NCBI GenBank assembly: GCA_903952205.1
Contig: CAJBEZ010000037.1
Location: 186,001 to 250,000 of the forward strand
Source: an uncultured Desulfomonile sp.
GTDB lineage: Bacteria; Desulfobacterota; Desulfomonilia; Desulfomonilales; Desulfomonilaceae
DNA length: 64,000 nt
Direction of reading: 5' to 3'
In this document: positions 1-64,000 of the stretch, piece after piece
How positions within the stretch are numbered: position 1 is the stretch's first letter
How the letters are laid out: each line of letters starts with the position of its first letter
The notes under the pieces: generated by a model
Database searches by the model: none
The model's input: only the letters and a program-made list of their open reading frames with translations
Told to the model about the DNA's origin: nothing
Made by a program: the position numbers and the translations under genes

Positions 1-414
1 TTAGATGGACAGAAGATGTCCAAGTCTTATGGCAATACCATAGAGATATTTCTGGATGAAAAGAATCTTAAAAAAAAGGTCATGAGTATAAAGACGGACT
101 CCATTGCTGTTGACGATCCGAAAGACCCTGAAACCTGCAATCTGTTCCAAATCTACAGGCAATTTGCCCCGTTGGACCGGGTCGAGGATGTTAGAAATCT
201 GTATGTAAGTGGAGGAGCCTCTTATGGTGTCATCAAGAAAGAATTATTCGAAATATTGTGGGAAACTTTTCGTGGGCCTCGATTGGAGAGAGAAAAATTA
301 TTAAAAGATGACGGATATCTTAGAGGCATCCTGGCAGAAGGGGCTAGGAAAGCTAGAGCCGCCGGTACTCCGACTATAGAAGATGTCAGGAAAAAAGTCG
401 GAGTAAGATACTAA
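1..414 (+). CDS. trpS: Tryptophanyl-tRNA synthetase, C-terminal part (5' truncated)
   Basis: The frame is open from base 1 and ends at a TAA at 412-414; the N-terminal Rossmann half lies outside the window. The fragment opens with LDGQKMSKSYGN, the class I KMSKS loop that positions ATP during Trp-AMP formation. It continues with the helical C-terminal domain typical of bacterial TrpS, including the ending ARKARAAGTPTIEDVRKKVG. The enzyme charges tRNA-Trp in the cytoplasm. TyrRS has a similar fold, but the C-terminal anticodon-side helices and the lack of an S4 domain favour TrpS. The internal ATG at 16 is not a start because it lies inside the KMSKS motif. Confidence 0.9.
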   Translation, partial: LDGQKMSKSYGNTIEIFLDEKNLKKKVMSIKTDSIAVDDPKDPETCNLFQIYRQFAPLDRVEDVRNLYVSGGASYGVIKKELFEILWETFRGPRLEREKLLKDDGYLRGILAEGARKARAAGTPTIEDVRKKVGVRY

Positions 415-435
415 AAAATAAGAACATTTCTTTGC

Positions 436-1110
436 ATGCAAGAAGGGTCAAACCAAATCGAAATTAATATAGATGCGATTATCCAAACGTTGCGCCAATC
501 TGTAGCCACCATGGAACTTCCAATCGTGACCGAAATTTCTCAGAATCGACGGTCGCCCTTTGAAGTCCTCATCGCTACTATTTTGTCCCTTAGGACAAAA
601 GATGAAGTTACTCGCTTCGCTTCCAAAAGACTTCTTGAAAGGGCTCACACACCTCACCAGATGTTGAGTTTAGATGATTCAGAAATAGCTAAGCTCATAT
701 ATCCTGTGGGTTTTTACAAGACGAAATCAAAAACAATCCTAGAAATTTCGAGAGTGCTCATAAGGGATCACGATGGACTCGTACCAGACAATCTTGATGA
801 TCTTCTGTGTTTGAAAGGGGTGGGACGAAAAACCGCAAACCTCGTAATAACATTAGGATACGGGAAACTTGGAGTTTGTGTGGACACTCACGTTCATCGA
901 ATCAGCAACAGACTTGGGTACGTTAAAACGAAAACACCAGAACAAACCGAAATGGCTTTGCGGGCGCAGTTGCCGAAGCAATACTGGATTCAGTATAATG
1001 ATCTTCTGGTAACCTGGGGACAAAATGTCTGTAAGCCGATATCGCCAATATGTTCGAAGTGCGACATCAGCCAGTATTGCCAAAAGGTGCGGGTAACAAG
1101 GAGTCGATAG
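436..1110 (+). CDS. nth: Endonuclease III (DNA glycosylase/AP lyase)
   Basis: This 224-residue protein removes oxidised pyrimidines and cleaves the abasic strand in base excision repair. The helix-hairpin-helix motif LCLKGVGRKTAN lies at about residues 124-135 and contains the catalytic Lys132; VDTHVHR supplies the catalytic Asp150. Four cysteines (199, 206, 209, 215) in C-x6-C-x2-C-x5-C spacing form the family's 4Fe-4S cluster. Length is close to E. coli Nth. The ATG at 436 has no clear Shine-Dalgarno sequence, so the start is less sure than the identity. It lies 21 bp after trpS on the same strand and is probably co-transcribed. Confidence 0.93.
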   Translation: MQEGSNQIEINIDAIIQTLRQSVATMELPIVTEISQNRRSPFEVLIATILSLRTKDEVTRFASKRLLERAHTPHQMLSLDDSEIAKLIYPVGFYKTKSKTILEISRVLIRDHDGLVPDNLDDLLCLKGVGRKTANLVITLGYGKLGVCVDTHVHRISNRLGYVKTKTPEQTEMALRAQLPKQYWIQYNDLLVTWGQNVCKPISPICSKCDISQYCQKVRVTRSR

Positions 1111-1156
1111 GCGTTTAGTTCATAAGATGTTTATTGAGCCAGACGCAAAAACGGTT

Positions 1157-1753
1157 TTAATCTTTTCCTGTCGCTAGATCCTGTGAGGCTTCCTGCAAAA
1201 GCGTTTTCTTTTCTTGTCTGGATTTCAGAAAGCGTAGGCTAACAAAATAACTCATTAGCCCTAAGGGTATAGCTGATGCGAATGCCCCAACAAACCAACG
1301 TAAAACCACATCGCCACCCAGCGTAAGAATTTGCGCGCACGCTTCAGTGATCCCCCCCGCTTCAAAAATGGGTTTAAACAAGACCTGAAAATCTTGGAAA
1401 TTAGTTGCCGGTGGTTTTCCCAAGCATATCGAGCCTATCAGGTAAAATGTGTAATACATCGGAGCCAAAGTCAAAGGATTGTTAATCCAGGTGAAGGCAA
1501 ACGCAATAAGTACGTTGAAACGGACAAATAATCTAAAAAAAACCATAGAAGCGGTTTGCAGTCCTAGAGGAATAGCCGTTCCAATAAGCAATCCCGCCGA
1601 GACGCCTCTTGCGTCAAACCACGGAGGGTTCTGAGATTTAACGAGAGGGTCAACCGCAAGGGTTCTTATTTTATTGACAAGTCCTTTAAAAATATTGATC
1701 CCCATAGAAGTAGCAGATTGATTCAGGCGTCTAGAAAAACACACAAGTATCAA
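1157..1753 (-). CDS. DUF2062 family membrane protein
   Basis: This hydrophobic protein is recognised as DUF2062 by the N-terminal segment after FKGLVNKIRTL, the glycine-rich helix with GLLIGTAIPLGLQT, and the signature TWINNPLTLAPMYY. It has about three membrane-spanning helices and sits in the inner membrane. The function of the family is not established. The listed start is a TTG at 1753; an ATG at 1705 (beginning MGINIFKG) would give a 182-residue protein that better matches family N-termini, and neither has a strong ribosome binding site. It converges with nth. Confidence 0.75.
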   Translation of the reverse strand: MILVCFSRRLNQSATSMGINIFKGLVNKIRTLAVDPLVKSQNPPWFDARGVSAGLLIGTAIPLGLQTASMVFFRLFVRFNVLIAFAFTWINNPLTLAPMYYTFYLIGSICLGKPPATNFQDFQVLFKPIFEAGGITEACAQILTLGGDVVLRWFVGAFASAIPLGLMSYFVSLRFLKSRQEKKTLLQEASQDLATGKD

Positions 1754-1864
1754 AAAAAATGAACCGGAGTCCTAGAAAGAACACCGGGCCCTGTTAATAC
1801 CGCCAATCATGAGATCAGCGGCAGAGTTCAAACAGCAAACTAAAACATCAAATTGAAATATATT

Positions 1865-2452
1865 CTATTCTGTCCCCTTCTTACCCCACTGAAATTTGTT
1901 TGCAGATTCCTGGCTATCAGATTCCGTTTGGCCCCATTTCATTTTTTTGGTTGCCGGTTTGTCTAACTCCTGGTCACCTGAAGATTGAACGGCCCCAGTG
2001 TTTGGGGTCGCCTCGGCGCTAGAGGCGGGTTGAATAGAACCCGGAGTGGTTTCCGCCGGTTTTGGAGTAGCCGGGACAACTCTGGCAGGAGCGGGGCTAG
2101 CAGGAACAGACCTAGACGGGGACGACGGAGAACTGATGTTGGTTCTAATGGGTGGAGCGTTTCTCTCTGAAGGTTGAGACTGAACCGGAGCCGAAGTTTG
2201 GGTTTGAAGAGCCTCTTCAGACCCTGACTGAGGATCTTGAAGGAGGTCCCTAGCTTTGTAAGTATCATAAATTTCTTGATCGCCAAACGTTTGAATCGTT
2301 CGGTGTTTGTCGAAATCAATTGAAAAATCCTGATCAGTGATTTCGGAATCGGTAGGGGGAGCCTGACCCCAGTATATCTCTTCCGCAAAACTGGACGTCA
2401 GTGGAGAGAAGACCACGCAAAGCGTCAATAACAAACCGATTATCCTTTTCAT
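1865..2452 (-). CDS. Secreted Pro/Ser/Thr-rich hypothetical protein with WGQ-type motifs
   Basis: The family is not recognised. A clear Sec signal peptide (MKRIIGLLLTLCVVF..., likely cut after SSFA) is followed by an acidic segment, then about 90 residues of Pro/Ser/Ala/Thr-rich low-complexity sequence. The short motif aromatic-W-G-Q/K appears three times: YWGQ just after the signal peptide, KWGQ and QWGK near the C-terminus. AGGAG eight bases upstream of the ATG supports the start. It is probably periplasmic or surface-associated; the low-complexity part may be a spacer between the two WG-motif ends. Confidence 0.7.
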   Translation of the reverse strand: MKRIIGLLLTLCVVFSPLTSSFAEEIYWGQAPPTDSEITDQDFSIDFDKHRTIQTFGDQEIYDTYKARDLLQDPQSGSEEALQTQTSAPVQSQPSERNAPPIRTNISSPSSPSRSVPASPAPARVVPATPKPAETTPGSIQPASSAEATPNTGAVQSSGDQELDKPATKKMKWGQTESDSQESANKFQWGKKGTE

Positions 2453-2599
2453 GAAAAAACTCCTTTCGAGGTCTAAACCATAGTTTCAGGGGCTCTCCCC
2501 AAGAGACTAATAATTTAATAATATTATATAACAAAGAGCCATAACTAGTCAACTTTTTATATATATTCAACAATCATTGATCACCCGGGATCGAAACTG

Positions 2600-3253
2600 T
2601 TATACGCCTCTTTCTTCATCCGGCCATATTTGCTTATGTAATTGCAATTGCAATCGCACATTCAGATTGTCCGAGAGGATCCAGTGAGCGAGTAGTTTTG
2701 GAGACAATTTTCCGGATGCTGGGGACATCAAGATGTTTCTGTGTGAACCATTCAACTTTTCTAGACAAAATTGTCTGGCCCAATCGTAATCATTCCGGTC
2801 TGTGAGTACAAATTTTATTTCATCCTTAGGTTTTAGCCTTTCAAGATTACCAAGGTCCATCATCCGCCACTGCTGACTGCCTGGAGATTTTATATCAACG
2901 ATGGCTGTTACTCCATGGGGCAGATCCGATATGTCGATTGATCCGTTGGTCTCAACTAGAATTACATCGCCATCACTAATAAGTAAGTTCAGAAGTTCTA
3001 TCGAACCAGCCTGAAGAAGTGGTTCACCTCCAGTCAGTAACACGTTTGTCAGTCCGAATTTCCGAACTGTCTCTTCAACCCCTTTCGTGGTCATACAGGT
3101 TCCTTCGGTCCATGCGTAACGAGTGTCACAGTACGAACAGCGAAGATTGCATCCCGTCAGTCTGACAATTGTAAAAGGCAGACCGGCGAAAGACGACTCA
3201 CCCAGTATGGATTTGAAGATTTCACAAACTGTTAAATTCTTATATTGTTTCAT
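2600..3253 (-). CDS. queE: 7-carboxy-7-deazaguanine synthase (radical SAM)
   Basis: QueE converts 6-carboxy-5,6,7,8-tetrahydropterin to 7-carboxy-7-deazaguanine in queuosine/7-deazaguanine synthesis. The 217-residue protein opens with the family-typical CEIFKSILGESSFAGLP, followed by GCNLRCSYCDTRYAW, whose CxxxCxxC (residues 35, 39, 42) binds the SAM-linked 4Fe-4S cluster, and LLTGGEPLLQ for SAM binding. The ATG at 3253 fits family N-termini; an in-frame ATG at 3328 would add 25 residues unlike the family, and neither start has a strong ribosome binding site. No other queuosine gene lies in the window. Confidence 0.9.
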   Translation of the reverse strand: MKQYKNLTVCEIFKSILGESSFAGLPFTIVRLTGCNLRCSYCDTRYAWTEGTCMTTKGVEETVRKFGLTNVLLTGGEPLLQAGSIELLNLLISDGDVILVETNGSIDISDLPHGVTAIVDIKSPGSQQWRMMDLGNLERLKPKDEIKFVLTDRNDYDWARQFCLEKLNGSHRNILMSPASGKLSPKLLAHWILSDNLNVRLQLQLHKQIWPDEERGV

Positions 3254-3443
3254 GTGAGTAATATGGCATATTCTAATCCAATAGCAAATTAACTCAGAAG
3301 CCGTCCGAGCCTGTTGCCCAGTAAACATTCAATCAATTCCCGTGGGCTTTCAAATATGTCTTGGATGGTGGTCGAGCCATCAGGAAAGTGACATTAGGGC
3401 CTTTTTAATTTCTTAACGCCACAACTCAGTGGTTGGAGGAATC

Positions 3444-5378
3444 ATGAGTGAAAAGATTAGAGTCCGTTTCCTTCCAGACGATATATCTGTGAGTTCGGAG
3501 TCAGGGCAATCTTTACTGGATGTGGCGCTGGATGCGGGCGTCTTTATTCCTGCCGCATGTGGAGGGACTGGAGCTTGTGGGCAATGCAAAGTCAAAATAA
3601 TCGCAGGGGAAGTCGAAGCTGAATCGACTGAAAAAATTGCAAAGAATGAAAGAGATCAGGGTTTTGTGTTGGCGTGCCGGACAAAAATGAAATCCGATGT
3701 CACCATAGAAGTACCCAAAGCTAAAGTTGGCAGAAAAGTTATTCCAAGAGACGAAGCGGAACGCATGCAATCCACGGCTCGCCCCATGGAATCTCCTATC
3801 GTTCCTGAGAGCAACCCCATGACTATGGTGGCTTTGATGAATCCTCCAAGTCCTAGGCTGGATGATAATACAAGTGATTACGAACGAATAATACGTACAT
3901 TAAAGGTCGACCACGGTCTTGCTCCGATCGTGTCCTCTCTAGAGATCCTAAAAGGTATCCCGAACATAGTCCGTGAACAGGACTGGAAGTTTGCCGCTAC
4001 CTTGAAACCTGAGTCTTTACCAGAATGTAAACCTTTTTATCGCCTCTTGAAGGTATCCGCCATCGGCGGGGCGTCCCTGAGGACAGCTCTGGCCGTGGAC
4101 ATTGGCACTACATCTCTTTGGGCTGAGCTTGTCAACATAGATACCGGAGAAGTTATTGCCAGATCCTCGCGTTATAATCCTCAGATCTCTATGGGTGACG
4201 ATGTCATAAGCAGAATTGTTTTTGCCCTCAAGAGAGAGGGCTTGGAAAAGTTACAGCAAAGCGTTGTTCAGGGGTTGAATGAGATAATTGATGAAGTCCT
4301 TCGGAAGAGTGGAAAACCTCGGGAGTCGATTGATTACATGGTTGCAGCGGGTAACACAGTAATGACTCATCTTTTTATGGGTTTGTATCCTAAATTTCTC
4401 AGACAAACACCATATGTTCCTGTGGCTCAGAATATTGAGCCTGTACCTGCCAGGTCTCTGGGATTAGACATGCCAAACGAGTCATTCGTATGTGTTTTCC
4501 CTGGGGTAGCCTCATACGTTGGAGGGGACATTGTCAGCGGTGTGCTTGCGAATGGCATGTGGTGTTCTGACGAAATGACTCTTTTCATAGACATTGGAAC
4601 GAACGGAGAAATAGTCGCAGGAAACAGGGATCTTCTCATGACGGCTTCCTGTTCCGCCGGCCCAGCTTTTGAAGGAGGAGGATTGCAACATGGAATGCGA
4701 GCGGCGCCTGGGGCCATAGAAGGAGTTCTAATTGACCCGGAAACCTTTGAACCGATGATCAAGACTATTGATTTGAAACCTGCTATTGGAATTTGCGGTT
4801 CCGGTATTATCAACATTATCTCACAAATGCTTCGAATTGGTCTGCTCAATCAAAACGGGAAGTTTGCTCAGGACCTTGCTACGGACCGGGTACGGCAGGG
4901 CCCAAGTGGTTTTGAATACATAATTTGCCGAGCGGCGGAAAGTGGGTTGAATGAAGATATCATCCTCAGTGAGGTAGATCTTGACAATATTTTGCGCGCC
5001 AAGGCCGCCATGTTTTCCGGATACACCTGTCTGCTGGAAAAAATTGGATTAAGTGTGGAAGATCTTGAGAGGGTCATAATTGCTGGAGCGTTCGGAAGTT
5101 TTATCAACCTGGACCATGCGGTAACGATAGGATTGTTACCAGACATTCCGAGAGAAAAATTTTCTTTTATTGGCAATTCATCGCTCAAGGGATCGCGCCT
5201 AGCCGTTCTTGATAGCAACTTACTTGAGAAGTCTCGAGAAATAGCCAGGACTATGACTAATGTTGAGTTGTCCGAGGATCCGGCCTACATGGATAATTTC
5301 ATGGCGGCTCTTTTTTTGCCTCACACCAGAATGGAATTATTCCCTTCTGTGAAAGCATCTTTGCAGGGGTTTCGCTAG
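3444..5378 (+). CDS. 2Fe-2S/ASKHA-domain corrinoid-protein activator (RACo-like, DUF4445)
   Basis: This 644-residue protein has an N-terminal plant-type 2Fe-2S ferredoxin domain with cysteines at 39, 45, 48 and 78 (CGGTGACGQC then LACRT). After a linker comes a C-terminal ASKHA-fold domain with VDIGTTS, DIGTNGE and GICGSG glycine-rich motifs. Proteins of this architecture use ATP to reduce inactivated Co(II) corrinoid proteins of methyltransferase or Wood-Ljungdahl systems. No corrinoid protein or methyltransferase is nearby, so the partner is unknown. The start at 3444 is preceded by GGAGGA; a GTG at 3429 is in frame but lies upstream of that site. Confidence 0.85.
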   Translation: MSEKIRVRFLPDDISVSSESGQSLLDVALDAGVFIPAACGGTGACGQCKVKIIAGEVEAESTEKIAKNERDQGFVLACRTKMKSDVTIEVPKAKVGRKVIPRDEAERMQSTARPMESPIVPESNPMTMVALMNPPSPRLDDNTSDYERIIRTLKVDHGLAPIVSSLEILKGIPNIVREQDWKFAATLKPESLPECKPFYRLLKVSAIGGASLRTALAVDIGTTSLWAELVNIDTGEVIARSSRYNPQISMGDDVISRIVFALKREGLEKLQQSVVQGLNEIIDEVLRKSGKPRESIDYMVAAGNTVMTHLFMGLYPKFLRQTPYVPVAQNIEPVPARSLGLDMPNESFVCVFPGVASYVGGDIVSGVLANGMWCSDEMTLFIDIGTNGEIVAGNRDLLMTASCSAGPAFEGGGLQHGMRAAPGAIEGVLIDPETFEPMIKTIDLKPAIGICGSGIINIISQMLRIGLLNQNGKFAQDLATDRVRQGPSGFEYIICRAAESGLNEDIILSEVDLDNILRAKAAMFSGYTCLLEKIGLSVEDLERVIIAGAFGSFINLDHAVTIGLLPDIPREKFSFIGNSSLKGSRLAVLDSNLLEKSREIARTMTNVELSEDPAYMDNFMAALFLPHTRMELFPSVKASLQGFR

Positions 5379-5415
5379 ATTATAGAAAATCTTGCGTTTC
5401 TTGATCAGAGTTTTG

Positions 5416-5444
5416 TTGGCATAATGTGAGAGTTTTGTTATAGT
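5416..5444 (+). promoter_or_regulatory. Sigma70-type promoter of ppdK
   Basis: TTGGCA (5416-5421) and TATAGT (5439-5444) are separated by exactly 17 bp. They lie about 150 bp upstream of the ppdK start in a 215-bp gap, implying a leader of roughly 140 nt. Confidence 0.6.
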
Positions 5445-5593
5445 TTAATATCTGACAAAATCTATCTTTCAAACAACTTGAACCTATTGAAATTTATATC
5501 TTAGGGAAAATTGGAGCGTCTGAAACCTCGACGTTTCCTTCTGATTTGTAACTCCCTAATTTTGCTGCAAAAAATAACTATATGGAGCGTAAC

Positions 5594-8374
5594 ATGAGCC
5601 ACAAGTATGTATACTCCTTTAAAGAAGGGGATGGCAAGAACAAAAAATTGTTGGGAGGCAAGGGCGCAGGTCTTTGTGAGATGACTCAAATAGGATTAAA
5701 CGTTCCCCCGGGATTTGTCATAAGCACGGAAGCATGCCTAGCATATCTCGATTCCGGTAATTCTGAGCTGCCTGATGGACTCATGGAAACAGTTGAGAAG
5801 TACATGGCCGCACTGGAAGCAGCGACTGGAAAAAAATTCGGGGATCCAGAGAATCCGCTCCTGGTTTCAGTCAGGTCCGGTTCCGCACTTTCGATGCCGG
5901 GAATGATGGACACGATCCTTAACCTTGGACTGAATTCTTCCACCTTACATGGACTTATTGCTCAGACCGGCAATGAGCGGTTCGCATACGACGCCTACAG
6001 AAGGTTTATTCAGCTTTACGGAAAAATTGCTATGGGCGCCCAGGATCAGTATTTCGATCAGACTCTTGAGGCTGTCAAGGTCAGGACAGGAGCTATCTCC
6101 GATATAGACCTGACCACTGATGACCTCAAAGAAATTAGTGAATTGTTTCTAAATGTTGTAGAGGAACAGACATTCAGACCTTTTCCGGAAAATGTTTATG
6201 ATCAACTAAAGATAGCAATAAAAGCGGTTTTTGGGTCATGGTCCGGAAAACGTGCTGTTGACTATCGTCGTGAATTCAACATCACTCCGGACAAGGCAAA
6301 TGGCACAGCCGTAAATATAGTGGCCATGGTCTTTGGAAACATGGGGAACGATAGTGGTACTGGTGTTGGTTTTACGCGCGATCCCGCTACAGGTGAAAAC
6401 GTGATGTTCGGGGAGTATCTGGTCAATGCTCAGGGTGAAGATGTGGTGGCTGGTATCAGAACTCCTAAGCCTATTCAAGCCATGGCTCAAGAGATGCCAA
6501 ACCTTTACAAGCAACTGGAAGACCTAAGAAACAAACTCGAGAAACATTACAGAGAGGTTCAAGACTTTGAATTCACAATAGAACGAGGGATCCTTTACTG
6601 CTTACAGACGCGCAACGGAAAAATGAATGCTACGGCGATGGTCAGAACCTCCGTGGCAATGGTGGAGGAAGGACTTGTAACAAAGGAAGAGTCATTGCTT
6701 AGGATTAATCCGGAGCATCTTGAACAACTTCTTTATCCGGGATTAGACCCAAATTATGAAGCTGTTCCTCTAGCGACAGGGCTTCCCGCATCCCCAGGGG
6801 CCGCTTCCGGAAAATGCATTTTTGACGCTGACAGCGCTGAGACCGAAGGCAAGAAGGGCGAAAAAGTAATACTAGTTCGTGAAGAAACCAAGCCGGAAGA
6901 TATCCACGGGTTTTTCGCATCGCAGGGCATTTTGACCAGTCGAGGCGGGAAGACTTCTCACGCCGCGGTTGTCGCACGAGGAATGGGGAAACCATGCGTT
7001 GCGGGAGCAGAGGGCATCACGGTTCAGACTGAACAGCGATTGGCCATAGTTGGTGACAAAGTTATCCATGAAGGTGACATTATCACGATCGATGGAGCGA
7101 CGGGAAATGTATATTTGGGGGAAATACCCACAATTGAGCCTGAATTCAGTGAATATCTGCATATTCTTCTCGGTTGGGCCGACGAAAAGGCACGATTAGG
7201 CGTGATGGCAAACGCCGATACACCCGAAGACGCCGCCAAAGCGCGAGGTTATGGCGCTGTTGGGATCGGTCTATGCAGAACCGAAAGAATGTTCAACGCC
7301 GCAGACAGACTTCCCAAGGTCGTGGACATGATCCTTGCGGAGACTCCTAAAGATCGGGAGCTTGCGCTAGGAAGGCTTTTACCGATACAGAAATCCGATT
7401 TTGTGGCCATTTTAAAGGCAATGTCTCCATACCCTGTCACAATTCGTTTGCTTGATCCACCGATCCATGAGTTCTTGCCCAGCGAGAATGAGCTTGTAAG
7501 GCAGCTTGAAGAACTCAAACGCCTCAGATCCACACTGAGATCCGCGGAAGAATTTCTTGAAGCGGTCAAAATGGTGGATTCAGAGGCGCACATGAATTAT
7601 CTGGAAGGTTTGTCTAAACTTCCTATAAACCTGTCGTCTTTGGATCCTTTGATGGTTGAGGCTGCGATTGGTAAAAGAGAATTGATGCTACAACGCGTAC
7701 GAACACTGAGAGAAGTAAACCCGATGTTGGGCCACCGCGGCGTTAGACTTGGCATAACTTATCCGGAGATTTACAAGATGCAGATCCAAGCCATTCTTGA
7801 AGCTGCAGCGGAGTGTGTTAGAGATGGTGTGGAAAACAATCCTGAAATAATGATACCTCAGGTTTGTTCAGTCACGGAGTTATTATGGGTGAAGGCCTAC
7901 GTGGATGAAATTCAAAAGAACGTGGAAACTCAATATGGTGTCCAACTGAAGTTCAAATTTGGGACGATGATTGAAGTTGTAAGAGCTTGTGTCATTGCAG
8001 GCAAATTGGCTGAAGTAGCTCAATTCTTCTCCTTTGGAACCAATGACCTGACGCAGGCGACGTTCTCCTTTAGCAGGGAAGACGCCGAAAATAAATTCCT
8101 GCCATTTTATCAGGAAATGGGAATTCTGCCGAACAATCCGTTTGAATCACTAGATCCAGAAGGCGTTGGAGCTATGATGGACATGGCTGTGAAAAATGGC
8201 AGAAATACCAAACCAGACTTAAAGATAGGAATTTGTGGGGAGCACGGAGGCCACCCTGAATCCATAAGATTCTGTCACAGGGTCGGGTTAAACTACGTAT
8301 CGTGTTCAGGGCCAAGAGTTCCCATCGCTCGTTTGGGCGCAGCGCACGCCGCATTACTGGAAGGAAAAGCCTGA
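5594..8374 (+). CDS. ppdK: Pyruvate, phosphate dikinase
   Basis: PPDK interconverts pyruvate + ATP + Pi and PEP + AMP + PPi. The protein is 926 residues from this start. It has the N-terminal ATP-grasp domain (LLGGKGAGLCEM, SVRSGSALSMPGMMDT), the swivelling phosphohistidine domain (GGKTSHAAVVARG, catalytic His456) and the C-terminal TIM barrel (GTMIEVVRACV, FSFGTNDLTQ, CGEHGGHP). The ATG at 5594 has GGAG six bases upstream and puts the catalytic His close to position 455 of the Clostridium enzyme; an ATG at 5582 is in frame but poorly placed. It has its own promoter and terminator, so it is probably monocistronic. In an anaerobe it probably serves PEP supply. Confidence 0.95.
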   Translation: MSHKYVYSFKEGDGKNKKLLGGKGAGLCEMTQIGLNVPPGFVISTEACLAYLDSGNSELPDGLMETVEKYMAALEAATGKKFGDPENPLLVSVRSGSALSMPGMMDTILNLGLNSSTLHGLIAQTGNERFAYDAYRRFIQLYGKIAMGAQDQYFDQTLEAVKVRTGAISDIDLTTDDLKEISELFLNVVEEQTFRPFPENVYDQLKIAIKAVFGSWSGKRAVDYRREFNITPDKANGTAVNIVAMVFGNMGNDSGTGVGFTRDPATGENVMFGEYLVNAQGEDVVAGIRTPKPIQAMAQEMPNLYKQLEDLRNKLEKHYREVQDFEFTIERGILYCLQTRNGKMNATAMVRTSVAMVEEGLVTKEESLLRINPEHLEQLLYPGLDPNYEAVPLATGLPASPGAASGKCIFDADSAETEGKKGEKVILVREETKPEDIHGFFASQGILTSRGGKTSHAAVVARGMGKPCVAGAEGITVQTEQRLAIVGDKVIHEGDIITIDGATGNVYLGEIPTIEPEFSEYLHILLGWADEKARLGVMANADTPEDAAKARGYGAVGIGLCRTERMFNAADRLPKVVDMILAETPKDRELALGRLLPIQKSDFVAILKAMSPYPVTIRLLDPPIHEFLPSENELVRQLEELKRLRSTLRSAEEFLEAVKMVDSEAHMNYLEGLSKLPINLSSLDPLMVEAAIGKRELMLQRVRTLREVNPMLGHRGVRLGITYPEIYKMQIQAILEAAAECVRDGVENNPEIMIPQVCSVTELLWVKAYVDEIQKNVETQYGVQLKFKFGTMIEVVRACVIAGKLAEVAQFFSFGTNDLTQATFSFSREDAENKFLPFYQEMGILPNNPFESLDPEGVGAMMDMAVKNGRNTKPDLKIGICGEHGGHPESIRFCHRVGLNYVSCSGPRVPIARLGAAHAALLEGKA

Positions 8375-8409
8375 ATCATGTAGCCAAAATAATTTATCCA
8401 ATCCTCATG

Positions 8410-8445
8410 AAAGACGGTTCCCTTTTAGAACCGTCTTTCTGTTTT
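8410..8445 (+). terminator. Rho-independent terminator after ppdK
   Basis: A perfect 11-bp stem AAAGACGGTTC / GAACCGTCTTT (8410-8420 and 8428-8438) with a 7-nt loop is followed by CTGTTTT. It starts 35 bp after the ppdK stop. Confidence 0.85.
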
Positions 8446-8475
8446 AAATACGTTTTTGGAAAAATAAACCAGGTG

Positions 8476-8505
8476 TTGACAGTTTATATCAAGAAATGTT
8501 AATAT
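8476..8505 (+). promoter_or_regulatory. Sigma70-type promoter of the small secreted protein gene
   Basis: TTGACA (8476-8481), an 18-bp spacer and TAATAT (8500-8505) lie 57 bp upstream of the ATG at 8562. Confidence 0.6.
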
Positions 8506-8561
8506 ATTACGTGAATATTATAAACGAGCTTTGGAATAAAAGTGGCATTTGAGGATCATTT

Positions 8562-8930
8562 ATGTCAAGCAATACAAAATTAATAGTCGTGTTGACGCTG
8601 ATTCTATCGTTGGTTTTTTCAGCTTTTGCCTATTGTGCTGACAATTGCGCCCCACGGCAGTGTCTGCCGGATCGTCCGGTTCCTCCAGAGACCATAGGTA
8701 GCCTTAGCATTCCTTTTGATTTGCCGATATGGCCCACAATGGTCAAGACTGAATTTCATATTCTACCATGGGTTAGTTTGAGCAAAGTTTCAGTCTGTTT
8801 GCCTGGGAGCTGCAAAGCCATAGAATTTAGAGCTCCGTGCCTATCATTGAAGCCTATTCCGGTCTGGTTTCCTTGGTTGAGGCCTTTGGATGTAGAATGC
8901 AAGGACTCGGAAATCTGCCGTATACAGTAA
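8562..8930 (+). CDS. Small secreted Cys-containing hypothetical protein
   Basis: The family is not recognised. The 122-residue product has a strong signal peptide (MSSNTKLIVVLTLILSLVFSAFA, cut near AYCA) and eight cysteines in or after the cleavage region, suggesting an exported, disulfide-bonded protein. GAGGA sits six bases before the ATG, and a good promoter precedes it. The last 30 residues overlap another open frame (8837-9055) that also reads like protein and stops 2 bp before the next gene. The true C-terminus may therefore lie in that frame, either through a frameshift or because a second small gene overlaps. Confidence 0.6.
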   Translation: MSSNTKLIVVLTLILSLVFSAFAYCADNCAPRQCLPDRPVPPETIGSLSIPFDLPIWPTMVKTEFHILPWVSLSKVSVCLPGSCKAIEFRAPCLSLKPIPVWFPWLRPLDVECKDSEICRIQ

Positions 8931-9055
8931 CCATTAAACTTTTTAGGAATAATGGTTCTCTAGGATTTCTCCCACTAACAACCTACGTGTATAATGGAAG
9001 TTCCCTGCTTCTTTGCGATGTTGTTCTACCTTTCCCGGCTATTAAAGTGTCGTAA
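8837..9055 (+). CDS. Overlapping small ORF or frameshifted continuation of the secreted protein
   Basis: A GTG-initiated frame of 72 residues overlaps the previous gene by 94 bp in another frame. It lacks a good ribosome binding site. The amino acid composition is protein-like (FGCRMQGLGNLPYTVTIKLFRN), and the stop is 2 bp before the GTG of the GTPase gene, a spacing typical of coupled genes. It could be a separate small gene or the C-terminal half of a frameshifted 8562 gene (joined product about 164 residues). Confidence 0.3.
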   Translation: MPIIEAYSGLVSLVEAFGCRMQGLGNLPYTVTIKLFRNNGSLGFLPLTTYVYNGSSLLLCDVVLPFPAIKVS

Positions 9056-9057
9056 AA

Positions 9058-10794
9058 GTGAATCTGTCTCAAATTTCCCTAATTGTCAGAAAGATTTCCA
9101 AGTTTTTGGACGATTACGGCCCACTTCTTCTAACTAGGGAAAAATTTCTCTATTTTAGACTCAGAACAGACAAACTACTGGAAAAATCTTTGCGAGAGCC
9201 AGGATGTCTTTATGTGGGGTTGGCTGGAGGGTCAGGGGTAGGCAAATCAACTCTTATCAATGCTATTGCAAGACGCAAAATCTCGCATGCTTCAGATCGA
9301 CGTCCGTTTACAGACAAGATTGTAGCATACCGCCACGTTGACAACCCGCACGAATTCAACAACCTTTCTGCGATGTTCAAGAGTCCTGACGCTGTCCATG
9401 ATCACGACGACTTCAAGGCTCTTACCCTTTTAGATTTGCCGGACATAGACAGTAATCAATTATCCAATCGCAATGTAGTAATGCAGATTCTGCCGTATTT
9501 GGACGCTGTAATCTGGGTGGCCAGTCCGGAGAAATACGCAGACTCTTCTTTCTACGAATTGGTCAAGGATTCCAGCATCCACAAAGACAATTTCATTTTC
9601 ATAATCAATAAAATGGATCAACTCATAGATGATGATTATCGTGATCCATTAACAAGAATCAACGAGGTTGTTGGAGACTTGGCGTTTCGTCTAAAACGCC
9701 ACACCGATATAATAGATCCGAAGATTTTTTGTATTTCCTCGGTATTGGAGTTCAAGGTTCAAAATGGATCTTATGGGGAATTTCTATCGCAGGAATTTAT
9801 AAGATTCAGGGAGTGCCTTACAGAGAAATGGAACACCAAGCACATCAAGGCTGTCAAGTGTACGAATCTTGTTAGGGAAATGGAAGATCTGTTGGCGGAT
9901 CTGGATTCAGATATCGACCCTGAACAGAAAAAGAAGGCCCTGCAGTCAGTTAAGGCTTTAGGTGAAACAAAAGTTGATTTAATCGATTCCCAAAAAAATT
10001 TCTTTCATTTGGGAGCTCTCTTGATAGATCGCTTGACTAAGATTCTGGCGGACAAAGACGCGTCAATATCATCTGTCACTATGATCATCGACAAAATTTT
10101 TCTACGAAAGCTCAATACACTAAGTTCGGACGTTTGGGATTTGGAACCTGTTTTGAGAGTTCAGGCTGTTAGTGTAGCCCAACCGCGTTTGCTCGAAGCG
10201 GAAAAAATACAGAGCGACATGATTTCCACTGTGATGCTCTCTACTGGGATCAAAGCCGTCGACATGAAAGAATCTCTAATTGACGCTGTTTCAAAGGATT
10301 GCGCTGTAAGCGCTTTTGTTCTTTCAAAGATGATGGTTGAAAATAAGATAGCCTCATCGAAGAAATTGATCGCAAGGTTTAGTAAGCGTTGTCAGTCGTT
10401 GATGTTATTTCTGCCGATTATCATCATGGTTCTAAAATTGTCTGGTACCGGCTCAGTGTCGGACCTTCTCGAAAAAGGGTCTTGGTTAAATGCATTGGAT
10501 CATGTCTTGCGTCTTCTCATGTCCGTTTTTACCTCTGAGGGTTTGGTCGCCTTGGTTGTACTAGGTATTCTAGAAATTGCGATAATATTTTTCATGGCCT
10601 TGCGTCGTCTAAAGAAAATAGAAAAGTCGGCGACTGGAATTTCACGCGTAGTGACGAAAAGCCTTGCAAAGTGCCTGAATACAGCAATCAGGCGAGAAAT
10701 TGACCATAGTTTGTCATTGGGAAGAAAACTGGAGGAAGGAATCGAAACACTGTCCAAAATTAACTCCGAAAGCAATGCGATTCACCTCAAGTAG
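9058..10794 (+). CDS. Dynamin-like membrane GTPase
   Basis: A 578-residue P-loop GTPase. G1 is GLAGGSGVGKST (about residues 55-66), G3 is LLDLPDID, and G4 is NKMDQ. Two hydrophobic segments near residues 450-465 and 495-515 (LFLPIIIMVLKLSG; LVALVVLGILEIAIIFFMAL) suggest an inner-membrane hairpin, and the helical stretches between suggest a stalk. This layout fits bacterial dynamin-like or YfjP-type GTPases involved in membrane remodelling, but the exact family is not assigned. Start GTG at 9058; an in-frame stop at 9043 rules out a longer protein. It is followed by an FtsX-type permease gene 35 bp downstream and is probably co-transcribed with it. Confidence 0.75.
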   Translation: MNLSQISLIVRKISKFLDDYGPLLLTREKFLYFRLRTDKLLEKSLREPGCLYVGLAGGSGVGKSTLINAIARRKISHASDRRPFTDKIVAYRHVDNPHEFNNLSAMFKSPDAVHDHDDFKALTLLDLPDIDSNQLSNRNVVMQILPYLDAVIWVASPEKYADSSFYELVKDSSIHKDNFIFIINKMDQLIDDDYRDPLTRINEVVGDLAFRLKRHTDIIDPKIFCISSVLEFKVQNGSYGEFLSQEFIRFRECLTEKWNTKHIKAVKCTNLVREMEDLLADLDSDIDPEQKKKALQSVKALGETKVDLIDSQKNFFHLGALLIDRLTKILADKDASISSVTMIIDKIFLRKLNTLSSDVWDLEPVLRVQAVSVAQPRLLEAEKIQSDMISTVMLSTGIKAVDMKESLIDAVSKDCAVSAFVLSKMMVENKIASSKKLIARFSKRCQSLMLFLPIIIMVLKLSGTGSVSDLLEKGSWLNALDHVLRLLMSVFTSEGLVALVVLGILEIAIIFFMALRRLKKIEKSATGISRVVTKSLAKCLNTAIRREIDHSLSLGRKLEEGIETLSKINSESNAIHLK

Positions 10795-10829
10795 TTCATG
10801 TCGAATCGACATTTAAACGGTGATCATAT

Positions 10830-11981
10830 TTGCTGAAACTTATTCTAAGAAATGTTTTCAGACACCGACTCAGGTCTATTTTGACGCTGCTTGGCGTAGC
10901 CATAGCAATGCTTGCGTTTGGAATCCTCAGGACTCTAGTTGGGGCTTGGTATATTGGTGTGGAATCATCTTCAGCCAACAGGCTGGTCACCAGAAATAAA
11001 ATATCGTTGATCTACCCACTACCTTTAGCTTACAAGAACAAACTCTCTCAAATTGGTGGGGTAAATGGAATTGGCTATGGCGCGTGGTATGGTGGAATTT
11101 ACAGAGACAAGAAGAACTTTTTTCCTCAGTTTGCAATCAGCGGTATTGATTATCTCAATCTATATCCGGAATTTCTCTTAGGCGTTGAGGAGAAAAAGGC
11201 TTTCGGGAAGGAGCGTCAGGCTGCAATAGTGGGACAGGCCACGGCCAAACGGTTCGGTTGGAAAATAGGGGACACCATCCCCTTGCAGGGTACCATATAC
11301 CCTGGAAATGTGGAATTCGTCTTGAAAGGTATATACAAGGGAAGCCAGAAAAACACCGACGAAACAGCTTTCTTTTTCCACTACGATTATCTGAATGAGA
11401 AACTCAAGAAGGATTCTCCCGCGCAGGCAGACAAGGTTGGCTATTTTATGGTCCGAATCAAAGATCCTGATCAGGCGCCTATGATAGCTGAAGAAATAGA
11501 TTCTTTATTCGCAAATTCCTTGGCTGAAACCTTAACTGAAACCGAAAAAGCTTTTCAAATGGGTTTTGTCGCCATGACTGACGCTATTCTGACCGTGGTC
11601 CAGGTCATATCAATTGTGGTTATAGGGATAATCCTGATTGTACTCGCAAATACCATGTCTATGACAGCCAGAGAGCGGTCATCCGAATATGCCGTGCTGA
11701 AAACTCTTGGATTTGGGCCGGGTTTCATCTTTTTTCTGATCTGTGGGGAATCATTGGTTTTGGCCTTGGTGGGAGGAGTCTTGGGGGCTATTATGACTTT
11801 TCCCGGCGGGATGTTGTTTCAGGCGGAACTGAAATCCTTTTTGCCTGTATTTGATATCACGGTCGAAACGTTGTTATTGATAATGCTCATCTCGTGCGCC
11901 CTTGGCTTTTTTGCCGCGATTCCTCCGGCTATTCGGTCCTCCAGAATCTCAATTGGCGAAGGTCTGAGACATTTAGGCTGA
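10830..11981 (+). CDS. FtsX/MacB-type ABC transporter permease
   Basis: This 383-residue permease has an N-terminal transmembrane helix after the typical LRNVFRHRLRSILTLLGVAIAM, a periplasmic MacB-PCD-like domain of about 200 residues, then three C-terminal helices including ANTMSMTARERSSEYAVLKTLGF, the FtsX cytoplasmic signature. Family members are mechanotransmission permeases that work with an ATPase and often a periplasmic adaptor. Neither gene is nearby, so the ATPase partner is encoded elsewhere or the protein acts with the upstream GTPase. The start is a TTG at 10830. Confidence 0.82.
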   Translation: MLKLILRNVFRHRLRSILTLLGVAIAMLAFGILRTLVGAWYIGVESSSANRLVTRNKISLIYPLPLAYKNKLSQIGGVNGIGYGAWYGGIYRDKKNFFPQFAISGIDYLNLYPEFLLGVEEKKAFGKERQAAIVGQATAKRFGWKIGDTIPLQGTIYPGNVEFVLKGIYKGSQKNTDETAFFFHYDYLNEKLKKDSPAQADKVGYFMVRIKDPDQAPMIAEEIDSLFANSLAETLTETEKAFQMGFVAMTDAILTVVQVISIVVIGIILIVLANTMSMTARERSSEYAVLKTLGFGPGFIFFLICGESLVLALVGGVLGAIMTFPGGMLFQAELKSFLPVFDITVETLLLIMLISCALGFFAAIPPAIRSSRISIGEGLRHLG

Positions 11982-12039
11982 TTGAGGACTGACCTAAGCC
12001 TTTAAACAAAATCATTTCGATTGAAAGAACGTTCCCAAA

Positions 12040-13254
12040 TCAGGCCGGCAACCGTTGTAAATTGGTTCCATCCTCGTGTATCCATCCTCGTACGCTCCTG
12101 ATGAAAAGGAAGGAGGGCAAGGAAAGAAAAAAAGTCATTAAAAAATAGTAAGTATAACCCATGTCAGTGGTAGCCCATCCACTTAGGGACCCTGCAATTA
12201 TTCCAGATATTCTGAACAGAGCCGAAAGCAAGGCGTATTGCGTGGCTGAAAACTCTTTTCTGCAAATACACATTAGAAAAGCCAAGAAGGCGGCTGAACC
12301 CAGTCCTCCACAGAAGGATTCGATAGTTGACGCCGCGTATATACTGTAGTTTCCCAGTTGTGGATAAGCCGAAACAATGACATAAGCTAGATTACTAATG
12401 GACTGAAGTATACCCAGGACCCATAATCCAACGTAAATTCCATAACGGGCCATAAACAGTCCGCCAGTCAGGCCCCCCACTATTGACGCCAGAACACCCA
12501 ATGTCCCGGTAATGAGACCTATTTCTGTGGTGTCAAGACCTCTTGCAAGCCAGAAGGGTCGTATCATAGGGCCAATGGCCATATCTCCCAACTTGAACAA
12601 TATAATGAACATGGCCACCTGAAAAACCTGTTGTCTATTCAGAAGGTCTTTTGCAGGGGCCAGCAATGAATGAAACGAGAACCTAGGGCGATCCACTTCT
12701 ACATGGGGTAATTTGAGTGAGAACAAAGCGCAAATAAGTAAAATCGCACCGGCAATGAAGTATGTTGTCCTCCACCCTATCCATCCACCAAGCGCCACAA
12801 AAAAACCGCCGGCAATCACAAGCGCCCCACGGTAAGCCGCCTGGCGGAAACCATTTGCCATACCAATTTCCGAAGGATCGAGAAGCTCAATGGTGTAAGC
12901 GTCTATAGCGATATCCTGTGTAGCTGAAAAGATCGACAAAATACCTATCATCGACCACAGCATAAATCCCGGCTGTGATGGGTCCAATGGCAGCAGGGCA
13001 AAAATTGCGCCGGCCATGATCAATTGCGCCAGACCGATCCACTGACGCCTAGCGCCAATAAAATCGACGGCAGGGGCCCAGAGGAACTTTAACGCATACG
13101 GTAAGCTGACAAGTGTCATTAACCCCAGATTTTGCAGATTCATACCATGGATCCGAAAATATACCGGAAGCGTTTGTTCAATTATTCCGAATGGAAAACC
13201 CTCGGCGAAATATAGAAGAGAAACCAGGACCATTTTTTGATTTGACTTCAACAT
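12040..13254 (-). CDS. MFS transporter, AmpG/PAT-like permease
   Basis: A protein of about 404 residues with about 12 transmembrane helices. The start region LLYFAEGFPFGIIEQTLPVYFR and PYALKFLWAPAVDFIG are the hallmarks of the AmpG/acetyl-CoA-transporter (PAT) subfamily. AmpG imports muropeptides for cell-wall recycling, and a cell-wall peptidase gene (dacB) lies 3.6 kb away, but the substrate here is not proven. The ATG at 13254 has GGAG just upstream; ATGs at 13266 and farther upstream up to 13341 are in frame but add hydrophobic, AT-rich sequence. Confidence 0.75.
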   Translation of the reverse strand: MLKSNQKMVLVSLLYFAEGFPFGIIEQTLPVYFRIHGMNLQNLGLMTLVSLPYALKFLWAPAVDFIGARRQWIGLAQLIMAGAIFALLPLDPSQPGFMLWSMIGILSIFSATQDIAIDAYTIELLDPSEIGMANGFRQAAYRGALVIAGGFFVALGGWIGWRTTYFIAGAILLICALFSLKLPHVEVDRPRFSFHSLLAPAKDLLNRQQVFQVAMFIILFKLGDMAIGPMIRPFWLARGLDTTEIGLITGTLGVLASIVGGLTGGLFMARYGIYVGLWVLGILQSISNLAYVIVSAYPQLGNYSIYAASTIESFCGGLGSAAFLAFLMCICRKEFSATQYALLSALFRISGIIAGSLSGWATTDMGYTYYFLMTFFLSLPSFLFIRSVRGWIHEDGTNLQRLPA

Positions 13255-13561
13255 ACGCTCCAGCATGATGAATATTATTAATTCAATAGCTTTGTTAAAC
13301 TTATATTTTAAACATAAAAATACAACTAAAAACACTATCAAATAATATTATAGACATAACGCTTAGTAATATCTAAATAAATTATAACAAGAAATGTAAT
13401 AACATTTAGGGATTGCAATGTTTAAACAAGTCGCGACTGAAGTGCATTCTGAATTGAGAAAACCCTACCGAATTCACGAATAAAAAAAATTATAAAGTGG
13501 GGGGTAAATCTTATGCAGCGCAAGTTAAAGCGCCAAGAGTAAAAATAGCCTACAAAAACCA

Positions 13562-14245
13562 TCAGGGCAAAACATGACCGTTATGTTTCTTTTCATCACC
13601 GGCACTCTCTATTTCGCCAAGGGTTTGAGGCCCCAGAAGACCAAGTGACATGGACAGTTTAATAAGGTCTTCCATGGGCATGTCAAGTTTCTGGAAGTTT
13701 TCTTCAGGCACAAGGATGTTGAATCCTGTTGCGGGTATTGGGGAGTTGGGCACGAACACGAGTAGATGAGGTTTACCATTATGAAATGTGTATCGCTGAG
13801 ATGATGTCAGCAAGACAACAGCCGTTACATTCCCTAATTTTGCCAGACCTACGCCACCAAACTTGTCTATTCCTGAGCCAGAACTTGTAGAACCAAAAAG
13901 TTCGACAGCCTGACCAACGCTTGAATAAATTTTCCCAAAAAAGGGGATCCTCGCAAACATTCGGTCCAGAGTTTTCTGAAATCTCGAGACAGTAGCCCTG
14001 GTAACCAGGAAACCAAGCAATGTGATGCAAATGACTACGATAAGGTATCCGGTCAAGTATCCCGGGTACCTGTAATCATCACCAACCAGTCCCACCAACA
14101 ACATCCCAAAATAGCTGCTGGGACCAACATATGCGTCGACCAGCTTGACAAGCCAGCCGACGACCAGCACCGTTACCACAAAAGGCAAAAGTGTAGCTAA
14201 ACCTGTGAGGAAAAGTCTAAGAAGAAAACTCGTTAACTTTCTCAT
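13562..14245 (-). CDS. DUF502 family inner-membrane protein
   Basis: A 227-residue protein with two N-terminal membrane helices (FLTGLATLLPFVVTVLVVGWL; YLIVVICITLLGFLVTR), followed by RFQKTLDRMFARIPFFGKIYSSVGQ, the DUF502 signature, and a soluble C-terminal beta domain. The family is widespread in bacteria and of unknown function. The Shine-Dalgarno sequence is weak. The 47 bp between it and the upstream 91-residue protein gene suggests an operon. The 220-bp AT-rich gap downstream (13342-13561) shows no convincing gene. Confidence 0.8.
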   Translation of the reverse strand: MRKLTSFLLRLFLTGLATLLPFVVTVLVVGWLVKLVDAYVGPSSYFGMLLVGLVGDDYRYPGYLTGYLIVVICITLLGFLVTRATVSRFQKTLDRMFARIPFFGKIYSSVGQAVELFGSTSSGSGIDKFGGVGLAKLGNVTAVVLLTSSQRYTFHNGKPHLLVFVPNSPIPATGFNILVPEENFQKLDMPMEDLIKLSMSLGLLGPQTLGEIESAGDEKKHNGHVLP

Positions 14246-14292
14246 CTTAACGATAAAGAGATTTCCCTATCAATGTCTGAATCGGTACCATT

Positions 14293-14568
14293 CTAAACAT
14301 ATCGTCCCTTAAAAAGATTCTCAGTTCCTCTAAAAGCATGTTCCGAAAGACCAGTTTTGGGATGCAATCGCTTGAGTGAACCGTGAGGATTCCTCACTGG
14401 CCCTTTTAGTTTCCTGTCAGGTTCGAATGTTTGAGATCCCACACTGAAGTAGATAATTAGAATGAATAAAACTATCAAAAGGACCCCAAGAACGATCATT
14501 GTTTTATCTTTGTCCGTCCTGGTTTGACTCAGAAGTGTCTTTTTCTGTTTCGAAGTTCTTTGAGTCAT
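14293..14568 (-). CDS. Small single-pass membrane protein
   Basis: The family is not recognised. From the ATG at 14568, which has AGAGG five bases upstream, it encodes 91 residues: a basic Lys/Thr/Ser-rich N-terminus, one strong transmembrane helix (MIVLGVLLIVLFILIIYFSV) and a basic extracytoplasmic tail. The basic N-terminus favours an N-in, C-out inner-membrane protein. An in-frame ATG at 14619 is possible but poorly supported. It lies immediately upstream of the DUF502 gene on the same strand. Confidence 0.55.
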   Translation of the reverse strand: MTQRTSKQKKTLLSQTRTDKDKTMIVLGVLLIVLFILIIYFSVGSQTFEPDRKLKGPVRNPHGSLKRLHPKTGLSEHAFRGTENLFKGRYV

Positions 14569-14683
14569 TCGAGCCTCTTTTCGACCATTAGAAATATAGC
14601 ATGGTTGAAAGCGTCGCACAATTTGTTAGAATGCATCTTGATCAAACGTTTTAAAAACCTTAGATGATCTGGAGGTGTTGCCA

Positions 14684-15322
14684 ATGAACGTGGAGGATTT
14701 CGTTCGGGAAAGGATCAAGTGGTTAGGGCACGCAAGTTTCCGAATCGATGGAGCGAAAGAAACAGTCTACATTGACCCATGGAAACTCAAAGATCCTGCG
14801 CCGGCTGACATCATTTGCATCACTCACAGCCACTTTGACCATTTATCTCCTGAAGATGTAGCCTTGATCCGAAAAGATAGCACAGTCATCGTTGGGCCTC
14901 CGGATTGCAAAGCCGATTTCGGGAAATCTTTTAGAGAGATATCTCCCGGTGGTTCACTGAAAATAGATGACGTTGAAATTGAGGCTGTTCACAGTTACAA
15001 CACCAACAAGGATTTTCATCCCAAGAGCAACAACTGGGTAGGGTTCATAATTTCTTTGGACGGATTTAGGATTTACCATTCGGGTGATTCGGATCTGATT
15101 CCGGAAATGAACCAGGTAAGGGCTGATGTGGCCTTGTTGCCCGTCGGAGGCACATATACAATGACTATAAATGAAGCTGTCCAAGCTGCAAAGGCTATTA
15201 ACGCTAAAGTTACTGTTCCCATGCATTGTGGTGACATAGTGGGTGATCTAAAAGATCGCGAGACCTTTAAAAGGCAATCCGGCAATACGGTGATCATTCT
15301 GAATCCAACAAAAGGAGCATGA
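14684..15322 (+). CDS. MBL-fold metal-dependent hydrolase (UlaG-like)
   Basis: A 212-residue metallo-beta-lactamase-fold enzyme. ITHSHFDHLSPED is the HxHxDH metal-binding motif (near residues 50-55), IYHSGDSD supplies the bridging Asp, and VPMHCGDIVG the C-terminal His. KWLGHASFRIDG at the start is typical of the UlaG/YtnP-like branch. The substrate is unknown; members include lactonases and phosphodiesterases. GGAGG eight bases before 14684 supports this start over the GTG at 14675, which lies inside the site. gltX follows 10 bp downstream, probably in the same transcript. Confidence 0.85.
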   Translation: MNVEDFVRERIKWLGHASFRIDGAKETVYIDPWKLKDPAPADIICITHSHFDHLSPEDVALIRKDSTVIVGPPDCKADFGKSFREISPGGSLKIDDVEIEAVHSYNTNKDFHPKSNNWVGFIISLDGFRIYHSGDSDLIPEMNQVRADVALLPVGGTYTMTINEAVQAAKAINAKVTVPMHCGDIVGDLKDRETFKRQSGNTVIILNPTKGA

Positions 15323-15332
15323 GTTTCACAAA

Positions 15333-16847
15333 ATGACAATTGATTCAGATCGGAATGTTGATTCAGTCAGAGTCCGGTTTGCGCCGTCGCCAACGGGCTA
15401 TCTGCATCTAGGTGGCGCGCGAACCGCTTTGTATAACTGGCTTTGGGCCCGCAAGCGCGGTGGAGTTTTTATTCTGAGGATTGAAGACACTGATGTGGAA
15501 AGATCTACCCAGGATTCAGTTGAGGAAATACTTGCGGGATTAAAATGGTTGGGCCTTGATTGGGATGAAGGACCATATTTTCAAACAGACAACCTTTCGA
15601 AACATAAAGAGGCGGCCGACAAGCTCTTGCATGAGGGACACGCCTATCGTTGCTTCTGCTCCAAAGAGGATCTGGACAATCAGAGGAAAGAGGCTGAATC
15701 CAAGAAAGTGGCTTTCATGTACGACGGACGATGCCGAAATCTCACCCCTGAACAAGTTCAAAAGAACATCGAAAACAATATTTTGAGCGTCTTGAGATTT
15801 AAAGTTCCTAGGGACCAGGTGCCTTCTGTAACGCTCGAGGACGTTGTGTACGGCAAAATAGAAAAGCGAACAAAGGACATTGAGGACTTTGTAATACTCC
15901 GTTCGGACCAGAGTCCGCTCTATATTCTTTCTAACGCTGTTGATGATTCATTGGATCGGATTACTCATGTGATTCGAGGCGCCGACGGAATTGCGAACAC
16001 ACCAAAACAAATCCTGATTTACAATGCGCTTGGAATAACGCCACCAACATTTGCGCACATGCCGCTTACCCTGGACAACAAGAAGGCAAAACTCTCCAAA
16101 CGAGTCCATGGTGAAGTAGTAACGGTTGCATATTACAGAAGGAAAGGTTTTTTGCCTTGGGCGTTATGTAATTTTCTTGCGCTACTGGGATGGTCTTCAC
16201 AAGATGGACAGGAGTTCTTTTCCCGCGAAGAGCTCATAGAAGCTTTTGATCTTTCCAGAATTAACAGACATAACTCAATATTCAATTATATTCCCGGCGA
16301 CGCTAAAAACTGGACTGACCCAAAGGCCATTCATTTTAACGCGACATACATTCGATCAATGCCTCTGGATGAAATAGAGGTTTACGCCAAGAAGGAACTT
16401 GAGGAGAACAATCTTTGGGACCAGTCTTATGAATCGACAAAAAAAGAGTGGTTCAGGGCCACGGTTGATCTTATCAGGACTCGTTACCACCTGATCACCG
16501 ATTTTTCATCAAAAGGAAGATACTGCTTTTCAGATGTTTTTGAATTTGACCCGAAAGCGGTAAAAAAGAATCTCTGTCAGGACTCAAAACTGGTTGCGTA
16601 TATTCCAGAATTTGCCCAACTGCTGGACCATCTCCAGGAATTCAACTTGGAGAATGTGGAAGCTGTTTTTCGAGAATTTGCTCTGGAAAAAGATGTAAAA
16701 GCGGGGCTCTTGATAAATGCCGCTCGAACCGCGGTTTCAGGGTCTTCAGTAGGACCAGGGCTTTTTGAAATGCTGGTTATGCTGGGCAAAGAAAGGGTGG
16801 TGGCGCGGCTCAGAGATTCCGTCAACCTCATTGACAAGCACTCTTAG
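15333..16847 (+). CDS. gltX: Glutamyl-tRNA synthetase
   Basis: This 504-residue class I synthetase charges tRNA-Glu. The HIGH-type motif is in FAPSPTGYLHLGGARTAL (HLGG at 25-28), and the KMSKS equivalent is KLSKR at 253-257. The C-terminal third is the helical anticodon-binding domain. A Cys triad region YRCFCS near residue 106 resembles the zinc-binding insert of some GluRS. It could be non-discriminating (also charging tRNA-Gln), which cannot be judged from the sequence alone. It converges with dacB 31 bp downstream. Confidence 0.95.
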   Translation: MTIDSDRNVDSVRVRFAPSPTGYLHLGGARTALYNWLWARKRGGVFILRIEDTDVERSTQDSVEEILAGLKWLGLDWDEGPYFQTDNLSKHKEAADKLLHEGHAYRCFCSKEDLDNQRKEAESKKVAFMYDGRCRNLTPEQVQKNIENNILSVLRFKVPRDQVPSVTLEDVVYGKIEKRTKDIEDFVILRSDQSPLYILSNAVDDSLDRITHVIRGADGIANTPKQILIYNALGITPPTFAHMPLTLDNKKAKLSKRVHGEVVTVAYYRRKGFLPWALCNFLALLGWSSQDGQEFFSREELIEAFDLSRINRHNSIFNYIPGDAKNWTDPKAIHFNATYIRSMPLDEIEVYAKKELEENNLWDQSYESTKKEWFRATVDLIRTRYHLITDFSSKGRYCFSDVFEFDPKAVKKNLCQDSKLVAYIPEFAQLLDHLQEFNLENVEAVFREFALEKDVKAGLLINAARTAVSGSSVGPGLFEMLVMLGKERVVARLRDSVNLIDKHS

Positions 16848-16878
16848 CGCGCCAAAAGCGTTAACCTTCTGTGAAATT

Positions 16879-18426
16879 TCATGGAACCTGCGTACTTGCG
16901 CATGAATTAAAGATAGCTCGCACAATCCTGTCGGCATAATCAACAATACCCACACCTTTTTGAGCGCTATTAACTATGACCGCAAAAACAATCGGGCGTC
17001 CGTTCATGGGCGCCCCAAACCCGGCCAACGCGTTGACTCCTCTCAGGGTCCCTGTTTTGGCTCTTATTCTCCTTTTTATGTTTTCATCTTTAAACTTTTC
17101 TTTAAGTGTCCCATCCACCCCCGCTATACCTAATGAAGAAATAAATTCTGGGCTGAAGTCGAAGTCTTGTGACCCGAGAGCCAAAATGTTTACTAACGCA
17201 GACGCGCTAATTTTATTGCTTCTGGAGAGCCCACTGGCGTCGGCAAGTGAAAAGTTTGTTTCCGGCACTCCGGATTTGACAAGAAATCTCCCCATTGCGT
17301 CAAGTCCCTTTTGTCTTGTTCCAGGCGCTCCCTGTACGCAAGCCCCCATTGCCAAGCAAATTTGTTCAGCCATGAAATTATTGCTCAATTTGTCTAACCA
17401 ATAGACTATCAGACTCAGGGGCTTCGACAGATGCTCCGAGAATAGGCTCACGTTTTCGGGTGTGATCCCCTCAATCACATTCCCTCTGACCTTGATTCCT
17501 TCACGTAGAAGAAGTTCCTTGAAAACTAAACCGGTATAAAGAGCCGGATTTTGAACATTCACATACTTGCCCTTAGGGGCGGATTCAACTCCTATCGACC
17601 CTGAAACTACAACATGCTCACGTTCATTTTCAGAAAGTTTTTTGGACAGTTCGATTTTCGTGTTTTCAGAACCGGGAGTCGTTCGGACATGGCCGGTTAG
17701 GCGAAGGTAATCAGAAAAAGGATCAGAAAGAAGGCGAGCGGTTTTTCCAATTGTCGGCCCGGGAATAACAACTATTTTTAGAGAATTGAAATTCAACGAA
17801 AGCGCGCTGTAAGGAGCATGGTATGATCTATATCCAAGCTCTTCCGCCTCATCAAGCGGTTTATCGGGTTTGAAAAAAGAATCGTCCACTACAATGGAAC
17901 CGCGAATCTCCGTTAATCCCTTGTTCGCCAACTCTCTCACCAAGACAAAAAGCTCTTCAGTCACGAGATGGGGGTCCCCATGACCTTTGAGAAAGAGGTT
18001 ACCTACTTCTCCCCCCCTAATGTAATCAGTAAAAACCTGGGTTGAGAATCTGTAATCAGGGCCAAGTGTACCCAGCGCGCTCAAAGATGTAACTATCTTG
18101 AGAGTCGAAGCTGGTGTGAGAGGTAAATCGGGATTTTTTTCCATGAGAATACGACCTGAGTTCAGATCTTTAACCTGACACGAGACCTGGAAGTTCTCAG
18201 GTAGTTCTTTTTTGAGTATACCTTCGAGAGTTCCCTGTGCAGGCGGAATATCAGGAAGGGCTATTGCCTCTGAATTTAATAATAGCGACGAGAGAACGAA
18301 GAATAGAATCGAGATGAAACCTGAACTGAACCGCCTGGTTTCAAAAATAAGGCCTTGATCTGAATTAGGAAGTTGCGAGCGTTTCCGTCGGTTCAAAAAA
18401 CGCCTAAGTATAAAATGAATGAGCAT
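16879..18426 (-). CDS. dacB: D-alanyl-D-alanine carboxypeptidase/endopeptidase (PBP4 family)
   Basis: A 515-residue class C penicillin-binding protein that trims or opens peptidoglycan cross-links in the periplasm. The catalytic SxxK is STLK at 107-110 in LTPASTLKIVTSLSALG; the SxN region is DASGLSRSN; the third motif is KTG in RAKTGTLRGVNALAG. A basic 35-residue leader precedes the signal-anchor (FISILFFVLSSLLL), which is longer than usual, but AGGAGGT nine bases before the ATG at 18426 strongly supports this start. Large insertions between SxxK and SxN are typical of the PBP4 family. Confidence 0.92.
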   Translation of the reverse strand: MLIHFILRRFLNRRKRSQLPNSDQGLIFETRRFSSGFISILFFVLSSLLLNSEAIALPDIPPAQGTLEGILKKELPENFQVSCQVKDLNSGRILMEKNPDLPLTPASTLKIVTSLSALGTLGPDYRFSTQVFTDYIRGGEVGNLFLKGHGDPHLVTEELFVLVRELANKGLTEIRGSIVVDDSFFKPDKPLDEAEELGYRSYHAPYSALSLNFNSLKIVVIPGPTIGKTARLLSDPFSDYLRLTGHVRTTPGSENTKIELSKKLSENEREHVVVSGSIGVESAPKGKYVNVQNPALYTGLVFKELLLREGIKVRGNVIEGITPENVSLFSEHLSKPLSLIVYWLDKLSNNFMAEQICLAMGACVQGAPGTRQKGLDAMGRFLVKSGVPETNFSLADASGLSRSNKISASALVNILALGSQDFDFSPEFISSLGIAGVDGTLKEKFKDENIKRRIRAKTGTLRGVNALAGFGAPMNGRPIVFAVIVNSAQKGVGIVDYADRIVRAIFNSCASTQVP

Positions 18427-18794
18427 AATGAGATTACCTCCTATTATAATTAGCTATTATGAACAATTTTGGCACGAATAAGCAAGGCGCCGCAATTTGA
18501 CAGGAATGGAACCTCTTTAAAAATCATCTTATTTATTAAAGATGTAGCGTTATAATATTTAACCACTCCAGTCAATACGCGCTACGAAGACGGAGGACAC
18601 GTAAGTTTTTCACTTCACGATGTCTAATTAACTTCATCAAATTAAACTAGTTATATTAATAAGATATATTCCTAAGTATATTTTGGATTAGCTATTATTT
18701 TTAACTAGCTAATAAAAAACTATATTTTTTTCTTGACAGTAATCAGCGTTGTCATGTAAAGGGATTTCCAACATTTCGAGCTGGGAGGAAGGGT
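18427..18794. promoter_or_regulatory. AT-rich divergent intergenic region upstream of dacB and the first outer membrane protein
   Basis: No gene is seen in these 368 bp. The 12-mer ATTAGCTATTAT occurs twice in the same orientation, at 18449-18460 and 18687-18698. The second copy overlaps an 8-bp inverted repeat, ATTAGCTA (18687-18694) / TAGCTAAT (18706-18713), about 45 bp upstream of the TTGACA at 18733, so it is a candidate operator. The dacB ribosome binding site is at the left end. Confidence 0.45.
18733..18760 (+). promoter_or_regulatory. Promoter of the first outer membrane protein gene
   Basis: TTGACA (18733-18738), 16 bp, then TGTAAA (18755-18760), a modest -10. The TTGACA lies 62 bp before the ATG. 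The paralogue at 55130 has a TTGACA 63 bp before its ATG and a nearly identical ribosome binding site. Confidence 0.45.
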
Positions 18795-19877
18795 ATGTTG
18801 AGAAGAATCCCTTACACGCTGTTGGTATGTCTAGTTCTTTTGGCGTCACTTAGTTTTGTCAGCACGTCGTGGGCCGTAAACCCCGATGACTCGCTTGACG
18901 TTCTACTTAAACCCAACAACTCAAATCTGGCGGCTAATCCTGTAGTCCATCAAACCAAGTCGGCCAAGCGTTCAAATTTTGGGTTTCCGGCCCCTTGGAC
19001 TGGAAATCCCTATGTTCAAGGACCCTCGACTATCAGAAAGGTCAATGCTCCGCCTCCAATGTTCTTTCCCGCCGCGGCGCCCATGATAGGATGTTTCTTG
19101 CCAACACCTAGAGTTGGACAGTGGCAAATTGGTGTGCAAGCCATATTTGCAAACATTCGTGCTCAGGTTCAGTGGCCGCCAAATTTTGCGAATTGGTTCG
19201 GCGGATGGGGTTACCAGGATTGGACTGATTTTGCCAATAACCTTGGTCTGCCCGCCCATCAAGTCATTCCAGAAGTCAGCGCCAAGTATCAGTTCCGATG
19301 CAATTGGGCCCTCCAATACACCGGACTAGGTACCGAAATAAAAGGCGGTAAATGGGTCGACAACTGGTTTATCTTCGGTTTCCAGGGTGGCGGCGGATCG
19401 CCTCAACTTTGGAGCCCTGGGCAGCAAGTTCAAAGTCGCTGGCAATATTCATATCAAAAAGTCGGCCTAGTCTATGACGCCGTGAAGAACTGTAAAGCAT
19501 CCATAAGCCTATTTGGCGGATGGGCGCACGCGGACAGCAGAATCGACGCAAATTGTTTCAATTGCGGCAATTGGCAGAGCACGCTTAGTAAAAGCATAGA
19601 TACAGCTGCTGTAGGCCTTGAATTACAAAAATGCATGACTACTGCGCCCAATGGAGGTACTTTCTCCTGCGAGGCAAAAGCTGTAGGTATGTTCGGCGAT
19701 GACGCAGCGGGAGTGGATGTTCAAGTAGGTGGGAGATACAGCATCCCGGTAAATTGCGGAAGATGGGGCTACATGAAAGGTGGATATAGGCTAATCGATC
19801 TTAAAAAGTCCCAGAACGACTTCGCAATCAAGACCGCACTTGACGGTGGTTTTGTAGAGATGGGCTTCATCTTCTAA
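18795..19877 (+). CDS. Outer-membrane-type protein of unknown family (paralogue 1)
   Basis: The family is not recognised. The 360-residue protein has a signal peptide (MLRRIPYTLLVCLVLLASLSF, cut near SWA), then a Pro/Asn-rich stretch, then a beta-rich domain with alternating aromatic residues ending in FVEMGFIF, a C-terminal aromatic typical of outer membrane barrels. It is a paralogue of the protein at 55130: shared features are CFLP near the domain start, QFRCNWALQYT versus QIKCNWGLRFT, and IPVNCGRWGYMKGGYR versus MPMNCGRYGYLEGGYR. The conserved cysteines suggest disulfides. The ribosome binding site GGGAGGAAGGGT lies directly upstream. Confidence 0.75.
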   Translation: MLRRIPYTLLVCLVLLASLSFVSTSWAVNPDDSLDVLLKPNNSNLAANPVVHQTKSAKRSNFGFPAPWTGNPYVQGPSTIRKVNAPPPMFFPAAAPMIGCFLPTPRVGQWQIGVQAIFANIRAQVQWPPNFANWFGGWGYQDWTDFANNLGLPAHQVIPEVSAKYQFRCNWALQYTGLGTEIKGGKWVDNWFIFGFQGGGGSPQLWSPGQQVQSRWQYSYQKVGLVYDAVKNCKASISLFGGWAHADSRIDANCFNCGNWQSTLSKSIDTAAVGLELQKCMTTAPNGGTFSCEAKAVGMFGDDAAGVDVQVGGRYSIPVNCGRWGYMKGGYRLIDLKKSQNDFAIKTALDGGFVEMGFIF

Positions 19878-19902
19878 TTAAAAAAATCAGAGTTTTCTGT
19901 GC

Positions 19903-20017
19903 AGCCGATGAATGAGGGGAACCTACATGACAAGATCCGGGGTTCCTAATGATCAAAGATGAAACGATTCCGGATCGAATCAAAAAGGGACGCGCAATTC
20001 TCTAACATTCATCGGCT
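19903..20017 (+). ncRNA. Candidate structured RNA with possible pseudoknot
   Basis: A perfect 12-bp closing stem AGCCGATGAATG (19903-19914) / CATTCATCGGCT (20006-20017) encloses two interleaved pairings. One is GGAACC (19918-19923) with GGTTCC (19941-19946). The other is GATCCGG in that hairpin's loop (19934-19940) with CCGGATC (19970-19976). The interleaving is the topology of an H-type pseudoknot, or of two alternative folds. It begins 26 bp after the stop of outer membrane protein 1 and ends 13 bp before a terminator, so it could be a 3' UTR or a processed small RNA. No Rfam family is recognised. Confidence 0.4.
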
Positions 20018-20030
20018 TTTAAGTTTTGTG

Positions 20031-20087
20031 AGCCCGGCCGTATAACGGCGTCTCCCAGCTCGACCCCACCGGTCGGGCTTCTTTTTC
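20031..20087 (+). terminator. Terminator with long loop
   Basis: AGCCCGGCCG (20031-20040) pairs with CGGTCGGGCT (20070-20079), 10 bp with one G-U, followed by TCTTTTTCTCT. The loop is 29 nt and may fold further. It would end the transcript of outer membrane protein 1 and the candidate RNA. Confidence 0.65.
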
Positions 20088-20255
20088 TCTATAGCCCGCC
20101 GTATTTAAGAAAAGCTGAATTCCAAGGTAAGAATTAATAAACCATAGCAGCGTCGCCACGGGCTAGTCAACTAATTTAAATCAAAAGAAAACCCGCCAAC
20201 AGCCTTACACGAATATATCAAAACCATTTTTCTCAAAAGAATTAAAATTCAGGAG

Positions 20256-21581
20256 TCAAACTATCGAACCAAGCAACGAATGCTTCAGGCCTTTTGTCAC
20301 TCTCACGTTTACCAGGTCACCTAACGATAAGGATCCATTGTCATCAAAATTTACTATTTTGTTGGTCCTTGTCCTGCCGTGAAACTGGTCTGGTAAACGT
20401 CCACTTCCTTCGACAAGCGCCTGCTGAATAGACCCTTCCATATCTCTATGCCATGCTTCGGTAATTGAGTCCTGCAACGCATGAACTTTCGCCAATCTCT
20501 CCCTTTTGGTTTCTTCCGGAATTTGATCCGGCATTCCTTGAGCGATAGTTCCAGGACGGGAGGAATACTTGAAAGAGAAGATCTGGTCAAAACGGATTTT
20601 TTGCAAAGCATTCAAGGTGTCCTCAAAGTCTTCTTCTGACTCGCCGGGAAAACCCACTATAATGTCCGATGTTACAGCGCACTTTGGAACTTTAGTCCTC
20701 AAGAGTTCTATTTTCTCGAAATAGTCGTTAAGGCAATAACCTCGCTTCATATCCTTCAACACCTTGTCGGATCCGCTTTGTAAAGGCAGATGTATGTGTT
20801 CACACACTTTGTCTATTGAGGCTATGGCTTCTACGAGCGCAGAATCAAAATCTTTGGGATGTGAAGTAGTGAAACGAATCCTTTCTATCCCTCCTATGGA
20901 CGAAAGTCTCTGCAACAGATCGTCAAACCTTCTGAAATTATAAAGATCCTTTCCATAGGCGTTAACATTTTGTCCCAAGAGTGTAATTTCCCGAATCCCT
21001 TTCGTTGCAAGCCCTGAGACTTCTTCCTGAATTTCTTCAAGGCTCCGGCTGGATTCCTTGCCTCTCGTGTAAGGAACTACACAGTAGGAGCAGAAGTTGG
21101 AACATCCCTGCATGATGGTTACATATGAACAGATTGGGCTTGAGGAGTAGTTGGGAGCCGACATGTGTAAGGACTCAATGTTATCGACAAATTCAACGGC
21201 TGCGATTCTTTCCCTCTTTTCGAGTATCCTAGAAACCAGGCTGGGTAGTTGTGAAATCTGGTGAGTTCCCAGCACTAAGTCCAGATGTCTAAATTTACGG
21301 AGAAATTCATGTTTTTTTTGCTGGGCCACGCAACCAGCGACTACTATGACCGTTTGGGGTTTCTCTATTTTTGCCGATCTAAGTGACCCCAATGAACTAT
21401 ATACCTTGTGTTCCGCCTTTTCCCTGATAGCGCATGTGTTGATCACTATCACATCGGCCTGTTCTATGGCGCCGGCCTTACTGAATCCCTGTTTTTGGAG
21501 CAATTCACACATTTTCTGAGAATCATGCTCATTCATCTGGCAGCCATAAGTCTCTACAAAAAATGTTCCCTTAACTGGCAT
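20256..21581 (-). CDS. miaB: tRNA-2-methylthio-N6-dimethylallyladenosine synthase
   Basis: MiaB adds a methylthio group to i6A37 of tRNAs. The 441-residue protein has the UPF0004 domain (FVETYGCQMNEHDSQ, NTCAIREKAEHKV, VVAGCVAQ, giving the three auxiliary-cluster cysteines), the radical SAM core with MQGCSNFCSYCVVPYTRG (CxxxCxxC) near residue 155, and a C-terminal TRAM domain (GRTRTNKIVNF...GDLVNVRV). AGGA about seven bases before the ATG at 21581 and the family-typical start MPVKGTFFVETYGCQMN support this start. A longer in-frame start at 21659 adds an unrelated stretch. Confidence 0.95.
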   Translation of the reverse strand: MPVKGTFFVETYGCQMNEHDSQKMCELLQKQGFSKAGAIEQADVIVINTCAIREKAEHKVYSSLGSLRSAKIEKPQTVIVVAGCVAQQKKHEFLRKFRHLDLVLGTHQISQLPSLVSRILEKRERIAAVEFVDNIESLHMSAPNYSSSPICSYVTIMQGCSNFCSYCVVPYTRGKESSRSLEEIQEEVSGLATKGIREITLLGQNVNAYGKDLYNFRRFDDLLQRLSSIGGIERIRFTTSHPKDFDSALVEAIASIDKVCEHIHLPLQSGSDKVLKDMKRGYCLNDYFEKIELLRTKVPKCAVTSDIIVGFPGESEEDFEDTLNALQKIRFDQIFSFKYSSRPGTIAQGMPDQIPEETKRERLAKVHALQDSITEAWHRDMEGSIQQALVEGSGRLPDQFHGRTRTNKIVNFDDNGSLSLGDLVNVRVTKGLKHSLLGSIV

Positions 21582-21630
21582 ATTCGTTCCTGATTGAAAG
21601 ATCTTAGATTGAGTCCTGATTACGGTCTTG

Positions 21631-21664
21631 AAAATAACAAGCGCCTCGATACGAATCAAGGCGC
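21631..21664 (-). terminator. Terminator between mdh and miaB
   Basis: On the minus strand GCGCCTTGAT pairs with ATCGAGGCGC (21655-21664 with 21641-21650; one G-U), loop of 4 nt, followed by TTGTTATTTT. It lies about 100 bp after the mdh stop. The other strand has CTTTTG after the stem, so weak bidirectional action is possible. Confidence 0.65.
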
Positions 21665-21767
21665 CTTTTGACAGTTAAATAGACTGAACCAGATATAAGT
21701 TCACCAGAGTCCTGAGGAATTAGTCAAAGCGTTATGCCGCAATACATTTCGGAAATCATAGCGAAAA

Positions 21768-22703
21768 TCAAAGAAATTTGTCGACTTCTTTAACGAGATC
21801 TTTGACAGCCTTAACCGATTCTCCAAATGCCTTGGCCTCCAGTTGGGTCAGTTCAACTTCCACAACTTTTTCGACTCCAGCTTCCCCTAGGACGGCGGGA
21901 ACCCCTACGAAAACACCCTTTTGACCGTATTCTCCATCCAAATAAGCTGCGACAGGCAACAATCTTTTTTTGTCCAAGAGGACTGAGCGCGCCATTTGGA
22001 TGGCGGAAGCGGCGGGAGCATAATAAGCGCTGCCCGTCTTGAGCAGACTAACTATTTCCGCTCCACCCTGTCTGGTCCTTTGAACTATCTGATCCAATCG
22101 CTCAGACGAAATGAAGCGGTCTACCGGCACGCCTCCAATAAAGCAGTAACGAGTCAATGGTACCATAGTGTCGCCATGTCCGCCCAGAACTAACGCTTGG
22201 ATATCTTCAACGGAAATTCCTGTTTCCTGTGCGATAAAAGTTCTAAAACGCGCTGTGTCAAGGATTCCAGCCATGCCGATTATTTTTCGGGGGTCAAATC
22301 CTGTCTTTTTCCATGCTGTATAAACCATTGCGTCCAAGGGGTTCGAAACCACTATAATGATGGCGTTTGGTGAATACTTTGAAGATTTTTCCGCAACCTC
22401 TCCAACGATTTTCACATTTGTGGAGAGAAGGTCATCTCGACTCATGCCGGGCTTCCTTGCGATGCCTGCGGTGATTATGACAAGATCACTTCCAGAAGTC
22501 GCCTCATAATCATTGGCGCCGATGACTCTCGAGTCCACTCCAAGGACCGGTGTGGCTTCATAAAGGTCGAGTCCCTTGCCTTGTGGGACTCCCTCAAGAA
22601 TATCCAGCAAGACTATGTCTCCCAGTTCCTGAGCGGAAGCGTACGCCGCTACTGACGCTCCGACATTACCACTACCAATTACAGTCAACTTTTTCTTAGA
22701 CAT
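21768..22703 (-). CDS. mdh: Malate dehydrogenase, LDH-like type
   Basis: This 311-residue enzyme interconverts malate and oxaloacetate with NAD. It has the Rossmann motif VIGSGNVGASVA (residues 8-19), the substrate loop AGIARKPGMSRDDLL with the Arg found in malate-specific members, VVSNPLDAMVYTAWKKTG, and the catalytic His in LGGHGDTMVPL. Active-site Arg placement fits MDH rather than LDH. GGGAGG six bases upstream of the ATG supports the start. A 269-bp gap upstream separates it from lptE, and it probably has its own promoter. No other central carbon-cycle gene is adjacent. Confidence 0.93.
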   Translation of the reverse strand: MSKKKLTVIGSGNVGASVAAYASAQELGDIVLLDILEGVPQGKGLDLYEATPVLGVDSRVIGANDYEATSGSDLVIITAGIARKPGMSRDDLLSTNVKIVGEVAEKSSKYSPNAIIIVVSNPLDAMVYTAWKKTGFDPRKIIGMAGILDTARFRTFIAQETGISVEDIQALVLGGHGDTMVPLTRYCFIGGVPVDRFISSERLDQIVQRTRQGGAEIVSLLKTGSAYYAPAASAIQMARSVLLDKKRLLPVAAYLDGEYGQKGVFVGVPAVLGEAGVEKVVEVELTQLEAKAFGESVKAVKDLVKEVDKFL

Positions 22704-22972
22704 TTTTTCCTCCCTGATAGCTACAACTGATTATTCGTAAGACCAGCGCGATCAAGACAGTAAGAAGCCAATAGGTTCATTAAAAGTCACTTTCCTCCAC
22801 ACCATGATGGGTTTACCGGAACCGGAAGGCCCACTTGTAATGGTTCACAATAAGCTTTGCTTCCACCTTGTTATACAAGAGAACCATGGATGGTTTGGAT
22901 TCACTAACATGAATTACATCTGAACCGAAAGTCAATTATGTCACACATAATCACAGAAAATTACCGGCGCTT

Positions 22973-23617
22973 CTAGAAAGAATCATAAATCGATCTTTGT
23001 ATGCGGGGAGTAAGGTCTCTGATCATCTGGGATATTGCTCTTCGCCTATTCGACAAAGTTCCTTGAATTGAATCCGTAACAGTGTAGGTGTAAGAGGCCG
23101 CAAAATCATTTTTCCAGATAATTCTATTATTATTAGGTAATAAAAGCGAACAGTTGACGCGAAGTGTTCCTATACGCGTTAATTCTTTACCGTCAGCTCT
23201 GTAGGCCGAAGGAGTGTCATCGTAAGACGCTATGACGGGCTTCAGAATTACATCTCCCTTGTCAAACGTCTGCGTAAGTTTGCTGTCAAGCGCAAACTCA
23301 CGCCTGAGTTCGTTTGTTAATTCAGTTTCCACTCCAGTAATCACAGTGTTGTTTACAGCGCTTTCGATTAATATTGTTTTTGCGCCTGCGGGGAACATAG
23401 AGGGTCTTGATGATTCGCCGAATTTGTATCCACATCCCGAGACGCCAATAAATAACAAGAAAGTAGCAATGAAAAACGAAAGCCGCAATCCCTGTGCGAA
23501 AGCTGGATTTATGTACCCACTATAGGGAGCGTTCACATTCAAGCTCTTTATGAAGCCAAATCCGACCTGAATTGGGGTGACGCAAAAAATCGCGTGATGA
23601 TGATATGAGACGGTCAC
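22973..23617 (-). CDS. lptE: LPS-assembly lipoprotein LptE-like
   Basis: LptE plugs the LptD barrel and helps insert LPS in the outer membrane. The lipobox is FIGVSGC after a hydrophobic stretch (LRLSFFIATFLLFIGVSGC), then GYKFGE and the LptE pattern of beta strands with TELTNELRREFALDSKLTQTF and IVRDLTPRI-like helices at the end (MIRDLTPRIQRSI). The listed GTG start gives an unusually long leader of about 55 residues before the lipidated Cys; the true start is probably nearer the hydrophobic segment. It sits 15 bp after leuS, the leuS-lptE order common in Proteobacteria. Confidence 0.82.
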   Translation of the reverse strand: MTVSYHHHAIFCVTPIQVGFGFIKSLNVNAPYSGYINPAFAQGLRLSFFIATFLLFIGVSGCGYKFGESSRPSMFPAGAKTILIESAVNNTVITGVETELTNELRREFALDSKLTQTFDKGDVILKPVIASYDDTPSAYRADGKELTRIGTLRVNCSLLLPNNNRIIWKNDFAASYTYTVTDSIQGTLSNRRRAISQMIRDLTPRIQRSIYDSF

Positions 23618-23632
23618 GCAGGGAATATGTAA

Positions 23633-26110
23633 CTAACCGGCGACAATGTTGACGAGTTTACCTGGAACGACGACCATCTTACGAATTGTTCGTCCTTCAA
23701 GGAATTTCTGCACATTAAGTTCGGCCATTGCGGACTGTTTAATTTCGTCGTCCGAAGCCGTTAAAGCGACCCTTATTTCAGCTCTTTTCTTGCCGTTTAC
23801 CTGAACCACGATAATCAATTCCTCTTCAATAATCAATTGAGGATCATATTGAGGCCATTCGCGTTTCGTGAGGCCGGATTTGTTACCGAAAGCTTCCCAC
23901 AATTCCTCAGAGATATGAGGAACGAACGGAGACATCAACAGGATCATCGAATCCAAAGCTTCTTTCATGGCCCAGCAAAGTGCGTCATCAGAGAAAATAT
24001 TTTCTGATGTTACTTTTCCAAGTTCATTCGACATTTCCATTATGGCTGCAATAGCCGTGTTGAAACGAAAACGGGCGCCGACGTCTTCCGTCACTTTTTT
24101 AATTGTCCTGTGGGTTACGCGGCGGATGTAGCGGCTTTGGATGGTTTCGACGTTCGAATTACGGACCTTTTTCAAATTCTTGTACTGGAAGATCAAGCTC
24201 CAGATTCTATTCAAAAACCTATACGCGCCATCTACTCCTTCAGCGGTCCATTCAAGATCTCTTTCCGGCGGCGCCGCAAAAAGGCAGAACAGTCTCACAG
24301 TGTCTGCGCCATACCGATCTATCAATTCCTCAGGATCCACGACGTTACCTTTTGATTTTGACATCTTAGCGCCGTCCTTGATAACCATTCCTTGAGTCAA
24401 AAGATTCTCAAAAGGTTCCCCAGCCTGTTTGATTCCCAGATCTCTCAGCGCCTTGGTAAAGAAACGTGAATAGAGCAAATGCAGGATTGCGTGTTCAATG
24501 CCGCCTATATATTGGTCTACCGGTGACCAGTAGTGGTCCTGCTCAGGATCAAGTAATCCTTTGTCATAACGAGGACATGTATATCGGTCAAAATACCAAG
24601 AGGACTCTACAAAAGTGTCCATGGTGTCCGTTTCCCTGCGGGAGGATGTCCCGCATTTTGGACATGGAGTTGTAACCCACCAATCCAGGTCGGGCAACGG
24701 AGATCTTCCACTTTCCGGGAAGTCTATGTTTGTGGGCAATACCACGGGCAAGTCTTTATCTGGAACCGGTATTGGGCCGCATTTTGGACAATGAATTATT
24801 GGAATCGGTGCGCCCCAGTACCTCTGACGAGATATCCCCCAGTCTCTCAGACGATAATTTATTGTGGGCCCGCCCATACCCATAGATTCGAGTTTTTCAG
24901 AAATTGATTTCTTAACCGCAATATTATCCATTCCATCAAACTCACCTGAATTTACTAGGAATCCATTTTCAACATAAGCCTCTGTCATTGTTTCAGGCTC
25001 CAGCGACTGATCAGGCGGGTTAACCACAACGATCACATCTAGTCCGTATTTCCTCGCAAAATCAAAATCTCTCTGATCATGCGCCGGAACAGCCATTACA
25101 GCCCCTGTTCCATACTCGAAAAGGACAAAATTTGCGCAATAAATCGGCATTCTGCGGCCGGTGAGAGGATTTACGCAGTACGCCCCTACAAAGACACCCT
25201 CCTTTTCCGCTCCCTCTCCCACTCGACTCTGCCAGTCCTGGGTAAGAGCCCGGTTCACGAATTCCTGAACAACCGATTCCTGGGAAGTCCCCTTCGAAAT
25301 TGACAAACAAAGAGGGTGTTCAGGCGCCAAGCTCATGAAAGTGGCCCCAAAAACTGTATCAGGCCTTGTGGTAAAAACTTCGATGGATTCATCTGAATTT
25401 TCTATTTTGAAAAAGATTCGCGCCCCCTCGCTACGGCCTATCCAGTTCCGTTGCATCGTCAAAACTCTTTCAGGCCAGCCTTTCAGATGGTCGCACCATT
25501 CAAGAAGTTCATCAGCGTATTGAGTGATCTTAAAAAACCACCCATCCTGCTCCCGCTGAATAACTGGCTGGCCGCATCGCCAACAACAGCCTGCCTCAAC
25601 CTGTTCATTTGCCAGAACCGTAGCGCAAGGCCGACAATAGTTCACTACTGATTTCTTTCTATACACAAGACCTTTTTCGAGCATTCTAACAAAAAGCCAC
25701 TGTTCCCATTTGTAATAATCCGGGTGGCAAGTAGCGATTTCACGATCCCAATCGTAAGATAGTCCCAAGCGCTTCAACTGCCTGCGCATCTCGTTTATGT
25801 TATTTATGGTCCATTTTGCTGGATGCGATTTGTTTTTTATGGCGGCGTTCTCTGCAGGCATACCGAACGCATCCCAACCCATCGGATGAAGCACGTTGAA
25901 ACCTTTTGCCATTTTGAACCGGGCAACTACATCTCCAATGCAATAATTTCGGACATGCCCCATGTGAATTCTGCCAGAAGGATATGGGAACATTTCGAGT
26001 AGATAGTATTTTTGCTTAGAGGTATCAATTTCGACCTTGAAAAGCTTTTTGGTTTCCCAATATTCCTGCCATTTCTTCTCTATGACTTCAGGGTTGTATT
26101 TTGTGTCCAT
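23633..26110 (-). CDS. leuS: Leucyl-tRNA synthetase
   Basis: An 825-residue class I synthetase. The HIGH motif is HMGH at 49-52 ([16 protein letters not shown]), a zinc-ribbon-like CxxC pattern is in [22 protein letters not shown], the editing (CP1) domain has [13 protein letters not shown], and KMSKS is at 582-586. The C-terminal domain ends in [18 protein letters not shown] precedes two tandem ATGs; the second (26110) has the better spacing, the first is 26113. It is upstream of lptE and probably co-transcribed. Confidence 0.96.
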
Positions 26111-26139
26111 CATTCCTCCGGCTTCCTGCGACTAAACAA

Positions 26140-26559
26140 TTAACCTTTTCTTCTAGCATATAATGTTTCCCTTTCATTCATCGATTCATCAACGGATCTA
26201 AATACAAACACCTTAGAGCGTATGTTATTCAATACGTCGATAAACTGTCCTTTGATTTTATCCTGGACCAGCATGACAGGGTCTCTTGTTTGAACGCAAA
26301 ACGAAATGAGATTGTCCAAGCTTAAGTGTTTCGATCCATAAGTCTCATGGCTCCGAGTATCCGTGCGTCTTAATGCCTCTAGTAATTCTACATTATGTCT
26401 TATTGGAATGAAATCTTTTGTAAACGACCGAAGAGAGGAAAGAAGGCGGTTATAGTGGTAGGGAGCAAAAAAGCGATTGCAATTGGTTGTAATGCCGAAG
26501 GACACCGTGAGTACACTGGAGGCCATGCGTTCTATCGCAAATGAGGTTTCTAGAAACAC
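26140..26559 (-). CDS. Hypothetical protein upstream of leuS
   Basis: The family is not recognised. An open frame of 139 residues starts with GTG without a visible Shine-Dalgarno sequence and ends 26 bp before leuS. The composition is protein-like, mixed and basic, with several Arg-rich helical stretches and no signal peptide or membrane helix. It could be a lineage-specific gene or a chance open frame. No competing frame explains the 26114-26738 interval better. Confidence 0.35.
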   Translation of the reverse strand: MFLETSFAIERMASSVLTVSFGITTNCNRFFAPYHYNRLLSSLRSFTKDFIPIRHNVELLEALRRTDTRSHETYGSKHLSLDNLISFCVQTRDPVMLVQDKIKGQFIDVLNNIRSKVFVFRSVDESMNERETLYARRKG

Positions 26560-26738
26560 GTAAGTAAATATTATGAATCAGTACATACCGGTAGGTCACG
26601 CGAGGCAATATCCAATTATCAACAGATAAATCACTCGGGAAGAATACTCCGCCGCTATTGAGGCAGCCCGGGAAGAAGGAATCACCCGGCTGGATGATTG
26701 AGTCTCTCGTCGTATATTCAGGTTGTTTTGATCACTTT

Positions 26739-28559
26739 TTAGAGCCCAAGCTGTTTCAGTTTTTCCGGTGTAGGGATGCCTTCTCTAGTATAACCGAGCG
26801 TGTCGTAATATTCGTCGAGCAGCCTATCCAGGTTCCGGACAATCTGACCCGTAGCGGGCCCGGCGTTGATAAGAGGTTCTTTTAACATCCTGTCAGGTAG
26901 CGTGTCATCCTTTCTGGAAAAGCCTTCTCGAACGTTAAAGAGCCGTTCAAGGCACACTATCCTTTCCCCCACAAGCTCAAGGTATTTGACTTCACCGAAC
27001 TCCTCGTAACCTGTCGCCGCTGCAAGGAATTTGCTAAGGATCTCATTGGTCATTCCGGAATCTGCAAAATTACAAAGAATACCTGTCTCTTCGAGAGCCT
27101 TTGAAATCTGGTTATAAGCGGCCACGTCTCCTGTGCCCTCGTCTGCAAATCTGTCTATCGGTCTTGGGTCAGGCTTGCCTGATATCTCCTGTCGAGCGTA
27201 CCCGTACATGTGACTCGCTCCAATATTAGATGTCGCCATACTAAGGCCGTGAACCTTGGCTGAACGAGGATCATAAGCGGGAAATTCAAGCCCTTTGGAT
27301 TGCATAGCGTATTTTTCAGCGTTCTTGCCGATAGCCTCAGCGGCTCTCTTTGTGCCTTCTCCCAGAATCTTTCCGAACCCTTCCCGTTCAGCTATTTTCT
27401 TGATTAGTTCAAGAATTGCCTGGTGGTTACCCCAGTAAAGTTCCATTCCGTCACAGTCCAGCTTCGTGATGATACCTCGCTGAAAAAGCTCCATAGCAAA
27501 TCCTATGACGCTACCCGTGCTGATCGTGTCCAGACCCAACACATCACACAAACGATCGGCTTCAACTGTGGCCCCAACTTCAGTATTTCCGACCTGTGGC
27601 CCAAATGCCCATATGGTTTCGTATTCCGGGCCTTCACTGATTGAGCCTGAGTAAGGCCCATCTTGAACTTCATGGACCTGACCGCATCTGGTCATGCAAT
27701 TGAAGCAACCGTGACTACCTTTTCTCATACGCGCGTATGCTTCCGTAAATAGGTTTTCAATGCCAGCCATATCACCCGTCTGAAAGTTCTTCATGGGTAG
27801 TATGCCCATCTCCTTGGTCAATTGGGCAAGGAAGGTGGTCCCAAATGTGTGCATCTTGACACGTCTCTTGTGGTTTTTCAGGATATCGCTGTGCTCTCTA
27901 AAAATATCTGCGAATTTCTCAGTGTCGTGTGGAATAGGCGAGACAGCCTTTGTGACTATGGTGATGGCTTTAAGGTTTTTTGAGCCCATTACTGTTCCCA
28001 CACCGCAACGGGAAGCAGTCCTTGTTCCATGAGTAATGGTGGCGAAACGGACTAAAGCCTCCCCGGCGGGACCTATGCACGCTGTTTGAGCGCGAGATCC
28101 ACACTCAGTCTGAAGAGCAGCCTGGGTAGCCTGGGTGTCAAGGCCCCAAAGATGATTTCCGTTTTTGATTTCAACCCCTTTTTCAGTCAGGAGCAGATAT
28201 GATGGTTTTGGTGACTTCCCTTCAATGATTATAAGATCATAACCGGCAAACTTAATAAAAGCGGCGAAATTTCCTCCTCCAACGGCCCTAGCGAGTCCAC
28301 CGGTAAGGGGGCTTTTAGTCATCACTATCCACCGTCCAAAACCGTTGGCTTTCGTTCCGGCCAGGACTCCGGGCATGAAAATAAGCGGGTTGTCCTCAGA
28401 TAGGGGCTCAATGCCAGGTCGCATTTCTTCAAACAGGTAACCGGCGCCAAATCCACGGCCACCAACGAGTTTCCTCTGTAAAGCTTCAGGTACGCTTTCT
28501 TTACTGATAGTCCCTGAGGATAGATTTACTCTTAGGATATGGCCCGTGTATGTGGACAT
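26739..28559 (-). CDS. Aldehyde:ferredoxin oxidoreductase (tungsten/molybdenum)
   Basis: This 606-residue AOR-family enzyme oxidises aldehydes to acids with ferredoxin. The 4Fe-4S ligands are Cys285, 288 and 292 (GCFNCMTRC) plus Cys496 (GILCNF). The N-terminal domain has VGGRGFGAGYLFEE, and the pterin-binding segments include GRWIVMTKSPLTGGLARA and EGPEYETIWAFGP. The start has AAGGAG seven bases upstream. It is the last gene of group 2, 14 bp after the HD gene. In that context it may oxidise an aldehyde formed during breakdown of the group's substrate or reduce an acid; the substrate is not evident from the sequence. Confidence 0.92.
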   Translation of the reverse strand: MSTYTGHILRVNLSSGTISKESVPEALQRKLVGGRGFGAGYLFEEMRPGIEPLSEDNPLIFMPGVLAGTKANGFGRWIVMTKSPLTGGLARAVGGGNFAAFIKFAGYDLIIIEGKSPKPSYLLLTEKGVEIKNGNHLWGLDTQATQAALQTECGSRAQTACIGPAGEALVRFATITHGTRTASRCGVGTVMGSKNLKAITIVTKAVSPIPHDTEKFADIFREHSDILKNHKRRVKMHTFGTTFLAQLTKEMGILPMKNFQTGDMAGIENLFTEAYARMRKGSHGCFNCMTRCGQVHEVQDGPYSGSISEGPEYETIWAFGPQVGNTEVGATVEADRLCDVLGLDTISTGSVIGFAMELFQRGIITKLDCDGMELYWGNHQAILELIKKIAEREGFGKILGEGTKRAAEAIGKNAEKYAMQSKGLEFPAYDPRSAKVHGLSMATSNIGASHMYGYARQEISGKPDPRPIDRFADEGTGDVAAYNQISKALEETGILCNFADSGMTNEILSKFLAAATGYEEFGEVKYLELVGERIVCLERLFNVREGFSRKDDTLPDRMLKEPLINAGPATGQIVRNLDRLLDEYYDTLGYTREGIPTPEKLKQLGL

Positions 28560-28573
28560 ATGTTTCTCCTTGC

Positions 28574-29164
28574 CTAATCGATGCCGTGTATCTCATCCTC
28601 AAAGGCCCTAGCCCTAAGGCTTTGTTCTTCCCTCGCTATTTTTCGACCGGTTTCCGTTATCAACCATCCATCTATTTGTTTCTCCAGCCAGGGAATATGA
28701 ATGGCGGGATCGATTCCAAAACGCTTAGGATCTATACTCAACGCCTCTTTTGAAAACCGCCACAGTTTGTCGGCATCCTTCACAATAGCGTCGTTCAGAG
28801 AAAGGGATTTTTCCCTCGAATCATGGCCAACTATGATCTCGACGATCTCATCGATCAGCGCTCGATCATAGTTGACCTTTTCTAAGATCTCGCGCGCTAT
28901 TCGAGCCCCCTCAACTTCATGGATTCGATTGGTCTCCATGTCTTTCGCATGAGGTCCGAACGCCTGGAGGTGCATATCTTCCGGTATCATTTTCCAACCG
29001 ACGTCGTGAAGTATTATGGCAGGGAGAATCACTTTTGGGTCCCCGCCTTCCGACTCCAGTAGTCTTGCCGCGAAATCTCTGGAAACCCTCATGTGTATTT
29101 CGTTATTCCGTGTATCCAGGAATGGTTTTGCCAATTCGTATATCTCCTGGAATTGTAGAAACAT
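28574..29164 (-). CDS. HD-domain phosphohydrolase
   Basis: This 196-residue HD-superfamily metal-dependent hydrolase has the H...HD...D pattern: EIHMRVSRDFA, ILHDVGWKMI (HD pair near residue 70), IVGHDSREKS and KDADKLWRF. Typical substrates are nucleotides or phosphate esters; an HD enzyme in a phosphoryl-activation gene set might remove a stalled phosphate ester, which is inference. GAGG upstream of the ATG supports the start. It lies 27 bp after the ABM-like gene and 14 bp before AOR. Confidence 0.8.
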   Translation of the reverse strand: MFLQFQEIYELAKPFLDTRNNEIHMRVSRDFAARLLESEGGDPKVILPAIILHDVGWKMIPEDMHLQAFGPHAKDMETNRIHEVEGARIAREILEKVNYDRALIDEIVEIIVGHDSREKSLSLNDAIVKDADKLWRFSKEALSIDPKRFGIDPAIHIPWLEKQIDGWLITETGRKIAREEQSLRARAFEDEIHGID

Positions 29165-29191
29165 TTCATAATCCTCACAATATTTCTGAAT

Positions 29192-29512
29192 CTAAAAGAT
29201 TCGAAGTAGGATCGGTTCAGAACTCGCAGTGATCTCGTAAGATTTCAAGACAGGTTCACCGCTGTACATCTCTTTGAAGAGAGCAACTAGCTTTTCATAA
29301 TCCCCACTCTTTTCATAGGCGTCTACATCGGCTTTTGTATCCCAGGCTGTGACCGATATGCCGTCGTACTTGCTATCCATGCACTCTAACAGGTGGACGA
29401 AACGGATGCCTTTGTGATTTTTGTGGGCTGCAATAACCTGTTTGTTGTAGAGATTCCTTAGGTCATCCATCTTTCCTTCCTTGAGACGGAAGAATGTCAT
29501 TCGGACGTACAT
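29192..29512 (-). CDS. ABM-like (dimeric alpha-beta barrel) small protein
   Basis: This 106-residue protein has the antibiotic-biosynthesis-monooxygenase-like pattern: VRMTFFRLKEGKMDDLRNLY, a strand with HLLECMDSKYDGISVTAWDTKADVDAYEKSG, and a final helix and strand. Members are usually dimers with a small-molecule pocket, acting as cofactor-free oxygenases, isomerases or ligand sensors. In an anaerobe an isomerase or binding role is more likely. AAGGAG before the ATG supports the start. It is in group 2 next to the HD gene; a 149-bp gap separates it from the tandem-domain gene. Confidence 0.7.
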   Translation of the reverse strand: MYVRMTFFRLKEGKMDDLRNLYNKQVIAAHKNHKGIRFVHLLECMDSKYDGISVTAWDTKADVDAYEKSGDYEKLVALFKEMYSGEPVLKSYEITASSEPILLRIF

Positions 29513-29661
29513 TACCAGACTCCTTTCTGTATTCTAGGCGTTGGCGACGCCACATCAGAAGGCTTTACCAACCGAACCAGCGCCGTACAAAACAAAACCT
29601 TTCGAACGCTACTGGCGATCGGCCCTAACTTTTCTAGAATGGTCCCAACTAGATGAAAAAC

Positions 29662-30321
29662 TCAAAAACCTTTCATCATATCTCTCATAAGTGACGGAAT
29701 TTCTATCCTTCCTGTAGGGGCAAGTATCCTGCTACTGTAATCAGTGGCAAAGTGTTTTTTCAGACGTCGCACTAGTTGTCTGAACAAGGAAGTGTCTATA
29801 CACTTGGCAATGTCCACCATAGAGAGAGAGGAGCATTCAGCCAGAATTCTGGGTCCATCTCCTATCACTAGACGCCAGGCCCCTGTTATGGGTACGCCCA
29901 AATCCTTCATTCCCGGCATACATTCGTCTTTTACAAAATGATAGTGTTCATCTTCCTTACCAGGTACTAGGTTATAATACTGATTAAATTTCCATGCGCC
30001 CGTCTGTATATTGTAAGGCCCTTCAGTCACTCTGCCGCTCGATACATAGAGTTTACTCGAGTATCTACATGTTAATTCGAAAAGTTTGTCAGTAACGGTC
30101 CTGTATTCTTCTTTAGCCAGGATCCTGCGTAGGTAGTCTTGTTCTTCAACTGTGCCAACAGCGATAATACGAGGCCCTTGGCCGACCGCAACATAGAAAC
30201 CACCGAGAAGCTTGAGCCCCAGTCTTTCCATTGTTGGAATATACTCGTTTGTTATAAAGGCCGTGTATTCATCAAACTTTCCGGGGATTACATCCCAATA
30301 CTGAGTGAAAAGGCTGGTCAT
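29662..30321 (-). CDS. Tandem-duplicated small-domain protein (dimeric alpha-beta barrel-like)
   Basis: The 219-residue protein is an internal duplication. Residues 5-97 and 112-205 align along their length: FTQYWDVIPGKFDEY with FNQYYNLVPGKEDEH, IPTMERLGLKLLGGFYVAVGQGPRII with MPGMKDLGVPITGAWRLVIGDGPRIL, and SSKLYVSSGRV with SSRILAPTGRI. Strand-helix order and the GPRI turn suggest two ferredoxin-like dabb or NIPSNAP-type domains forming a one-chain dimer; the exact family is not assigned. GGAGGG precedes the ATG. It lies 31 bp after the 40-kDa-type kinase subunit gene, suggesting a role with the same substrate. Confidence 0.75.
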   Translation of the reverse strand: MTSLFTQYWDVIPGKFDEYTAFITNEYIPTMERLGLKLLGGFYVAVGQGPRIIAVGTVEEQDYLRRILAKEEYRTVTDKLFELTCRYSSKLYVSSGRVTEGPYNIQTGAWKFNQYYNLVPGKEDEHYHFVKDECMPGMKDLGVPITGAWRLVIGDGPRILAECSSLSMVDIAKCIDTSLFRQLVRRLKKHFATDYSSRILAPTGRIEIPSLMRDMMKGF

Positions 30322-30352
30322 AGATGCCCTCCGCTAACTGGGGTTGGCCCCA

Positions 30353-31378
30353 TCACATCCTGAAGATCTGAGACATTAGATCCGCAAGATATTGGGATTC
30401 GTCCTGCTTTTTTTTAGTGAATTTCGCCGGACGAGCCTGAACCCAATAAATGTTTTCGGGAAAAGGCAGATCCTGGTCGATCACCCATTCCATGTCCTGG
30501 GGTAGATTGAAGTGAGCTTCCACATCTTTAGCTATCCGAACTATCTCTGCCAGTTCATCAGGGTTCAAACACGCCGCACATCGCAAATCGTGCGGTATTT
30601 CCGCTACGCGCGTCCCAACTGGTCCGTAACAAACCATTTTTGTCTTTGAGCTTATTGTAGCTTCGCACTCACCGCACGTCTTGTCCACAATGAACTGATC
30701 CGGAGTAATTTCTCCGCTAACGACGCTCTCACCAAGTCCCCAATTGGCCTCTACCACGACCTTGGTCATGTCTCCAGTTGTAGGTAGGACGGTAAGAACG
30801 ACCCCTGCGCATTTTGCGTTGATCATCTTGAGGACTGCCACACCAATCGGAGTTTTGGCTATGTCCATGGATTTCTCTAGGCGAAAAGCGATTGCACGAG
30901 TGGTAAAAGCACTCCCCCAGACCTGCGTCACCTTTCTTTCGACCTCATTCTCCCCACGTACATTCAGATAGGTTTCCATTTGGCCTGGCATACTAACGGA
31001 GCCGCTGGATCGGACGGCTACAGGCAGGTCGTGGAGACCGACCTGATCGCAAAGAGAAGCGTAGCTTTGACGCAACTCCTGGGCCATTTCTTGGGGTAAA
31101 TTCTTGGACTCGATGATGCGACGTATCTCGCGGCTTGCCTCCACTTGTTTCCCAACTCGATTTATCTCGTGCCTATTGTCATGGAAGTATCGCTGAACTT
31201 CTTCCCCCGCGCCACTATCCTCCATGAATCGTTCATACCCATCCACAGATATGGCGAAGCCTGGCGGCACTCTCATTCCGAGCTTTGTCATTTCTCCGAG
31301 GTTGGCGCATTTCTTGCCAACTAGTTCATTAAAATCCGAGTCTAATTCGTCGAACCAGTAGATCCATTTCTTGGCCAT
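30353..31378 (-). CDS. Phenylphosphate-synthase-like ATP-binding subunit (second set)
   Basis: A 341-residue protein equal to the N-terminal ATP-grasp third of PEP synthase/PPDK (VGKKCANLGEMTKLGMRVPPGFAIS; VAVRSSGSVSMPGQMETYLNV; SVVSGEITPDQFIVDK; DMEWVID...IYWVQARPAKF). It has no swivelling His domain or PEP domain, as in the 40 kDa subunit of Thauera phenylphosphate synthase, which transfers the beta-phosphoryl of ATP to a partner His. Unlike its paralogue at 44068 it carries CxxC-x28-CxxC (Cys235/238 and 267/270, Cys250 between), a possible metal site. It is followed by the tandem-domain gene and preceded by its His subunit. Confidence 0.85.
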   Translation of the reverse strand: MAKKWIYWFDELDSDFNELVGKKCANLGEMTKLGMRVPPGFAISVDGYERFMEDSGAGEEVQRYFHDNRHEINRVGKQVEASREIRRIIESKNLPQEMAQELRQSYASLCDQVGLHDLPVAVRSSGSVSMPGQMETYLNVRGENEVERKVTQVWGSAFTTRAIAFRLEKSMDIAKTPIGVAVLKMINAKCAGVVLTVLPTTGDMTKVVVEANWGLGESVVSGEITPDQFIVDKTCGECEATISSKTKMVCYGPVGTRVAEIPHDLRCAACLNPDELAEIVRIAKDVEAHFNLPQDMEWVIDQDLPFPENIYWVQARPAKFTKKKQDESQYLADLMSQIFRM

Positions 31379-31466
31379 ATGAATCCGTCCTTTCCGGAGA
31401 CAGAGCAGGTCCGGGTAAAAAACTCACCCGAATGAACGATTCAGTCATTATCCCGCAGGCTCTGGA

Positions 31467-33149
31467 TTACTTGTCGAGGATATAAACCGCTCCCAAGTTG
31501 GCGTCCACTCTGATTCGCTGGCCCGACCTGATCTTAGCTGTGCCCTCAAATACATTCATGACAACCGGAATTCCGTATTCACGTCCTACGATAGCCGCAT
31601 GAGAAAGGCTTGCCCCTCGGTCGACCACAACCCCTTTGATCATCGAAAAGACAGGAGTCCAGCTAGGCGAAGTGCTAACTGCAACCAAAATATCCCCTTC
31701 CTTTATCAGGTGAAGTTCATCTTCGGTTACTATAACCCTTGCGGTTCCTTCCGCCACACCCGGTGATCCACACGTCCCGTAAAGATCGGCCTTGAGCTCC
31801 GGCCTCACTTGCGGCATTGAGCCCACTACCACTTTAAGGGCTATCGGATCATTTGATTTGACCAAGATTCCCATTGCCTGGTCTAAATCGAATCCTTCAG
31901 CCAAAATGGCCGGTGGATTTGGAGTTTTTTGCCATTCCATCCAGTCGGATTTCCGTCTGTCTACTATATATCGGAGGTCAAATGAACCTGGATTTAGTCC
32001 TGCGCGCCGAACTTCATCGGGGATGAGGAAAAAAATGTCTTCGTGATTGTCGATTGTTCCGCTTTTCGCGAAACGTCTGCCGATTCCCAGTGCGCTTCTC
32101 CGCATCATCGCATGTGTATAGAGATCAAGATAATGGTCGTGCTCCTCACTGAAAATGCCGCTTTTTTGAGCCAGTCGCATCAAAGGTTCGAGCCAGGCTC
32201 GTTGCTCCGAAGGAATCTTGGAAAGGATCTGTTTTTCCGCGTCCTCTCTTTCAAGAATTCGCTTATTTCGTTCATTATCGAGATCAAAAGATCCTCCTTT
32301 AAGGATAAATTGCTTGACCATAGATAGCGGTGGTGTGGGATCTTCCACCCACGTCGGCAGGTTCATCTCGGACATTCGCTGCATACGCCACCCATCTTCA
32401 TTAAGGAACTCACTGAAATCCTTTAGGAAGTTTCTTCCCTTTTCGGATTCCTCTAATTTTCCCCGTATGTCCAATTCTTGATTTTCAAGAAATACGCTCG
32501 CAAGTCCCTGATCTGACGCTATCTTGGAAAACTCCCAGAGCCGTCGGTCAACCTGAAACACCTTGTTGTCGAAGCCTGAGACGATGCGGTGGAACACAGG
32601 AGACGTGTCGTCTATCCCTGCTAATTCGCGACACATGTTCTCGAAAAGGATGTAGGCGGTATATGTTCCATACATCATGTACATGTGTATTTCCCACATA
32701 CGCCTACAAGTATTGATCGTCCCTTCAAAGTTGTCCAGAAGCTCGATGTTTGAAGCGGAGTCCAGATCCAGTGTTTTCAGATTCTCATAACGTCCGAGAA
32801 TTTCTTTGACGAATCCATTCCAAATCCCGTCATAGTCTTGAATCAAAGGGAGGATGGCCTTTCGGAACTCTACTTCTCTTCTCTGTTTTTCTTCTTCGCT
32901 TTTCACAAGGAGTAGGGTGAGATAGCCGCCTCCATTCATGAAGCGCCAATCCCAACCATGAACAGTAGGCAAAGATAACTTTTCCGCGCCATATTGCATT
33001 CCATGCCGACAGAAATTGATCCAAAACCAGCCAAACATTGGGGTCCAGGGAGGGACAGAATGGGTGGCATCCAAAAACCATGCAGGAGACTGGGCTAAAT
33101 CACGCTCCGCGTCGAATTCCAAGCCGGGTACTACATCGTAAACTTTCAT
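31467..33149 (-). CDS. Phenylphosphate-synthase-like phosphohistidine subunit (second set)
   Basis: A 560-residue protein. The C-terminal about 80 residues are a PEP-utilising mobile domain with the phosphorylatable His517 in GASLSHAAIVGREYGIP and GDILVAVSTSPSWTP before it. The first about 430 residues are the large helical substrate-side domain found in the 70 kDa subunit of phenylphosphate synthase. It would accept a phosphoryl group from the neighbouring ATP-binding subunit and pass it to a hydroxyl substrate. It is shorter than the 610-residue paralogue at 45187 and differs in the substrate domain, so another substrate is likely. GGAAGAGAG lies before the ATG. Confidence 0.85.
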   Translation of the reverse strand: MKVYDVVPGLEFDAERDLAQSPAWFLDATHSVPPWTPMFGWFWINFCRHGMQYGAEKLSLPTVHGWDWRFMNGGGYLTLLLVKSEEEKQRREVEFRKAILPLIQDYDGIWNGFVKEILGRYENLKTLDLDSASNIELLDNFEGTINTCRRMWEIHMYMMYGTYTAYILFENMCRELAGIDDTSPVFHRIVSGFDNKVFQVDRRLWEFSKIASDQGLASVFLENQELDIRGKLEESEKGRNFLKDFSEFLNEDGWRMQRMSEMNLPTWVEDPTPPLSMVKQFILKGGSFDLDNERNKRILEREDAEKQILSKIPSEQRAWLEPLMRLAQKSGIFSEEHDHYLDLYTHAMMRRSALGIGRRFAKSGTIDNHEDIFFLIPDEVRRAGLNPGSFDLRYIVDRRKSDWMEWQKTPNPPAILAEGFDLDQAMGILVKSNDPIALKVVVGSMPQVRPELKADLYGTCGSPGVAEGTARVIVTEDELHLIKEGDILVAVSTSPSWTPVFSMIKGVVVDRGASLSHAAIVGREYGIPVVMNVFEGTAKIRSGQRIRVDANLGAVYILDK

Positions 33150-33358
33150 GGGTTCTCTCTCTTCCTTGTTGAACGGTTGGAAATGGTTGATAGAACGCTT
33201 TCAAAAGACGACTGGCTTAGTTATATGGAGCGTCACCTGTCGGAGGGGGTTACGAATATAATCTTGTAACGGCAGAGATTGAGGAAAAATTAAAATTTCG
33301 GCGCCAATTACCAATAGGAAGAGAATACCCCGATTCCGACGTAAGTGATTGCAGGGAA

Positions 33359-34114
33359 TTAGTTCATAGCCCTCCCTCCATCGACCAATATAGTTTGGCC
33401 CGTAATGAAGTCGCTTTCATCGGACGCTAGGAAGCATACTATTCCCACTAGGTCTTCGGGTGTTTCGAGCCTCTTCAAGGGTGTGCGACTAGTGTCGTAT
33501 TTGTTGACGTCGGCAATTGTCCGGCTTGCTTCGGTGTCGGTATAGCCGGGGGCGACGGCGTTCACACAGATTCCATAAGGTCCAAGTTCAATAGCTAATG
33601 CTCGAGTCAGGCCAATGACACCGCCTTTTGAAGCCACATAATGGGCAAATCCGTGTGAACCGGTGAAAAAAACTTCCGAAGTCAGGTTGATTATTTTCCC
33701 TTTTCCAAGGGATTTCATAGTCTCAAAAACTGCTCTGGCGCAAATCCAGGGACCTTTCACGTTAACAGCCATCATTCGATCCCACTCCTCGGAGCTGATG
33801 TCGGTAAAAGGTTTCCTTTTGACGCCATAATAGTAGGCTGCATTGTTAACAAGAATATCGATTCGTTGAAACTTTTCAAGAGCTTCTTGAGCCATTCTGA
33901 AAGTATCCGCCTCGTTCGTAACATCGACTTGGCTTATTATCGCCCGCCTGCCAAGATCTGTCACGAGCCTTTCTGTTTCCTTAAGGCCATCGACATCGGC
34001 TCTAGTCACAGCAACTATGTCAGCGCCCTCCTTAGCCAACTTGAGACAGAAAGCCCTACCTAACCCCTTGCCCGCTCCAGTGACAATGGCGACGCGACCA
34101 TCCAAACGATTCAT
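33359..34114 (-). CDS. Short-chain dehydrogenase/reductase (SDR)
   Basis: A 251-residue classical SDR: TGAGKGLGRAF cofactor motif near residue 12, NNAAYYYG (NNAG-type), catalytic Ser in LTSEVFFTGSHG and YVASKGG (YxxxK), and the C-terminal SDFITGQTILVDGGRAMN. FabG-like overall. It would oxidise an alcohol or reduce a ketone, most probably on the group 2 intermediate. GGGAGG six bases before the ATG at 34114 sets the start (an in-frame start at 34171 overlaps the flavoprotein gene). It starts 13 bp after the upstream flavoprotein gene; a 209-bp gap separates it from the next kinase subunit. Confidence 0.9.
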   Translation of the reverse strand: MNRLDGRVAIVTGAGKGLGRAFCLKLAKEGADIVAVTRADVDGLKETERLVTDLGRRAIISQVDVTNEADTFRMAQEALEKFQRIDILVNNAAYYYGVKRKPFTDISSEEWDRMMAVNVKGPWICARAVFETMKSLGKGKIINLTSEVFFTGSHGFAHYVASKGGVIGLTRALAIELGPYGICVNAVAPGYTDTEASRTIADVNKYDTSRTPLKRLETPEDLVGIVCFLASDESDFITGQTILVDGGRAMN

Positions 34115-34127
34115 GGCTTCCTCCCTG

Positions 34128-35792
34128 TTAGTAGGGTCTGCCCTTTTGTTCCCAAATTTTCGGTAGACCAAAATCTTCTGCGATAACCTTGAAACAATTG
34201 TAAGCGCTGCCTCTACCTATGCCGGGACCTGAATGAGCCGCAGCGGACGCGAGATACATGTTTTTCACAGGTAGCCTATAAAACGCGAGTTCTGTAAAAG
34301 GCCTCATGCGTCCCATTTGCGAGGCGATCATATCTTCGCCTGTCCAGCCGCCCTGCGGCATATTTATATTTCGCATTTGAACGTCCATTGGCGTTGTTAT
34401 GTGGGCGGCGATAAGATTGTCCTTTGTCATATTCGGAGCATACCAGGACCATTGTTCTCGCATTATCTCTACAATGTCCCTTTTCATCCGTAACCAGTCA
34501 CTATCGCTGAAAAACCTATAAGGAGCGGTGAACTGCTCAATCAGGATAGTATGTTTCCCTTGAGGGGCTCTTCCTTTGTCCCAGATGCTGTCCGGGGCCA
34601 CGATGGCAACCAGCTTGTCTGGTATACCTTTAACGAACAGCTCGGCCTGATGTCTTGTGGCGAAATAATCAGGGTCCTTAGGGCCCCAGTTAAGTCGTGG
34701 ACACATTCCTATTTCGGGGTTATCTTTCGCAACGGTGTATTCAGGAAGTTCGTGTAGCGCAAAATTTCCCCAGAAAAGTTGCGCCCGATCTCGGAGAATA
34801 TTCCTGGCGCGGTGCGCGATTTTTTCGGGAACATGTTCGGCGCCAATAAGCTGTAAAACGGTCTGAGTAGTGTTCAGGTCGCTCACGACTACGTGTCTGG
34901 CGCCAATTTCTCTTCCATCCTTCAGCAATACCCCGACGGCTCTGCCATTTTCTATGATGGCGCGTTCCACACCGGTTTCGACGACAAATTCACCGCCCAT
35001 GGAGCTGAATGCTCTCTGAAGGGCGTGAGTTATCGCATGAGTGCCTCCGATAGCTATGGAAGCCGGCTCCCACGAAAGAATCAGTCCCAGGGTATGCAAT
35101 GTTTTGTAAATGCCTATGCCATCGTTCGGGAAAACGCCACTCGATGTCATGCATGACCGCATGAAGAGAGTCCTCAGATAATCACTTTCAAAAAGGTCGA
35201 ATGCTACTTGTTGCGAAGTATAGAACTGGTACTCAGGTGGTATGGGAGCTTCCGGATCGCCGATCAGTCGTTCGAACGCGTCATTTACTCCCCACGGGGT
35301 CGGGGGGTTGTATCTCCATTCATGAAAAGCGGAACGCCACTTTTTCTTATATTTTTCAAGAAGGTCGTAAGCCATGTCCGCGTCTTTTTGCGAAAACCTG
35401 GCGATTTGATCTATCGTTTTTTGTGCGTTTATTTCGTTAAATTCAGATCTACCGGTGTTTTCATCGACCACTTTCCAGGCTGTGTAACCCATAAAATGCA
35501 TTCCATCATCGTAAATCATCCCTTCACTGTGATCGGGAAATACATATGACAGCCCCAGGTTCCGGAGCTTGAAATCTTCGTATGCCGGATGACCATAAAA
35601 TCTCGTCCAGTGAGCGCAAGGATTCTGAAGGAAGCCAGGCAGAGGTAATTCTTCTCCGCAGGCCCCACCTCCCAGTTCGTGTTGCCTTTCGAATACAACC
35701 GTCTGCATACCGGCGTGTTGCAGGTAACAAGCCATAATAGTGCCCTGGTGTCCGCCACCGACCACGATAGCGTCGTAAGTTCTATCTGGCAT
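34128..35792 (-). CDS. CrtI/phytoene-desaturase-like FAD oxidoreductase (copy 2)
   Basis: A 554-residue flavoprotein. The N-terminal FAD-binding beta-alpha-beta motif is DAIVVGGGHQGTIMACYL, followed by FERQHELGGGACGEE. The C-terminal FAD contact is YLASAAAHSGPGIGRGSAYNC. Members desaturate, isomerise or oxidise hydrophobic or ring substrates. The middle domain differs strongly from that of the flavoprotein at 36109, so the two are paralogues rather than a recent copy. AAAGGAGG eight bases before the ATG supports the start. The substrate is unknown; in group 2 a ring dehydrogenation is plausible. Confidence 0.85.
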   Translation of the reverse strand: MPDRTYDAIVVGGGHQGTIMACYLQHAGMQTVVFERQHELGGGACGEELPLPGFLQNPCAHWTRFYGHPAYEDFKLRNLGLSYVFPDHSEGMIYDDGMHFMGYTAWKVVDENTGRSEFNEINAQKTIDQIARFSQKDADMAYDLLEKYKKKWRSAFHEWRYNPPTPWGVNDAFERLIGDPEAPIPPEYQFYTSQQVAFDLFESDYLRTLFMRSCMTSSGVFPNDGIGIYKTLHTLGLILSWEPASIAIGGTHAITHALQRAFSSMGGEFVVETGVERAIIENGRAVGVLLKDGREIGARHVVVSDLNTTQTVLQLIGAEHVPEKIAHRARNILRDRAQLFWGNFALHELPEYTVAKDNPEIGMCPRLNWGPKDPDYFATRHQAELFVKGIPDKLVAIVAPDSIWDKGRAPQGKHTILIEQFTAPYRFFSDSDWLRMKRDIVEIMREQWSWYAPNMTKDNLIAAHITTPMDVQMRNINMPQGGWTGEDMIASQMGRMRPFTELAFYRLPVKNMYLASAAAHSGPGIGRGSAYNCFKVIAEDFGLPKIWEQKGRPY

Positions 35793-35837
35793 GGAGAGGC
35801 CTCCTTTATCTGTTCAAGGTTTTAGCGAAAAACTAGC

Positions 35838-36098
35838 TTAATGCGTTTCCGGAGGTGTAAGCTTCTTCCCGAAAAAAAGAAGTCGCAACACGGAAAGAAG
35901 ATTGGCCGGTTTGAACATCAAGCGTGCAAATGCCCGCAAGTCTTCACCGCCTACGGTAGCCTTTATGGACCAGTGAACTGGTTCGGTAGCTTCTATACTG
36001 AGTCGCATTGCAGGGGCAGATTCGCCTTCCACTTTTTCAAGGCTGGCAAAGTGCGCAACCATGGTGGTTTTTCCTAAACCAGTCGAGTTAACCTTCAT
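35838..36098 (-). CDS. Small conserved-context protein between the two flavoproteins
   Basis: The family is not recognised. From the ATG at 36098, preceded by GTAGGAGG, it encodes 86 residues with no signal peptide. There is a strand-like middle (APAMRLSIEATEPVHWSIKATVGGEDL) and an amphipathic, basic, hydrophobic C-terminal helix (LMFKPANLLSVLRLLFFGKK). The ribosome binding site overlaps the stop of the upstream flavoprotein gene, and the downstream flavoprotein follows 45 bp later, so it is almost certainly translated in that operon. It could be a subunit or membrane tether for one of the flavoproteins (inference). Confidence 0.65.
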   Translation of the reverse strand: MKVNSTGLGKTTMVAHFASLEKVEGESAPAMRLSIEATEPVHWSIKATVGGEDLRAFARLMFKPANLLSVLRLLFFGKKLTPPETH

Positions 36099-36108
36099 CT
36101 CTCGCCTC

Positions 36109-37734
36109 CTACAACGTGCCTTTAGCCTTTGCTTTCTGAACACACTCCGGTTCACCCCACCACCGATCGATTCCCAAGTCCTCGGCAATTTTGTTGGCCG
36201 CATTATATCCAGGACCAAAAGTTATAAGTCCACCGGGAAATGTGCTGGCCCCACATACGTAAAGATTCTTGATGGGGGTAGCATACTGGGAACACTCCTC
36301 ATTCGGACGCAGATAACCCATTTGAAGTGGTAGATACGCCCCTTGTTTGTAAGACCCCTTAACCATGTCGGCAAACTTGTTCCCGATATCCAGAGGCGTA
36401 GTTATGTATCGCCACAAGATGTTGGCGCCGGAAACGTTGGGCGCGTACTGGCGTAGCATTTCGACGCAGCGGTCGGCTTCCTTTTCTCGAATCCGATACC
36501 ATTTTTCAGGTCCGCCATCTTTCAAGTCGTGTGGCGCATGTAGTGAAATTAGAGCAGTGTGTTTTCCTGGAGGCGCCTGTTTGGGGTCATGCATCGATGG
36601 AAAACAGCAGTTAAAACCTCCGGGGAAAAGCTCACCGCCATGTATAGCGTCATAGTGCTTGACTAAGTTTTCCAGATTTTCATAGCCAAGGACCGTGATT
36701 AACGCGTTATTCAAGTCTGAATTTTGCGAGGCGGCCTTGAATTGCGGAGCCTCATTTAACGCTAGGTGAACGTGAAAAAGACTCGACTTCTCCCATTGCC
36801 AATCATTAGTCCTGGTCACGAAAGATTTCTCGAGATGGTCTTCTCCGACATACTTAAAGAAAGTCTGAAATGGGTCCAGACTACTGGCTACAAACTTCCG
36901 TGCCTTGTATTGGACCCCATCCTCGAGTTCCACCCCCGTAGCGGTTCCATCCTCGACAATAATTCGCTTCACCGTAACAGGTGAAATAATCATTCCTCTA
37001 TTACGATACAGGACCTTTGTGAACAGGTGGGCCAGGTGATGTGACCCACCGACTACCAACCTATAATTGGTGGCTCTATTAAACAGAAGAGGAACTAGGT
37101 AACTAACACCTTCGAGGTCGTAATGAAGCCCCCACATGCAAGACAGGTAAAGAAAGAGCGTTCTTACCCGATCATTTTCGAACAATTCATTAACAATATC
37201 TCGGGGGGTTTTCTCGGTGTAAGCGGTGATTTCTCTTCCTACGTCTGTCGCAACCAGTTTGATCATTTGTTCAAAAGCTGGTTTGGCCATTTCATAGGTT
37301 GCCGGGCCGAGAAAATCCTCTGTCAGCTCTCTAAACCTATTCTGAATCTTGTTGTAAGTTTCTGCGTCTTTTTTCGAGAATTGAGCGATAGATTCGCACG
37401 TTTTTTCCACATCCTGGTAAAGGCGTAGTGATGTGCCGTCTGCAAAGGGCATTGCCATCACCAGAGATGGTGAAACAAATTGAAGGTCATAATCCTTGGT
37501 CAAATAATCTTCGAAGTCCTTTAATGGAGGCGCGTAATCAACCATCGGCATATAAACCGCATGGGTATTATGTAGGAATCCAGGTAACGTCACCTGTTCA
37601 GTGGCTAGGCCTCCGCCCGCTTCGAAACGTTTTTCCAAAAGAAGAATCTTCAGGCCGGCTTTGGCGAGATATGCAGCAACAGTTAAGCCGTTAGGACCAG
37701 CGCCGAGGATAATCCCGTCGTACTCTTCAGCCAT
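36109..37734 (-). CDS. CrtI/phytoene-desaturase-like FAD oxidoreductase (copy 1)
   Basis: A 541-residue flavoprotein: FAD motif DGIILGAGPNGLTVAAYL near the N-terminus, then LLEKRFEAGGGLATE, and the C-terminal NLYVCGASTFPGGLITFGPGYNAANKIAEDLG. It is the first gene of group 2, divergent from a LysR gene. AGGAGG eight bases before the ATG at 37734 sets the start; the start at 37761 is in frame but lies upstream of that site. Substrate unknown. Two different CrtI-type enzymes in one operon suggest sequential dehydrogenations or a heteromeric enzyme. Confidence 0.85.
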   Translation of the reverse strand: MAEEYDGIILGAGPNGLTVAAYLAKAGLKILLLEKRFEAGGGLATEQVTLPGFLHNTHAVYMPMVDYAPPLKDFEDYLTKDYDLQFVSPSLVMAMPFADGTSLRLYQDVEKTCESIAQFSKKDAETYNKIQNRFRELTEDFLGPATYEMAKPAFEQMIKLVATDVGREITAYTEKTPRDIVNELFENDRVRTLFLYLSCMWGLHYDLEGVSYLVPLLFNRATNYRLVVGGSHHLAHLFTKVLYRNRGMIISPVTVKRIIVEDGTATGVELEDGVQYKARKFVASSLDPFQTFFKYVGEDHLEKSFVTRTNDWQWEKSSLFHVHLALNEAPQFKAASQNSDLNNALITVLGYENLENLVKHYDAIHGGELFPGGFNCCFPSMHDPKQAPPGKHTALISLHAPHDLKDGGPEKWYRIREKEADRCVEMLRQYAPNVSGANILWRYITTPLDIGNKFADMVKGSYKQGAYLPLQMGYLRPNEECSQYATPIKNLYVCGASTFPGGLITFGPGYNAANKIAEDLGIDRWWGEPECVQKAKAKGTL

Positions 37735-37877
37735 CTCTGGTTCCTCCTTGTTGACGGTCAAGTTCAGCCGTGGAGTGTCTGGATCCGGAACACGAGTAGT
37801 CGCGCCAAGCCCTGAGAGAGAAGCGCAACGTTTGAGGTGGTTAGCTCATGTTGAATATTAGGATCACAGTATTTTGC

Positions 37878-37907
37878 TTGACATGTCAAATCACTAAATT
37901 TTATGAT
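37878..37907 (+). promoter_or_regulatory. LysR gene promoter overlapping a perfect palindrome
   Basis: TTGACATGTCAA (37878-37889) is a perfect 12-bp palindrome whose left half is also a consensus -35; TATGAT (37902-37907) lies 18 bp after TTGACA. The gap between the divergent flavoprotein and LysR genes is 208 bp. This layout suggests LysR autorepression and control of group 2. Confidence 0.55.
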
Positions 37908-37942
37908 TTTATAAGAAAAACTTATGCCTGAGGCCGATAAAT

Positions 37943-38920
37943 ATGAGAATGGATCTTAACCTTAACCAGATGAGAGCTTTCTACCTGGCGGCTAAATGCG
38001 GGAGCATTTCTCTGGCGGCGGAACATCTTTTCATTAGCCAACCCGCTGTGAGTATGCAAATTAAAGCTATGGAGGAACAATACAGGGTTCGCTTGTTGAT
38101 AAGGAAAAAGAGAGGGCTTGAATTAACCGAAGCAGGTGAAAAGGTTTACAGGATAGCTGACAAGATCTTTGGACTCGTGGCTCAAGCGGACAGTTTTTTG
38201 AAAGGTAATTCAGAAGAGTCAAAGGGAATTCTGAAAATTGGAAGCACCAAGACCCTGGTGCGTTGTCTTATGAGCAGATATATTTCCAAGTTCCGAGAGG
38301 CTTATCCGACCGTACAGATTCAAATTGATGAAGGCAGTTCCGAAGAGATGATCCGTAGCGTTCTCACGGATAGAAATGACCTGGCGATAGTGGGGAGGTT
38401 ACGGTATGACGAGAAATTAAAAGTAATCCCGTTCATCCATGATGAAATTATCCTTCTAACTGCGCCAGGACACAAGTATTGTTCTCAACCGGTGGTTTCA
38501 ATCCAGGATTTGCGTAATGAGAATCTCATTCTCAGGGAAAAAGGCTCCGGGACACGACAGCTTGTAGAAGAAATCTTTGAAGCCAGGGGATTTGCTCCTT
38601 CGGCCTTTATCGAGACAGGGAATGTTGATTTTATAAAAGAACTCGTTGAAATGGGGAAAGGCATTGCTATGCTAGCTCGGATGGGAGTTGAACCTGATCT
38701 GCTCGAAGGCCGTTTGGTCGCGATTCCTCTTCTGGAAGGGCCTTTTATATTGGGAATCGACGTGATTGTGAACGGCCAACGTAACCTTTCTAAGGCAGAT
38801 ATAGCATTCCTCGAGTTCTTGCTCCCTGCCAACCCCCAGTTGAGGCAAGGTTCCGACCTCGGAAATCCCTATGCGAACGAACCTGCGCCTGGCGGTTCAG
38901 TCGGCGTAATTTTGAAATGA
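37943..38920 (+). CDS. LysR-family transcriptional regulator (group 2 side)
   Basis: A 325-residue LTTR. The N-terminal winged helix-turn-helix is LNQMRAFYLAAKCGSISLAAEHLFISQPAVSMQIKAME, and the C-terminal half is the periplasmic-binding-like effector domain (ILKIGSTKTLVRCLMSRY...). It is homologous to the LysR protein at 48597 (shared REKGSGTR/REKGSGSR and ATKT/TTKD-type effector segments), so the two groups are controlled by paralogous regulators. It is transcribed divergently from the first flavoprotein gene, the usual arrangement for a local activator sensing the pathway substrate. A second ATG at 37949 is possible. Confidence 0.92.
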   Translation: MRMDLNLNQMRAFYLAAKCGSISLAAEHLFISQPAVSMQIKAMEEQYRVRLLIRKKRGLELTEAGEKVYRIADKIFGLVAQADSFLKGNSEESKGILKIGSTKTLVRCLMSRYISKFREAYPTVQIQIDEGSSEEMIRSVLTDRNDLAIVGRLRYDEKLKVIPFIHDEIILLTAPGHKYCSQPVVSIQDLRNENLILREKGSGTRQLVEEIFEARGFAPSAFIETGNVDFIKELVEMGKGIAMLARMGVEPDLLEGRLVAIPLLEGPFILGIDVIVNGQRNLSKADIAFLEFLLPANPQLRQGSDLGNPYANEPAPGGSVGVILK

Positions 38921-38959
38921 CGCCCTGTTATGTTTCGAGATGGCAATGAGTCCAATCCC

Positions 38960-39613
38960 TTAGTCCTTCGTCTCTCCCCTGAATTCTAATATCTTGAAGT
39001 TATTATCTTGCAAGTTCTTGTACAGAGTGTCCGAATCGTTACAGTCTGTGCGTAGGACAATGCGAGCGCCCCCACTCGGGCCTTCCGGGACAGTGAAAAT
39101 AGCTTTCATCATACAATTACTCTCTTCCAATATCTTGACTATCTTCAACAAAGTATCTTTTTCAAGCCTGACATCAGCAAGCGTAACCCGGGTACATTCC
39201 TGCCCCGCTTCCAACAGCTTAAAAAGCATGACAAAAATCTCTCGGTCAGAAACGACGCCAACTACCTTGTCCCCGTCCATTACAGGAAAGGTACTCATCA
39301 TAAGTTCACGGCCCTTGATGAGAATATCTTCAACACTATCATCCACAGAAACGGTTACAGGCATTCTGACCATTACATCCTTGACTTTCAGCTTGTTGCA
39401 GAAGTAGTTCATCTCACACATATCCCCACTGCCACTGACACACATGGCCGCTTCGCTCAAGTCGCGCCTATGGACCACGCCACGCAACCGACCATTGTCA
39501 ACAACAGGGAGCATTTTTAATCGGTGCTGTGAGATGAGGGCAGCGGCTTCGGCCGCCAGAGCGTCGCTGGAAATCGTAAATTGTTGAGGTAACATCCAAT
39601 TTTTTACAAACAT
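38960..39613 (-). CDS. Two-CBS-domain protein, phenylphosphate synthase third subunit-like
   Basis: A 217-residue (about 24 kDa) protein with two CBS domains (residues about 1-55 and 80-135), a Cys-containing linker between them (CVSGSGDMCEMNYFC) and an ACT-like C-terminal segment. In Thauera aromatica the third phenylphosphate synthase protein is 24 kDa, has two CBS domains and stimulates the kinase; size and context match. GGAGG before the ATG at 39613 sets the start (a TTG at 39625 is in frame but overlaps the site). It is the last gene of group 1 and could serve both kinase pairs. CBS domains may sense adenylate charge. Confidence 0.8.
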   Translation of the reverse strand: MFVKNWMLPQQFTISSDALAAEAAALISQHRLKMLPVVDNGRLRGVVHRRDLSEAAMCVSGSGDMCEMNYFCNKLKVKDVMVRMPVTVSVDDSVEDILIKGRELMMSTFPVMDGDKVVGVVSDREIFVMLFKLLEAGQECTRVTLADVRLEKDTLLKIVKILEESNCMMKAIFTVPEGPSGGARIVLRTDCNDSDTLYKNLQDNNFKILEFRGETKD

Positions 39614-39680
39614 TACCGCCTCCAAGATTAAGGCTGAAAAAGATCATTATCGCTGTGAGTCCATGAATTCCCCGTGCAGC

Positions 39681-40904
39681 TCAGGCTGGGGGAAAGATCT
39701 CCAGACAAGCATTGACTAAAGCCCCGGCAAAAGATTCTTCGTCCAGATTCGCATCCACTTCTCTAATAATTACCGAATTGCTCAAGTTTTTAAGAGTCCG
39801 AAGGAAAAGTCTATCCTGGTCTCTGTCGAACATGTGGCTCGACGGCGTGTCAACTGCGGACCAACCGCTTGTCGGAAACAAAAAAATAGTAGGGCCAGAT
39901 GCTTGATTGAGCTTCTCCGCAAAAACTTTGGCGACTGCCACAATCTCTTCGTCAGAGACTCTCAAGAATGTTCGAAGCTCGTCCAGTTCAAATTTCCTTC
40001 GCTCATAATGTTCAGGTTTGTAACGGGACTTCCGAGGACTTGTCAGATTTACCCCGCCAGGGGCAATTACTTGAGGTATTCCCCGCTTACCCGCCGCTGT
40101 CAGCCTGTCAGGGCCGGCTGCTCTCATGCCTCCGAGTAATTCCTCTCCTACTCCGCCAGGAGCCAACTCTACGACGGCGTCAAAAAAACCTTCCGAAATC
40201 ATATTTTCCATGGCTCTGTCACAAATTCCAGCAGCCGAGAAGCCGATTACCTGATATCCTTTGGATTCCAATCCCTGCCGAACGTAATTAGAGCATCGTT
40301 CTGTGGGACCAAACATGGACATGGCGACTAGAGGAACTCCGCTGTCACGCAATGATTCGACACTGAGAGGAATCACCATAGCCATTCCTGTTATCGCGGC
40401 GGCGGCCCTGTCGAGAAGATTCATCAGGGGTTTTGACAAACCTGAGATCTCTATCACGGTGTGCAGCAAAGCGATATCTCCAGCGCCTATGTATCGAGTC
40501 GCCAAACCCGGCAAAGCGGCGGTGGAGGAAACCATTAATTTCGGAATCCCAAATGGCAATGCCCTCATGACATTCGTTGCCATCAGGCTTCCGGTGGAAC
40601 CTCCCAAACCGATTACGCCCGCCAAGCGCCCGGAATTCATAAAATCTATCGCTATCTTGATAGCGCCTTCAATCATCTGTCCGGTTATTTTCTTTCTCTC
40701 TCTGGATACCCGAATGTCCTCAATCTTCGCTCCTCCCGCACACGCAACATCGGCGGAGGTGATGTCGGCCCCAGGACATGCGCCGGACATACTCATATCC
40801 AGCACAGAGCACGCTGTGCCTCTGGTCTTAATAGAATTCCTCAGGTAAAAAGTCTCGGGACCTTTTGTGTCCAGTGTGGACAGGAGCAGAACCACGCGTT
40901 CCAT
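39681..40904 (-). CDS. UPF0261/Tm-1-like ATP-binding protein (copy 1)
   Basis: A 407-residue member of the UPF0261 family (Tm-1-like ATP-binding plus TIM-barrel-like domains): LSTLDTKGPETFYLRN, GLGGSTGSLMATNVMRALPFGIPKLMVSS, FGPTERCSNYVRQGLESKGY and VIAPGGVNLTSP. A paralogue lies at 49571. The biochemical role in bacteria is unsettled. The ATG at 40904 overlaps the stop of the CoA ligase gene by one base (TGATG), so translation is coupled; GGAGGG lies upstream. Its place between the ligase and the CBS subunit suggests a pathway role, perhaps in handling or repairing an intermediate (inference). Confidence 0.85.
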   Translation of the reverse strand: MERVVLLLSTLDTKGPETFYLRNSIKTRGTACSVLDMSMSGACPGADITSADVACAGGAKIEDIRVSRERKKITGQMIEGAIKIAIDFMNSGRLAGVIGLGGSTGSLMATNVMRALPFGIPKLMVSSTAALPGLATRYIGAGDIALLHTVIEISGLSKPLMNLLDRAAAAITGMAMVIPLSVESLRDSGVPLVAMSMFGPTERCSNYVRQGLESKGYQVIGFSAAGICDRAMENMISEGFFDAVVELAPGGVGEELLGGMRAAGPDRLTAAGKRGIPQVIAPGGVNLTSPRKSRYKPEHYERRKFELDELRTFLRVSDEEIVAVAKVFAEKLNQASGPTIFLFPTSGWSAVDTPSSHMFDRDQDRLFLRTLKNLSNSVIIREVDANLDEESFAGALVNACLEIFPPA

Positions 40905-42565
40905 CAAGATTTACCCTCCGCTTCCACCTTTTCCCTGATATCTTTTTTGAGAGCCTCTTTGTTGACTTTACCGGAATCCCCTACAGCAGGAAACTCGGAT
41001 ACTAACTCAAGCTTCTCGGGTAGCTTGAACATTGCGATATTCCTGGATTTTAAAAATTCCACCATTTCCTTAAAGGTGAATTCTTGACCCGCTTTGGGAA
41101 TTACGTAGGCGCATGTCCGTTCGCCCATTTCCCTGTCCGGGTATCCAACAACCGCAACCGAGGCAACCTTGGGATGATCGTTTAATAGGCCCTCGATCTC
41201 AGCGGGATAAATATTCTGTCCCCCACGGATGATCATGTCCTTGGCCCTTCCAAGTATCCACAGACACTCCTGGTCAAATTTTACTATATCGCCGGTAGTG
41301 GTCCATCCTCTCGGATCGAAGACCGTAGCCGTAAGCTCCTCGTCCCGGTAGTAGCCAGCCGGAGCGTGAGGGCCCCTGAAATAGAGGACACCGGGCTCCC
41401 CGTCTGCAACTTCGGTCTTGTTTTCCTGATCCATGAGACGGACCTGGTTTCCCGGAAGTAATCGCCCCACCGTCCTGCGTCGCAAATCTCTGGAATCCTC
41501 GACTCTGCATCCCGAAACTGAACCCATGTCCTGGGTACCGAGATCGCTGGTGATGGAAGCGCCAAAAACCCGCTCCGCCTCCTCAGCAATTTGGGGAGAA
41601 AGGTAACCACCAGCCGAACGTATAAAACGAAGCGAGCTAAGATCGTACTTGGTCGCGTCCGCGTCAAGCATTCTAACCAGGTGTGTGGGCACGACACCAA
41701 TGGCCGTGGCCTTTTCCTTTTCGATGAGAGCCAGGGCTCCGTCAGGAGAGAATTCCTCCAACATGACGGTCTTTGCCCCTGCTAACGGCGCTGCAAAATA
41801 CGTGAGTGTCCCTGCGGCTCCCCCGGCATGGGGAGCAATGGCCACGGTAATGTCGTCCTTGTTCAGTTTCCAGATATCCACCCTTCCCTTGGAAGTGCAG
41901 AGCCGTGGGGCAATCGGCCATTCCACAAGTTTGGGAATTCCGGTGGTTCCTGTTGTCGTGGTCAGTAACGCCACATTCCATATGGGATCCAATCTTCTTT
42001 CCTTAAGGACGGACTCGTCTACGGGCTTTTGGGTTCGCTCATTTACAATTCGGGTAAGCGAGAATGTTCCATCAGGCGCAGAATCGGGCACTTCGTTGTC
42101 GAACAGAAATATGTTTTTCAAATGCGGGAACTGCTTTTGCAGTCCCTTGTACATTTCCAGGTAGTCGAATTTATTGTAAATATTCAGGATGATAACGGCC
42201 GACGCTTCCGTCCGTTCAACCATGTATTCGAGTTCCCTTTGTCGAAGGTATGGATAAACCGTCAACGAGATCAGCCCGGCCCTTTCACAAGCGATCCTGG
42301 ACAAGAAACCGTAAACACTGTTTGGGGACTGAATGATGATGCGGGAATGCTTCGGAATTCCCATTTCTACCCATGAAATGGCCATTGCATCGACAAGACG
42401 CTTCGCCTCGGCCCAGGTCAACCGGTATTTGGAATCGACCAAAGCCTCTTTTTCTGCATATTCATGGGCATTTCTATCCCAGAAATCATAAAAGGTTTCC
42501 TGGGACCAGTACCCGTTCTTTGTGAACTCATCTACCATTTCCTGTTTATAACGAATCGGTTTCAT
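40904..42565 (-). CDS. AMP-forming acyl-CoA ligase, likely aromatic acid
   Basis: A 553-residue ANL-superfamily enzyme: phosphate-binding loop LLTTTTGTTGIPK, A5-like motif GASITSDLGTQDMG, GWTTTGDIVKFD, and hinge region GRAKDMIIRGGQNIYPAEIEGLL; the C-terminal catalytic Lys lies in GDSGKVNKEAL. It forms an acyl-AMP and then the CoA thioester. Beside UbiD and phenylphosphate synthase the most likely substrate is 4-hydroxybenzoate or a related hydroxy acid (inference from context; DhbE-like architecture also fits). GGAGG five bases before the ATG. Downstream UPF0261 is coupled by overlap. Confidence 0.9.
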   Translation of the reverse strand: MKPIRYKQEMVDEFTKNGYWSQETFYDFWDRNAHEYAEKEALVDSKYRLTWAEAKRLVDAMAISWVEMGIPKHSRIIIQSPNSVYGFLSRIACERAGLISLTVYPYLRQRELEYMVERTEASAVIILNIYNKFDYLEMYKGLQKQFPHLKNIFLFDNEVPDSAPDGTFSLTRIVNERTQKPVDESVLKERRLDPIWNVALLTTTTGTTGIPKLVEWPIAPRLCTSKGRVDIWKLNKDDITVAIAPHAGGAAGTLTYFAAPLAGAKTVMLEEFSPDGALALIEKEKATAIGVVPTHLVRMLDADATKYDLSSLRFIRSAGGYLSPQIAEEAERVFGASITSDLGTQDMGSVSGCRVEDSRDLRRRTVGRLLPGNQVRLMDQENKTEVADGEPGVLYFRGPHAPAGYYRDEELTATVFDPRGWTTTGDIVKFDQECLWILGRAKDMIIRGGQNIYPAEIEGLLNDHPKVASVAVVGYPDREMGERTCAYVIPKAGQEFTFKEMVEFLKSRNIAMFKLPEKLELVSEFPAVGDSGKVNKEALKKDIREKVEAEGKS

Positions 42566-42621
42566 CTAGGCCTCCTGAAAGAACCGAACTGATAAGCGTT
42601 TTCCGTTTTGTGATGTCCAGT

Positions 42622-44028
42622 TCACAGTCCTAGTTCGGACCACCGGCTCTTAACTCTTTCCACTATTTTTGGATCCAGTTCGATGGGAATCGGCTTCTCT
42701 TTCCAGTCATAAGGTATGGTGGCGTCCAGTAGTAGACGGCCGGTTATGTCCCTGGCGTCGATCGGTAGGGAGGGATCCAACGGCGTCGATCTCCCCCGCT
42801 TGATGACCTGAGAGCGGTTGGGCTGAAACCTGAAGCTAAGCGCATACATAACCCGTGGGATGTCCCAGGGATCGATGTCTTCATCAACAACGATCACTGT
42901 TTTTAGGCCATAAGCGCCCATTTCAGTAGATATGGCCGCTGTCAGCACTTGGTCGGCATGGCCCGGATACATCTGTTTGACGGATATGATGGCAAGGAAC
43001 CTGCCCGAGCCTTCAGGCGGACAGTAAACGGCTTTCAAACCCGGTATCTTCATGGCCAGGAGTTGTTGCCAGAGTGTCGCTCCGTAGGAAAGCGCCATAG
43101 TCATATGCGTGTCGGTCACCGCCCGACCCACGGTGGTCCCCCACAGAATCGGGTTGTTCCTATGAGTGACGCATTTCACATCCATAAAATTTCGGGGGTC
43201 GGTGCCCACACCTGAGTAATAACCGGTGTACTCTCCAAAAGGTCCTTCTTCCATGAATTTATTGGCATCTACCTCGCCTTCGAGAACAATTTCAGCATGC
43301 GCCGGGATCGGCAGATCAACGGTTTCTCCCTTGACTACCTCCACAGGTGTGCCCCTGAGAGCTCCCGCCACGTCATATTCCGACACAGTAGCGGATATGC
43401 GCGCCGCCCCCATAATGAAAAGCAAGGGGTCACATCCGATGACAGAGACCACCGGCATGGGTTTACCCATTTTCTGGTACTTCTTCAGCATGATGTCGGC
43501 GTGTTTACCCTTGATGAACTGGGTTCCAATCTTGTCCTTACCCAGAAGTTGGGCGCGGTAAGTGCCCAGATTGACCCACCCTGTATCCGGGTCTTTGGAA
43601 ATGAAAAAGTGGGCCGTGCCGATATAACGTCCGCCGTCCAGAGGGTACCATTTGGGAACAGGGAACTTGTAAAGATCAATCTGGTCTCCGGTCAGGATAT
43701 TTTCCTTGCAGGGCGCTTCAGCCTTGTCTACATATTTCGGAGGAAGTAGATTTTCGCCCAGCTTCGCCCATGCGTCGTAAAGATTCACTAGGGTTGAGCC
43801 GAGCGGTTGCCCCATGATCAGGGACAGCCGTTCAGTCGTGGTGCATACACTGGTGATGACCGGTGTGTCGTAACCCTTTACATTTTCAAATAACAGCGCC
43901 GGACCGGAGGCCTCCTCGTTAAGCTTGGCGATATGTGACAGTTCGAGGTCCCAATCCACTTCCGCCTTAATCCTTTTGCATAGTCCCTTTGCTTCGGCTT
44001 CCTTTACAAAATCTCTCATGTCTTTCAT
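42622..44028 (-). CDS. UbiD-family (de)carboxylase, phenylphosphate carboxylase-like
   Basis: A 468-residue UbiD-family protein that would use prenylated FMN for reversible aromatic (de)carboxylation. Diagnostic segments are GTYRAQLLGKDKIGTQ (catalytic-triad Arg region), GPFGEYTGYYSG (Glu of the E-R-E site) and ALSFRFQPNRSQVIKRG. Thauera phenylphosphate carboxylase uses two UbiD subunits plus two small ones; here only one UbiD gene is present, so the complex may be simpler or completed from elsewhere. It sits between the kinase pair and the CoA ligase in group 1. AAGGAG about 12 bases upstream of the ATG is a long spacing. Confidence 0.9.
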   Translation of the reverse strand: MKDMRDFVKEAEAKGLCKRIKAEVDWDLELSHIAKLNEEASGPALLFENVKGYDTPVITSVCTTTERLSLIMGQPLGSTLVNLYDAWAKLGENLLPPKYVDKAEAPCKENILTGDQIDLYKFPVPKWYPLDGGRYIGTAHFFISKDPDTGWVNLGTYRAQLLGKDKIGTQFIKGKHADIMLKKYQKMGKPMPVVSVIGCDPLLFIMGAARISATVSEYDVAGALRGTPVEVVKGETVDLPIPAHAEIVLEGEVDANKFMEEGPFGEYTGYYSGVGTDPRNFMDVKCVTHRNNPILWGTTVGRAVTDTHMTMALSYGATLWQQLLAMKIPGLKAVYCPPEGSGRFLAIISVKQMYPGHADQVLTAAISTEMGAYGLKTVIVVDEDIDPWDIPRVMYALSFRFQPNRSQVIKRGRSTPLDPSLPIDARDITGRLLLDATIPYDWKEKPIPIELDPKIVERVKSRWSELGL

Positions 44029-44067
44029 GTAAATCCGTAACTCCTTATCTTTAATATAATTGAGTGC

Positions 44068-45156
44068 TTAAGTAATACTTCGCCCTTTGATCAGACCTGC
44101 TATTATGTGTTCGATAGCGGAACCTTTCGGTTCAACTACCGGTTTGGCCTCTTTTTGGCTCCAAACAGTTTCAGGACGGCTCTGAAGAATATAAATTTGA
44201 CCTTTGTACGGCAGTCCTTTCTCTGTAGCCCATTCAATATCCATGGGGCGGCCGTAGTGTTCCTCAATGGTTTTCCCCAATTTGGCGAGTTCCAGGATCT
44301 CTTCATCTAAAATACTCTGTTGTTTCTGTCGCTCCGGATGCAACTCCAACTTGAGAACCTGGTCCGATTCAGGGTCGGTGGTGTAATAAATCTTCTTCTC
44401 GGAAATAGTCTTTTTTGTGACATCCATAGTGATCTTGTTCACGTGAAATTGGTCTGGCGTCACTTCACCGGAAACAACACTTTCCCCAAAACCATAATTC
44501 GAATCTATTACGACTGTGGCTCGATCACCCGTAGCTGGATTGAGCGTGAACATAACCCCTGCCGTAAAAGATCTAACCATCTTTTGAACGGCCACGCTAA
44601 TCAGCACTTTAGAGTGCTCGAACCCCATGCTGGTTCGGTAGGCTATTGCTCTCGCAGTAAATAGGCTTGACCAGCATTTCTTGATCTTTAAAAGAAGTTG
44701 ATCCACTCCTCGAATCCATAAAAAGGTGTCCTGCTGGCCGGCAAAACTAGCCCCGGGAAGGTCCTCAGCGGTAGCGGACGACCTAACCGCCACAGGCAAG
44801 GCAGGTGTACGAGATCGTTTCGAAAGGATCCGATAATTCTCGGCTATGACATCTTCCATCCGCTCACTAATTGTGCCTGTTTCTATCCATTCCCGAATAT
44901 CTCTAGACGCGTTCTCGATTTCTACTACCTGAGCGTCATCAATACCTTCAAGGCGAGCCATAATTTTGTCAGACAAATGATTGTCTTGCAGAAAAACCTG
45001 ATAAGCGTCAGTAGTTACTGCAAAGCCGGGGGGAACGGCTATTTTAGCTCTAAGGCATTCCCCCAGGCTTGCGCATTTACCGCCGACTCGAGCGACCATA
45101 GTTATGTCGCACTCTTCAAACGGTATCACATCTGGACTTGGTACATTCCTAACCAT
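44068..45156 (-). CDS. Phenylphosphate synthase 40 kDa-type ATP-binding subunit (first set)
   Basis: This 362-residue (about 40 kDa) protein is the N-terminal ATP-grasp part of PEP synthase: VGGKCASLGECLRAKIAVPPGFAVTT, VAVRSSATAEDLPGASFAGQQDTF, GFGESVVSGEVTPDQFHV, MDIEWATEKG and ILQSRPETVW. It has no swivelling His or PEP domain. Size and order (just after the 70 kDa gene, 30 bp gap) match protein 2 of Thauera phenylphosphate synthase, which passes a phosphoryl group from ATP to the partner His. It lacks the CxxC pairs of its paralogue at 30353. Confidence 0.88.
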   Translation of the reverse strand: MVRNVPSPDVIPFEECDITMVARVGGKCASLGECLRAKIAVPPGFAVTTDAYQVFLQDNHLSDKIMARLEGIDDAQVVEIENASRDIREWIETGTISERMEDVIAENYRILSKRSRTPALPVAVRSSATAEDLPGASFAGQQDTFLWIRGVDQLLLKIKKCWSSLFTARAIAYRTSMGFEHSKVLISVAVQKMVRSFTAGVMFTLNPATGDRATVVIDSNYGFGESVVSGEVTPDQFHVNKITMDVTKKTISEKKIYYTTDPESDQVLKLELHPERQKQQSILDEEILELAKLGKTIEEHYGRPMDIEWATEKGLPYKGQIYILQSRPETVWSQKEAKPVVEPKGSAIEHIIAGLIKGRSIT

Positions 45157-45186
45157 TACGGAGTCCTCACAATGCTCCCGAGTTGG

Positions 45187-47019
45187 TCACCCGAGTATCT
45201 CTATTTCACCCTTCGAGCCGTCGAGTTTTATTCTTTGGCCGGTCTTAAGTCTCGAAGTGGCTGATCCCGTGCCAACTATGGCAGGTAGACCATACTCACG
45301 GCAAACGATGGCAGCGTGGCACATGACACCGCCAACGTCAGTAATGGCGGCTTTGATTTTCTGGAAAGCCGGAGCCCAGCTAGGCGAAGTAGTTGGGGCT
45401 ACAAGTATTTCACCCTCTTGGAGTTGACCTACTTCCTGAACAGTTCGACACACTCTGACCGTGCCCTCGACCACACCTGGGGACCCCGGAAAGCCGTATA
45501 TCCTCGTCAAATCACCTTCGGATATGCTCTTGAGTTTAGCCCAATGAGACATGGATTCGGATGTAATGCCCCAGAGAACAATCGTGAAAGGCTCATTAAT
45601 GGTTTCCGGAACGGTTCCCATAGCGTCCGGCGGTGTCCACTCCCGGAACTTGGCCATAACCTCTTTGCGCCAAGCCACCTCCTTGGGCCACACCAGAGGG
45701 CCTCTCGAATTGCTGCCGGTAGCCCATCCGGTAACCACGTCCCAGAGGGCGTCCTTAATTTCGGACCTCTTCAGATACCAAATGTCTTCAATATCTTCGA
45801 TGAACTTAAAATCAACTAAGATCTTGGATACTTCTCTGACTTTGTTCCAAAAGAGGCTATGGAACCAATGCTCCACGTAAAAGAGGTGATTTTCCACGTA
45901 TGGGAAAACAGTTCTGGAGGTTCCAAGCAGTTGATCGAAGGTTTGCAGGTCAGCTTCGGTCTTGAGCAATGCCCTGTATTCGGTAGCGAGCCGATCCCTT
46001 TCAGCGATTATGGCTTTGGTGGGCCTGTCTATGTTTGCTCCTTTCCGGAGTTTCTCAATGTAAATGCCCATCGCTGACAAGGGGATATCAAGATCATCAT
46101 TCCATGATTTGTCGTGGTGATACCATCCTGTGCCTGTGGAAACATAAAACCACGGTTCTCGAGCCGCTTCAAAGGCCTCCAGCCATTTCCTTCCATTCTC
46201 AGAAGCCGCCATTTCCTTCAGGATTACGGATGCTGAGCCTTTCATGGCAATGTCATCAACTTTAAGATCTATCGACAGCTTGGCAAGTTTCTTGAGTTCT
46301 TCATCAGGCCGATAAATTATAACGTCTATGCCCCCCACCATCTGGGTTATCTTTTGAAGTGGGATATCCGGAAAAGCCTTCTGACAAAAGTCGACAAACA
46401 CGACATAGGCGGCATATCCAAGGTTTAGGAATTCAAAATGATACTGCCATGCGAGGATTCCTAAATCGATGAGTTCGTCGTAGGCCTTGAGCAGCCTGTA
46501 GCCGGTTGAAACTCCAAGTCCCTCCGTAACTACGGATTCATCTTCTATTTCGGGCAGTTCCGGGATCTTTAATTCAGCCAGCTGCCCAATAATATTGCGC
46601 ATCTTGACTTCCCAGTTGTCATGCAACCGATCCCAGTTTTGGTAATAATACCCGGCGCGCTTCATAAAAAGTTCGGCTCTCTTTGGTATGTCCGAGGGAT
46701 CGGCGACCGGTAGAGGGGTGATATAGATATAACCGTTATGAATACGATGATCGATACCAAGGGCGGGGGGAACTATAAAAATTCTGGTGTTGAACTGTGA
46801 TAAAGCGAGGAACCAAGCCTCATCCCATATTATATCAAAAGGATACATCGGTTCCGGGTAGTGCAATCCGTCATAAAACCAAAACATGTTTTCTTCGTAT
46901 TTTTTCCTGTCCGGATCATCAGTAGTATACTGGTAGTGATACGGATACATTCTTTCCCAGCCCTCGGTGCCTGGGATTCTCTCCGCCTCGTGGGGATTCG
47001 GAAAATTCATCGCGGCCAT
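45187..47019 (-). CDS. Phenylphosphate synthase 70 kDa-type phosphohistidine subunit (first set)
   Basis: A 610-residue (about 70 kDa) protein with a large helical substrate domain and a C-terminal PEP-utilising mobile domain; the phosphorylatable residue is His568 in GGVMCHAAIVCREYGLP, preceded by GEILVAPTTSPSWAPAFQ. It matches protein 1 of phenylphosphate synthase, which carries the phosphoryl group and transfers it to phenol, giving phenylphosphate + AMP + Pi overall. GGAGG about eight bases before the ATG supports the start. Other hydroxyarenes such as catechol or cresols are possible substrates. It is upstream of the 40 kDa gene. Confidence 0.88.
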   Translation of the reverse strand: MAAMNFPNPHEAERIPGTEGWERMYPYHYQYTTDDPDRKKYEENMFWFYDGLHYPEPMYPFDIIWDEAWFLALSQFNTRIFIVPPALGIDHRIHNGYIYITPLPVADPSDIPKRAELFMKRAGYYYQNWDRLHDNWEVKMRNIIGQLAELKIPELPEIEDESVVTEGLGVSTGYRLLKAYDELIDLGILAWQYHFEFLNLGYAAYVVFVDFCQKAFPDIPLQKITQMVGGIDVIIYRPDEELKKLAKLSIDLKVDDIAMKGSASVILKEMAASENGRKWLEAFEAAREPWFYVSTGTGWYHHDKSWNDDLDIPLSAMGIYIEKLRKGANIDRPTKAIIAERDRLATEYRALLKTEADLQTFDQLLGTSRTVFPYVENHLFYVEHWFHSLFWNKVREVSKILVDFKFIEDIEDIWYLKRSEIKDALWDVVTGWATGSNSRGPLVWPKEVAWRKEVMAKFREWTPPDAMGTVPETINEPFTIVLWGITSESMSHWAKLKSISEGDLTRIYGFPGSPGVVEGTVRVCRTVQEVGQLQEGEILVAPTTSPSWAPAFQKIKAAITDVGGVMCHAAIVCREYGLPAIVGTGSATSRLKTGQRIKLDGSKGEIEILG

Positions 47020-47106
47020 CTTTCCACCTCCTGTATTTTTACTGGTTGAAGATGATTCATGGTCTAAGTGCTGACTTGACCAAGCCCTGCCCGCCTCTAA
47101 GAAGAC

Positions 47107-47616
47107 CTATGAGAGAATAGGGGACCCTATTACACATCCGTCTTGGATATCGATTTTCCACCTCACTCCGAACCCGTATGAATTATCCAGATAATGGATA
47201 CTTTTTATGCCAAACACATACAAGGCTACTTTTGTTTTTTTTGAAAGCTCGGTCGAAATCAACCTTGAATTCGAAAAAAAATCCCGCGCAAAAGGATGTC
47301 GCTTGAAATAGGCGCTTGCGGCACGGGTTATGTCAGACAGTTTTGTCAATAGTCTCACAGTGCCGTTCATCTGTAGGCCTTTGATATCTTGCCATCTTTT
47401 ACAATCACCAGGAATTGAGGCAGCGGCCCTTGCGTTTTTACTAAATATTTGTGAGTGGAGTGATTCTTTAGATGAAAAGAATATGAGGTCAAAAGCGCGG
47501 CGAGCATAGTAAACCGGCACAGACCAAGGCTCGTCATCCAGGCTACACGCAAGCGTCATTGTGGTCGAGGAGTCCATGAACGATATTACAATCTTTTCGA
47601 GATCATCTTTGTTCAT
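47107..47616 (-). CDS. Pyridoxamine-phosphate-oxidase-like flavin split-barrel protein
   Basis: A 169-residue protein with the split-barrel pattern: MDSSTTMTLACSLDDEPWSVPVYYARRAFDLIFFSSKESLHSQIFSKNARAAASI (strands with FMN-contact region) and KGLQMNGTVRLL. Family members bind FMN or haem, or act in flavin handling. Beside ubiX it may handle FMN or prenyl-FMN for the UbiD enzyme (inference). The ATG at 47616 overlaps the ubiX stop in an ATGA junction, indicating translational coupling; an in-frame ATG at 47628 gives four more residues. Confidence 0.75.
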   Translation of the reverse strand: MNKDDLEKIVISFMDSSTTMTLACSLDDEPWSVPVYYARRAFDLIFFSSKESLHSQIFSKNARAAASIPGDCKRWQDIKGLQMNGTVRLLTKLSDITRAASAYFKRHPFARDFFSNSRLISTELSKKTKVALYVFGIKSIHYLDNSYGFGVRWKIDIQDGCVIGSPILS

Positions 47617-48176
47617 CCACCTGCCCATCGCTGAAAAAGCTGATTTGGAATATCCAGTTGGTCTAACGCCTTGCCGATTGTCTGATCAACAATGTCCATA
47701 ATGGTCTTTGGATTGTGATAAAAGGACGGAACAGGGGGCAATATTATCCCGCCCATCTCTGTCACGGATATCATGTGGCGAAGATGCCCCAGGTGCAGTG
47801 GAGTCTCTCTCACGATTAGCACAAGCTTGCGTCTTTCTTTTAAAGTGGCGTCAGCCGCACGAATCAGGAGATTGTCATTGATTGAATTCGCGATCATTGA
47901 CAGGCTTTTCATTGAGCATGGGGCCACGATCATTCCGTCAGTCTTAAATGATCCGCTTGAAACACAAGCCGCAAGATCATCAGGAGAATGGGATACGTGA
48001 GCAAGCGCTTCAAGCGCAGCTGGTTTCATCGACGTCTCATACTCCATTGTGACCCTGGCCCCTCTGGACAAAATCAGGTGAGTTTCAACGTCATCGACCT
48101 GGTTGAGGACCTCGAGCAAACGTACTCCGTAAATGGTACCGCTTGCGCCACTTACTCCGACAACAATTCTCTTCAC
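47613..48176 (-). CDS. ubiX: Flavin prenyltransferase UbiX
   Basis: UbiX joins dimethylallyl phosphate to FMN, making the prenyl-FMN cofactor of UbiD enzymes. The 187-residue protein has VGVSGASGTIYGVRLLEVL at the start, the SASxxP-like IVAPCSMKSLSMIANSINDNLLIRAADATLKERRKLVLIVRETPLHLGHLRHM segment with the active-site residues, and GGIILPPVPSFYHNPKTIMD, all diagnostic. It is the first gene of group 1, so the cofactor and its decarboxylase are co-transcribed. The start is the family-typical MKRIVVGVSGASG. Confidence 0.94.
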   Translation of the reverse strand: MKRIVVGVSGASGTIYGVRLLEVLNQVDDVETHLILSRGARVTMEYETSMKPAALEALAHVSHSPDDLAACVSSGSFKTDGMIVAPCSMKSLSMIANSINDNLLIRAADATLKERRKLVLIVRETPLHLGHLRHMISVTEMGGIILPPVPSFYHNPKTIMDIVDQTIGKALDQLDIPNQLFQRWAGG

Positions 48177-48596
48177 TACATGCCTTTCAAGCTGTCAGAT
48201 TGAATTGTATTTGTTAATATGGTCTGTCTAAGTTTATAATATGCTGATGCTTAGTCGCAGAATCGCTCACTAGTCAAGAAAAGATAATGAAGTGATTGCC
48301 ACGGCTTCGCCTATTTTGGGTCTCATGCTTTCTGTCATGAGTCGCAGAGAACATCTTATAATATCGTTAGGTTAAGATAGTATCATAATAGTTGACAGAC
48401 ACGGTCCTGACAAAAAAACGGCGGTTACGTCCTGGGCGTCTTTAATGTAACCAGGGAATTCCTTTTTTGTCGTGTTGATCGGAAGTCTGTCTCTTGAGGT
48501 AAATTATCGAATTCTAAGCTACTCAAGTCAAGACAGAAAAAGTTATAGGTTTATAAGTCTGTCTTATACTACATTTGGGTAAAGTAAGGTTCTGGC
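48177..48596. promoter_or_regulatory. Divergent control region of group 1 with repeated GTCTGTCT elements
   Basis: No gene is seen in these 420 bp between ubiX and the divergent LysR gene. The octamer GTCTGTCT occurs three times on the plus strand (48222-48229, 48485-48492, 48557-48564). Inverted partial copies are GACAGAC (48394-48400) and AAGACAG (48530-48536); the latter forms a 7-bp inverted repeat with CTGTCTT (48559-48565). These are candidate LysR sites. The region is long for a simple divergent promoter and may contain more than one regulatory target. Confidence 0.5.
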
Positions 48597-49514
48597 ATGG
48601 CAATTAATCTCAAGCACCTGGAAACATTTTATCATTTCTGCCGCTTTCAAAGCATGACCCGGGTGGCTGAAAACATGCACGTCAGTCAATCAGCGGTCTC
48701 ACAACAAATTCAACTTTTTCAGGAAGAATGTGAAGTAAAACTGCTATATAGGGAAGGAAACCAATACAAGCTTACGGATGTTGGGGAATCAATATTCCTT
48801 TTGAGCAAAGTCATATTCGCTCGGCTGGGGCAAATTGAGTCTTTGGTTGATGAAGCGAAGAGACCGAGTTCCGGTGTCTTGAGAATTGGAACAACAAAGG
48901 ATTATGCTGTAACTCTTATGCCGGACCTGGTCTCAAAGTTTCAAGATCAGTTCCCCCAAATTTTGGTGAAATTAAACGAGGGAAACTCGTTTGATTTATT
49001 GGCCAGATTGAGGAATAGAAAAGAAGACTTGGTCGTCGTGGCCAGAACAAACTATGATACTTGTTTTAAATCATTTCCCTTTGCAATTGTTGAACTGACG
49101 CTCGTCGCCAGACCAGACCACCCATTTTCTCAAAAGGATGCGGTTTCCATCAGGGATCTCTCCGAAGCCTTTCTGATAATACGTGAAAAGGGGTCAGGGT
49201 CTCGTGACGCAATCCTTAAGAAACTTGCGGAACACCGTGTCAAGCCTTCCACGATTATAGAGTCGGGGAGTTTGAGCTTTATCTTGGCCTATGTTGAACG
49301 CCGAATGGGGGTTTCTTTCGTAATGGCCAACGAAGTGGCGGACGAACTTGCCCGGGGTGTCTTGAAAAAAGTTGACCTTCTGGAAGGCAATATCCGTTTC
49401 CCAGCAGACATCGTAGTTCTGAGGGAGAAGCCCATGATGGCTCCTGTACGCCATTTTTTAAGGATTGCTATAAAAAAACGAGAAGAAAATAGCCTTGACG
49501 AACCATCAGAATAG
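48597..49514 (+). CDS. LysR-family transcriptional regulator (group 1 side)
   Basis: A 305-residue LTTR with N-terminal helix-turn-helix LKHLETFYHFCRFQSMTRVAENMHVSQSAVSQQIQLF and an effector domain (GVLRIGTTKDYAVTLMPDLVSKFQDQFPQILVKLNEG). A paralogue of the LysR protein at 37943; both carry an REKGSG(T/S)R segment in the effector domain. It is divergent from ubiX across a repeat-rich 420-bp gap, so it probably regulates group 1, and it is followed by the second UPF0261 gene 56 bp downstream. Confidence 0.92.
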   Translation: MAINLKHLETFYHFCRFQSMTRVAENMHVSQSAVSQQIQLFQEECEVKLLYREGNQYKLTDVGESIFLLSKVIFARLGQIESLVDEAKRPSSGVLRIGTTKDYAVTLMPDLVSKFQDQFPQILVKLNEGNSFDLLARLRNRKEDLVVVARTNYDTCFKSFPFAIVELTLVARPDHPFSQKDAVSIRDLSEAFLIIREKGSGSRDAILKKLAEHRVKPSTIIESGSLSFILAYVERRMGVSFVMANEVADELARGVLKKVDLLEGNIRFPADIVVLREKPMMAPVRHFLRIAIKKREENSLDEPSE

Positions 49515-49570
49515 AGAGAGTTTAAAAAATTGCTGAGGTTAAGATCTAAATTAGCATACGTGAGGTCCTA

Positions 49571-50782
49571 ATGATCCCCATAGTTGTAATCGTCGGGACA
49601 CTTGACACGAAAGGCCAGGAGGTCGAATTCCTGAGAAATGAACTATCCCGCCAGAAGTGTAAGGTTATCGTGATAGACGTTGGAACGCTTCACCCTCCAA
49701 CGTGTTTATCTGATATTCATAGGGACGAAGTCGCTTCCGCTGCGGGAACTAGCTTAGATGCGCTGCGTAAACTCGGTGACAGAAGGAGCGCCATAGAAAG
49801 TATGATTCTGGGAGCGTCCGTAATCGTCAAAGGACTTCACCAGGATAGCCGTTTGTCTGGAATTCTTTCTGCAGGGGGCGGGACAGGAACCCATATAGGA
49901 ATGGGGGTGATGAGAAGCCTTCCCCTTGGCGTGCCCAAGCTTATGGTCTCCACAGTAGCGTCAAGAGATATGTCAGATCTGATTGGGACCAAGGATATTA
50001 TGATTATGCACTCTGTTGTTGATATTCTCGGTCTGAATCCGATTAGTAGGAAAATATTGTCAAACGCTTCAGCGGCAATGGCAGGAATGGTTTTCGATTC
50101 GCGAAAAATCGACTCTGACAAACCCTTAATAGGGTTGACCTCTTTTGGTTTTATTACCGAGGGGGCTATGCGCGTGAAAAATAAGTTGGAACAAAAAGGG
50201 TTCGAAGTAGCCCCTTTTCACGCTAATGGCACGGGCGGCATGGCCATGGAAGATTTGATTGAACAGGGCTTCATAAATGCTGTTATGGATTTTGCTCTTC
50301 ATGAATTCGCCGACTCTCTTTATGGTGGCTATTGCGGCGATATTGGCCCAACCAGACTGGAGACGGCAGGTCGTATGGGTTTACCTCAAGTGGTAGTCCC
50401 TGGAGGCCTCGATTGTATCGTTTTGGAATTTGACTCAAAAGAAACCATGCCGGTTCATCTGAGAGATCGCCCGGTTTTCTGGTACGATTTTAGGTCAGGA
50501 GTGAGAACAAAAAGAGAGGACATGATCAAGCTAGCCGAAATAATTTCGGGAAAATTGAATCTTTCCCAGGGTCCCTCAAAGTTAGTCATTCCCATGCGAG
50601 GTTTTTCGGAAGCCGACGCTGAGGGAGCGCCATTGTATGACCAAGACGCCGATCAGTTGTTTGTCATGGAGATTAAAGCCCGACTTGATTCCAAAGTCGA
50701 TGTCATTGAAGTTCAGGCGCACATTAACGATGAGCAATTTGCCGAAACGGTTGTAAATACGCTGGATGCAATGGTTAGATAA
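49571..50782 (+). CDS. UPF0261/Tm-1-like ATP-binding protein (copy 2)
   Basis: A 403-residue UPF0261 protein homologous to the one at 39681: VGTLDTKGQEVEFLRNEL, AGGGTGTHIGMGVMRSLPLGVPKLMVSTV, GLTSFGFITEGAMRVKNKLEQKGFEV and VVPGGLDCIVLEF. The first Rossmann-like and second barrel-like domains are both present. GAGG lies before the ATG. It is probably co-transcribed with the upstream LysR gene, 56 bp away. Role unknown; two copies flanking the same catabolic island suggest a link to aromatic degradation (inference). Confidence 0.85.
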   Translation: MIPIVVIVGTLDTKGQEVEFLRNELSRQKCKVIVIDVGTLHPPTCLSDIHRDEVASAAGTSLDALRKLGDRRSAIESMILGASVIVKGLHQDSRLSGILSAGGGTGTHIGMGVMRSLPLGVPKLMVSTVASRDMSDLIGTKDIMIMHSVVDILGLNPISRKILSNASAAMAGMVFDSRKIDSDKPLIGLTSFGFITEGAMRVKNKLEQKGFEVAPFHANGTGGMAMEDLIEQGFINAVMDFALHEFADSLYGGYCGDIGPTRLETAGRMGLPQVVVPGGLDCIVLEFDSKETMPVHLRDRPVFWYDFRSGVRTKREDMIKLAEIISGKLNLSQGPSKLVIPMRGFSEADAEGAPLYDQDADQLFVMEIKARLDSKVDVIEVQAHINDEQFAETVVNTLDAMVR

Positions 50783-50972
50783 CTCGTCCGGTCTCTTTCA
50801 GGTAAATCTCAAAGACACAATTTCTATGTGAGAACTCAAACTTGTAGAGTATCAACCATGTTGAATGGATTCCTTACATGCTCAACGTGCTTCAATGAGT
50901 CTTTTACCTTGACTGACTGTCGCTGTCAGATTTAAAGTCAACCTTCGATATCAATGAAATGGTGGGAGAAGT

Positions 50973-52607
50973 ATGACCCGGGAACTATCCATCAGTCCTG
51001 AAGGCGAGGAATTCTATCTTCCGAATGCGGAAGATTACCAAGCGGAATTCTCAAGATTACAGAACCTTGTCGATTTTCACAGAGGTGAAGGAAAAGAAAT
51101 TGTGGTTGTTATGGGGATCGGATTTGTTGGGGCCGTAATGGCCGCAGTTATCGCCGATTCTACAGACGCTGCGGGAAAATCGGGTAAATTTGTTATCGGG
51201 ATGCAAAGACCAAGCGTCAGGAGCTACTGGAAAATCCCCCTCATGAACCGTGGGATCACCCCGGTGAAATCTGAAGATCCAGAGGTTCCATCAATCATAA
51301 GTCGATGTGTGTTGGAAAAGAAAACACTAACTATTTCCTTCACCTATCAGGCCCTTAGTCTCGCCGATGTTGTGGTGGTAGATGTCCAATGTGACTACAT
51401 AAAGGAATCCTTGGATGATTGCGCCACAGGCTATGTACAACTGGAAGACCTCGAGAAATCGCTTGAAATCATTGGAGAAACCGTTTCCTCTAATGCGATG
51501 ATTCTCATTGAGACCACCGTACCGCCAGGTACAACCGAACAAGTTGCTTATCCGTTGATCAAGAGGGCTTTTCAAAAGAGAGGGATCACGGAGGAGCCTT
51601 TGTTGGCCCACAGCTACGAACGGGTTATGCCTGGAGCAAACTATGTGGCTTCAGTCAGAAACTTCTGGAGAGTATGCAGCGGAATAAACGAAGAAGCCCG
51701 TGCCAGAGTAGTGAAATTTCTCAACGAGGTTATTGATACCAAGAATTTTCCTTTGACCGTTCTTGATAGACCTATCGAGTCCGAGACTGCGAAGATAGTC
51801 GAAAATAGTTATCGGGCCACAATACTTGCGTTTATGAATGAATGGAGTGTTTTCTCAGAACGTAACGGAGTGGATCTCGTCAAGGTATTGAATGCCATAA
51901 AAGTTAGGCCTACGCATTCAAACATAATCTTCCCCGGGCCTGGGATAGGTGGTTATTGTCTACCTAAAGATGGCGGTCTAGCCGTTTGGGCCTACAAGCA
52001 TCTTTTGGGATTTCAGGACGATCTCTTCAAAATAACGCCTCTTGCAATAAACATAAATGACACGCGTTCTTTGCATGTTTCTGAGCTTGCCCGTGACGCT
52101 CTTCGAAACATGGGAAGATATATAGCGGCATCCAAAGTGACGCTTTTGGGGGCGTCCTACAGGGAAGACGTTGGAGACACGAGATACAGCGGTTCAGAAA
52201 TCATAGTTCGCAGACTGGTCGAAATGGGAGCGGATGTCTGTGTATATGACCCGTACGTAGACCATTGGTGGGAATTCGAGGCTCAGGATACATATCCGGT
52301 TCCTGGGAAGAGTAGGTCCAGGTTCTTCCGTTCCCAGAAAAAACTTCAGGAACTTAGAATTGAAAAAGATCTGCCTGCTGCCCTGAAGGAGGCGGACGTC
52401 ATGATTCTCGCAGTAAGACACAAGGAATTCATGGAATTAAGCCCCGACGACGTAGTGGGTTACGCAGGGGGACCATTAGCAGTCATTGACTGTTTTGGAA
52501 TGTTGGGGGACGAAACGATTCAGCGTTATTTCGAATTGGGCTGCGAAGTTAAGGGCTTGGGAAGAGGACACATTAATAGAATCAAGAAAGAATTTGCACG
52601 CCACTGA
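50973..52607 (+). CDS. UDP-glucose/GDP-mannose dehydrogenase-family nucleotide-sugar dehydrogenase
   Basis: A 544-residue enzyme with an N-terminal NAD-binding motif (VVVMGIGFVGAVMAAVI), the catalytic Cys in GPGIGGYCLPKDGG, ETAKIVENSYRATILAFMNE in the central dimerisation domain, and a C-terminal UDP-binding domain (VTLLGASYREDVGDTRYSGSEIIVR). It would oxidise a nucleotide sugar to the uronate, for surface polysaccharide. About 100 residues longer than most UGDs, with an N-terminal extension of about 40 residues. GGGAG before the ATG. The substrate (UDP-glucose, UDP-ManNAc or other) is not decidable here. Confidence 0.88.
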   Translation: MTRELSISPEGEEFYLPNAEDYQAEFSRLQNLVDFHRGEGKEIVVVMGIGFVGAVMAAVIADSTDAAGKSGKFVIGMQRPSVRSYWKIPLMNRGITPVKSEDPEVPSIISRCVLEKKTLTISFTYQALSLADVVVVDVQCDYIKESLDDCATGYVQLEDLEKSLEIIGETVSSNAMILIETTVPPGTTEQVAYPLIKRAFQKRGITEEPLLAHSYERVMPGANYVASVRNFWRVCSGINEEARARVVKFLNEVIDTKNFPLTVLDRPIESETAKIVENSYRATILAFMNEWSVFSERNGVDLVKVLNAIKVRPTHSNIIFPGPGIGGYCLPKDGGLAVWAYKHLLGFQDDLFKITPLAININDTRSLHVSELARDALRNMGRYIAASKVTLLGASYREDVGDTRYSGSEIIVRRLVEMGADVCVYDPYVDHWWEFEAQDTYPVPGKSRSRFFRSQKKLQELRIEKDLPAALKEADVMILAVRHKEFMELSPDDVVGYAGGPLAVIDCFGMLGDETIQRYFELGCEVKGLGRGHINRIKKEFARH

Positions 52608-52630
52608 GAGACTTTTCATACTCCCCGCGA

Positions 52631-52658
52631 AATGCAGGATAATGCTAAATCCTGCATT
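52631..52658. terminator. Inverted repeat between convergent genes
   Basis: A perfect 10-bp stem AATGCAGGAT / ATCCTGCATT (52631-52640, 52649-52658) with an 8-nt loop lies 23 bp after the nucleotide-sugar dehydrogenase stop. There is no T-run, so terminator function is only possible, not sure. Confidence 0.4.
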
Positions 52659-52717
52659 CAGGCTGAGGACAACCCGGTTTTGTCAGCACCAATTGCCACA
52701 ACTGGTTGTATAGAGTT

Positions 52718-53164
52718 CTAAAGGCTCCGGCGCATCTTGTTGATCTGGGCCTGAGCAAGATTCTCAGATCCGCTGAAATAACCACAGCTATACTGATTGT
52801 AGTCATCCAGAAATGACAAGAACATATCGTTATCCAGATTATAATGACGATCAGCGACCATTCTGGACCTAGCCAAAGATTGCATATTGAATAAATTGGC
52901 TCGTAATAATGGCGCTATAATCTTCCAGGAACTTCTGACCTTATTTTCCAGGCCCTCAGATAGAATCCTGCAAAAAAAGTCATCAAGTCTTTCGCAATCC
53001 CACCAGCCATCCATGTACGCCTCTCCCATTCCCAGATTCTTGAGGCTTAACACACGGTCATAAAAATTTTCATTGTAAACTATAATATCGTGAGGGTTGA
53101 TTCCGTTTATCTGGATTCCCACAGTGGCCAATAACTCTGCAACAATTTTTTTATTCTGAGACAT
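52718..53164 (-). pseudogene. Truncated cyclopropane-fatty-acyl-phospholipid synthase (N-terminal part)
   Basis: The 148 residues match the N-terminal domain of CFA synthase: VGIQINGINPHDIIVYNENFYDRVL, LGMGEAYMDGWWDCERLDDFF, and RHYNLDNDMFLSFLDDYNQYSCGYF...LAQAQINKM, the segment just before the methyltransferase domain. The frame then stops (RRSL) where LDLIC.KLxLKPG and the SAM-binding LDIGCGWG should follow. No reading frame in the next 110 bp restores it before the convergent gene. It is probably a remnant left by deletion of the catalytic half, although translation of a stand-alone N-domain cannot be excluded. Confidence 0.7.
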
Positions 53165-53243
53165 AACGCCTCCTGCACGAATTTCAAAATAAGGACTCCC
53201 CTTGAACGGATTTTCTCAGGACAAGCGTATACTCTATGATTGA

Positions 53244-54062
53244 CTAAGACGACGAATCACAAACCTCCTGCTCAGGATTGTTTCTAAGTTTTAGGGTAGG
53301 AATCCTGAACAGGGCAAGTTTGAGCCATTCAAACGCAAACTCCAGCAGACAAGAATCATCAGTCTCCAAAGAACTTGCCCTTTCTGGAGAAAATTCAAAT
53401 TTGGTTAAAAAAGAAGATCTGAATATAAACTCACGAAATTTATCAAGATTGTAACATGCCATCATGAACATTTGCAGTCGTTGGGTCGACAATTCACCAG
53501 ATCTTGACCGGAATCCAAGCATATAAAGTTCCATGAGTAAATCGTTGAACCGATTATATTCTTCAAGGTCCTGATCCGAAAGCCACTCATCAACCGACCA
53601 CGTTTTGTTTTGTTCAAAACCCCTGCAATGACTTTCTCTAACAACAAAAAAGAACTCTTCATTGATGTTTGTCAATCTGTTCTTTGAAGAAGCTCTTCCC
53701 AAGGGGTACGTTCGGCAGGCTCCCGGTCTGTCTTCATAGACGACGCACCCTTGTTTAGAAACAAAAGGACAAAGTTTTTCTTCGGTGTCTTGCATTTTCA
53801 GAAAAACTTCGGGAAATCCATGACGAGACCCACTCTTGATTTCGGTAAAATCGTCAAGAAACTCGGAGGATGACACTCCGAGTCTCCGGGATAATCTGAG
53901 CGTGTCGTATGGGGTCAACGCAAGCTCCAACTTTCTGCAGCATTCGGTAAAACACTGGACACTAGGGCCACAAAAAAATTGGAAACAATCCTTTCGGGTC
54001 ATTCTGGCAGCTTCTTCAAGTGACGCCGTAGGATCAAAACTTGAACTGGAGCCGTTGTTCAT
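53244..54062 (-). CDS. YkgJ-family Cys-cluster protein
   Basis: A 272-residue protein with the zinc/iron-chelating CxCx pattern: FFCGPSVQCFTECCRKLELALTPYDTLRLSRRLGVSSSEFLDDF, then LCPFVSKQGCVVYEDRPGACRTYPLGR, typical of the YkgJ/UPF0153 family. A C-terminal about 100-residue extension is helical. Function of the family is unclear (metal binding). The ATG at 54062 lies 22 bp after gmhB and has a weak GATGG site; a longer start at 54137 would overlap gmhB and is less likely. It is probably co-transcribed with gmhB. Confidence 0.85.
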   Translation of the reverse strand: MNNGSSSSFDPTASLEEAARMTRKDCFQFFCGPSVQCFTECCRKLELALTPYDTLRLSRRLGVSSSEFLDDFTEIKSGSRHGFPEVFLKMQDTEEKLCPFVSKQGCVVYEDRPGACRTYPLGRASSKNRLTNINEEFFFVVRESHCRGFEQNKTWSVDEWLSDQDLEEYNRFNDLLMELYMLGFRSRSGELSTQRLQMFMMACYNLDKFREFIFRSSFLTKFEFSPERASSLETDDSCLLEFAFEWLKLALFRIPTLKLRNNPEQEVCDSSS

Positions 54063-54084
54063 ATTGTTACCATCTTTCAAAAAA

Positions 54085-54750
54085 TCAAATGGTCGGTTGG
54101 GGAAGTGATCGTTCAAGGTCTGCCAGACGCCTGGCAAAGTCTAACAATGACGGGAATACGAGTTCCGTCTCAATGTCGCCTGGGTCGGAACTGATGCGGA
54201 CGGATTTTACACCGGCGTTTCTTCCGGCTTCAATGTCAGAAGCGGAGTCTCCCACCATGTATGATGCGCCCAAATCTAATCCAAGGTCTTTAGCCGCGGC
54301 CAATATCATTCCGGGCGCCGGTTTTCTACATTCACAACAATCATCTTTGTCATGCGGGCAGTAATATATGCTCTGTAATTCGACACCGGATCTTGTGAGC
54401 AATGAATTCATGAATTGGTGAACTTTATTCAGATCATCCTCGGTCATCATGCCCCTGGCGATGCCTCTCTGGTTGGTAACGACAACCAGGGTAAATCCGA
54501 GGTCACGCATTATAGCCAACGCCGGCGCCACATCAGGTAGAATCTCAAATTCTGAAGGTGTCCTTACGTAGTGGTCTTCAGGCAGTTTGCGGTTAATGAT
54601 TCCATCACGATCCAGAAAAATAGCTCTTCTGGGGTTTGGATTATATTTCAAAGACAAAAGCGAACGTCCTCTCAGGATTGGTTGGTTTGGTCTAAGCAAA
54701 CGATGATTTATCATAGCCAGTGAGACAAAAAGGTCAATGAAGAAAATCAC
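54085..54750 (-). CDS. gmhB: D-glycero-D-manno-heptose 1,7-bisphosphate 7-phosphatase
   Basis: GmhB removes the 7-phosphate in ADP-heptose synthesis for LPS inner core. HAD-family motifs: FLDRDGIINRK (motif I, nucleophile Asp), VVVTNQRGIARG (motif II), KPAPGMILAA (Lys) and VGDSASDIEAGRNAG (motif IV). The four-ligand zinc loop is YCPHDKDDCCECRKP. The listed start carries an extra N-terminal stretch of about 40 residues before FLDRDG; the real start may be farther in. The heptose function is consistent with lptE and other LPS-related genes in the window. Confidence 0.88.
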   Translation of the reverse strand: MIFFIDLFVSLAMINHRLLRPNQPILRGRSLLSLKYNPNPRRAIFLDRDGIINRKLPEDHYVRTPSEFEILPDVAPALAIMRDLGFTLVVVTNQRGIARGMMTEDDLNKVHQFMNSLLTRSGVELQSIYYCPHDKDDCCECRKPAPGMILAAAKDLGLDLGASYMVGDSASDIEAGRNAGVKSVRISSDPGDIETELVFPSLLDFARRLADLERSLPQPTI

Positions 54751-55129
54751 ATAAACCCGGCCTAAACTGATCAGGCGCCGGGGCTTAGATTGGATATGTC
54801 GAGAAACAATGGAATTAGTTTAGGGATAAAATATCAATATAACCGGTATTTGACTTAGCGCGTTAGTGTAATATCTTCGGTCATAATTAAATTTAATTTA
54901 GAATTAAAATCTATTACCTACTGTTTTAATTACGTTCTAAACAACAATTAATAACTAACCGTTATATCAATAGGTTAGTAACTATAATAGGTCAACTGAA
55001 AGCCTCGTGATCTTAAACCACTTAAAATCAATACTAATATTTTTAGAATCATATCTAATAAATTACTTGACATAAAATTAGTTTTGAATCATTAGGAGAA
55101 TCCAGGACATTCAGTGAAGGAGGGAGGGT
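54751..55129. promoter_or_regulatory. Very AT-rich region upstream of outer membrane protein 2
   Basis: No gene is seen in these 379 bp. An inverted repeat ACTAACC (54954-54960) / GGTTAGT (54973-54979) lies about 90 bp upstream of the TTGACA at 55067. The region matches the AT-rich composition of the 18427-18794 gap before paralogue 1. Confidence 0.4.
55067..55095 (+). promoter_or_regulatory. Probable promoter of outer membrane protein 2
   Basis: TTGACA (55067-55072) with a weak -10 such as CATTAG (55090-55095, 17 bp). It sits 63 bp before the ATG, against 62 bp in paralogue 1. The -10 alone would not be convincing; the shared geometry is the argument. Confidence 0.35.
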
Positions 55130-56293
55130 ATGCTTAAATTAAAGCGCCTGAAGGTATTGGTTTGTCAAGTAGTATGGGTTTTTGTCGCAACCACCGCATG
55201 CTGGGGTTACACCGGGCCGGATATTTCTGGACCAGGTGTACAAGGAGACGCTCTGTCAGCAGACCCGACTTATCAAAATAGGTCGGTTCCGCAGCAGCAG
55301 TTTCCGTCGCAGCCGCAAAGAGGATTGTCGCAAACCTCACGCGGCACGGGTGGCTATTCTAATTCCGGGCCGGTCTACCGACCGTATGAGCCGACCAGGG
55401 CGCCTGTTCTAGCTCCTTGCGGGCCTCAGGGCTGTCCTGTGCCGGGAGTGGCAGCAGGTAATCCTAACGCTATACCTGCGCCTGGAATGTTTGGGCTGTT
55501 TTCTCAACAGGGCATGGGATTTGGAGCACCATGCGTAGGCTCATTTTTGCCTCACGTGGGCGCCAAACAGTTCCAGGTGAGCGCTCAGGTTTGGTATCCA
55601 ACTCTTTACCGGAGCGAAGTTATCTGGGGTACCAACATGGCTGGTGGCGCAGGGACTCAACTAGATCTGACCAGGGATGATCTATTGGGACCGAATCAGT
55701 ATTTCGGGGTATATGAGGGAAGGTGCCAGATAAAGTGCAATTGGGGCTTACGGTTCACTTTCATGCCCATCAATTACAGGGCAAATTCCAATCCCCGAAA
55801 TGGTTTTTGGTTTGCAAACCAGTGGTTTGCCCCGACTATTAATACGTTGACCGTATGGGATAGATACACATACCGGGCTGAGTTGGTATATGACTGGTTT
55901 CACAAGCAGAATGCAGTGTCGAGTCTGTTTGCCGGGTATATCATGTACGATGATAAACTTACCATCAGTCAACCCAATATAGCTCCAAATTGGAGTCGAA
56001 GCCGATCGAGCACCCGGGGATTGTACACAGCGGGCGCCAGCATTGAGCGGCTCATAAGAGATATTGGCTCAGCCACAGTTAGTACCGAATGCAGATGGTC
56101 GGTGAATTTTGACAACGACCATTTCGGGTGGGACGGAGTATGGTTAGGCAGAGTATACATGCCTATGAATTGTGGAAGGTATGGTTACCTGGAAGGTGGG
56201 TATAGATGGTATGTTTTGGAGACTAGTCAACCCACCGATTATGACAAGACGAATTTGGCAGGGCCTACCGCTGGGATTGGTCTGATCTTTTAG
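55130..56293 (+). CDS. Outer-membrane-type protein of unknown family (paralogue 2)
   Basis: A 387-residue protein with a signal peptide (LKVLVCQVVWVFVATTACWG), then about 100 residues of Pro/Gln/Ser/Gly-rich linker, then a beta-rich domain homologous to the protein at 18795: CVGSFLPHVGAKQFQVSAQVWY, CQIKCNWGLRFT, MPMNCGRYGYLEGGYRWYVLE and the ending AGIGLIF. It is about 27 residues longer, mainly in the linker. The ribosome binding site GGAGGGAGGGT is nearly the same as in paralogue 1. The barrel-like C-terminus suggests outer membrane location. Confidence 0.75.
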   Translation: MLKLKRLKVLVCQVVWVFVATTACWGYTGPDISGPGVQGDALSADPTYQNRSVPQQQFPSQPQRGLSQTSRGTGGYSNSGPVYRPYEPTRAPVLAPCGPQGCPVPGVAAGNPNAIPAPGMFGLFSQQGMGFGAPCVGSFLPHVGAKQFQVSAQVWYPTLYRSEVIWGTNMAGGAGTQLDLTRDDLLGPNQYFGVYEGRCQIKCNWGLRFTFMPINYRANSNPRNGFWFANQWFAPTINTLTVWDRYTYRAELVYDWFHKQNAVSSLFAGYIMYDDKLTISQPNIAPNWSRSRSSTRGLYTAGASIERLIRDIGSATVSTECRWSVNFDNDHFGWDGVWLGRVYMPMNCGRYGYLEGGYRWYVLETSQPTDYDKTNLAGPTAGIGLIF

Positions 56294-56391
56294 GGATCCG
56301 TCCACATTGGTGTGATACTGACGTGACTAATGTGTTGGAGATTCTTCTACGTAATTGGTGGACTGACGCTCAACGATCTCTGAGATCCCTA
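56291..56391 (+). other. Long-range inverted repeats after outer membrane protein 2
   Basis: TAGGGATC (56291-56298, overlapping the stop codon) pairs with GATCCCTA (56384-56391), and inside it GTCCAC (56300-56305) with GTGGAC (56358-56363). All pairs are perfect. A further ATCGCT/AGCGAT pair follows at about 56393-56420. No T-run follows. A 3' UTR structure is possible. Confidence 0.35.
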
Positions 56392-56489
56392 TGATCGCTT
56401 CGGAGTGAGCGCCACCAGCGATAGAGGGAAGTGGTTATGTCGCATAGCTGGAAATTGAGGGACAAGAAGGAACACGGAACCGAGTTTAT

Positions 56490-56708
56490 TCACCCACCGA
56501 AAGATGGGTGGATGAATTCAACCCGGTCCCCTTCTTCAACAGAGCAGATCGAGAAATATTTTCTATGAACAAATTTACCGTTAAGTTCAACTATTACCGC
56601 CGGGTCATCCTCCTGGTTCATTTCCAGAAGCGACTGAATGGTAAGGCTCGGTTCATCGAAATCTTCAGGGTATCCGTTTAATATGAATTTCACGTTATTA
56701 CACACCAT
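56490..56708 (-). CDS. ThiS/MoaD-type sulfur carrier protein
   Basis: A 72-residue ubiquitin-fold protein ending in the Gly-Gly tail (VEFIHPSFGG) that would be adenylated and thiocarboxylated. It has the beta-grasp strand pattern (NVKFILNGYPEDFDEPSLTIQSLLEM) and the ThiS-like ILNG start. It may serve thiamine, molybdopterin or another sulfur transfer; the nearest user in the window is the molybdenum hydroxylase operon, but a terminator lies between. The start ATG at 56708 is assigned by the track of the frame; no strong Shine-Dalgarno sequence is seen. Confidence 0.7.
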   Translation of the reverse strand: MVCNNVKFILNGYPEDFDEPSLTIQSLLEMNQEDDPAVIVELNGKFVHRKYFSICSVEEGDRVEFIHPSFGG

Positions 56709-56844
56709 GGAAAGTGATCAATCACAGAAAATGCGTTTGCACATGAGCATGATCCGGAATCCTTCGGGGATTCTGAATGTCCTCAGAATTTAATTGAAGC
56801 GCGCATAAATGCCTCTGGTCGATTACCGCACTTTAGCGAAATAC

Positions 56845-56888
56845 AAAAGCCGGCGTGGATTCAGCAAAATTGAACTCCGCCGGCTTTT
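56845..56888 (-). terminator. Terminator of the molybdenum hydroxylase operon
   Basis: AAAAGCCGGCG (56845-56855) and CGCCGGCTTTT (56878-56888) form a perfect 11-bp stem around a 22-nt loop. On the minus strand the stem is followed by TTTTGTATTT. It begins 21 bp after the stop of the large subunit gene. Confidence 0.75.
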
Positions 56889-56909
56889 CACCTTATGTCT
56901 GTGCCAGAC

Positions 56910-59264
56910 CTAAACTATCCTGTTTTTTTCCACTAGAGCCATAAACAATTTTTCGGAAGTTACAGGAAGCTCATTGATTCTAACTCCAGTAGCATCATAT
57001 ATCGCGTTAAGGATAGCCGGGATAGTGGGCATGATCGCTCCTTCTCCAACCTCTTTAGCCCCATACGGACCGTTGGGTTCATTCGATTCGACAATAATCG
57101 AACGCACATTCGGCATGTCGAGGGCCGTCGGGATTTTGTATTCTCCCAAGGAAGGATTCAGGACTCTCCCTCGAGAATCGAATTTGACTTCTTCGAATAG
57201 ACATTCGCCAAGTCCCATAGACAATGACCCCTGCATTTGACCTTCAACGGACATTTTGTTGATAGCCAAGCCGCAATCGTGAGCGTCAGTCATTTTGTCG
57301 ACCGTTATCTGTCCGGTCTCCAAATCAACGGAAACCTCAACTATCTGCGCTGAACAACCGTAAGCGGGAGATGTCCCAACGGCGGCGCCCTTATATGATC
57401 CACCGAGTCTGTGAGGTTTGTATTTGCCGGTTCCAACCAGGGTTCCACCTTTCAGAAAAGCCAGCCTTGCGGCTTCCCTAAAAGTAAGGAATTCGCCACT
57501 TGGTTGGTCTGTCCAACCCCTGTGCTCCTTGATGTAACTCGTCCTGATTTTCTCAAAATTGCCCGGAGCGTCGTCAAATTTCACAATTCCATCCACAAAA
57601 GTTATGCCTGATTTTTCGACATTCATTTCTTCCGCGAGAAAACCGGCTATTTTGTCTCTTAAATCTTCGGCGGCTTCCTTTGTAGCATGGCCTGTCATCA
57701 AAGTCTGCCTGCTCGAGTATGCCCCGAGATCCACACTATAATCAGTGTCACCAGAATAAACGCGTACATTTTCCAGAGGGATTCCTAAAGTCTCCGCCGC
57801 GATCATTGCCATGGCGGTATCTGATCCCTGACCAATTTCAGCCGATCCTGTAAGGAGATTTGCCACCCCACCATCTTCACTCATTTTTATTACTACTGTT
57901 GAATGGTAAGTGTCTGATCTGTAGATAGGGTAGCCGGCGCCGGAGACAAAAAATCCGCATGCCATTCCAATACCTTTCCCCTTAGGCAGTTTCCCTTTCT
58001 TGTTATTCCAGTCGCTTCCCTCTCTAATGGCTTCGATGCACTCCTTCATTCCGAGACTTGACATATCCAACTCGTTTACTGTCATGTCACCGGCGGTCAT
58101 GATGTTTTTTAGACGCATTTCCACTGGATCCATCCCAATCTTTTCCGCCGTCATGTCTATGAGTTGTTCAAAACACGCCCTGTGAGCCACACCACCGTGA
58201 CCGCGCTGGGCTCCACATGCTGGTTTATTGGTGTACGCGCGATGACCGTCATATTTCATGGCCTTTAGTTTGTAAGGGCCTCCCAAGAGCGAACCCGAGT
58301 AATAAACGGTGGCTATTCCGAAGCTCGTATACGCTCCTCCGTCGAGCACCGCCTTATTCTTCAGAGCCACCATTGTTCCGTCATTCATGACCCCAAGGGA
58401 CATCTCCGCGTAAAACTGGTGTCTGGCCCGACTATGCAAAAAGACCTGCTCTCTGGAATAGGTCATCTTGACTGGCTTTCCCGTGATCTTTGACAAGAGT
58501 CCGCAGCTCATCTCCAGTGGAGTAGCTTCGCATTTTGGTCCAAAACCTCCACCAACATAAGGCTTGATAACTCGAACGTTTCCAACTGGGATCTGCAATG
58601 TCATGGCGACAGTACGCATCACATAATGGGGAACCTGTGTGGATGTATACAGCGTTAGCTTTCCTGCATGATCAAATACCGCTACACATGAGTGAGGCTC
58701 TATAAAAGCAGCGTCCTGACGCTTGTTGAGAAAAGTATGATCAACTACAAGATCGCAAGACTTAAGCGCAGCCTCGGTGTCTCCAAACTCCTGATGAACC
58801 TCAGCGTTAATATTACCCGGAAATTCATCGTGTATTTGAGGGGCTCCGTCTTTGGTGGCCTCGAACATGTCAAACACCGCCGGGATTTCCTCATAATCCA
58901 CTTTTATAAGAGACAGCGCCTCCTGGGCTATTTCCATGCTGGTGGCCGCTACAGCCGCGATTTCATCACCTACGTAACGAACTTTATCATGGGCGAAGAT
59001 TGTTTCATCATACCTGGCGGGAGACACTCCATATCTGATCAACCCAGCCTCTTTTGATGTCACAACGTTTTCTACGCCCGCCAGTTTTTTGGCTTTTGAT
59101 GTATCAATGTGTAAAATTCGGGCATGCGCTACCGGACTTTGCAATATTGCGGCATAAAGCATTCCTGGCATTTTAAAGTCATCGGCGTACTTGGCCTGGC
59201 CTGTCGCCTTGGCCGCGGCGTCAACTCTCGGGGCTCTGGTGTTCAGAACTCTAAAATCGTTCAT
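56910..59264 (-). CDS. Molybdenum-hydroxylase large subunit, 4-hydroxybenzoyl-CoA reductase-like
   Basis: A 784-residue xanthine-dehydrogenase-family catalytic subunit. It closely resembles the alpha subunit of 4-hydroxybenzoyl-CoA reductase in segments such as EVHQEFGDTEAAL, TQVPHYVM, YVGGGFGPKCEATPLE, AYTNKPACGAQRGHGGV, SAEIGQGSD and GAYSSRQTLMTG; the catalytic Glu is in GAKEVGEGA. Such an enzyme reduces 4-hydroxybenzoyl-CoA to benzoyl-CoA with electrons delivered via ferredoxin. The ATG at 59264 lies 1 bp after the 2Fe-2S subunit stop and has GGAGG nine bases upstream; an ATG at 59285 overlaps the neighbour. Another substrate of the family is possible. Confidence 0.85.
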   Translation of the reverse strand: MNDFRVLNTRAPRVDAAAKATGQAKYADDFKMPGMLYAAILQSPVAHARILHIDTSKAKKLAGVENVVTSKEAGLIRYGVSPARYDETIFAHDKVRYVGDEIAAVAATSMEIAQEALSLIKVDYEEIPAVFDMFEATKDGAPQIHDEFPGNINAEVHQEFGDTEAALKSCDLVVDHTFLNKRQDAAFIEPHSCVAVFDHAGKLTLYTSTQVPHYVMRTVAMTLQIPVGNVRVIKPYVGGGFGPKCEATPLEMSCGLLSKITGKPVKMTYSREQVFLHSRARHQFYAEMSLGVMNDGTMVALKNKAVLDGGAYTSFGIATVYYSGSLLGGPYKLKAMKYDGHRAYTNKPACGAQRGHGGVAHRACFEQLIDMTAEKIGMDPVEMRLKNIMTAGDMTVNELDMSSLGMKECIEAIREGSDWNNKKGKLPKGKGIGMACGFFVSGAGYPIYRSDTYHSTVVIKMSEDGGVANLLTGSAEIGQGSDTAMAMIAAETLGIPLENVRVYSGDTDYSVDLGAYSSRQTLMTGHATKEAAEDLRDKIAGFLAEEMNVEKSGITFVDGIVKFDDAPGNFEKIRTSYIKEHRGWTDQPSGEFLTFREAARLAFLKGGTLVGTGKYKPHRLGGSYKGAAVGTSPAYGCSAQIVEVSVDLETGQITVDKMTDAHDCGLAINKMSVEGQMQGSLSMGLGECLFEEVKFDSRGRVLNPSLGEYKIPTALDMPNVRSIIVESNEPNGPYGAKEVGEGAIMPTIPAILNAIYDATGVRINELPVTSEKLFMALVEKNRIV

Positions 59265-59265
59265 A

Positions 59266-59748
59266 TCAGGATTCCTCCCTGCCACTCATTACTTTAGCCG
59301 CATCATCTATAGCCTCGACAATTTTCTGATATCCTGTGCATCTGCACAAATTGCCGGAGAGGGCGGTCCTAATCTCTAGTTCCGTGGGGTTAGGCTTTTC
59401 TTCAAGCAGGGCTTTTGCGGACAAGATCATACCCGGAGTGCAGAATCCGCACTGAATGGCGCCTTTATCCACAAAGGCCTGTTGCAAGGGATGCAATTTC
59501 CCGTTTTCCGCAAGGCCCTCAATCGTCAAGACCTCAGAGCCGTTGGCCTGAATGGCCAGCACTAAACATGAGTTAACGGCTTTTCCGTCAAGAATGACAG
59601 TGCAGGCGCCGCAGTCTCCGAGACCACATCCATGCTTTGTTCCCGTCAAGCCCAAATCCTCCCTTAAGAATTGGACGAGAGTCTGATTTTGCGCAACGGC
59701 GGCTTCTACTGGTTCGCCGTTGACTGTAAGCCGAATTATTTTCTTCAT
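59266..59748 (-). CDS. Molybdenum-hydroxylase 2Fe-2S subunit
   Basis: A 160-residue subunit with two 2Fe-2S clusters: a plant-type set Cys41/46/49/61 (HGCGLGDCGACTV...NSC) and a C-terminal set Cys100/103/135/137 (QCGFCTPG, CRCTGY). It shuttles electrons between the FAD subunit and the molybdenum site. Length matches the HcrC type of 4-hydroxybenzoyl-CoA reductase (about 160 residues). It lies between the FAD and large subunit genes in one operon; the stop is adjacent to the large-subunit start. Confidence 0.93.
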   Translation of the reverse strand: MKKIIRLTVNGEPVEAAVAQNQTLVQFLREDLGLTGTKHGCGLGDCGACTVILDGKAVNSCLVLAIQANGSEVLTIEGLAENGKLHPLQQAFVDKGAIQCGFCTPGMILSAKALLEEKPNPTELEIRTALSGNLCRCTGYQKIVEAIDDAAKVMSGREES

Positions 59749-59847
59749 TTTTCGTTCTCCGGAGAAACGAGATTCTTTTAAAATATCAAGACACCCAACA
59801 CTGGAAAGACAACAGCTTCTGTTTCTTAGCGTTTTAAGGGGGTGCTT

Positions 59848-60735
59848 TTACGGTTTCCAAGCAAGAGCGTTTTGATAAGCTAGATTCAGAGCCCTTGAAG
59901 TCAACGTTTCTATCATGAGGCATCTGTATTCCATGGTGCCTCTATGATCTGTTATCGGGTGGCACATGCCTACCCCGATAGCTCCAGCTTCGGAAAAAAC
60001 CTTTTCAGATGGATGTCTTCCCATAAGATATTGCTCCGCGGCGAAAGCCCTTACGGGAGTAGGGGCAACAGCGCCTAAGGCTATTTTTACATCCACTATT
60101 GGACCCAGTGGCTCTTGCAAAGTAAGCATTACAGCGACATTGACCATGGAGATCTCGAGAGCCTTGCGAGCCCCGAGTTTAATGTAAGAACCTCCGGTCC
60201 ACGGAGCAGGAGTTTCCATAAAGATTCCTACGAGCAATTCATTGGGTTCAATAATGGTTTCGCCTGGACCGCGAAAGAACTCCCCAACCAGGATCTCCCG
60301 CTCATTTGTCGCGCTTTTCAACTTCAAAATTGCGTCGAAGACCATACAGGCCGGCGGAAAATCAGCAGCCGGTCGGCCGTTCACCAGATTTCCCCCAATC
60401 GTGGCTCTGTTCCGAATTACGGGCGCTCCAAGTTTTCCGGCGGCTGTGGCAAGAGGGGCAAACTTGTCCCGAATAAATTCATTCCTGGCAAGATCAGCCG
60501 CTGTAACAGCCGGCCCGATCGAGACCCCATGAGTCTCTCTCTTTATCACTTGGTTGAGGCCGGGTACCTTGCGAAGTGATATCAGTTGACTCGGTTTTTC
60601 AATCTTGAGCTTCATACGAACCAGCAAGTCCGTTCCTCCAGCTATGACCCTGGCGTTTCCCCCCATATCAGAGAGTAAACGTAAAGCCTCTTCTAGCGTG
60701 GTGGGTTCGATGTATTCGAAATTGGGTAGGAGCAT
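59848..60735 (-). CDS. Molybdenum-hydroxylase FAD-binding subunit, lacking the HcrB-type 4Fe-4S insert
   Basis: A 295-residue FAD-binding subunit: FEYIEPTTLEEALRLL, ARVIAGGTDLLVRMK (FAD pyrophosphate loop), APVIRNRATIGGNLVNGRPAADFPP (second FAD motif) and the C-terminal CO-dehydrogenase-like domain. The beta subunit of Thauera 4-hydroxybenzoyl-CoA reductase is about 324 residues and holds an inserted 4Fe-4S cluster; here only three scattered Cys residues exist and no CxxC-type cluster motif, so this enzyme lacks it. It is the first gene of the operon. Confidence 0.88.
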   Translation of the reverse strand: MLLPNFEYIEPTTLEEALRLLSDMGGNARVIAGGTDLLVRMKLKIEKPSQLISLRKVPGLNQVIKRETHGVSIGPAVTAADLARNEFIRDKFAPLATAAGKLGAPVIRNRATIGGNLVNGRPAADFPPACMVFDAILKLKSATNEREILVGEFFRGPGETIIEPNELLVGIFMETPAPWTGGSYIKLGARKALEISMVNVAVMLTLQEPLGPIVDVKIALGAVAPTPVRAFAAEQYLMGRHPSEKVFSEAGAIGVGMCHPITDHRGTMEYRCLMIETLTSRALNLAYQNALAWKP

Positions 60736-60914
60736 GCTCTATCCCTCCCGTTATATTAAAGAATGATAGTTACTTAAAGCCTGATAACGATTTTCTGCCT
60801 GGCTCACAGGAGAAAGTTCATAAAAATCCCTTTTACAAAGACCATCAAGCAAAATCAACCTGCTACTGTGAAACCCAGGGTCTAACTGACCAAAACGAAC
60901 AGGACATCAGATTG

Positions 60915-61671
60915 TTAGTCCCGTATATAGTCATTGAATCCTTTTTCTTCGGTCAGAAACCTTTTCATATAACCTTCGAGCCAACCGTCTATAAGGGGAA
61001 CCTTCGCAAGACGCGCGACATTCCTGAATTGAATCATTGTAATAACAATATCCAGGGCATGCGTTAAAATTGGCCAAGTTCTTTCCTTCATTGCTTCTTC
61101 TAATAAAGCGAGAAACCGGGATGTAAACAAGGCCCTTGCAACCGTGCTGAAAAACATAAGAGCCTTCGACGAAATCAGAAACGCAAGGGTGATAAGCTAA
61201 AAACATTAGGTCTAAATCTTTAACGCAGTCAACAAGTTTTTTCCATGTCTTGTTACACGAAGAGCAAGACAAGTTTTGTTCGACTAACGCGTTATTGTTT
61301 ACGGTTTGTATTTTTCTAGGATGACAGTTTTCTCGTTCCACACTGGACAGGATTCCATAACGATCCAACTTCTTTATCAATTCCTGTGACACTTTTACAG
61401 CGTGATCCCTTCTGGCGCTTTCGGCGTCCGGTACACCATCGAAAAAAGGGGGAATTCTCAAATAGACCCACCCTCTATAACCACCAAAGGGGGTTCCATC
61501 AGTTGGACGATTACAGGCCATGACTCCTTTAGAAATTTGAGTGTCTACGGGAGATACGATATGGTAACAGTTCGAATCCGGGGATACACCGATCCAGCTC
61601 TCATTTCCTGTTCGAAAACCAAGCGTGGCTCGAAGAATGTCGACAAATTTTATCTTGACGGTCATCAACAA
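60915..61671 (-). pseudogene. Frameshifted hypothetical gene (about 251 residues if repaired)
   Basis: The family is not recognised. The frame from 61671 (MLMTVKIKFVDILR..) reads protein-like to about SDFVEGSYVF at 61150, after which it becomes implausible (Cys- and Arg-rich). From 61157 a second frame, +1 relative to the first, reads SRFLALLEEAMKERTWPILTHAL...EGYMKRFLTEEKGF and stops at 60915. Removing one base near the GTTTTTC at about 61150 fuses the two; the total length 757 nt is 3n+1. It lies between an IclR gene and the molybdenum hydroxylase operon. It may be a true pseudogene, programmed frameshift or sequencing error. Confidence 0.6.
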
Positions 61672-61758
61672 AATTTCGTTCTGTATTCGGAACTATATTA
61701 TTTAAAAATATTCTTGTATCAAGAGACTGTCAAGCTATAACATACTAGGTCAATTCGG

Positions 61759-61787
61759 TTGACAATTGTAAGCGAAAAAGCTACAAC
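61759..61787 (+). promoter_or_regulatory. IclR gene promoter
   Basis: TTGACA (61759-61764), 17 bp, then TACAAC (61782-61787) upstream of the ATG at 61867. Confidence 0.5.
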
Positions 61788-61798
61788 CAACTGTATTA

Positions 61799-61814
61799 GT
61801 TCATACTAGTGAAC
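61799..61814. promoter_or_regulatory. Palindromic operator candidate for the IclR regulator
   Basis: GTTCA-N6-TGAAC (61799-61814) lies just downstream of the -10, where a repressor would block transcription. CATACTAG at its centre (61802-61809) recurs at 61741-61748. Such spaced palindromes are typical of IclR-family sites. Confidence 0.5.
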
Positions 61815-61866
61815 ACACAGCCTAGAGAAAATCAAGTAGCCGGTCATTGAGAGTGGGGCACGTGGC

Positions 61867-62661
61867 ATGAACTCGGATCAAAAGGCCATTTCAATATCTT
61901 ACTCTGCGCCTATTGTTTCAAAGGCAATGCGCGTTTTGAAAATGATACTTACCGAACCAGAGAATCCGGGAATAAGTGAGATTGCCTCCAGACTCAATTT
62001 GGCCAAATCAACGACTCATGGAATCTTAGCTGCTCTCGAAGAGACTGGCTGGGTGTTGAGAGATCCGATTACCCGTAAATACACCTGCGGTTTCACGACC
62101 AAGAAGATAGCGGAGAACGCAGTAGTGAGAATATCCCTGGTGGAATTAGCCAGGCCATATCTCGAAAAACTTAGCGATTGCCTGGAGGAAGATATTTTTT
62201 TGGGAATGTGCGGCGGATCTCACCTCCTGATTCTTGACCAGGTTGAGTCCGCCAGGGACATCAAGATTACCGCAAGGCCTGGTACACGTCTGTCACTTTA
62301 TGCTGGAGCGGCGGGGAAAATCTTTTTAGCCTATCATGACCCGGATGATCTAAAGGAAATTTTTAAAAAGAACCCGATTCCTCAATTTACACCCCATTCA
62401 ATAACGGATCCTCACCAATACCTCTCACAACTTCAAGAGATTAGAGAAAAAGGTATTGCGTGGGACAGTGAAGAATATTTGCTGAATGTGAACTGCGTCG
62501 CAGCTCCAATTTTTCATGGCAAGAAAAATCGAAAACGGATGGTCGCCGGTTTCTGGTTAGTTGGTCTCGATCTGTTAGTATCCCCGGAGAAGATGGAACG
62601 AGCAAAATCCATGGCCCTTGAGACGAGTGAAACAATTTCGCGAATACTTAGCCTAAAATAA
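61867..62661 (+). CDS. IclR-family transcriptional regulator
   Basis: A 264-residue regulator with an N-terminal winged helix-turn-helix (AMRVLKMILTEPENPGISEIASRLNLAKSTTHGILAALEETGWVLRD) and the IclR effector domain (LVELARPYLEKLSDCLEEDIFLGM..., SLYAGAAGKIFLAY, GIAWDSEEYLLNVNCVAAPIF). IclR members in degraders often sense aromatic acids or CoA thioesters. Its location beside the molybdenum hydroxylase operon suggests control of that operon (inference). It is transcribed divergently from the frameshifted ORF. Confidence 0.92.
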   Translation: MNSDQKAISISYSAPIVSKAMRVLKMILTEPENPGISEIASRLNLAKSTTHGILAALEETGWVLRDPITRKYTCGFTTKKIAENAVVRISLVELARPYLEKLSDCLEEDIFLGMCGGSHLLILDQVESARDIKITARPGTRLSLYAGAAGKIFLAYHDPDDLKEIFKKNPIPQFTPHSITDPHQYLSQLQEIREKGIAWDSEEYLLNVNCVAAPIFHGKKNRKRMVAGFWLVGLDLLVSPEKMERAKSMALETSETISRILSLK

Positions 62662-62689
62662 ACTATTAAGAGACAATCCTCACTGGTTT

Positions 62690-63196
62690 TTAATCTAAGT
62701 TTTTCCCCAGGAATTTTTGTTCTATGAAAGTGGCCAGGAGGCTTGGGTCGTCAAGGTCAAAGACCGGAATTCCATTTGGAGCTTCCGTAGGGTCACCAGC
62801 TATAGCAATGAGGTTGTCGTCGCCGGTACACAGCATGTCTCTGCGAAGAGAGCTTCTAAATACCTCTATCTTTGGTAAATTTTCCCTTTTGTAACCTTCT
62901 GTTAAAATGAGATCTACGTTACTGATAAACTTTTCCCGCAACTCGTCCAAGGTATGATCATGGTCTGAGTCCACTACCATAGCTATTTTGGATGGTGACG
63001 AGATAAGGGTGAGGACTGCCCCTGCCTGTTTGTGGCGCCAGGAGTCCTTGCCTTCCCTGTCTATTTCAAATGAATGGGCGTCGTGTTTTATGGAACCAAT
63101 CCTGTAGCCTCGAAGAGTCAGTTCACGAATCAGTTTTTCCAATAAAGTAGTCTTGCCGGAATCTGATTTACCGACAACTGAGATCATGGGGATCAT
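62690..63196 (-). CDS. mobB: Molybdopterin-guanine dinucleotide biosynthesis adaptor MobB
   Basis: A 168-residue P-loop GTPase-fold protein. Walker A is VVGKSDSGKTTLLEKLI near the start, and the family signatures are SIKHDAHSFEIDREGKDSWRHKQAGAVLTLISSP and LILTEGYKRENLPKIEVFR. MobB helps MobA attach GMP to molybdopterin; it suits a genome with molybdenum or tungsten enzymes such as the AOR or hydroxylase here, although XDH-type enzymes usually use the CMP form. It converges with the IclR gene. Confidence 0.93.
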   Translation of the reverse strand: MIPMISVVGKSDSGKTTLLEKLIRELTLRGYRIGSIKHDAHSFEIDREGKDSWRHKQAGAVLTLISSPSKIAMVVDSDHDHTLDELREKFISNVDLILTEGYKRENLPKIEVFRSSLRRDMLCTGDDNLIAIAGDPTEAPNGIPVFDLDDPSLLATFIEQKFLGKNLD

Positions 63197-63381
63197 AAAA
63201 AGGCCCTTTCACAGTCCTGAATTAGCGTCACTGATTTTAAACCGGCGCAGAAATATGCCGTATATCGGTTGATAAATCAATAACTAGGTGATAGTCATAA
63301 CCTTCTAGAAAACGAATGGTCTTAATAATGGTATCATCGAAGATTAACCCGGATCAAGCGAGAATGTAGTTGGAGAAAGCC

Positions 63382-64000
63382 ATGTCCATTAAAGAAGAAG
63401 TTTTTCAGTTGGCTAAAATCACTCACGAGGCGGCGGCGGACTCGGCGAGAATTTCTATGTCCCTCAAAACTTCAATATTGAATGATGTAGCCGCAAAGAT
63501 AAAATCTCACAAAGAAAATTTGCAAAAAGAAAATCTGAAAGATGTTCAGTCAGCAAAAAGCGTAGGGTTGTCTGAAGCTATGATAGATCGACTAACACTT
63601 TCGGATAAAGTAATCGCTCAAACGGTCGAGGGTCTCCAGGAGATCGCCGCATTTCCTGATCCGGTAGGAGAAATTACAGGAATGTGGGTGAGACCCAACG
63701 GCATGAGAGTCGGAAAAATGAGGATTCCTTTAGGTGTTGTCGGTATTATCTATGAATCCAGACCCAACGTGACAGCAGATGCTGCGGCGCTTTGTCTCAA
63801 AGCCGGGAACGCCGTGATTCTTCGAGGGGGATCTGAGGCTTATAATTCCAATTTAGCCATTGTAAACATATTTAAGGAAACTTTGAAAGAATCAGGAGTA
63901 AACCCGAATGTCTTGAATTTAATGCCGACCACTGATCGGGAGGCCATCACGCATTTATTGAAGCTTGAAGATTTTATAGATCTTATAATACCCAGAGGTG
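63382..64000 (+). CDS. proA: Glutamate-5-semialdehyde dehydrogenase (gamma-glutamyl phosphate reductase), 3' truncated by window end
   Basis: ProA reduces gamma-glutamyl phosphate in proline synthesis. The frame starts at ATG 63382 with GGAG six bases upstream and is open to the window edge: 206 residues of about 415. Signatures are MRIPLGVVGIIYESRPNVTADAAALCLKAGNAVILRGGSEAYNSN and the GSA-dehydrogenase start (FQLAKITHEAAADSARISMSLKTSIL). The substrate-binding Cys is beyond the edge. No proB is in view. Confidence 0.92.
   Translation, partial: MSIKEEVFQLAKITHEAAADSARISMSLKTSILNDVAAKIKSHKENLQKENLKDVQSAKSVGLSEAMIDRLTLSDKVIAQTVEGLQEIAAFPDPVGEITGMWVRPNGMRVGKMRIPLGVVGIIYESRPNVTADAAALCLKAGNAVILRGGSEAYNSNLAIVNIFKETLKESGVNPNVLNLMPTTDREAITHLLKLEDFIDLIIPRG

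Follow-up and report, generated by a model that had tools for sequence, protein, structure and literature searches.

Conserved structured 3′ UTR and class-specific UTR complementarity among outer-membrane β-barrel paralogs of Desulfomonilaceae

The Class A Gene and Its 5′ UTR

The window analyzed here (the whole 64,000-nucleotide stretch of Desulfomonile DNA) carries on its plus strand an ORF (18795–19877) for a 360-amino-acid outer-membrane β-barrel protein, a member of a paralog family, in which this gene belongs to class A. A signal helix and a β-barrel are predicted for the protein (AlphaFold model, moderate confidence, pLDDT 73.9), and porin and OmpT-type barrels are the solved folds nearest to this model, with 9nh1 at the top. 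The C-terminus reads ...GFIF, and there is no match to a Pfam family. The named records that include the class A protein are Desulfomonile and other Deltaproteobacteria MAGs; the relatives are Desulfomonilaceae (Desulfobacterota), and the protein search did not find it outside that family.

A probable promoter can be read upstream of the gene (18733–18761, plus strand), consisting of TTGACA, about 16–17 nt, and TGTAAA/GTAAAG. A TTGACA/TGACA box is located at a comparable distance in class A orthologs, and the candidate is absent from the list of a strict promoter scan. If it holds, the class A transcript would probably start just 5′ of a hairpin (18766–18803, plus strand; CAACAU...AUGUUG) that is supported by orthologs and folding and whose loop contains the Shine–Dalgarno sequence and whose stem contains the start codon. 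The hairpin sequence (CAACATTTCGAGCTGGGAGGAAGGGTATGTTGAGAAG) is nearly invariant in class A orthologs, the proteins of which are 41–79% identical, and the hairpin forms in 15 orthologs on folding; it has no covariation because its sequence hardly varies. The loop includes the site UCGAGCUGGGAG (18776–18787, plus strand), which overlaps the Shine–Dalgarno sequence, consisting of it and the bases that precede it, and is the perfect reverse complement of positions 20052–20063 in the 3′ UTR of the same gene.

The Structured Element and the Terminator of the Class A 3′ UTR

The class A 3′ UTR is about 210 nt in length, stop codon and terminator tail included, and ends at about position 20088. A preliminary description of the locus had proposed a structured RNA behind the outer-membrane-protein gene, closed by a perfect 12-bp stem. 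This stem (P1 clamp) is present: AGCCGATGAATG (19903–19914, plus strand) pairs with CATTCATCGGCT (20006–20017) at 12 of 12 positions, and the pairing is supported by the minimum-free-energy (MFE) fold and by covariation. Inside the clamp, the P2 region (5′ strand at 19916–19924, plus strand) pairs in the nested MFE model as 19916–19921/19998–20003 and 19922–19924/19986–19988, with a GGGAA/UUCUC core that is invariant within the genus, and the P4 hairpin (19934–19976, plus strand) has the core GATCCGG (19934–19940)/CCGGATC (19970–19976). The 121 nt from 19900 to 20020 fold at −42.9 kcal/mol, compared with −26.0 ± 3.5 kcal/mol for dinucleotide shuffles (z −4.8; 0 of 200 as low).

Covariation was counted in 16 comparable orthologous 3′ UTRs of Desulfomonilaceae (family f1), on a plain sequence alignment (A3). 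Compensatory changes occur in 4 of 9 aligned pairs of the P1 clamp and in 4 of 7 pairs of the P4 core, and 91% of cells are paired in P1, P4 and the terminator taken together. Double changes were found in 8 pairs and 21 cells, compared with 3.7 and 8.2 in shuffles (0 of 500, a count that ignores kinship), and with slid partners, which gave at most 4 pairs with double changes, the covariation signal is gone. G–U pairs outnumber A–C cells, which would be G–U pairs on the opposite strand, by 27 to 15, in keeping with a plus-strand RNA. When the orthologs are folded singly, all 200 shuffles are beaten in 10 of 16, the remainder are mostly moderate, and G011 is no better than shuffled; the clamped long hairpin is found again in nearly all of them. 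Sixteen orthologs thus retain both the clamp and a stem of the GATCCGG type through compensatory changes, and in the window the element folds better than every shuffle; this supports it as a conserved structured RNA, on covariation evidence that is good but not final.

The preliminary description had also interleaved the P4 core with a second helix, GGAACC (19918–19923, plus strand)/GGTTCC (19941–19946), to form a pseudoknot. Both pairings are indeed perfect complements where they had been placed, and five of the six GGAACC/GGTTCC pairs are kept in four same-genus relatives, which gives the interleaved reading its appeal. The complete helix is, however, found in the window alone, its pairs in the relatives do not vary, and it is missing outside the genus: family-wide, its columns are 56.7% paired, compared with 57.4% after shuffling. 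Moreover, the GGGAA strand pairs with UUCUC in a nested hairpin near the clamp in five of five same-genus sequences. The covariation that supports the clamp and the GATCCGG-type stem therefore does not extend to the GGAACC/GGTTCC helix, and a pseudoknotted RNA with interleaved helices as its functional core is very improbable; one long, irregular, nested hairpin is the better model.

No known RNA family is evident, as had been noted: the Rfam gathering score was reached nowhere in the whole window or at nine related loci, and among hits at E < 10 none was convincing (RF02278 and RF02869 are weak and far under the cut-off). A small ORF within the element was rejected as an explanation, the shared frame being 9–11 amino acids in two of the five same-genus sequences and 31–34 in the others, with no ATG frame common beyond the genus. 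A repeat or mobile element was rejected as well, the element being single-copy in the genome. The strict scan of the plus strand gave no separate promoter for a 3′ RNA in the interval from gene to element.

Past a short, U-rich linker seen in the sequence, an intrinsic terminator (20031–20088, plus strand) begins 13 bp beyond the clamp, where the preliminary description had located it, and ends in a tail that is U-rich in the RNA. In its long form, AGCCCGGCCG (20031–20040) pairs with CGGTCGGGCT (20070–20079), followed by TCTTTTTCT; in the short form, which was found by scan on the plus strand, AGCTCGACC (20057–20065) pairs with GGTCGGGCT (20071–20079). The forms compete, and folding of the terminator alone favors the short one in the window and three relatives. 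Across the 16 orthologs, 98% of terminator cells are paired, and elsewhere in the phylum a terminator model gave only weak terminator-like matches.

The long form places in its loop an anti-Shine–Dalgarno motif, CUCCCAGCUCGA (also written CTCCCAGCTCGA; loop, CUCCCAGCUC; 20052–20063, plus strand). This motif is outside the interval covered by the preliminary description (19903–20017) and had been missed there. Its 12-nt perfect match to 18776–18787 is the sole other match in the window, even when one mismatch is allowed. An 11-nt core of the motif (CTCCCAGCTCG) is invariant in 16 of 16 orthologs. AGCUCG, which includes a U–G wobble in the short terminator form (competing arm, AGCCCG), is also kept in 16 of 16; this invariance costs the short form a G–C pair, which suggests selection for pairing with the CGAGCU of the target site, not for the terminator alone. 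Accessibility of the motif is mixed, as some predicted folds leave it only partly unpaired, and the 5′ hairpin must open too for the pairing to form, which counts against an antisense reading.

Matching of 5′ and 3′ UTRs Among the Paralog Classes

In total, 78 gene copies of the family were gathered, with several paralogs per genome, and were assigned to classes A, B, C, Cp, D and E by their 5′ UTRs. Every 3′ UTR was compared with every 5′ UTR within one genome, and the median of the longest complement was taken for each combination of classes (L007 and L030 were left out of the own-gene and same-genome comparisons). Nearly all class A genes tested have a 12-nt perfect complement (one has 13 nt and one has 11 nt), whereas shuffled sequences give a mean of 6.2–6.7 nt and a maximum of 8–11 nt. 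The class A 3′ UTR matches the 5′ UTRs of classes A and B (12 nt each); with class C, D or E it has no long antisense match. The class C 3′ UTR matches classes A (13 nt), B (13 nt) and C (10 nt), and the remaining matches are those of B to E (11 nt; maximum, 16 nt), E to E (9 nt) and Cp to A (10 nt). Matches overall thus span 9–16 nt against a background of 6–7 nt, the shuffle level at which most other combinations of classes stand.

Own 5′ and 3′ UTRs match each other in classes A, C and E. In class B, the mRNA contains the target, but its 3′ UTR lacks a motif to match it and is complementary to class E instead. The sequence GGACAUUCAG/CUGAAUGUCC, on which classes B and E rely, bears no relation to a Shine–Dalgarno core, and G-rich ribosome-binding sites therefore do not account for the matches. 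The matched motifs of 5′ and 3′ UTRs are kept across 11 genera. Given the near-invariance of the 5′ hairpin and the 3′ motif, inter-UTR covariation within classes is slight, and matching is present at the level of the classes. The strength of the signal differs among classes: duplex energies are well under those of shuffles for class A and most of class E and weak for most of classes C and D, the class D link is weak (7 perfect nt, or 10 with wobble), class Cp is mixed, and the motif is missing in some members of classes C and E.

The 4.78-Mb genome has four sites for the 11-mer core of the class A motif, none of them outside the UTRs of the porin-like paralog family: two are Shine–Dalgarno sites, in the class A 5′ UTR and in the 5′ UTR of an unlinked class B gene (contig 64), and two are terminator loops, of class A and of class C (contig 9). 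Larger relatives have extra sites, in numbers near those of a reversed-pattern control. In the window, the longest complement is 12 nt for the class A gene and at most 9 nt for the 56 other ORFs of at least 150 codons.

Stable 3′ hairpins protect mRNAs. The hairpin and terminator of class A could stabilize an abundant mRNA as an elaborate transcript end and do nothing more, and the complementarity would then simply follow from the presence of a Shine–Dalgarno sequence and a terminator rich in G and C; the capacity of part of the motif to form the short terminator fits with this. However, matches of 12–13 nt are far above those of shuffles and reach past the Shine–Dalgarno core, class-specific motifs match specific 5′ UTRs, including by way of GGACAUUCAG, which is not a Shine–Dalgarno sequence, and the 11-mer is confined genome-wide to UTRs of the paralog family. 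We regard this explanation as improbable.

A class E paralog is also present in the window (ORF, 55130–56293), with AGGACATTCAG at 55104–55114, before its Shine–Dalgarno site. The corresponding antisense motif, CTGAATGTCCT (56773–56783), is located about 480 nt past the class E stop codon and is followed by a AAAAGCCGGCG...CGCCGGCTTTT hairpin. Between the gene and this distant motif is a reverse-strand ORF of 72 amino acids (56490–56708), the product of which ends in ...FGG and, we presume, resembles a ThiS-type sulfur carrier. A similar arrangement is seen in the same-genus genome G005 (L182).

Further features are specific to single classes. Class B 3′ UTRs (L024, L029, L021 and others) have a different clamp, GAATGGCGCCGG...CCGGCGCCATTC, and two copies of CTGAATGTCC; past the clamp, a GAAAAGCCC...GGGCTTTTC hairpin, in which CCCCTTTC could pair with GAAAGGG, is followed by a conserved CGAAAGGGTATGTTGAGAAG, which resembles the beginning of a further gene. 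In class C 3′ UTRs (L140, L018, L143 and others), a conserved upstream GGAGGGA is complementary to CCCTCCC in the terminator loop of the same UTR and is possibly a built-in decoy that mimics a Shine–Dalgarno site. In G012, TTGAGC replaces TCGAGC in the 5′ UTR of the class A gene (L007), and GCTCA replaces the usual GCTCG in the 3′ UTR of the class C gene (L142, contig 227), a matched change in two unlinked genes and a single case. Class D terminator loops (L141, L164–L173, L178, L179) often include AATACCCTCC, which complements GGAGGGTGTT before the start codon of the same gene in a 10-bp duplex that includes one wobble; class D loci also have another conserved motif, CTCCCCCGAT, upstream.

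Proposed Antisense Regulation and Comparison With Known Systems

We consider it likely that the class A 3′ UTR, either as such or as a released fragment, functions as an antisense RNA against translation of its own mRNA and of the mRNAs of sister outer-membrane proteins; these genes would probably shut off themselves and one another by means of their mRNA tails. The terminator loop CUCCCAGCUCGA would pair with the 5′ hairpin loop UCGAGCUGGGAG over the Shine–Dalgarno sequence, both in class A and in the unlinked class B paralog, and this loop–loop pairing would block ribosome binding. An antisense role for the 115-nt covarying P1–P4 hairpin itself was rejected, as it gave no such match to other classes; its role is probably structural, protecting or delimiting the 5′ part of the processed RNA. 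The 3′ piece would most likely be cut from the mRNA and act mainly in trans. The gene for Hfq is present in G000, and two RNase E/G proteins are encoded in the genome.

Alternatively, control might be exerted in cis, with the tail of an mRNA pairing with its own 5′ UTR and no free small RNA involved. Such a mode has a precedent in icaR of Staphylococcus aureus, in which a similar C-rich 3′ UTR motif (UCCCCUG) pairs with the Shine–Dalgarno region of the same mRNA (PMC3868564), and it agrees with the matching of own UTR pairs in classes A, C and E. It is at odds with class B, which has a target without a matching motif of its own and a 3′ UTR that matches class E; this target and the cross-class matches favor action in trans, so cis pairing is probably not the sole mode. 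The class E motif of the window, about 480 nt behind its gene and beyond the small reverse-strand ORF, likewise fits better with trans action. Purely cis control is thus unlikely.

In the same reading, class C RNA would act on its own class and on others, class E RNA on its own and class B RNA on class E, and the outcome would be negative feedback and cross-repression that balance which outer-membrane protein is made. We suggest, more tentatively, that the 3′ UTRs of the β-barrel paralogs in Desulfomonilaceae may wire the family as a whole, each class ending in its own kind of structured RNA with an exposed silencing motif. The 3′ UTRs of class A would act on classes A and B, those of class C on A, B and C, and those of B and E on E, providing RNA-only feedback across the family and a mutual exclusion among its surface proteins.

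Autoregulation by 3′ UTR-derived RNAs is so far represented by few single cases, and the evidence from sequence suggests that a family of surface-protein paralogs evolved such RNAs class by class. If this is true, the family would be a natural set of orthogonal RNA repressor–target pairs, would show how gene duplicates acquire RNA-only cross-control, and would open the study of post-transcriptional regulation in Desulfobacterota, for which literature searches found no paper; they likewise found none on such RNAs in Desulfomonile. Desulfomonile tiedjei is culturable. Because of this, and because the pairs can be transferred to reporters in E. coli, the reading is directly testable.

Small RNA control of outer-membrane porin mRNAs, as proposed here, is known from NcS25 of Burkholderia, which pairs with the Shine–Dalgarno site of its porin target (PMC10117139), and from MicC, a porin-repressing sRNA encoded beside ompN (PMC5745476). 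Both have separate sRNA genes, whereas the RNA described here is a porin-like gene's own 3′ UTR, and the gathering score of the Rfam ncS025 model is not reached. As in icaR, the 3′ UTR exceeds 100 nt (about 210 nt) and has a C-rich motif complementary to the Shine–Dalgarno sequence of its own mRNA; unlike in icaR, the match spans 12 nt instead of 7, the motif is located in a terminator loop, and other genes are matched too. Action of the icaR type takes place within one mRNA and involves a cut by RNase III.

The closest parallels are OppZ and CarZ of Vibrio cholerae, autoregulatory 3′ UTR-derived sRNAs that depend on RNase E for maturation and on Hfq (PMC7398697), and that a review of 3′-end sRNAs, the text of which does not include the terms ‘paralog’ or ‘family of’, describes as the first cases of self-control (PMC9438474). 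The class A RNA resembles them in its origin in the 3′ UTR of a protein-coding gene, its Rho-independent terminator at the end, its perfect 12-nt complementarity to the translation initiation region of its own mRNA, and the presence of Hfq and RNase E genes; like them, it may be processed from the mRNA and bind Hfq. Membership of the OppZ/CarZ type is not claimed, the resemblance being one of nucleotide sequence only. Unlike these sRNAs, the RNAs considered here belong to unlinked β-barrel paralogs and would form a family-wide set with class-specific motifs and cross-class targets, with a 115-nt clamped hairpin in front in class A, in another phylum.
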